Shown here one piece after another: positions 1 through 24,154 of a stretch of 24,154 nucleotides of DNA; the stretch's first letter is position 1, and every line of letters starts with the position of its first letter. The DNA is taken from positions 1 to 24,154 of the IMG/VR virus record IMGVR_UViG_3300018077_000100; one strand, 5' to 3'. The position numbers and the translations under genes were made by a program. The DNA comes from a virus. The notes below the pieces were generated by a model. That model was not told where the DNA came from, ran no database searches, and saw only the letters and a list, made by a program, of their open reading frames with translations.

Positions 1-625
1 CTGGCTTCACCTTGGGAGTAGCGGCTTGGGCAAGCCGCTTCATGAGGGAGAGGATGGTCGGGCTTAACTGAGCCGCCGCAGTAACCGCTGAGATTGCGGA
101 AGCAAAGGTCCCCTGAGTAACGGTGGTGGTACCAAAAACCAGGCGGTCCCGATTGTCCGACTGCCAGGTGTCTCTCTGGGCGTTGGTCGCAGTCTCGAAA
201 GCAACGTTTGCCACCTGCCCGAGACCTGTAGTGCAGGCATCTCTCAACATCTTCTGCGACCACTCGCGGAGCTGGACTTTTCCGGCGTCCCGCAGCTCAA
301 CGACGGATTTCTGAACATCCCAGTCATCCACTGCAACCGCGTGTCTTAAAACATCGACAATCAGCGTGTCAGACCGGGAATTGAGGCGTTCCTCGTTACC
401 CTTGAGGGTGGCGTTCCCAGTGACACCGGCACCTACCAACTCGTTGACCAAGGCGATGGTTATACGGTCGCCCTTTTTCCGGGTTAAATCCTCCTTGATC
501 TGGAAGATCGCCGCTTCGTCGGTACCGAAATACCGTTTGTAACGGGACATGCGGACGTAATCCCGAAAATACGAATCGTCCCACTGTTCCGGGGTTAAAT
601 TCGGTTGAGCAGAGGTATACGCCAT
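1..625 (-). CDS. Major capsid protein, N4-gp56 family (C-terminal part beyond the window)
   Basis: This is the main shell protein of the virion. The frame opens at an ATG at 625 (MAYTSAQPNL...) and stays open to base 1, so about 208 N-terminal residues are visible and the stop lies outside. The stretch RYFGTDEAAIFQIKEDL, then KKGDRITIALVNELVGAG, GNATLKGNEERLNSRSD and VDVLRHAVAVDDW, is the pattern I know from the N4-gp56/DUF4043 capsid family. A GGAG lies seven bases upstream of the ATG. It is the last visible gene of the leftward late operon and follows the scaffold gene, the usual scaffold-then-capsid order. The recognition is from memory of the family, without a search. Confidence 0.85.
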   Translation of the reverse strand, partial: MAYTSAQPNLTPEQWDDSYFRDYVRMSRYKRYFGTDEAAIFQIKEDLTRKKGDRITIALVNELVGAGVTGNATLKGNEERLNSRSDTLIVDVLRHAVAVDDWDVQKSVVELRDAGKVQLREWSQKMLRDACTTGLGQVANVAFETATNAQRDTWQSDNRDRLVFGTTTVTQGTFASAISAVTAAAQLSPTILSLMKRLAQAATPKVKP

Positions 626-786
626 AGGCATCTCCGATGGTAGGTAAGGTTTTCCTCACGCCCGTAATCCCGGCGACAGAAAACCGCCCATCGGAGCTGG
701 CGACGCTCTTGACCTACACGCCCCTTGAAGGTGGGCGACACCTTTACTACAAGACTATTAAATACGCTTATGTTTGAATTGTCAAA
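626..786. other. Gap between scaffold and capsid genes
   Basis: About 160 bases without a gene, the longest gap inside the late operon left of TerL. A short imperfect hairpin can be drawn near 719-738 (CGCC paired with GGCG), but no T-run follows it, so I do not call a terminator. The gap may give the capsid gene its own leader. An additional promoter could not be shown. Confidence 0.3.
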
Positions 787-1698
787 TCAGTGCTTCAGGA
801 TGTCCACCATTGAGGTCGGGCCGCCCCACGCGACTTTATTCATCCCCTTGCTCGGCGCATCAGAAAGTGACGGCGGTAGTGCATCCCTTTCCTTCTGAAG
901 GTTCTCCGCTTTTTCCTTCAGTTCAGCCTCCAGCTTGATGCGGGTTTCCTTCTCGATCCTGGCCCTCAATTCATCAATGCTGCCGGCCTCTTTCAGCTCC
1001 AGGTTGTTCTTGCCGGTTGTATAGGCAAACTCGGCTGGGTCCGCCGCGGACATCCATTGCTGGTAAAGACCAGGCATGGTTTTCAGCAATTCCCCGAAAA
1101 CCGCTGTTTTTTCGTCAAAATCCTTATATTTCTGCCGAGCGATAGACTCAGCCATGTTGAGCCGGGAGGTGACGATCTCAGCCCGGAATTTATCGGTTTC
1201 GGCCCTGATCTCAGCTTGTTGCTTGGTGAAAGCGGCCTCAGGATCGTCCCAGAAGGTCTTGGCGGGCTCGGGGGTGACTGGCTGTGCTACCCCAGCCTTT
1301 ACATATTCGCCAGCCGCTACTCTGCGTTCCCATTCCTGGCGCTTGCCCCGTTCTTCTTGAGCCGCTTTTAGAAACGCCCTTTCCTTCTCGGTAAAGTCTT
1401 GCTGCGGTGCAGCAAGCTTGGCTTCCTTGACGGGTTCCTTAACCGGCTCTTTGACAGGTTCCTTGGCTGGTTCATCGACCTTGGAGTACTGTCCGGTCTC
1501 TGGGTCTCGAACCCGGCCTTGGGCAGCTTGTTCCTTATCCCGGTGAGCCTGTTTCCTTGAGACCGGTCTTTCGACCTCAGGCGTCTCTACTTGAACCGGT
1601 TCCTTGGTTTCTACCGTCTCCTTGATTTCAGCCTGGACTGGCTCCTTCGATACTGGCTTATCCGAAAGAATGTCATCCATACTTAATTGCTCACGCAT
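787..1698 (-). CDS. Capsid assembly scaffolding protein
   Basis: Probable scaffold that guides capsid assembly and is then removed. The 303 residues are highly charged and mostly helical. The first 100 residues are acidic and low in complexity, with a tandem EPVK run around residues 76-92. A long coiled-coil-like region follows (roughly 160-270, rich in E, K, A and R). The tail has a short SLSDAPS motif near residues 277-283, of a type common in phage scaffolds. It lies directly upstream of the capsid gene. The start at 1698 has AAGGAG seven bases upstream and overlaps the methyltransferase stop by eight bases. Scaffolds diverge quickly, so the call rests on position and composition. Confidence 0.75.
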   Translation of the reverse strand: MREQLSMDDILSDKPVSKEPVQAEIKETVETKEPVQVETPEVERPVSRKQAHRDKEQAAQGRVRDPETGQYSKVDEPAKEPVKEPVKEPVKEAKLAAPQQDFTEKERAFLKAAQEERGKRQEWERRVAAGEYVKAGVAQPVTPEPAKTFWDDPEAAFTKQQAEIRAETDKFRAEIVTSRLNMAESIARQKYKDFDEKTAVFGELLKTMPGLYQQWMSAADPAEFAYTTGKNNLELKEAGSIDELRARIEKETRIKLEAELKEKAENLQKERDALPPSLSDAPSKGMNKVAWGGPTSMVDILKH

Positions 1699-2443
1699 GT
1701 TCAGTCTCCTTCTCGCTCTTGACCCTGGCGGCGGTAATCAACTTCGCGTACTTGGACTGGGTTGGGAACACAAAGGGTTGTATTGTAACCCTTTGTGCCA
1801 TCGCAAACACGTTTGCTTCTTCCGCCTGATATCTAAACCTGCTTGTAGGTGGGCACCCAATACTGGTTCCATCCCGTAAAACAAGTTTGCAATCAAGCAG
1901 CTTAAATCCGTTCGCGGCGTAGAAATCGTGATACCACGTCGGATTCAGATTATAGAACCCATGATTCCCCCAGTTGAATGGGTTCTCATGGATGATGTGG
2001 CCTCCTTGCTTTACCAGTCCAGCCATGTTCATTATTGCCTGGGCAATGTTGAAGCAATGCTCAACCGTTCCAACATCCAGAACGACATCATATTTCTGCC
2101 TCAGAGACTTAGAAACATTTATTGATTCTTTCCATCCTATTGGCTGGTTAAGGTCCAAAATTATCTCACATCCGCGTTCCTGCACGATGTCGTAGACATC
2201 CAGTTCGCAATCCATGGCTTTAAATACCGAATGAGCATCAGGAATGTTTCTCTGTTGAAGACCATGACGCTTACAGATTTCCAGAGAGTCTTCCCGGTAC
2301 TCCCACAGGGCTCTATGCACCCCTACCAAGTTCACAATCATTTCTTCCGGAGCTATCAAATCCGGGTAACCAAAACTGGCAACATGCATCCCTGGCTTCA
2401 AGATACCGACCAGAGCCGCAGTCTGAGTTACGGAGAGGGCCAT
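1691..2443 (-). CDS. Class I SAM-dependent methyltransferase
   Basis: A 250-residue protein resembling small-molecule or sugar methyltransferases. The clearest signature is YDVVLDVGTVEHCFN (residues 118-132), similar to the acidic strand-4 motif of Methyltransf_11-type proteins, followed by a GGHIIHENPFN strand and PTWYHDFYAANGF. The usual glycine-rich SAM loop near the N-terminus is not obvious (ASFGYPDLIAPEE at 22-34), so SAM binding is inferred from the fold pattern. It is the last gene of the sugar cassette, 15 bases after the radical SAM gene, and overlaps the scaffold start. A likely role is methylating the cassette product. No strong Shine-Dalgarno is seen, so translation may depend on the upstream gene. 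Confidence 0.65.
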   Translation of the reverse strand: MALSVTQTAALVGILKPGMHVASFGYPDLIAPEEMIVNLVGVHRALWEYREDSLEICKRHGLQQRNIPDAHSVFKAMDCELDVYDIVQERGCEIILDLNQPIGWKESINVSKSLRQKYDVVLDVGTVEHCFNIAQAIMNMAGLVKQGGHIIHENPFNWGNHGFYNLNPTWYHDFYAANGFKLLDCKLVLRDGTSIGCPPTSRFRYQAEEANVFAMAQRVTIQPFVFPTQSKYAKLITAARVKSEKETEHA

Positions 2444-2458
2444 CAGGGCATGTCCGGC

Positions 2459-3634
2459 TTAGGATTGTTTGGCGCTGACATACTTGAAGTATTTCAAGGG
2501 CGTTTTGGTCTGAATGGCCGGAATAATAACTGGGGCATCGTAATTTCTGCCACGGCAGTGGTCGCAGGACTCGATATAGGTCTTTCCCCTCAGAAACCGC
2601 CGAATCTCTTCGCGTCCAGCTTCGGAAACCACGAGATAATCTTCCGTGTAGTCTGGAACGGCGTGAAGCTTGAACGCATTAGCCGAGAACGGACAGCGGT
2701 AGAGCCTGCCATCGGCAAGAGTGGCGAGGTTCTTCGCGCAGCAGCTCGTGAAGATTGCTTCGTTCTCCTTGATTGTGCGTTCGTGCTTTTCAAGCGCCCC
2801 GCATTCCGTCCAGCCGTTCGCTTTTTCAGAGACATAGGCTATTCCTCTCTTCTCAAGTTGCTCGATCAGGGGTTGAAGCTTTCTAGACTGTAAGTATTCG
2901 GTGATGAAAAACCTGACTTTCTCATGCTGTAACGAGGGCCACTGTTCCTCTCTCGGCATGATCGTCGCATTGGTGAAGATGGCGACTTTCTTGATGTTCT
3001 CCATGGAGGTCAGTTTCTCGACCACCAGATGCAGTTCCTTATTCATGAACGGCTCGCCACCGATCACCCGTACCTCGTAGATTTCATCCATCTTGGAGCA
3101 GAACGAGTCTATAGTTGAAAGCATCTCGTTTAAGTCGGCGTTCTCCGGCTTTTCGTAATAGGCCATGAGGTTGGAACAATCCTTGCACTTCATCGAGCAG
3201 CGTTCAGTAATAATGAGGTCCACACTCTGCACCGTCAGCAACTCGGGTCTAATGTAGTTCGCGTGATGGTGAAGACAGGTGCGAATCAGGTACTTAATAT
3301 GCTCGATTGAATAACGACTTGATTGATTGGAGCCGTTGATGCTTTGGAACTCGATCTCTGAAATATCGAAGTCTTTCAGCACTTCCCCGCAGGACTTCCA
3401 TCCGGTGTAACCCATATCTCTCAAAGGTCTAATCATGTCTTGGATGTTGGGAGAAGTGACATAGAAGTAACGAGCTTGGGGATAGCGTTCCTTGAGTTCG
3501 GTCGTTCGGATAACTTCCGTGCCAGCCACCGGCCCCTTGATGCGGTCATCCATGAAGCAGTCAACAACGATCCCCCGCTCATGACAGGCATGAAGAGTGG
3601 CCTCCCCGACGATGCCGGCACCAAAAATAATCAT
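2459..3634 (-). CDS. Radical SAM/SPASM protein with N-terminal Rossmann-like segment
   Basis: The 391-residue protein has two parts. Residues 1-90 start with MIIFGAGIVGEATL and continue to CFMDDR, a Rossmann-like nucleotide or sugar-nucleotide binding segment seen at the front of several polysaccharide enzymes. Residues 135-360 form a radical SAM enzyme: CSMKCKDC (C146, C150, C153) would hold the 4Fe-4S cluster, GGEP (192-195) is the SAM-binding motif, and late cysteines (C298, C299, C314, C357, C360) look like a SPASM auxiliary-cluster region. Substrate is unknown: a sugar, a nucleotide sugar or a peptide are all possible. The ATG overlaps the stop of a 59-residue gene (ATGA), implying coupled translation. 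Confidence 0.8.
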   Translation of the reverse strand: MIIFGAGIVGEATLHACHERGIVVDCFMDDRIKGPVAGTEVIRTTELKERYPQARYFYVTSPNIQDMIRPLRDMGYTGWKSCGEVLKDFDISEIEFQSINGSNQSSRYSIEHIKYLIRTCLHHHANYIRPELLTVQSVDLIITERCSMKCKDCSNLMAYYEKPENADLNEMLSTIDSFCSKMDEIYEVRVIGGEPFMNKELHLVVEKLTSMENIKKVAIFTNATIMPREEQWPSLQHEKVRFFITEYLQSRKLQPLIEQLEKRGIAYVSEKANGWTECGALEKHERTIKENEAIFTSCCAKNLATLADGRLYRCPFSANAFKLHAVPDYTEDYLVVSEAGREEIRRFLRGKTYIESCDHCRGRNYDAPVIIPAIQTKTPLKYFKYVSAKQS

Positions 3635-3810
3635 AGAAATTTCTTAAACAACATTGGGCGATGGAATTCTTCCAAAATTTCTCTTGTCTGACGATCCCGC
3701 CATTCTTGTTTCATACGAGCAACCTCAATTCTTTCCAGAGCATCCAGTTCGCGCTCAATACGCCTTATTCTCAGCCAAGGGAACAGAAATTCCATAATTG
3801 AATTTTTCAT
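3631..3810 (-). CDS. 59-residue charged helical protein coupled to GT2 and radical SAM genes
   Basis: This small gene fills the space between the glycosyltransferase and the radical SAM gene exactly. Its ATG overlaps the glycosyltransferase stop (ATGA at 3807-3810), and its TGA overlaps the radical SAM start (ATGA at 3631-3634). The protein starts MKNSIMEFLFPWLRIRRIE, a hydrophobic then basic N-terminus. It continues as a charged helix (residues 16-50, rich in E and R) and ends FKKFL. It has no cysteine. I do not recognise a family. It could be a small partner or membrane-edge tether for its neighbours, or a peptide substrate of the radical SAM enzyme. Precise junctions on both sides support a real gene. 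Confidence 0.65.
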   Translation of the reverse strand: MKNSIMEFLFPWLRIRRIERELDALERIEVARMKQEWRDRQTREILEEFHRPMLFKKFL

Positions 3811-4646
3811 GGATAGAGCCTCTTGAAAACATCATTCATCGGCTCGCCAGTGTGGTCGCAGATACGCATGAAGTAAAGTATCGCGTGGTAGAGTTTAGAA
3901 TTGTCTATTGCGGAGTCAATCTGCTCCTTGGAATAAAAGGGTTGGAGAAACCGTTCCACGTATTTCAAGGCTTCCAGGAAACCAAAAAGGCCGGACTTGT
4001 TTCCCCCGTCAAAGGTCGTGGTGAGGGATTCCGCTCGCTTACGATTATGATACACAATGTCGGAGATAAAACGCACTTTCTTGCAGCGCATCAAGTAGTC
4101 AAAGTTAAGAGCCATATCCTCCGCCGTGGAGAGATCGGGAAACCGACCGATAAGCGCCCTCCTGAAAAGCTTCGCCCAACAGCCGGACAAAATCTGGTAA
4201 TGTCTCGGCTCCCTGAGATTGCTCATTGCGATCTGAGCGACTTCCTTGACATCCAAAGTCTCGCTCGAATGCTCGACTGTCATCTCGAATGTTCCAAATT
4301 TCCGGAAAGAACCGACTACCAGATCAACCCCGTCAATCACTTTCACCATCGCTCCGATGGCATGAGACTCAAGATAATCATCGGCATCCACGAACATGAC
4401 GAATTCGCCGGTTGCCAGATCGAGTCCGGTATTGCGCGCGGCGGATACCCCGCGATGCAGGTGATGGCTGATAAAAAGCCTGTCATCCCCCCTTGGAATG
4501 GCTCCCGAGCTATTATCGGTCGAGCCGTCGTTCACGACGATAACTTCAATATCCAGATAATCCTGATCGAGAATGCTCTGGATTGACTGCGCAATCCATT
4601 GAGCGGCGTTGTATGCCGGAACGATTATGCTAACTGTCGGGACCAT
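3807..4646 (-). CDS. GT-A fold glycosyltransferase, family 2
   Basis: Transfers a sugar from a nucleotide donor, probably the product of the genes just upstream. VSIIVPAYNAA, then EVIVVNDGSTDNS, then GVSAARNTGLDLATGEFVMF and the metal-binding VDADD are the standard GT2 motifs in order. At 279 residues it is a single catalytic domain with no membrane segments, so it would act on the cytoplasmic side. I chose the ATG at 4646 because AAGGA lies five bases before it. An in-frame ATG at 4661 would add five residues but lacks a good ribosome site. Either start overlaps the end of the E1-beta gene. Confidence 0.85.
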   Translation of the reverse strand: MVPTVSIIVPAYNAAQWIAQSIQSILDQDYLDIEVIVVNDGSTDNSSGAIPRGDDRLFISHHLHRGVSAARNTGLDLATGEFVMFVDADDYLESHAIGAMVKVIDGVDLVVGSFRKFGTFEMTVEHSSETLDVKEVAQIAMSNLREPRHYQILSGCWAKLFRRALIGRFPDLSTAEDMALNFDYLMRCKKVRFISDIVYHNRKRAESLTTTFDGGNKSGLFGFLEALKYVERFLQPFYSKEQIDSAIDNSKLYHAILYFMRICDHTGEPMNDVFKRLYP

Positions 4647-5340
4647 AGAATTCCTTGACATGGCGTTGCGAGGCCCCGCAGAGCTTGATGTATTCAGGAG
4701 TCACTACGCGGGTTCCTTCTTTTGCGTTGAACAGTCTGCGATGAATGGTGTAGAGAGTAGGCTTATTGCCCTCAATGGATTCTCTGAGCATGTCACCCGC
4801 TTCTTGCGGAGTCTGTGGAACGCAGACGTTCCAGCCCTCGAAGCGACTAAACCAGAACGTGATGTCCTTGCTGTGTTGTGCTCCCTGTCCCGAGCCTATC
4901 CCACGACCTTCCTGAGCAATGATAGTAATCGGTAGTTTGTAGCCCTTCTTCCACCAGATCGGAATATGATTGAAGAGAGCGTTACAACCACACAAAAGAA
5001 AATCTAATCTCACGTGGAAGAGCACAACGCGCTTGCCAGCCAGGGCCAGTCCCATCGCGCTTGAATTCATCAGTTCCTCAGATACGCTATAAGTGATGAA
5101 GCGTTCGGGATGTTTTTCATACAAACCAATAGTCAGGCCGGCAAATCCATATTTGATAAGCTGGCCGCCAAGAACGAGATTGGGATGCTTCTCCAGCATT
5201 TCATGAAGAGTTCTGTTGATCTCGCCAGCGAACGTCCCGGCAGGACGAGCAGCATTATCGGAATTACTTATCAAGCCTTCTCTCAGTGCTTTCTTATATA
5301 TTTCTCTGGAAATTAACTCTGCGTTCAATGCTTTATTCAT
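4630..5340 (-). CDS. E1-beta-like thiamine diphosphate enzyme subunit (pyrimidine-binding domain)
   Basis: The 236 residues match the pyrimidine-binding half of pyruvate dehydrogenase/transketolase-type enzymes. A glutamate in YSVSEELMNSSAMGLALAG (E89 or E90) fits the residue that activates the cofactor, and GQGAQHSKD (151-159) is typical of E1-beta. It continues with VCVPQTPQEAGDMLRESI and a PTLYTIHRRLF strand, then stops. Full E1-beta proteins run about 325-340 residues with a further C-terminal domain, which is missing here. It should pair with the E1-alpha-like product upstream, whose stop overlaps this ATG. Position in a nucleotide-sugar operon suggests a carbon-carbon bond step on a sugar rather than central metabolism. 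Confidence 0.75.
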   Translation of the reverse strand: MNKALNAELISREIYKKALREGLISNSDNAARPAGTFAGEINRTLHEMLEKHPNLVLGGQLIKYGFAGLTIGLYEKHPERFITYSVSEELMNSSAMGLALAGKRVVLFHVRLDFLLCGCNALFNHIPIWWKKGYKLPITIIAQEGRGIGSGQGAQHSKDITFWFSRFEGWNVCVPQTPQEAGDMLRESIEGNKPTLYTIHRRLFNAKEGTRVVTPEYIKLCGASQRHVKEFYGPDS

Positions 5341-6068
5341 GCAATCACTTCCTTTGGCAACAGGTTCGCCATGTAGATATGCTGCCCCTCCAGCTTGACC
5401 TTCGCCTCATGAAACGACGGTTTTCCGGAACGCGCCATCTGTAAGGCACCTTGCACATTGGAGCTGATCCTCAAACCAAACGCAGCCGCCCTCGGAATAA
5501 GCGGAGTCGCTTGCCTTTCTTCAATAAGCGAATCAACTGACATTGAATTATTTTCGACTATAAAAGCCATAGGAAGCTTGTTCAGCACCGCCCAATTCGC
5601 CGTTTCCCAATAAACTCCCGCTTCCGTCCCGGCATCACCCACGACACAAACAACAATCGCTTTCGACTTGTCCATCTTGAGCGCGTAGGCAGTTCCGGCG
5701 GCAACGCCTACCAAGCCTCCCACGATAGCTGAGGCATGAAAGTTGATTGAGCCGTCAGAAATGCCCTGGGAGCCGGCGAAGCCTCCATTAACGCCGGTAG
5801 GCAAGCCGCGAATCTCATCCCACAGCTTTTCTTCCGAACCTCCCTTCGCCAGATAATGCCCATGGTTCCGATGATGACTGAACAAAAAGTCCTCCGGCCG
5901 GATGTATTCATAGATTTCAGCGGCGACCTTTTCGTGACCTAAACATAGGTGAACTGGAACAAAAATATCCTTCATGTTGTCGAGCAGACGCTGCTCGAAC
6001 TGCCTGACCCGCTCGGCGAAGATTTCCCGGCTCAAGCTGCGCGGGGCATTGCTGAGAGTGAGTGCCAC
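5337..6068 (-). CDS. E1-alpha-like thiamine diphosphate-binding subunit
   Basis: This 243-residue protein is the diphosphate-binding half of a two-subunit thiamine enzyme. Recognisable E1-alpha features are GHEKVAAEIYEYI, FSHHRNHGHYLAKGG, a GFAGSQGISD segment and the cofactor motif GDAGTEAGVYWETAN running to VENN (residues 144-174). The motif reads GDA where GDG is usual. E1-alpha proteins are generally well over 300 residues, so this is a compact version. Translation begins at a GTG at 6068 inside the end of the epimerase gene (37-base overlap), and the stop overlaps the E1-beta ATG, giving the 1:1 coupled synthesis expected of a heteromeric enzyme. The true substrate cannot be read from the sequence. 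Confidence 0.75.
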   Translation of the reverse strand: MALTLSNAPRSLSREIFAERVRQFEQRLLDNMKDIFVPVHLCLGHEKVAAEIYEYIRPEDFLFSHHRNHGHYLAKGGSEEKLWDEIRGLPTGVNGGFAGSQGISDGSINFHASAIVGGLVGVAAGTAYALKMDKSKAIVVCVVGDAGTEAGVYWETANWAVLNKLPMAFIVENNSMSVDSLIEERQATPLIPRAAAFGLRISSNVQGALQMARSGKPSFHEAKVKLEGQHIYMANLLPKEVIA

Positions 6069-6964
6069 TGAGGTTCGTCCTTTAGTTTTCCTGCCCGATA
6101 TTTTGCGATGATTTCATCTATCGCATCCGATACAGTTTTCTTGGGACTGAAGCCTGCCGCCAGCAGCTTGTCCGAGTTAAGTCGATAGGAACGCGGATCG
6201 TTGGAGGGCATTGCAACGATCCTTGTACCAACTTTGTTAGCCACCATTCTTGCGATGTCCTTGATCTTCAAGTTCTCGAATCCGGCATTGAGAATTCCAT
6301 AGAGTCCCGGTCTTAACAGAGCCCACAGGTAGAAATCGGTCATGTCCTCAATGTGAATGTTGGGTCGGTACTGATCTCCCCCGTTAAGCCTAATGATGCC
6401 TTTTGAGAGGGCTTGGAAGGTGAAGCTGTTGACCATCGTATCGAGTCTCATACGGGGGGAAAACCCGCAAACCGTGGCAGGACGGATGATGAGGACTCCC
6501 ATCCTCGCGGCATAGGACAACACCGCCAGTTCAGCGACCATCTTGGTCTTGTTGTATTCGGAGAGGGGCACAAGCGGAGTTTCTTCAGTCACTTCCGGCG
6601 CATCAGAGATCCCGTAGACGCTCCCGGAACTGGCGTAGATGAACTGCTGCACCCCTTCTCGTGCGGCTCTATCGGCAAGTTGAGCGGTTGCAAGCGCATT
6701 GATCTCCCAAGTGAGTTTTGGATCAACTTCTCCAGCCGGATCATTGGCAACCGCTGCCAGATGGATGATTGCGTCAGTCGCCCCTAGAGGAAAACTCTGA
6801 TCTCGGATGTCGCCCTTGATGATCTTGAGACGTTCATGCGGCTCAAGATAATTCCCAAACCAAAATAAATCTAAAACCCTGACATGATGGCCCGCATCGA
6901 GTAACTTCGGAACCAGGACGCTACCCACATACCCACCCCCCCCGCTACAAAGCACCCGCGCCAT
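6032..6964 (-). CDS. NAD-dependent sugar epimerase/dehydratase (extended SDR)
   Basis: A 310-residue extended short-chain dehydrogenase that should act on a nucleotide-activated sugar. The NAD loop is GGGGYVGS (residues 8-15), an acidic residue ends the second strand (RVLDLF), SSGSVYG (112-118) holds the catalytic serine region and YNKTK (137-141) is the YxxxK pair. RPATVCGFSPRMRLD and the RPNIHIEDM strand are typical of the UDP-glucose 4-epimerase-like group. It follows the nucleotidyltransferase with a 20-base overlap, so in the heptose analogy it fills the place of the ADP-heptose epimerase or of a later modifier. The final 30 residues are probably a loose tail overlapping the next gene. 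Confidence 0.85.
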   Translation of the reverse strand: MARVLCSGGGGYVGSVLVPKLLDAGHHVRVLDLFWFGNYLEPHERLKIIKGDIRDQSFPLGATDAIIHLAAVANDPAGEVDPKLTWEINALATAQLADRAAREGVQQFIYASSGSVYGISDAPEVTEETPLVPLSEYNKTKMVAELAVLSYAARMGVLIIRPATVCGFSPRMRLDTMVNSFTFQALSKGIIRLNGGDQYRPNIHIEDMTDFYLWALLRPGLYGILNAGFENLKIKDIARMVANKVGTRIVAMPSNDPRSYRLNSDKLLAAGFSPKKTVSDAIDEIIAKYRAGKLKDEPQWHSLSAMPRAA

Positions 6965-7355
6965 TGCGTATCCTTTCTATGATTGCGCTCGTTGTCTGGA
7001 TATTTGGCTTGGTAAACAGAATTTCAATATCATGCTCGATGCAGTATTTCACTTCAGCGTCCAGTAGCCCTTTTATCCGGTAATCGTTTCCCTTACAGAA
7101 GACTTGAGGACGAAATCGTTGAAGAGCCTGTATTGAGGATTCAACCAGCATGACGTTTGAGACGCAGGATAATCCCAGAAGCATTTCCATGCGCTCGTTT
7201 TCGGGAATGACCGGCTTGCGTTTTTCCTTCTCGGCAACGGTATCCATCGTGAGTCCAACCACCAGCCGGTCTCCCATCGAGCGGGCTTGCTCAAGATGAC
7301 GCAGATGAGCCACATGGATTAGATCAAAAATTCCGTTAGCGAGAACGATCTTCAC
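6945..7355 (-). CDS. Nucleotidyltransferase, cytidylyltransferase/HldE C-terminal-like
   Basis: Joins a sugar phosphate to a nucleotide. The 136 residues match the single-domain cytidylyltransferase-like fold: NGIFDLIHVAHLRHLEQAR at the start, RLVVGLTMD, ENERMEMLLGLSCV, then the C-terminal TTSAIIERIR resembling the TTxxIIxxI end of heptose 1-phosphate adenylyltransferases. The family signature is normally HxGH; here it reads HVAH (H14-H17) with alanine for glycine, which might affect activity. Translation starts at GTG, with the GTGA overlapping the stop of the SIS-domain gene. Free-standing adenylyltransferases of this size occur where HldE is split. Whether the donor is ATP, CTP or GTP is unknown. 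Confidence 0.8.
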   Translation of the reverse strand: MKIVLANGIFDLIHVAHLRHLEQARSMGDRLVVGLTMDTVAEKEKRKPVIPENERMEMLLGLSCVSNVMLVESSIQALQRFRPQVFCKGNDYRIKGLLDAEVKYCIEHDIEILFTKPNIQTTSAIIERIRNGAGAL

Positions 7356-7750
7356 TTCTTCAACTCCCGCATCAAGTCATGACCTAACTTTATTTGCGCT
7401 TCCTCGGAAGCCTGCATGTCCAAGCCCTGCTCTGCGCCAAACACACGCTCAATGTCCATACCAATCAGCTTGGCGGCTTCGACTGCATTGAGGATGTTTT
7501 TCGACTTACCCGACCCGGAGAGCGCAATCAGAAGGTCTCCGGGCTTTCCCACGACGAGGAGCCACTTGGAGAATACATGTTCGTAGCCATGATCGTTGGC
7601 CGTGGCGGTGAGGGTGGATGGGTCGAGAGTATAAGCCTTAATCCCGCAGGCGAGGAGATCGTTTTGAATGTGAAGTGAATTGGCCCAAGATCCGCCATTC
7701 CCGATAATGAAAACGTGCTTGGCTACCCTGACCCGCTCGACAAGGGTCAT
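7352..7750 (-). CDS. SIS-domain phosphosugar isomerase, GmhA-like (short)
   Basis: A sugar isomerase or phosphosugar-binding protein. FIIGNGGSWANSLHIQNDL (residues 14-32) matches the phosphoheptose isomerase signature, and ALSGSGKSKNILNAVEAAK (76-94) is the second phosphate-binding loop. GmhA is about 190 residues. This one is 132 and lacks the N-terminal helix that helps build the tetramer, so it may need a partner or bind rather than isomerise. The ATG overlaps the kinase stop, and the stop overlaps the nucleotidyltransferase start. The order kinase, isomerase, nucleotidyltransferase strongly suggests a heptose-like activation pathway. Confidence 0.8.
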   Translation of the reverse strand: MTLVERVRVAKHVFIIGNGGSWANSLHIQNDLLACGIKAYTLDPSTLTATANDHGYEHVFSKWLLVVGKPGDLLIALSGSGKSKNILNAVEAAKLIGMDIERVFGAEQGLDMQASEEAQIKLGHDLMRELKK

Positions 7751-8628
7751 GGTTTTCCTTGAGGAAACGGATGGTTTTCCTTCAGGAACTCGATCAGGCT
7801 GTCCTTTGTCACCGGAGCCTTATTACCCGGTATCTTGCATTTCAACGCTCCCGCCGCATTACCAATAACCAAGAGATCATCCACGTTCCCGGTCTTCGCC
7901 ATCAGAGCGGTGACTGCGAAAAACGCATCCCCCGCACCCAAAGTATCTATCGCATGATTCAGAAACGCCGGCTGATGAATGAACTGTCCATCCTGATAAC
8001 CATAGGCACCGTGATGACCGTGGGTGACGATGAACTTGTTGCAACGATTCTGCGAGAGCTTGTCCATGACATTGGCGATATACCCATGCCTGTCAGAAGC
8101 GGCAAGCCTTGCTTCGGGTTCGTCGATCACGATGTAATCAGCTCTTGGGTACTTGGTGATGAGATTGAACCCGATATTGGAGGAATTGCTCTGCGCTGAA
8201 ACCGCGACGAACGGCTTCTTGCAGAGCTTTTCGATCATTTCATTGGTGACTCTACCGTGGCCGAAGTCAGTGACGACCACGACATCATAATCCCCGTAGA
8301 AGTCGGTATTCTCAAGGAAAACGTCATCATAATGAACCTCGAATAGTTTTCTCAAATCGTACTTCTCAACCATTCGCACCTTTCGTACCGGAACCATGCT
8401 GGTGCAGACATCGACCTTCTTGCAGAAAGACCGCGCATGATTGGCGGCAGCCATGACCCCGCCCTCGAACACCTCCTTTTCATGGTATCTCACCGGGATG
8501 AGGTATTCCTTGAATGACTTGCCCAAGGGAGTGACGTAGTGATACTCGTCCACGATGTTGTCCCCCACAAAAAGAACCCGGTAGTCCTTCACCGAGCCAA
8601 TCAAAGCTAAAGCAGTTTCAAGACTCAC
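7747..8628 (-). CDS. PfkB-family sugar kinase, HldE N-terminal/RfaE1-like
   Basis: Phosphorylates a sugar, probably a phosphosugar passed on by the GmhA-like neighbour. The 293-residue protein shows RVLFVGDNIVDEYHYV at the start, a GGVMAAANHA region like the GGAxNxA substrate loop of the family, and the catalytic DTLGAGDAFFA (aspartate within residues 228-234) that defines PfkB kinases. Length fits the kinase half of HldE. The start is GTG at 8628, overlapping the previous gene by eleven bases. It opens the sugar cassette. The sugar it accepts is not known; D-glycero-D-manno-heptose 7-phosphate is an inference from the neighbours. Confidence 0.85.
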   Translation of the reverse strand: MSLETALALIGSVKDYRVLFVGDNIVDEYHYVTPLGKSFKEYLIPVRYHEKEVFEGGVMAAANHARSFCKKVDVCTSMVPVRKVRMVEKYDLRKLFEVHYDDVFLENTDFYGDYDVVVVTDFGHGRVTNEMIEKLCKKPFVAVSAQSNSSNIGFNLITKYPRADYIVIDEPEARLAASDRHGYIANVMDKLSQNRCNKFIVTHGHHGAYGYQDGQFIHQPAFLNHAIDTLGAGDAFFAVTALMAKTGNVDDLLVIGNAAGALKCKIPGNKAPVTKDSLIEFLKENHPFPQGKP

Positions 8629-9028
8629 TGGCAGCCACCATCAAAAGTAACAGCATCACTTCTTCCTCATCATTTCTCAGTTTCTTTCTCAGGAGAAACC
8701 CAATCTCGGCCTCAACCTCGACCATCGACATTTCGATGACCGGGCGGGCCTCGATTTCGGCGGTTTCCTCGCCAAACTCCCGTGCCAGACGACCAGCAAT
8801 CTCGGCTTGAATCGCCCCCGTTTCATCGAGACGCTTCTGAATTCTGATGTCTTTGGCTTTGGGACGCCCCAGAATACCGGTGGGCTTGAATGGGAGATGG
8901 AGTTTTTTGCGCTTGAGACCCTCTCCAGGATCAATTCCTCCAGTGCCCGTCTTACCAGCTTCAGCATCAATCTGGAAAGCTTTGTTCGGCGTCCATTGAA
9001 ACGCCGATTGTTGAAAGGCGGTTGCCAT
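8618..9028 (-). CDS. Phage structural-region protein, 136 residues, function unknown
   Basis: No enzyme signature is visible. The N-terminus reads MATAFQQSAFQWTPNKAFQ, the repeated AFQ pattern found at the front of some phage virion-region proteins. The middle is basic (KRKKLHLPFKP) and the C-terminal half is an acidic-basic helix ending in a hydrophobic stretch (EEEVMLLLLMVAA, about residues 121-133). The ATG shares one base with the stop of the 410-residue virion protein (TAATG), and the end overlaps the sugar kinase start. The context suggests a small virion or assembly component at the boundary between structural genes and the sugar cassette. Confidence 0.6.
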   Translation of the reverse strand: MATAFQQSAFQWTPNKAFQIDAEAGKTGTGGIDPGEGLKRKKLHLPFKPTGILGRPKAKDIRIQKRLDETGAIQAEIAGRLAREFGEETAEIEARPVIEMSMVEVEAEIGFLLRKKLRNDEEEVMLLLLMVAASES

Positions 9029-10260
9029 TATCTATTCTTAGCTGCTATGTAGCGAATTCCACGACCCCAATAGCCTACCGCAGCAGCAACCACCACCGGT
9101 GCAAACGTGATTCCCACCGAACGGATGGTGATCGAGCCCGAAGCTCCGCCTTCATCGAATTCAAAAGAGAGTTCATCATTGTCATCTATGGTGATTGTGT
9201 CAGTTGAATTCTCATACCAGGCAGCCCCACCACCGGCTGTTAGCGTTAAGGTAATGACAGCAGAACCGTTCTGGTAGAGCTTCAGCGTCCCATTGCTGGC
9301 GTAGTTATTGGCCGAGAGGTAAGTGCGGAGATTGGAGACGACGGCGGCGAAACCGGGTTTGATACGGGCTTGAGCTTCGGTGAGCGTGGTTAAATCAAGG
9401 GGTCTTCCGCCTATCAGAAAAAAATGCGCGGTCGCTGATGCTGTTCTGGCTAGTCCGGCTTGTTCTCTAAACCATGTCTCGCTCTTATTTGTCGAGGATT
9501 TGAGCGTCCCAATGACTAAAGTAACAGTTAAATCTTCAACGCCTGCTCCAAGAGTTATTGACGCATTGATGGTCTGTCCATCGGTAATCGCATCTGCTGG
9601 TCCGGTATCTGAAACAAGTCCGGTTACGAGAGTAGCAAATTCGACGAGCAGTGTTCCATCTGCACCATTTATCCGATTTCTAAAACTTGATGTATTCAGC
9701 CTCGCGTTTGCGGTAACGCGAACTTGCAATGCCTCGAAACTGTCGTAGCCCCCGATCTTCCATTCAATGTCATCTTCAGTGGTAGAGCCATCATTCGCAA
9801 GATTTCCGCCAAAGCCAATGAAATTGGTTGTAGAAGGAACGTCAAAAACACTGCCTCCATATGTAGCAGCGCCGTGAAAATTCCCGTGTCCGCTGCTAAA
9901 TTCGACATTGGCCCCGAGCCATCCGAGGTTTGATGCTGTCCCGGTATCGGTATAAGCGATATTGAATAGATCGCCAGCAGACAAAACATCCGTATTGGTA
10001 GTATCTTCGCCAGATGCGGCGCCTGTTATTACGACGACATTATTTCCGTTAGCCCCGGCATCTCGGAATTGAAAGGTGGCACTTCCAGAATTTCCCCCGA
10101 TGATATTCGCTTTAAGTCGCGAGAACGTCGCAGCCTCAGTGCAATTTGCCTGCGCATTGGCTTCAGTTGTAGTGTCGGTTGAATAACCAAATAAGTTATT
10201 TTCATCACCACTCGCTAGTGTAGAGGTGCTGTGATTAGCTAAAAGAGCCTTTCCCATCAT
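9028..10260 (-). CDS. Beta-rich putative virion protein (410 residues)
   Basis: Rich in G, S, T, N and A, with alternating hydrophobic residues typical of beta-sandwich phage decoration or fibre proteins. Two roughly 150-residue segments appear to share a pattern: LKANIIGGNSGSATFQFRDA near residue 50, and LQVRVTANARLNTSSFRNRI near 180, each followed by a G/S/D-rich run with DxLSAGDLF or DAITDGQTI. A third beta region near the C-terminus (TLKLYQNGSAVITLTL, DELSFEFDEGGASGSI) precedes a hydrophobic stretch and a basic tail. It starts with two ATGs at 10260 and 10257; the first overlaps the preceding stop. A tail-fibre, decoration or surface-binding role is inferred from composition and position. 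Confidence 0.65.
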   Translation of the reverse strand: MMGKALLANHSTSTLASGDENNLFGYSTDTTTEANAQANCTEAATFSRLKANIIGGNSGSATFQFRDAGANGNNVVVITGAASGEDTTNTDVLSAGDLFNIAYTDTGTASNLGWLGANVEFSSGHGNFHGAATYGGSVFDVPSTTNFIGFGGNLANDGSTTEDDIEWKIGGYDSFEALQVRVTANARLNTSSFRNRINGADGTLLVEFATLVTGLVSDTGPADAITDGQTINASITLGAGVEDLTVTLVIGTLKSSTNKSETWFREQAGLARTASATAHFFLIGGRPLDLTTLTEAQARIKPGFAAVVSNLRTYLSANNYASNGTLKLYQNGSAVITLTLTAGGGAAWYENSTDTITIDDNDELSFEFDEGGASGSITIRSVGITFAPVVVAAAVGYWGRGIRYIAAKNR

Positions 10261-10703
10261 TCCACCGTCACGGTTGAAGTCCCGATGGGACGCGAGGTTG
10301 CGGACACGGCGGCAAGAGCAGCCGTTCTTGCGCGGTTGCGGTCAACGCCGCGAATCGCAGGCAACGGCCCCGGCTGCCCGTCTTTTTCCCAGACAAGTGA
10401 CGCGGGGTCAGTCAGCACGGTGAAACTTCCATCCACGTTTATTCGATACGGAACGCCGGGATGCTCTTTGTCCAGACCCAGCTCCAGCTTGACCGCCCAT
10501 CTCGCGGCTTCTTTTACCCGCGAGCTTTGCACGACAGCATCGAATACCTGCTGATCGGTCAATCCTGAATCCTTCAATCCCTGATGATGAGGGCAGAGGA
10601 TAATGAAGCTCTTGGGTCGATTCCAGTCAACGCTTCCAGCGGACTTGTCAAGCTCAATCCGGCAATTTCCGGAAGGACAGAAATCAGGCATCCAGGTGAG
10701 CAT
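10257..10703 (-). CDS. Phage protein with paired Cys/His motif, 148 residues
   Basis: Function unknown. The N-terminus has CPSGNC (C8, C13) followed by CPHH (about 37-40), a spacing that could bind a metal. A helical segment (LTDQQVFDAVVQSSRVKEAARWAVKLE) and a small strand-rich part (VPYRINVDGSFTVLTDPASLVW) come next, then an Ala/Arg-rich tail. It starts two bases after the DUF115-like gene stop and overlaps the 410-residue gene start, so it is part of the same late message. It may be an assembly or accessory factor. I recognise no family with confidence. Confidence 0.6.
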   Translation of the reverse strand: MLTWMPDFCPSGNCRIELDKSAGSVDWNRPKSFIILCPHHQGLKDSGLTDQQVFDAVVQSSRVKEAARWAVKLELGLDKEHPGVPYRINVDGSFTVLTDPASLVWEKDGQPGPLPAIRGVDRNRARTAALAAVSATSRPIGTSTVTVE

Positions 10704-10705
10704 AA

Positions 10706-11557
10706 TCAGGCGGCAAGAAGCTTCTCGACTTCGCTTTGGATGGTATAGACAACTTTCCCGCCTCGCACCATTTCGGCTTTGGGAGTTCCCTCGATGGCGA
10801 TGTTGGGAAGTTTTGTCAGTTCGGCAAACTTCTGATTTCTCCCTTCTCCGTGAAACACCGCAAACACCGGGAACCAGTTGAAAAGGTTCTGTAACTCAAT
10901 GTTGGAGTTTTCCATGATCCGTGAAGTCTTATACCAGTTGCCCCAGATTTTAGTGTCTATCGTTCCGTGCAAATGACCTAAGTGTTTCCCGGCATGTCTC
11001 CTGCCTTCCCGGTAGCAGCCGTCGTATGCATGAAGTTCAAAGTGATTGAACCCCATACAACCGGCAAGGTGTATCGCTACCAGCCCCATGCAGGAGCCGC
11101 CAGAGACAAGAAGTGTGTCGGGGTCATGCTTCTTCACCCATTCCAGTGTTTGATTCCCGCTAACGCAGTGCCATAGGGCAATGCTGAATCCTTGAAGTTT
11201 CTCCCACATCAATGGATGACAAACAGAAGCCATAAAGTAATGAACGTCCCGGTGTGGGGTCAGCATCGAGACTTTATGTTTTCTGGGGTCCATCTCACAG
11301 TGGAAATCCGGAACGATTCCTCTTTCAATCAGGAAATCATGCGCTCCGCTCATGGTCATAATGGGTCTGGTTATCTGTTTCCACGTATCTTCCAGCGAGG
11401 GGCCGTAGCCGATGAGAGAAATCGACCTGTTGGCAACCGGAACTTTAGCAAGTCTTGGAAAGCCTTGTTTCAAGCTTTGCGCCATCTGCTCATGACGCAG
11501 TTCCTGACTCAATGCCGCCTGCATCGGAAAGGGAACCTTGGTACGATCCATTCTCAT
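10706..11557 (-). CDS. DUF115/MptE-like protein (Maf-type glycan-linked family)
   Basis: The 283-residue protein has [20 protein letters not shown] (43-62), [20 protein letters not shown] (68-87) and CEMDPR, and later [18 protein letters not shown]. These match the DUF115 family, related to 6-hydroxymethylpterin pyrophosphokinase MptE and to motility accessory factors (Maf) that place nonulosonic acids on flagellin. Phages often carry such genes. Here it lies between the collagen-like fibre and small virion genes and is coupled to the fibre gene by an ATGA overlap. A reasonable inference is that it helps attach or transfer the sugar made by the cassette 2 kb downstream, perhaps onto a virion protein. 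Whether it is a transferase or a pyrophosphokinase cannot be told from sequence. Confidence 0.7.
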
Positions 11558-12615
11558 GGCACGGCGATCAAGAACCCGACGGATTCCTGCTTCAGCACAA
11601 CCCCGGAAGTAGTGCTGACTTCGGCTGCGTACTGAAGGGCGACATTACCATTAGCGGTTGGTCTTATAGTCCCGTCAACCAAGGCTACATAAGTCGTTCC
11701 CGTCGCTTCTACCCCGGTTCCGGTAACCGAGTCCCCCGAAGAACTAATCCATCCCACCTGTCCAGTACCGTCGGCCCCCGAAGGTATGAAAACGTTTGCC
11801 GAGACTATGGCAGCGGCAGGGAAAGTCAGCCCAAGTTTCAATCCGTTCGAGATATTTTCAGACTGAAAAAGCACGTTAAAAGCAAAGCAATAAGTCGTGC
11901 CACTGGAGACCGCGAAAACAAGCGCAGTAGCAGTTGTCAGAACCGTCGTGGTAACGGTTGGAGCGTCTGTGGTTGCTCTTACAAATGAAGGACCGGTCCC
12001 GGCAGAAGGTCCGGTAGGTCCTGCGGGACCGCTTGGACCCGATGGACCGGAAGGTCCCGATGGACCCGTGGATCCAATAGCTCCGGTGGGTCCAGCCGCT
12101 CCAGTGGCACCCGCAGGCCCGGTTGGGCCTATTGCACCAGTAGTGCCGGCAACTCCTGTTGCTCCAGCGGGTCCAGCAGGGCCAGATGGGCCAGTAGCAC
12201 CCGTCGCTCCAGCAGGTCCCGCAGGACCCGAAGGTCCTGACGGTCCGGTTGCGCCTACAGCGCCCGTCGGACCTACTGCCCCAGTCGGTCCAGCCGGCCC
12301 TGAAGGTCCAGAGGGACCAGTAGTCCCCAGGGCTCCGGTAGGACCCTGAGGACCACTTGGGCCGGAAGGACCACTGGGTCCACTAGGACCGCTAGGTCCT
12401 ATAGGGCCGGTGGGTCCGGTAGGCCCAGCGGCAGCGGCAGAGTCAATGTTCGATCCGGTACGCCTCAAGAACTCGCCGTCAGCGATTGTTGCGAGTTCCA
12501 GGGTAGCCCCACCACCCTCTACAAAAAGATGGCCCTCGTTCCAATTACTCGGACCGACTATCGAGGCATCTTCCTCGTCGGCGACCGGGGAGACGAATTT
12601 ATGCTCGATTGCCAC
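11554..12615 (-). CDS. Collagen-like fibre protein
   Basis: The 353-residue protein has an N-terminal 60-residue head, about 46 Gly-X-Y triplets (residues 64-203, mostly GPS, GPT, GPA and GAT), and a 145-residue beta-rich C-terminal head. This is the layout of trimeric collagen-helix fibres in phage virions, where the helix is a rigid spacer and the head may bind a receptor or seed trimer formation. It follows the portal gene by 17 bases with a GTG start, so a head- or neck-linked fibre is plausible. The triplet region may change length by recombination. Antisense frames opposite it are also Gly/Pro-rich and are not genes. Confidence 0.8.
12007..12426 (-). repeat. Collagen-type GXY coding repeat
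   Basis: A 420-base tract of nine-base-like units coding for about 46 Gly-X-Y triplets with Pro often in X and Ser, Thr or Ala in Y. Related short units recur imperfectly. The repetition makes copy-number change by slippage or recombination likely. Confidence 0.85.
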
Positions 12616-12632
12616 TTCTCAACGCGCCTTTC

Positions 12633-14912
12633 TCAATGCACTTTCGCGCTTGCCCCGGTGATGCGGTCGGCGTCGCTTCTCTGGATGTTACCGAGAGTAA
12701 TGGTCTTGGGTTTCGCTAACTGCTCAACCAGCTTCTTCTGGAACTCCTGCTGGCCGGCTATGACCTGGGCGAACTCCTGGATGATGGCTTGCAGTGATTG
12801 AATCAACTGCGGAGCTACGGCTTCGGCGGTGACTTCGTTCTTATCCTTCTGCTCGGCCATTTTTTCCTCTTGACGGCATTGCCTCTCGAAGTCGAGCTTG
12901 TCCCGTTCAAGCTTCTGGTCCCTGTCAGCGCACTGGCACTTGAGATTGTATTCATCCAGGGCTTTGGCATGAGCTAATTGAGCTTCGCGGTCCTGCTCTT
13001 CTTTTTTCAAGGCGAATTCAGCATCCTGCTGCTGCTTTTTGAGCAGCGCCCGGTCTTGATCCGCCTTGGCACCGGCCTGGATCTTCATCTGCTCGTTTGA
13101 CTGGTCGGTTTTCAGGGTCTGGTTCTCCTCTGCCAGTTGCTTTGCCTGTTTCTGCAAATCCTCCATCTGCTTCTGAAAAGCCTCCATCTGCTTCTGGTGC
13201 TGCGGAGAGATCTGGGGTTGTTCCTTCATCATCTTGATGATCTTGTCCTTGTTCGACAAGGGAGAAGCCATGATGACGGCTTCCGGTGGTAGTGGAAAAC
13301 CGGACTTCACCATTTCCGCCATCGCCTGAAAGTCCTCCACTTCCTGCGTCACCGTGTCCGGAGCGTCGTCCATCACAATGTCTACGTCCAAGTTCACGAT
13401 GTCGTTCTCGGTATCCACCACTTCCTTCATCATCGGATCGGTTTGAATCTTCTGTTGTAATTGAGCAAGCATTTCAGGCGTGACATTCTGTGCCTGGGCT
13501 TGTTGCAGAAGCTGTTCTCCCCTGGTGACGGGCTTGTTCAAGCCCACGAACTTGAGATTATTTTCGTCATCGGTGACTCGCAGCCACATCTCCGACTTCC
13601 AGTATTGCTTGATGCGGTTCCACACCTTGCGATAGACCCTGATGTCTAAGTTCTTCAACATGTCGAACATCGGAGCCAACTCGGTCTGCCCGGTCAAAGC
13701 CCGCTGTCTTAGCGCCACTCCACTTTGCACCGTCTTATCTTTCCCCATCGTAGCTGCGTTAGCACCAACAATGTCCATCTCCATCTTGGCCTCAGAGAGC
13801 AGGTTGAATTGAGCCTGCGCCATATCTCCGGTGGGCAAAATACCAAAGTCCTTGCCGAACTCTCCATAGGCGAATTCCACGAATCCATCGGGTTTCGCAA
13901 GCTCTTGACGAGCCTTGTTGATGTCTTCCACCGCGCCTTTAGTACCAAAGGTCTGCCGCACGCTCATCAGATGAAGCGCCTTGCTTCTTCTTTTATTTAT
14001 TTCGTCCTGAACATCCAGCACCTGTCTCAAAGACCCGTAACGGCAGCCTTCCCGATCCACAAAAAGGGAAGCAAACTCATAGGCGTGCTCGGTCTCGCCT
14101 TCTTCGTTGATATAGGGAGACTTCATGGGGTCTTTGCAATAACCCCCTCTGGTAAAACAGGCATACCACCAGTCGCCATCGTCTCTGCGATAGTAGAGTT
14201 CGACGATCTTCACCCGTCTGCGGGTGTTATCCATCCACCTTGGTTTGTCGTCGTAAGTCTGGGAGCCTTCCTGCATCGCACCGAGCACATCCTCGGCTTG
14301 CGGATATAAAGCCACCGCTTCATCGAAGTCCATCCACACCACCTGTCCCAAGTATCTCGCATCAGAAAAGTCCTTCCTTCTGGAATGAGGATCGTAGATC
14401 AGCCGATCCCACATGATGTGACGTACCACAATTTTGTAACCTTCGTCCCGAGACTTGGCGATGATCTCGATTCCCCCCGTACCTTCGATGGTCATGTTCT
14501 CCCAGGCATCCGACCTCTGACGTTCAAACATATTGTCCTGAAGACAGAATCTCACCGCTTCGGTGGCGGCGGTAGCGCCTGCCGCATGCTTGGGGGTTCT
14601 GGGATAGGCTTTGGCGGTCGTTCTATTCGCCCGTTCCATGCCCATCAGGGAGTCCACCTTGGGCTTGCAGCGGTTAATGACAGTGGCAGCTTGTTTCTGG
14701 GCCTTGAGTTTTGTTATTTCGGCGTCGGTCCACTGATTCGAGTCGTAGTAGCTACGGCACTTTTCCGATAAATTCCTTGAATCCGTTGTCGCGTCATCCG
14801 CTTCATTGACGTAATCAACGAGCATCGAATGCTCGTCATCCGTAACCGCTACCGCGGAATCAGGAAGAGGCTTTGCCTGGTTATCAGACCTGGACTTGCG
14901 TTTCTTGGCCAT
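12633..14912 (-). CDS. Portal protein, P22-like
   Basis: Forms the dodecameric DNA gateway at one capsid vertex. The 759 residues match P22-type portals: an N-terminal helical region with a SYYDSNQWTDAEITKLKAQ segment, then INRCKPKVDSLMGMERANR, the wing and stem regions, and a long C-terminal helical barrel or coiled coil (about 570-720, rich in Q, K, E and A). P22 portal is 725 residues, so length fits. The ATG shares one base with the FkbM-type methyltransferase stop (TGATG). The Gln/Lys-rich tail is longer than a minimal portal needs, as in P22, whose portal has an extended barrel. Confidence 0.85.
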   Translation of the reverse strand: MAKKRKSRSDNQAKPLPDSAVAVTDDEHSMLVDYVNEADDATTDSRNLSEKCRSYYDSNQWTDAEITKLKAQKQAATVINRCKPKVDSLMGMERANRTTAKAYPRTPKHAAGATAATEAVRFCLQDNMFERQRSDAWENMTIEGTGGIEIIAKSRDEGYKIVVRHIMWDRLIYDPHSRRKDFSDARYLGQVVWMDFDEAVALYPQAEDVLGAMQEGSQTYDDKPRWMDNTRRRVKIVELYYRRDDGDWWYACFTRGGYCKDPMKSPYINEEGETEHAYEFASLFVDREGCRYGSLRQVLDVQDEINKRRSKALHLMSVRQTFGTKGAVEDINKARQELAKPDGFVEFAYGEFGKDFGILPTGDMAQAQFNLLSEAKMEMDIVGANAATMGKDKTVQSGVALRQRALTGQTELAPMFDMLKNLDIRVYRKVWNRIKQYWKSEMWLRVTDDENNLKFVGLNKPVTRGEQLLQQAQAQNVTPEMLAQLQQKIQTDPMMKEVVDTENDIVNLDVDIVMDDAPDTVTQEVEDFQAMAEMVKSGFPLPPEAVIMASPLSNKDKIIKMMKEQPQISPQHQKQMEAFQKQMEDLQKQAKQLAEENQTLKTDQSNEQMKIQAGAKADQDRALLKKQQQDAEFALKKEEQDREAQLAHAKALDEYNLKCQCADRDQKLERDKLDFERQCRQEEKMAEQKDKNEVTAEAVAPQLIQSLQAIIQEFAQVIAGQQEFQKKLVEQLAKPKTITLGNIQRSDADRITGASAKVH

Positions 14913-15673
14913 CAGAGGTTCCTCACTGTGGCAAACCGGTTGGGGCTTTGCATGTCTACCGGGTCATCGGGTGAGAGTCGATCAACAGCATGAAGCCCGG
15001 TCTTTTCGTGGATTCGGTAGAAGCTATAACCGAGAGGCTTTAAAATCTCCGTCAGTCCGTCCTCGATGCACTCCAGGATCAAATCGGGCTTGTAAGACAG
15101 AATATCCGGCATTCCCGTCAAAACCCTGCCGACCGTCTTTTCGGTGTCGATCTTGATCACGTTGATCCGGTGATGATCCGGTTCTTTCAGGAGGTCGTCC
15201 GTTCTCAGCGCAATGACCGGGAAAGCCTGCATTCTGGGGTGGCAGAAGCCCAACTCGATTCCGGCGGCACAGTAAAAATTCGGGTTGCCGCTGCCAATCA
15301 CGGTGCGAGAGTTTTCATCACCGGCCGCAACCATCATCACGCCCGAGGTATTGAAACCTGAGTGTCTTAAATTCATCATCAGCCGCGCATAGTTGACCGG
15401 GAAGGGCTCGATCGAAATCACCTCCTTCGCCCCCGCTTTCCAGGCATCCAGTGAATAGACCCCGGTATGCGCACCGATGTCCAGGGCAATGTCCGCTTTC
15501 GAGCAAAGACGCCTCCAGAGCTTGCGTGACTCGGGTTCGTAGTCCTCCCCCCACAAAAGCCTCAACGCTATGCCGTCATCATTACCTGCGAGATAAAGCC
15601 CCTCCACCCAACCCCAGTGATCGGTAAGCTTAAACCTCTCCCTCGGAGTTACCGGCTTAGGCAAGGCACTCAC
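14912..15673 (-). CDS. FkbM-family SAM methyltransferase
   Basis: The 253-residue protein has the SAM-binding motif ALDIGAHTGVYSLDAWKAG (63-81) and the acidic second-strand motif ISIEPFPVNYARLMMNL, followed by NVIKIDTEKTVGRVLTGM and LILECIEDG, which together fit FkbM enzymes that methylate sugar or polyketide hydroxyls. It uses a GTG start overlapping the TerL stop (GTGA), and its stop shares a base with the portal ATG. Terminase and portal genes usually sit side by side, so its placement is odd. It may serve the sugar cassette downstream or modify another substrate such as a host glycan. Confidence 0.8.
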   Translation of the reverse strand: MSALPKPVTPRERFKLTDHWGWVEGLYLAGNDDGIALRLLWGEDYEPESRKLWRRLCSKADIALDIGAHTGVYSLDAWKAGAKEVISIEPFPVNYARLMMNLRHSGFNTSGVMMVAAGDENSRTVIGSGNPNFYCAAGIELGFCHPRMQAFPVIALRTDDLLKEPDHHRINVIKIDTEKTVGRVLTGMPDILSYKPDLILECIEDGLTEILKPLGYSFYRIHEKTGLHAVDRLSPDDPVDMQSPNRFATVRNL

Positions 15674-17097
15674 ACCGTCCTCCAGCTATCCGCAGTCTCT
15701 TTCTCCCGAAACCAGTCTTTCACCCGTTTCTCGTCTTTCTTCTTCACTTCCGACAACCAGGGACGGCTCATGCAGGCATAACGCACGTCGTCCGCGCAAT
15801 GATCTTCCTGATTGTCATCAATATCCTCCGGATGCCGCTCGTCCATTACAATATCCGGCATGGTTCTCCAGAAACCGTCATGACAATTCTTCGTGGCGTA
15901 GAGCATCGGTCCTTCTTCATCCCCGCCGATCCTCTGCCTCATTTGCACATACCCCACCAGACGCGAGTTATCCGCCCGTCTCAGCACGATACCACGTCTC
16001 AACATCAATTCAGCTATCGAGGGGCCGCCATCTACTTTCCACATCGAGGGGTCGGCGGCGATATAGGAGAGTTTTCTCTCCCCGGTTCTCGCCTTCATCA
16101 TCCCAGCCACGTCCTCGGCTTCTTTTCTCAATCCTTCATTGGGTTTTCCGTTCCAGCCGTAAACTTCGTTCCAGCGGATGATCGCCCCCCGGCGATATAA
16201 TCTCCCGTCAGGTAATTGATTGCCATTCGCGACAGTCCAGACTCCGAAACTAAAAGGTCTGGTAGAACCCCAGTCGAACGACCCGAAACACATCCAATCT
16301 TCCGGCGGGGTGAAAGGCTCGATGCAATGAAGGTCCCGTCTCAACTTTTCAAAGGCGGCTCCCGCGATAATATCCCAGTCGCCTTCCAACATGGCTCTTA
16401 CCAGATTATCCGCCCCCAGACCTCTTAGCCTATCGGCATACTCCGGGTCGTCGTGGGTGAGATACGGATTGTCCTGAAGCTTTGCGGGAATGAACTGTCG
16501 CAACATCCCGCCTTCCTCCGGAGAAGCGCGCCAGATCGTAAGTGAAGGCTTGGGAGAAACCCAGGTTCGTTTGACCCACTGATGGCCTATGGAGCCTGGA
16601 TTGGAGGCCACTTCGATCCGCGGGAGTTTTGACGCATATTGTTCTGGGACTTTCAAACCAGCGCGTCTTACCCGGCTTCTGAGGAAGCGATACTGATATT
16701 CCGTGAAATGAACCAGCTCGTCCATCATGAGCACATGGATTTCAGCCCCCCGGTACTTCTCCACATCGTTCTCGGAATCGCAATAACACAGATGCAGGAC
16801 CGAGCCGTGCCAGAACTCGAACTCGTTCTCGACCGACTTGTACTTGACGAGCGTGGATTGAAGATGTTCCTGAAGCATCACATGAAAGGAAGTCGGTCCT
16901 CTCAGGTGATTGTCTCTAAGATCGGGCAGGGTACGACGAAAGAGATAAACCTGAATTCCAGGAACTTCCAGACACCAACGAATAGCGGAGACTCGTAAGA
17001 GATAGCTTTTCGCGCCTCCGGCGGCTCCGCCAAAAAGCACTTCAGTCGCCTCAGTTTGAAACGCCAGCGATTGTTTTGGGAGAAGATTTATTTCCAC
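15670..17097 (-). CDS. Terminase large subunit (DNA packaging motor)
   Basis: Pumps DNA into the procapsid and cuts the concatemer. The 475 residues show the ATPase part, with a Walker A-like GGAAGGAKS (23-31) and a Walker B LMMDE (123-127) carrying the catalytic glutamate, then the nuclease part with acidic residues FGSFDWGS (D275), AADPSMW (D349) and HCADDVRYA (D436/D437). This is the common phage terminase layout and a usual length. It uses a GTG start at 17097, five bases after the stop of a 56-residue gene, with only a distant G-rich ribosome site. It is unrelated by position to the early genes and heads the main late gene block. Confidence 0.9.
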   Translation of the reverse strand: MEINLLPKQSLAFQTEATEVLFGGAAGGAKSYLLRVSAIRWCLEVPGIQVYLFRRTLPDLRDNHLRGPTSFHVMLQEHLQSTLVKYKSVENEFEFWHGSVLHLCYCDSENDVEKYRGAEIHVLMMDELVHFTEYQYRFLRSRVRRAGLKVPEQYASKLPRIEVASNPGSIGHQWVKRTWVSPKPSLTIWRASPEEGGMLRQFIPAKLQDNPYLTHDDPEYADRLRGLGADNLVRAMLEGDWDIIAGAAFEKLRRDLHCIEPFTPPEDWMCFGSFDWGSTRPFSFGVWTVANGNQLPDGRLYRRGAIIRWNEVYGWNGKPNEGLRKEAEDVAGMMKARTGERKLSYIAADPSMWKVDGGPSIAELMLRRGIVLRRADNSRLVGYVQMRQRIGGDEEGPMLYATKNCHDGFWRTMPDIVMDERHPEDIDDNQEDHCADDVRYACMSRPWLSEVKKKDEKRVKDWFREKETADSWRTV

Positions 17098-17101
17098 TTC
17101 A

Positions 17102-17272
17102 CTAACGCCCCCGACCTGCTTTCTTCACCACATAGTTCGCCAGTCTCACCGCAGAGGCATCACTACCCGTTTTGCTTAACTGCCGGTTGGCCACCTCCGA
17201 CCACAACCTGGCTAAAGACCCCCGCTGGGCCTTGCTGGTGTGCTTCAGAGCATCTTTGGGACTCCAAGGCAT
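17102..17272 (-). CDS. 56-residue phage protein before TerL
   Basis: A short gene starting MPWSPKDALKHTSKAQRGSL and ending VVKKAGRGR. The pattern of an MPWxPKDA start, a KA/R run, W, VAN, then RLANxVV resembles a common family of small phage proteins of unknown function. A GGGGG tract lies about eight bases upstream of the ATG, five bases after the previous stop. It ends five bases before TerL. Small size and strong neighbour packing, plus the family resemblance, support it as real. Confidence 0.65.
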   Translation of the reverse strand: MPWSPKDALKHTSKAQRGSLARLWSEVANRQLSKTGSDASAVRLANYVVKKAGRGR

Positions 17273-17277
17273 GCGCG

Positions 17278-17529
17278 TTACCCCCGTCCCCTTCTGCGCC
17301 TCATGTATTCCCGCTGGTAGGCGTTGTAGGCTTCACGGGTCCTCCGATTGGCTGTCCGCGACACCAAGTGCACTGGGGGTTTCCCTCGCTTATCGATAAC
17401 CAATACCTCAATTACCCTATCTTCTTCGTTAGTCACATCCGTTAGTCGCTCGCCGTTAGTCGCAAGCCTTAAAGCTACTTCACACCTCATCCCCGGCAGA
17501 TGATTTCTATGACAGGCAAGACAAGTCAT
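17278..17529 (-). CDS. Small zinc-motif protein, 83 residues, between terminase genes
   Basis: The N-terminus MTCLACHRNHLPGMRC holds CxxCxxxH and a later Cys, a likely zinc site. The centre is a charged strand region and the C-terminus is strongly basic (REAYNAYQREYMRRRRGRG), suggesting contact with nucleic acid. It lies between the TerS-like and TerL genes and is five bases from the next gene. The ribosome site is weak. It may be a packaging or host-takeover accessory. No function is known to me for this family. Confidence 0.55.
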   Translation of the reverse strand: MTCLACHRNHLPGMRCEVALRLATNGERLTDVTNEEDRVIEVLVIDKRGKPPVHLVSRTANRRTREAYNAYQREYMRRRRGRG

Positions 17530-17694
17530 TTGTAACAGGTAGATTTAGGCAAAGGTGAATATATGGCCACAAACCGCCCCCTTGAGCCCAATAGGCGAAG
17601 GTAGCCCCCCCTATCGAGCTGGACCAGGTAGGAAAGCATGCTTACTGCCATTTGTCATAATGTAGTTTATACGAAGCGGCAGTGCAGCAAAAAC

Positions 17695-18255
17695 CTATTT
17701 ATCAACGGGTTGCTGATGCTCTATCGTAATCGGGCTAGGCTGATCTGACTGAAGCAGCGCAGCATTCGGCATGGGTGCAACAGTGATCGAGAAAACAGGG
17801 ACAATATTGACGGTCATCTCCTGCTTCGCACCATAGAGGTGAGGACGTCGGCGCTCATAGTCCATACGGGCGAAGCGGGCCATGCGTTCTCCGCGCATAA
17901 CGTTCACGGGCAACTGCGAGGTCTCAAGCACCTCATCGGCCTGAGATATTCTGGCGGTGAGTGCTCGTGTGACTAAGTTATTGTGCTGCTCGTCTCCCAG
18001 TCCGCCCAGCAACCACGCGTAGACTCCATGACGGGTTACTCCATGCTTATTGGCTATCTGCTGCAGTGTGGCGCCGTGTGAGTAATCGTCGAGGGCCTTT
18101 TTGATGTCTTCTGGCTTGTTCGAGAGCGAATTCAGGAATTGACCGTTATTCCTGCGAGGTGAGAAATCCTGAGTTTCCAAGGGACGACCTGGCTTACGCT
18201 TACCGCGCTTGATTCCCTTGTCTATACGCTTCTGGAGGATTTCGGACTCAGCCAT
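17695..18255 (-). CDS. Terminase small subunit-like protein
   Basis: Likely the DNA-recognition part of the packaging motor. The 186 residues start with a basic region (KRGKRKPGRPLETQ), then a helix-turn-helix-like segment GATLQQIANKHGVTRHGVYAW (about 62-82), and end with MARFARMDYERRRPHLYGAKQ followed by a strand-rich tail. This resembles the DNA-binding and oligomer-forming layout of small terminases, and it precedes TerL with two small genes between. The start at 18255 has no strong Shine-Dalgarno. A DNA-binding regulator is the main alternative. Confidence 0.65.
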   Translation of the reverse strand: MAESEILQKRIDKGIKRGKRKPGRPLETQDFSPRRNNGQFLNSLSNKPEDIKKALDDYSHGATLQQIANKHGVTRHGVYAWLLGGLGDEQHNNLVTRALTARISQADEVLETSQLPVNVMRGERMARFARMDYERRRPHLYGAKQEMTVNIVPVFSITVAPMPNAALLQSDQPSPITIEHQQPVDK

Positions 18256-18387
18256 TTAGACTTGCTCTAAGTGACGCCCATCAATCAAGAGTGACGTTTT
18301 GCGCCAGCCCTGAATGGTGTCGGGATTTCGGCAGGCTGATTTCATACTGCTTTTTCCTAAGGTTTATCATGGCCTAAATCTTGCTGT
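18256..18387. promoter_or_regulatory. Divergent intergenic region with two AGTGACG repeats
   Basis: The space between the leftward late genes and the first rightward early run should contain start signals for both. AGTGACG occurs twice, at 18270-18276 and 18290-18296, exactly 20 bases apart, about two turns of DNA, so one protein face could read both copies. No convincing -35/-10 pair was found on either strand. Confidence 0.35.
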
Positions 18388-18615
18388 ATGTCCAGTAGAA
18401 AGGCCAATGTGACTAAGACCCTACAACGCATCAAAGCACATCCGGCAGTCAGCGATGCCTTAACCGATTCTGACGGAACGTGGATATACCTAAAGAGCGG
18501 TTGGAAACCTATTGGGTGTCCAGGTGAACACGTTATCGTCGAGGATACGGTTATTGTCGCTGCACGTAGATTGCGCGACATTGAATCGTGCAACTGCGAC
18601 CAATGCAAGTTCTAG
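18388..18615 (+). CDS. 75-residue phage protein, unknown function
   Basis: First gene of the rightward run. It reads DSDGTWIYLKSGWKPIGCPG then VIVEDTVIVAARRLRDIESCNC and ends CDQCKF. The middle resembles small phage proteins with a DGxWIYLKxGW signature and a following EDT helix. Two cysteine pairs near the end (CNCDQC) may hold a metal. There is no visible Shine-Dalgarno before the ATG at 18388. The antisense frame is longer but looks non-coding, while this strand has the family-like pattern and the same direction as its neighbours. Confidence 0.55.
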   Translation: MSSRKANVTKTLQRIKAHPAVSDALTDSDGTWIYLKSGWKPIGCPGEHVIVEDTVIVAARRLRDIESCNCDQCKF

Positions 18616-18641
18616 TATCACTCACTCAATGGAGGCGAACG

Positions 18642-18824
18642 ATGAAAACGCTGGCTAACAGAACTTTCGCTTCAGGCCAAGCCATCAAGATTTTAGAGGA
18701 CTTGGTAGCGGCATGGCGTAATGGAGAATTTGGCAACACACGAGGCGGAATTCTTAGCGCCCCGTCCTACGTTCAAAAGGCCGTTTTATTTCTGGCCGAT
18801 TTGGACGATGCGGATCAGAAATGA
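18642..18824 (+). CDS. 60-residue phage protein, unknown function
   Basis: I set the start at 18642 because GGAGG lies six bases before this ATG; an upstream ATG in the same frame would begin inside the previous gene without a ribosome site. The product starts MKTLANRTFASGQAIKILED, is mostly helical and ends in an acidic FLADLDDADQK. Its TGA overlaps the next ATG at 18821, so the next gene is probably translationally coupled. I recognise no family. Confidence 0.6.
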   Translation: MKTLANRTFASGQAIKILEDLVAAWRNGEFGNTRGGILSAPSYVQKAVLFLADLDDADQK

Positions 18825-18985
18825 TTGCAACCCAAGTCGGCAACGGGATAGGGACCGACCGGGTGGGGCCCGTGATAGCCCCTCAATATTCTAACCCGAC
18901 GCCAGCCGGATGCTGGCAGCCAGGAATAATGTTCACTCGACGTCGTTACATTCTGACACTTAACCAAGGAGATAACAATGGGTGA
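18821..18985 (+). CDS. 54-residue coupled small protein, unknown function
   Basis: The ATG forms an ATGA with the previous stop. The frame stays open through an otherwise empty space and ends at TGA 18983-18985, overlapping the start of the next gene. The sequence has a G/V/P-rich first half (TQVGNGIGTDRVGPVIAPQ) and TRRRYILTLNQGDNNG at the end. The next gene's Shine-Dalgarno (AAGGAG) lies inside it. Fit between neighbours is good, but the codons also hold G-rich words that could be structural, so this is a moderate call. Confidence 0.5.
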   Translation: MIATQVGNGIGTDRVGPVIAPQYSNPTPAGCWQPGIMFTRRRYILTLNQGDNNG

Positions 18986-19586
18986 ATACGCCCGCATTGG
19001 TAGCAACCGCATCAAGATCGGCACCTGTGAGAACATGTATTACTTGCGTTTCGAGGACCGGGACAAAGTTACGCCTGTCCCGCACAGCTTGAACCCGAGC
19101 ACCTGTCAAAATCTTTTTTGGCGCTTGCCCTTCCCTGATGAGGACACTAACGGGCCAGGCAACTACAAGGATTTCAGCCGCGGCCTGCGGCTCTATCGCA
19201 TTCTCAAGGACCGGGAAAACTCGTTCCGGCCCGAGCGTGTAGAGGATTTCGAGGATCCAGAAACAATCAGCGATCCCGGCATCATTCAGCTGAGCCACCA
19301 AGCAAGCGGACTTCTGCTCAACGTCCCCTGTTACCACGGTCTAGGACTACCGCCCGTCCAGAAACCTATACAAGCCTTCTGGAACGGTAAAGGCCATTCG
19401 TTTGAACTCGCTCACGTGAAAAACCACACGGGACGCGGTTTGATGCCCGTCGTACACTGTCGGCATTGTAGCCACATGTGGCGTTACGAATGGTCGGCTG
19501 TCTTGCCGTATGTGCAAGATTCCGAAATGTTAGCGCGACTGACCGCCTACGCCGCGCAATGCAGCCCGGAAGCCAAGGCCGCATAG
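18978..19586 (+). CDS. 202-residue phage protein with CxxC motif, unknown function
   Basis: A strong AAGGAG lies seven bases before the ATG. The product starts MGEYARIGSNRIKIGTCENM, has a long middle region with many charged and proline residues, and contains CRHCSHMWRYEW (about 161-172), which could hold a metal with cysteines and histidine. It is the largest gene of the rightward run and is followed by an HNH-like zinc protein nine bases later. Function cannot be assigned from the sequence. Confidence 0.7.
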   Translation: MGEYARIGSNRIKIGTCENMYYLRFEDRDKVTPVPHSLNPSTCQNLFWRLPFPDEDTNGPGNYKDFSRGLRLYRILKDRENSFRPERVEDFEDPETISDPGIIQLSHQASGLLLNVPCYHGLGLPPVQKPIQAFWNGKGHSFELAHVKNHTGRGLMPVVHCRHCSHMWRYEWSAVLPYVQDSEMLARLTAYAAQCSPEAKAA

Positions 19587-19595
19587 GGGAACACC

Positions 19596-19994
19596 ATGAC
19601 AGAGAAGCGCATAAGCACGCCTGAGAGGCTTGAGCAGTGGCGCAGATATGGTGCCAAGCGCCGCGCTCAAGCTGGGTATCGTGGACGTGCTCGCAAGTGG
19701 GAAATGGCGTATGAGCAGCGCACCAAATCGAAACCTGAAAAAATGGCGCGCAAAGCAGCCAACATGAAGCGATACCGCAACGACCCGCGACATAGGGCAA
19801 AGCATGAGGCGCGATGGATACTAAACCACGCAATCGCCTCAGGACGAATCGTTTCGCAGCCTTGTTCTAATTGCACCACGATACCTGCTCAGGCCCATCA
19901 TGCGGATTACTCCAAACCGTTGGATATAATCTGGCTGTGCCGAGCCTGTCATCAACATGAGCACGCCCGCGCTACCGGGAAGGAGGACAAATGA
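19596..19994 (+). CDS. HNH-like zinc-binding phage protein
   Basis: The 132-residue protein is basic at its N-terminus and ends with CSNCTTIPAQAHHADYSKPL then IWLCRACHQHEH. The CxxC, HHxDYxxPL and LCRxCHxxxH pattern is a common phage zinc fold related to HNH nucleases. Whether it cuts DNA is unclear because the classical HNH catalytic triad is not fully defined by eye. AGGGGA lies about seven bases before the ATG. The stop overlaps the next ATG (ATGA). A related fold is coded on the opposite strand at 22045-22452. Confidence 0.7.
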   Translation: MTEKRISTPERLEQWRRYGAKRRAQAGYRGRARKWEMAYEQRTKSKPEKMARKAANMKRYRNDPRHRAKHEARWILNHAIASGRIVSQPCSNCTTIPAQAHHADYSKPLDIIWLCRACHQHEHARATGKEDK

Positions 19995-20059
19995 CCATCG
20001 AGCTATTCTGGATTTGCTTCGCTATCTGGGCGCTCTACATCGTGAGTTGTTCCCGGTGA
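19991..20059 (+). CDS. 22-residue hydrophobic peptide, possible membrane peptide
   Basis: The ATG overlaps the previous stop and has AAGGAGG directly upstream, one of the best ribosome sites in the window. The product, MTIELFWICFAIWALYIVSC plus two residues, would be one hydrophobic helix long enough to touch or span a membrane. Its TGA overlaps a GTG of a following short frame. Size is below what gene finders accept, but the strong ribosome site supports it. Function is unknown. Confidence 0.5.
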   Translation: MTIELFWICFAIWALYIVSCSR

Positions 20060-20166
20060 GAGTCTTGCGCCGATTCTGCTATTACCTGGCTTTCAGGGTT
20101 CTGGACCCCCTGGAAAGCTTGCTAGGTTGGGTCAGGTCGATCTGGCGAGGAAGGGGTAAGGGGTAG
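20056..20166 (+). CDS. 36-residue basic/amphipathic peptide, coupled to the previous gene
   Basis: A GTG overlaps the stop of the 22-residue peptide (GTGA). The product reads VRVLRRFCYYLAFRVLDPLE then LLGWVRSIWRGRGKG, with alternating basic and hydrophobic residues that would form amphipathic helices. A 69-residue version starting at 19957 would begin inside the previous gene without a ribosome site, so I prefer the short form. Evidence is limited to frame and coupling. Confidence 0.35.
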   Translation: MRVLRRFCYYLAFRVLDPLESLLGWVRSIWRGRGKG

Positions 20167-20196
20167 GTATCCTGGAGTTATCCACAAGGAGCAAAC

Positions 20197-20448
20197 ATGA
20201 GAATCTTGTTGCTTATTCCACTCATTCTGTCGTTACAGGGCTGCTTCTTTTTCTTCTGGACTGGCGGCATGACCGATGCCCTAACCGGAGCTGAGGGCAA
20301 CCACTGTGTCGGGACCGCAGCTCAGGTCGGTAGCCAGATTAAACTGGCCGATGGCAGGATAGCAACCGTGGAAAGTCTCTCAGGGACTTCAACTAGGTGC
20401 CGGGATGAGAAACTACCGATCCGGGCAAAGCTGAAGGTTGAAGAATAG
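20197..20448 (+). CDS. Small phage lipoprotein
   Basis: The 83-residue product has a short hydrophobic signal (ILLLIPLILSL) and a lipobox-like LQGC with Cys16, where lipid would be attached after cleavage, so it is predicted to be anchored in a Gram-negative membrane. The mature part begins CFFFFWTGG and continues with NHCVGTAAQVGSQIKL, ADGRIATVESL and TSTRCRDEKLPIRAKL, resembling a small phage or prophage lipoprotein of unknown function that I recall from proteobacteria. AAGGAG lies six bases before the ATG. It is not proline-rich like the Rz1 spanin. It ends convergent with an HNH gene eight bases away. Confidence 0.75.
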   Translation: MRILLLIPLILSLQGCFFFFWTGGMTDALTGAEGNHCVGTAAQVGSQIKLADGRIATVESLSGTSTRCRDEKLPIRAKLKVEE

Positions 20449-20456
20449 GACCGGCG

Positions 20457-20813
20457 TCAGCGCCAGTTGGTAGTATCCCAATTTCCCTTTCCATGATTGC
20501 ATGGGGAACATAAAACCTGAAGATTATCGAGGCTCAGAGCTAGATGCGGGTGCGTCTTTCGCGGCAGGATATGGTCCACGTTGATTCTAATCCCGTCTTT
20601 AGGTGTGGCGCCGCAGCAGGCACAACGTGCGCCATCGCGTTTTATGGCTTCCATACGAACCTTGCGCCACTCGAAAGATTGAAGGAATCCTTCACGTCTT
20701 GAGCGTCTTTCGGCTACCTTAGCGCGTCTAAGCGCCTTCACCGCCTCACGGTTAGTTGCGAATCGCCCGAGTCCTTTCCTCAGGGCTCTCTTTATGAATA
20801 TTCCTTTACTCAT
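20457..20813 (-). CDS. HNH endonuclease
   Basis: The 118-residue protein starts MSKGIFIKRALRKGLGRFAT and ends with an HNH domain: CACCGATPKDGIRINVDHIL, a LDNLQVLCSPCN segment and KGNW. CxxC pairs bind zinc, the VDH pair supplies catalytic histidine and the second CxxC follows. HNH nucleases of this type serve packaging or homing in phages. I set the start at 20813; the same frame could be read from 21014, but that extension runs through two intrinsic terminators and a G-tract and is low in complexity. It is the last gene of the leftward run from 22452. Confidence 0.75.
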   Translation of the reverse strand: MSKGIFIKRALRKGLGRFATNREAVKALRRAKVAERRSRREGFLQSFEWRKVRMEAIKRDGARCACCGATPKDGIRINVDHILPRKTHPHLALSLDNLQVLCSPCNHGKGNWDTTNWR

Positions 20814-20838
20814 CTCTGAAAAACAAAGGGAAGGGAAA

Positions 20839-20861
20839 CCCCAAATCCCCCCCCTCCCCCC
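20839..20861 (-). other. G-tract cluster upstream of the HNH gene
   Basis: On the minus strand GGGGGG, A, GGGGGGGG, ATTT and GGGG follow in 23 bases. The spacing would allow a G-quadruplex in the RNA or DNA, 26 bases upstream of the HNH start. This could dampen translation or stop polymerase. Long single-base tracts are also prone to slippage and sequencing errors. Confidence 0.4.
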
Positions 20862-20913
20862 ATAAGATTTTAGGGTGAGGCGCGGCTGATTCCGCAAAGT
20901 CCAAAGGGAAGGG

Positions 20914-20944
20914 AAAGAAAAAGCCAGACGGTGGGCCGTCGAGC
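20914..20944 (-). terminator. Intrinsic terminator (second of two, minus strand)
   Basis: On the minus strand a stem GCTCGACGG pairs with CCGTCTGGC around a CCCA loop (one internal mismatch and one wobble), followed directly by TTTTTCTTT. It lies about 55 bases further along than the terminator at 20968-20989 and ends in the same T-run sequence. It would stop leftward transcription before the HNH gene at 20813. An alternative GAGC-GAAA-GCTC hairpin at 20941-20952 competes with the base of the stem. Confidence 0.55.
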
Positions 20945-20967
20945 TTTCGCTCTCCGTTCCGGCCCCC

Positions 20968-20989
20968 AAAGAAAAAGCCCCTAGAGGCT
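20968..20989 (-). terminator. Intrinsic terminator (first of two, minus strand)
   Basis: On the minus strand AGCCT pairs with GGGCT around a CTAG loop, followed by TTTTTCTTT. The stem is short with one wobble pair but the T-run is clear. It comes four bases after a folded RNA-like element and would end transcripts of the NinG run. The 12-base string AAAGAAAAAGCC (plus strand) marks the tails of both terminators, at 20914 and 20968. Confidence 0.5.
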
Positions 20990-20992
20990 GGT

Positions 20993-21062
20993 CTGGACGA
21001 TGCAGGAGTTGCACCGGCTCTTGCGAGCCACCAGCGACTAAGGGCTACTCCACCGCGTCCAA
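20993..21062 (-). ncRNA. Candidate structured RNA after the NinG gene
   Basis: On the minus strand TTGGACG (21062-21056) pairs with CGTCCAG (20999-20993), one end pair being a wobble. Inside, GGAGT pairs with ACTCC, and a central GGCTC-GCAA-GAGCC hairpin carries a GNRA-type loop. The 70-base span is followed by ACCA and then an intrinsic terminator, a layout resembling a short stable RNA or tRNA-like 3' end. A canonical tRNA does not fit, because D-arm and anticodon arm cannot be drawn. No gene overlaps it other than an unlikely N-terminal extension of the HNH frame near its edge. Confidence 0.4.
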
Positions 21063-21099
21063 ACGGTAGAGTAAGTCTAAGGCATCACGCTGGGATTAG

Positions 21100-21531
21100 T
21101 CAAGCCGAGTATTTAGCTATCAGGTCAAGAAAATCCTGGCGGGTGAACTTGACCGTCGTGCGCTTCAGTTCCATCAATCCATCAGCGATCCGTTGACCGT
21201 ATTGCCTGACCAATGCGAGGTAATACTCAGCCAGGTTCCCATGCTGCCAGCGGTTGCAATAACTACAAGCTCCGTGGACGTTATGCTCATCCCACCTCGT
21301 TGCCTGGTGCTGCCGGGGAATGAAATGTGAAGCTTCAAGCAGCGCATAACGATTGCAGGTATAGCACCGACCCATGCCTTTATCATCGGCATCGCGTCTA
21401 CGTATCCAAAGCGAGAAAACCTTATCGAGCTTTCGCCTGAGCGTGGATAACGCGACCTGCTTCACCCTGACGCCGGTTTTCTTCTTCGCCCGCTTCCATT
21501 CGTTCTTCAGGCTGTGGCGGTAGTTTTTCAT
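21100..21531 (-). CDS. ninG: NinG-family recombination protein
   Basis: The 143 residues match the lambda NinG (Rap) family, a structure-specific recombination nuclease. Signatures are LRRKLDKVFSLWIRRRDAD, CYTCNRYALLEASHFIPRQH, TRWDEHNVHGACSYCNRW and HGNLAEYYLALVRQYG, that is, two CxxC pairs around the family's HF and NVH motifs. The ATG lies six bases after the stop of the HTH gene. It is followed by a structured element and terminators, so it ends the main transcript of the leftward run. Lambda NinG is about 200 residues, so this is a short version. Confidence 0.85.
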   Translation of the reverse strand: MKNYRHSLKNEWKRAKKKTGVRVKQVALSTLRRKLDKVFSLWIRRRDADDKGMGRCYTCNRYALLEASHFIPRQHQATRWDEHNVHGACSYCNRWQHGNLAEYYLALVRQYGQRIADGLMELKRTTVKFTRQDFLDLIAKYSA

Positions 21532-21537
21532 CCGAAG

Positions 21538-21765
21538 TCATCCGTAAGCAATATGATTGTCCAAGGTGTAACGCACCACATGGGCTGTTCTGCCATCACG
21601 GACAGGGACTTCGGCTGGAACATGACTGATGTTAACGCCCAGTCTTTCCAATTCCCTTATTCTTTCCGACAGCCGGCAGATGCCCAAAGTGTTGAAGGCA
21701 TCTAACTGCGTTATACCTTGAGGATGTTGTTCAAGGAATTGCAATAACAGGCTATTTTGCGTCAT
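21538..21765 (-). CDS. Small helix-turn-helix phage protein
   Basis: The 75 residues read LLLQFLEQHPQGITQLDAFN then TLGICRLSERIRELERLGVN and VVRYTLDN, the pattern of a winged-helix family common in phages (TxxDAxxxLGIxRLSxRIxELxxxG). It probably binds DNA and may regulate early genes. The ATG overlaps the stop of a 40-residue membrane peptide gene, and GGGGG lies five bases upstream. NinG follows six bases after the stop. Confidence 0.75.
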   Translation of the reverse strand: MTQNSLLLQFLEQHPQGITQLDAFNTLGICRLSERIRELERLGVNISHVPAEVPVRDGRTAHVVRYTLDNHIAYG

Positions 21766-21884
21766 CGCCGCCCCCGGTAATTACGGAGGATTTTGTCAAC
21801 ATCGCTTGCCACGATACAACCTGCTATCAAGGCGAGCAGCAAAACAATTCCCAACACCAGAAATTTGATTACGTCCGTCTCCAT
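21762..21884 (-). CDS. 40-residue single-pass membrane peptide
   Basis: The frame starts METDVIKFLVLGIVLLLALI, continues AGCIVASDVDKILRNYRGRR and ends at TGA overlapping the HTH gene ATG. Residues 5-25 form one hydrophobic helix, followed by a basic tail, so an N-out/C-in single membrane segment is likely. It begins inside the end of the 59-residue gene (16-base overlap). Precise coupling on the downstream side and a clear membrane segment support it. Function unknown. Confidence 0.6.
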   Translation of the reverse strand: METDVIKFLVLGIVLLLALIAGCIVASDVDKILRNYRGRR

Positions 21885-22048
21885 GAGATTTGAACGACCC
21901 GTATCGAGAGCTTGCGCTTGGGATTCCAGAGTTCTCCAGCCATCAAAGCCTGCTTTGCGGTCGGGCGGATGGTGCGGGGGTCGAGTTCACCTCGAATGAA
22001 AGCGCCACAGCACCGTAGCGGATTGGAACGGGAGCGGGGCTTGGTCAT
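21869..22048 (-). CDS. 59-residue basic phage protein, unknown function
   Basis: The ATG overlaps the HNH-like gene stop (ATGA). The product starts MTKPRSRSNPLRCCGAFIRG, is basic, and has RTIRPTAKQALMAGELWNP then a short strand. It ends inside the beginning of the 40-residue membrane peptide gene. It has no Shine-Dalgarno of its own, so it would depend on coupling. I recognise no family. Confidence 0.5.
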   Translation of the reverse strand: MTKPRSRSNPLRCCGAFIRGELDPRTIRPTAKQALMAGELWNPKRKLSIRVVQISWRRT

Positions 22049-22452
22049 GCGGGCTTTGCGTCCAGTCTTTGATCTTTCATTGTACGTCTATGGGGAATTC
22101 CAAACAGAAATGGGTATTGTTCAAATCCGGCAAGATAATCGCCAACTTTATATTTTGGACTCCACCCCTCTCCGCGTTTGAAATTGCATGACACGCATAC
22201 TGGCGCGACATTAAGCGCATCGCGGTAATCTCTATGGTCGTAAACGGCGGCATAACTACCACAATCCGCGCAATCCAGCACCTGTGCTCTTGGTAAAACC
22301 CCAAATTTAACTGCTCGCATAACCAGTTTATGTGCTCGAAACATCCAAGAGCGGTGATGCTTACGCCATTTTGAATACCGCCGATTTAATTCGGCTATTG
22401 TTTGCGGTGTATAGTTGCGTGCTGCCTGTCTTTCTTCCTGAGTGGAGATCAT
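22045..22452 (-). CDS. HNH-like zinc protein, first gene of the leftward early run
   Basis: A 135-residue product starting MISTQEERQAARNYTPQTIA, then a basic helical region, and CADCGSYAAVYDHRDY followed by VAPVCVSCNFKRGEG. CxxC, HRDY and CxxC give a zinc/HNH-like fold similar to the protein at 19596-19994. I set the start at 22452; longer in-frame starts (22464 and above) lie inside the divergent promoter. A weak GAGAG is five bases upstream. If the minus-strand promoter call is right, the message starts only a few bases before the ATG. Confidence 0.7.
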   Translation of the reverse strand: MISTQEERQAARNYTPQTIAELNRRYSKWRKHHRSWMFRAHKLVMRAVKFGVLPRAQVLDCADCGSYAAVYDHRDYRDALNVAPVCVSCNFKRGEGWSPKYKVGDYLAGFEQYPFLFGIPHRRTMKDQRLDAKPA

Positions 22453-22453
22453 A

Positions 22454-22482
22454 TTGACTCTCATAATCACACAGTGTATAAA
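22454..22482 (+). promoter_or_regulatory. Sigma70-like promoter for the rightward run
   Basis: TTGACT (22454-22459) and TATAAA (22477-22482) are 17 bases apart, five of six matches to consensus in each box. The HTH gene with AAGGAG and ATG at 22501 follows. It occupies the same bases as a leftward promoter on the other strand. Confidence 0.7.
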
Positions 22483-22491
22483 GCGAGTCAA
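22463..22491 (-). promoter_or_regulatory. Sigma70-like promoter for the leftward run, overlapping the rightward one
   Basis: On the minus strand TTGACT (22491-22486) and GATTAT (22468-22463) are 17 bases apart, five of six and four of six matches. The expected start is near 22456, only a few bases before the ATG at 22452. The two TTGACTC words form an inverted repeat (22454-22460 and 22485-22491), which may also be an operator. Confidence 0.6.
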
Positions 22492-22500
22492 GGAGATTTT

Positions 22501-22677
22501 ATGAGTGCTCGCGTATCGGCTGAAATGAAGATGGCGTTGCATATGGTGCAAGTTGATGGCAAAAGCCCCTATGAGGCGCAGGCGGCTACCGGGATTCATG
22601 CTGCCAGTATATACAGAGTATTGAAAACGTTGAGGAAAAAGAAACTCAAGAAAAAGGTTGACAAAGTTAGTGCATAA
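22501..22677 (+). CDS. Small helix-turn-helix protein, possible switch regulator
   Basis: The 58 residues begin MSARVSAEMKMALHMVQVDG and contain SPYEAQAATGIHAASIYRVL, a likely helix-turn-helix with recognition helix, followed by a very basic tail (KTLRKKKLKKKVDKVSA). AAGGAG lies five bases before the ATG; an in-frame ATG at 22402 would lie in the opposing gene. It is the first gene right of the overlapping promoters, the place where a phage switch repressor or activator often sits. Its DNA target is not known. Confidence 0.65.
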   Translation: MSARVSAEMKMALHMVQVDGKSPYEAQAATGIHAASIYRVLKTLRKKKLKKKVDKVSA

Positions 22678-22686
22678 TGTCACTAT
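22658..22686 (+). promoter_or_regulatory. Possible promoter before the 70-residue zinc protein
   Basis: A perfect TTGACA (22658-22663) is followed 17 bases later by CACTAT (22681-22686), which matches the -10 consensus poorly. It overlaps the end of the HTH gene and would start transcription just before the ATG at 22696. Treat it as weak. Confidence 0.25.
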
Positions 22687-22695
22687 GTTCTAATC

Positions 22696-22908
22696 ATGAT
22701 TTTCTGCCGCGACTGCCTGCACTACCGCCGCTACGACGAGCACTGGGCCTCGCTCGACGCCTGCGTTCATCCGAGCCTGCCGCAGAAGCGGGACCGGGTG
22801 CGGGGCGAGCCGATGGCGCACTACTGCTCCGATGTGCGTAGTTTCAGTGGTCCCTGTGGAGACGCAGGAAAGCTGTTTCAGGTGAAATCCGATGCTCCAG
22901 CCGCATAA
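22696..22908 (+). CDS. Small cysteine-rich zinc-type phage protein
   Basis: The 70 residues begin MIFCRDCLHYRRYDEHWASL, then ACVHP, HYCSDVRSF and GPCGDAGKLF. CxxC with two later Cys and a final CGxxGKxF pattern is a familiar small phage zinc protein of unknown role. No clear Shine-Dalgarno is visible at the ATG. It overlaps the next gene by 17 bases. Same strand and direction as its neighbours. Confidence 0.6.
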   Translation: MIFCRDCLHYRRYDEHWASLDACVHPSLPQKRDRVRGEPMAHYCSDVRSFSGPCGDAGKLFQVKSDAPAA

Positions 22909-23368
22909 GCGCGTTTCTCGTTCTGCTGGTGCTACCGCCGATTGGCCTGAGTGTGAGGAATTCTACAATCTTATGCAACGATACCGTCACGTTAATCAGC
23001 ACAATCATGAGGGCGAGGAACAAACCGTTCTTGCTTATGAAGAGGTCAAAGCGTGGCTTCGGCTTTCCGTTGGTATCGCGGATTTCACAATTCCCGCATC
23101 CATCCGCAAGCCGACCTCCGGCCCCTGCACCGAGTGTGGCAAAAATACCGAAAACAAGTATGGGGTCGAATGGATACACGACGAATGCAAAAACAGGCTG
23201 TATCGTGAACATGCTGAGGATATTCAGGCAAAGCCTGACATGGCCGAATCCGAGAAATTCCTCTACGCCGACGAGGACGAGCCTGATCGCTACCGGAGCG
23301 AGGATGAGCGGCTGGATTCAGAGCAGCATGACCAATGCGTAGATGGCAAATTCAAGGAGACAACATGA
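22892..23368 (+). CDS. 158-residue phage protein with CxxC and acidic tail
   Basis: Starts MLQPHKRVSRSAGATADWPE, with CEEFYNLMQRYRHV resembling a phage early protein. A CTECGKNTENKYGVEWIHDE segment followed by C gives a possible zinc site (CxxC near residues 79-82 and a later Cys). The C-terminal third is very acidic with many D and E residues (DEDEPDRYRSEDERLDSEQ). AGGTGA lies about seven bases upstream of the ATG. Its TGA overlaps the next ATG (ATGA). Function not known. Confidence 0.6.
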   Translation: MLQPHKRVSRSAGATADWPECEEFYNLMQRYRHVNQHNHEGEEQTVLAYEEVKAWLRLSVGIADFTIPASIRKPTSGPCTECGKNTENKYGVEWIHDECKNRLYREHAEDIQAKPDMAESEKFLYADEDEPDRYRSEDERLDSEQHDQCVDGKFKETT

Positions 23369-24042
23369 TTGCCTTTCACGGTAAAGCCGAAATCAAAGCT
23401 GAGTATCTTGCCCGTGTCAAGGCTCATGAGCTTGCAGATGAAATCATTCATGGCAAGTATTGGGAAAACGACAAAGGCTGCGCTATCGGTTGCACGGTTC
23501 ACTCTGATAGTCATGCGGCTTATGAGACCGAGCTGGGTATTCCGCTTATTCTCGCAAGGTTGGAAGATCGAATCTTTGAGGGCATGGCGAATGGTTCCTC
23601 GAAACAATTCCCGGCCCAATTTCTCTCCGCTATTCCAGTAGGAACGGATCTCTCTCTGGTATGGCCGCGCTTCGCGGTATGGCTCTTGGTAGACGAGAAG
23701 CATGGCGTTATCCGATTTATCAAGAAAGACAGTAAACAATGGATTGCAATTCATCGCGTGGCTGATCTTTACCGAGAGTTAAAGGATTGGGATAAGCGTG
23801 ATAAACAAGCATTTAAGAACATCGCCGTCTACGCCGCCGACGCCGCCGCTGCCGCCGCCGCCGCCGACGCCGCCTACGCCGCCGACGCCGCCTACGCCGT
23901 CTACGCCGCCGACGCCGCCGCCTCCGTCTACGCCGCCGCTGCCGCCGCCGCCGCCGACGCCGCCTACGCCGCCGACGCCGCCAGAAAATTACATTACAAA
24001 CATATGGCGGACAAGCTCATCGAATTGCTGGCGAACGCATGA
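23365..24042 (+). CDS. Phage protein with Ala-Asp/Tyr repeat tail
   Basis: I set the start at 23365 because AAGGAG lies five bases upstream; it overlaps the previous stop (ATGA). The 225-residue product has a folded N-terminal domain (IAFHGKAEIKAEYLARVKAH, GKYWENDKGCAIGCTVHSDS, YETELGIPLILARLEDRIFE) that I know from a widespread phage family, and a tail of about 55 residues built from AADAAYA-like units that ends ARKLHYKHMADKLIELLAN. Family members often carry such Ala-rich repeat tails of variable length. The tail would be a long helix. Function is unknown. The stop overlaps the next gene's ATG. Confidence 0.75.
   Translation: MIAFHGKAEIKAEYLARVKAHELADEIIHGKYWENDKGCAIGCTVHSDSHAAYETELGIPLILARLEDRIFEGMANGSSKQFPAQFLSAIPVGTDLSLVWPRFAVWLLVDEKHGVIRFIKKDSKQWIAIHRVADLYRELKDWDKRDKQAFKNIAVYAADAAAAAAAADAAYAADAAYAVYAADAAASVYAAAAAAAADAAYAADAARKLHYKHMADKLIELLANA
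23840..23982 (+). repeat. Two 53-base direct copies inside the Ala-rich tail
   Basis: The same 53 bases occur at 23840-23892 and 23930-23982, 90 bases (30 codons) apart, within GCC-rich DNA coding for Ala, Asp and Tyr. Recombination between the copies would remove or add exactly 30 residues in frame. Confidence 0.8.
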
Positions 24043-24154
24043 GATCGCGCGGCATCCAAGCGGGGGACGTGGTGCAGGTGGTGCGCGACTGCTGCGGGCT
24101 TTATGTCGGATTCGTCTATACGGTGCAGTCGCTGGAATTCGTGCCAGACCGCTA
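24039..24154 (+). CDS. Small SH3/KOW-like phage protein (right part beyond the window)
   Basis: The ATG at 24039 overlaps the previous stop (ATGA), and the frame stays open to the right edge. It begins MRSRGIQAGDVVQVVRDCCG, then LYVGFVYTVQSLEFVPDR. The GDVVxVVRDxCG...G..YTV pattern is a small beta-barrel (KOW/SH3-like) fold recognised in phage proteins. Only 38 residues are visible. No function is claimed. Confidence 0.6.
   Translation, partial: MRSRGIQAGDVVQVVRDCCGLYVGFVYTVQSLEFVPDR

Follow-up and report, generated by a model that had tools for sequence, protein, structure and literature searches.

The window analysed here, a stretch of 24,154 nucleotides that constitutes the entire virus record (an IMG/VR fragment), contains a junction from which genes are read in both directions and at which two promoters seem to be written on the same bases. 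The initial annotation described this junction as a compact bistable switch, raising the question of whether the overlap is a decision device or merely a tight arrangement of two promoters. The bases quoted in that annotation match the sequence exactly, and direct reading confirmed both the two opposite-facing promoters within 38 bp (22454-22491) and the coincidence of their -35 boxes with the two arms of an inverted TTGACTC repeat (Table 1). We consider it probable that overlapping promoters of the host-sigma70 type, packed into 48 bp, start an HTH-led run and an HNH/NinG run, and that the junction is a compact divergent control region of an ordinary kind.

Table 1. Features of the divergent junction, of the runs that flank it, and of comparable promoter pairs in environmental phages.
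Feature	Position	Strand	Description
Rightward sigma70-type promoter	22454..22482	+	-35 TTGACT 22454-22459, 17-bp spacer, -10 TATAAA 22477-22482
Leftward sigma70-type promoter	22463..22491	-	-35 TTGACT 22491-22486, 17-bp spacer, -10 GATTAT 22468-22463
Dyad	22454..22491	.	38 bp; perfect 7-bp arms, TTGACTC 22454-22460 and GAGTCAA 22485-22491
Alternative leftward promoter, TTCAGC-17-TAAAAT	22496..22524	-	rank 24, score 8.4; HNH leader would be ~36 nt
58-aa helix-turn-helix (HTH) protein	22501..22677	+	ATG start; leads rightward run; basic C-terminal helix
HNH-type endonuclease-like protein, 135 aa	22045..22452	-	CxxC...DHxDY...CxxC; phrog_2340 endonuclease, E 3e-5; heads leftward run
HTH_39 gene	21538-21765	-	leftward run
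NinG gene	21100-21531	-	leftward run
Second HNH gene	20457-21014	-	leftward run; own promoter-like site at 21103-21074
Symmetric overlapping divergent promoters	L058:3189-3229, L060:2302-2342		AGGATAGTTnCCTTGACA...TGTCAACCCCnCTATCCT
Diverged version of the L058/L060 promoters	L059:3084-3128, L062:3259-3303		

The 48 bp that separate the start codons of the HTH gene (ATG 22501, + strand) and the HNH gene (ATG 22452, - strand) are largely taken up by the promoter pair, with 20 bp common to both 29-bp promoter elements, the -10 boxes inside and the -35 boxes at the ends. As in other overlapping divergent promoters, both strands carry -35/-10 pairs with a spacing within 16-18 bp and share core bases; the leftward spacer moreover ends in TGT, an extended -10. 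A consensus scan reports the leftward promoter only, because the TATAAA of the rightward one lacks the T at position 6, and GATTAT agrees with the -10 consensus at four of six positions. Judged from the sequence only, the divergent starts are expected to lie ~33 bp apart. Rightward transcription is expected from ~22489, giving a leader of ~12 nt with the good Shine-Dalgarno (SD) sequence of the HTH gene, AAGGAG, at its extreme 5' end, and leftward transcription from ~22456, leaving the HNH mRNA leaderless or nearly so, with a weak SD (-3.5 kcal/mol). Leaderless phage mRNAs made from divergent repressor promoters are known, namely those of PY54 cI and cro (PMC4488713). Beside the junction, a TTGACA-17-CACTAT element with TG before the CACTAT (22658-22696) stops ~10 bp short of the ATG of a 70-aa gene at 22696; this gene lacks an SD and may be read from another leaderless transcript.

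Promoter strength was estimated with a simple sigma70 matrix built from E. coli promoter consensus frequencies (spacer 15-19, bonus for TGn). Among the 48,256 sites of the window, ranked with this E. coli consensus, which may not be that of the host, the rightward promoter came 4th and the leftward promoter 5th, with nearly equal scores (10.9 and 10.6). Shuffling the 48 bp gave two scores of at least 10.57 in 1 of 20,000 dinucleotide and 2 of 20,000 mononucleotide shuffles, and an opposite pair at that level within 40 bp arose in 3 of 300 whole-window shuffles, figures that are post hoc and optimistic since the threshold was taken from the observed scores. Overlapping opposite pairs scoring at least 9 were found 10 times in 655 kb of other phage DNA, against 4-8 times in block shuffles; weaker pairs are thus generally near chance level. 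Since such pairs are about as frequent as in shuffles, position matters, and the pair in the window scores above the level of this census and is located exactly at the divergent junction. Both sites are probably real promoters, judging from these scores and their placement.

The matrix also appears to select plausible promoters elsewhere in this phage. Of the ten sites that it ranks highest, five fall in non-coding DNA shortly before a gene on the same strand, a location shared by 2.3% of positions; shuffled non-coding regions matched this placement in 1 of 500 cases (with the gene set taken from our own reading of the ORF table). The best site in the window, TTGACA-17-TTTAAT (785-757, - strand), lies upstream of the capsid-position gene, and inspection by eye of the equivalent place in two related phages revealed TTGACA-17-TAAAAG (L009) and TCGACT-17-TATAAC (L010), so that the site seems to be kept in both. 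Given this site and its counterparts, the phage group appears to use sigma70-type promoters, including those with a -10 box lacking the final T, like TATAAA. In a positive control, the best site on each strand in the first 700 bases of the P22 immI record was Pant (14.5) or Pmnt (12.4). The leader of the capsid-position gene contains repeated GTCGCC...GGGCG units, and similar units occur in the relatives. In one of these, L010 (terminase 73% identical), we noted a divergent pair of ORFs judged from sequence to be CI-like (748-1179, - strand) and Cro-like (~1184-1384, + strand), whereas the phage in the window has no such pair at its junction. Elsewhere in the window, a long leftward block (1691-8628) of apparent sugar/nucleotide-type metabolic genes, named from their sequences (methyltransferase, radical-SAM-like, glycosyltransferase, transketolase-like halves, epimerase, nucleotidyltransferase, isomerase and kinase), looks like unusual cargo for a small phage, and a protein with long alanine-rich repeats of the DAAYAADAA type is encoded at 23335-24042 (+ strand; PHROG 3416, of unknown function, E 1.3e-5).

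The initial annotation was also right to place a small HTH gene directly to the right of the promoters. AlphaFold confidently models the fold (pLDDT 92.6) as an HTH of three helices, the last of them long and basic, and family matches are weak: HTH_23 at E 0.013 and 15.8 bits, below the cut-off of 24.6, and phrog_1368, a transcriptional regulator, at E 0.004. The P22_Cro and HTH_3 profiles did not match the protein, and a Foldseek search with the model returned no significant match in the PDB; resemblances to sigma region 4, KorA and ArdK stayed below threshold. On the left side, extending the HNH gene upstream to a GTG at 22683, which would place the dyad inside the gene, brought no further homology. 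Single-protein searches with the region's proteins in viral contigs, with two of them in genome contigs, and in phage and plasmid records yielded no relative covering the junction, and none of 11 loci found as TerL relatives contained the HNH or HTH gene. One locus, L094, matched 55 residues of the HNH protein and has no divergent junction of this kind. When a public collection of viruses was searched for the dyad with GGAG after it, the single match (L013) lacked the -10 boxes and was attributed to chance.

These observations suggest how the junction may work. The rightward promoter would start the HTH-led run and the leftward promoter the HNH/NinG run, and each would cover the core elements of the other, so that only one polymerase could be accommodated at a time and the two directions would compete. 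The proposal that RNA polymerase can occupy one promoter only is sound, because the core elements are shared; experiments cited in PMC4207663 indicate that two polymerases cannot both occupy fully overlapping promoters. It does not imply memory. The 58-aa protein probably regulates the region, in the simplest case by binding there and perhaps repressing its own and the neighbouring promoter. The overlap itself may be forced by genome compaction, with two 29-bp promoters placed in 48 bp. The exact elements and spacing, the ranks of 4 and 5, the rarity among shuffles, the placement of the best-scoring sites and the P22 control argue for this overlapping-promoter reading; the failure of the searches to find a homologous junction, the near-leaderless left start, the very short right leader, the alternative promoters and the weak HTH homology argue against it.

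By contrast, bistability, the further claim of the initial annotation, is unsupported, and what stands of the compact switch that it proposed is two good sigma70-type promoters heading divergent runs with an HTH gene adjacent. Polymerase exclusion alone is competition, without memory. According to PMC4207663, which summarises Bendtsen et al. 2011, a switch made of overlapping promoters needs unequal strengths and a regulator whose effects on them differ strongly. Here the scores are near equal, and a protein sitting on the symmetric dyad would mask the -35 boxes of both promoters equally; a switch would call for a regulator that affects the promoters in opposite senses, whereas the symmetric site would block both. 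A true bistable switch, in which the HTH protein or a host factor, bound to the dyad, would shut down one promoter while allowing or activating the other and so commit the phage to one run, is favoured by the HTH gene adjoining the promoters, by the existence of such circuits in pLS20 (PMC4207663) and by other phages with overlapping divergent promoters before P22_Cro-family genes. We nonetheless regard it as improbable: the window holds no second operator copy in the form of a further dyad arm, the arms lie 31 bp apart centre to centre, a long reach for a single dimer of so small a protein, and with an HNH protein heading the left run, no opposing regulators of the cI/Cro type were recognised in the window. 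Slighter still is the chance that the 58-aa HTH protein, lacking close relatives, occupies the two -35 arms and thereby shifts polymerase from one run to the other, the HNH/NinG run being leaderless.

Two other explanations dispense with one promoter or with both. Only one promoter may be real, the other arising because a promoter sequence is nearly palindromic, as happens in bidirectional promoters of bacteria, or the left run may start instead at the alternative site upstream. The imperfect -10 boxes are in line with such a reading, and from the alternative site the HNH leader would be of normal length; yet both spacers are 17 bp, both -35 boxes are TTGACT and both sites are among the five best in the window. 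Symmetry-driven bidirectional promoters, as defined by Warman et al. 2021 and described in PMC10268837, resemble the junction in that divergent starts arise from one stretch of DNA, but they start 7-25 bp apart through shared -10 elements, whereas the starts expected here fall outside this range and have separate -10 boxes. We judge the explanation with one real promoter unlikely, while giving it more weight than any reading of the dyad as a switch. Alternatively, TTGACTC/GAGTCAA could serve mainly as a protein operator or RNA hairpin, with promoter likeness secondary. The perfect 7-bp arms, about three helical turns apart, invite this view; however, the arms are the -35 boxes, correctly placed 17 bp from the -10 boxes, 7-bp inverted repeats occur in ~4-5% of 48-bp shuffles, and the TTGACTC heptamer by itself is common enough (4 in the window, 3.3 expected). 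Because opposite-facing promoters of equal length always mirror each other around a midpoint, an operator gains no independent support from the dyad: the symmetry beyond the given TTGAC boxes amounts to the T and the C (a chance of 1 in 16), and a looser symmetry further out stems from the two -10 boxes. Lengthened to 14 nt, the arms are 79% complementary. With so little added symmetry, and no further copy of the arm in the window, an operator is unnecessary. Folding of either strand was no better than that of shuffles (z 0.25 and -0.33), and the hairpin was rejected. We therefore hold an operator or hairpin origin to be very improbable and retain two overlapping promoters as the preferred reading.

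The overlapping divergent layout is already known, for example from Pant/Pmnt of P22 immI. In record X01916, the -35 and -10 boxes are annotated at 302-307 and 325-330 (+ strand) for arc-ant, and at 330-335 and 307-312 (- strand) for mnt. As at the junction, these divergent promoters overlap fully, with the -10 boxes inside, the -35 boxes at the ends and both spacers of 17 bp, and genes for small DNA-binding proteins are adjacent (arc 53 aa, mnt 83 aa). The P22 pair spans 34 bp, compared with 38 bp here, its leaders are longer, and no sequence relation between immI and the junction was found. The P22 regulators are ribbon-helix-helix proteins, unlike the HTH protein of the junction, and the work on the overlapping immI promoters reportedly dates from 1983. 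In the conjugation switch of pLS20, the divergent core promoters Pc and Pr coincide, with an extended -10 and an HTH regulator nearby, but one is several hundred fold stronger than the other and RcoLS20 acts on them in opposite ways, with looping in addition (PMC4207663), in contrast to the near-equal scores of the junction. A further comparison comes from environmental phages found via the second HNH gene, L058/L060 and L059/L062, which have overlapping divergent promoters right before genes of 53-55 aa; in L058, L060 and L059 these genes match the P22_Cro family. As at the junction, the opposite promoters overlap directly before a small HTH gene with a very short leader. In these phages, however, the -35 boxes are central and the -10 boxes outside, and the HTH family is different. 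Each of the four also has a further TGTCAA box a short way left of the promoters.

Taken together, these comparisons indicate that the junction leaves the picture drawn from P22 immI or pLS20 unchanged. Were the 58-aa HTH protein indeed to tip polymerase from one run to the other, the junction would be a phage switch pared down to two genes and 48 bp that works without CI or Cro. If both promoters fire, it would offer a neat natural instance, in an uncultured phage, of polymerases competing for the same promoter DNA, and an inexpensive way to test whether overlap is regulatory in its own right.
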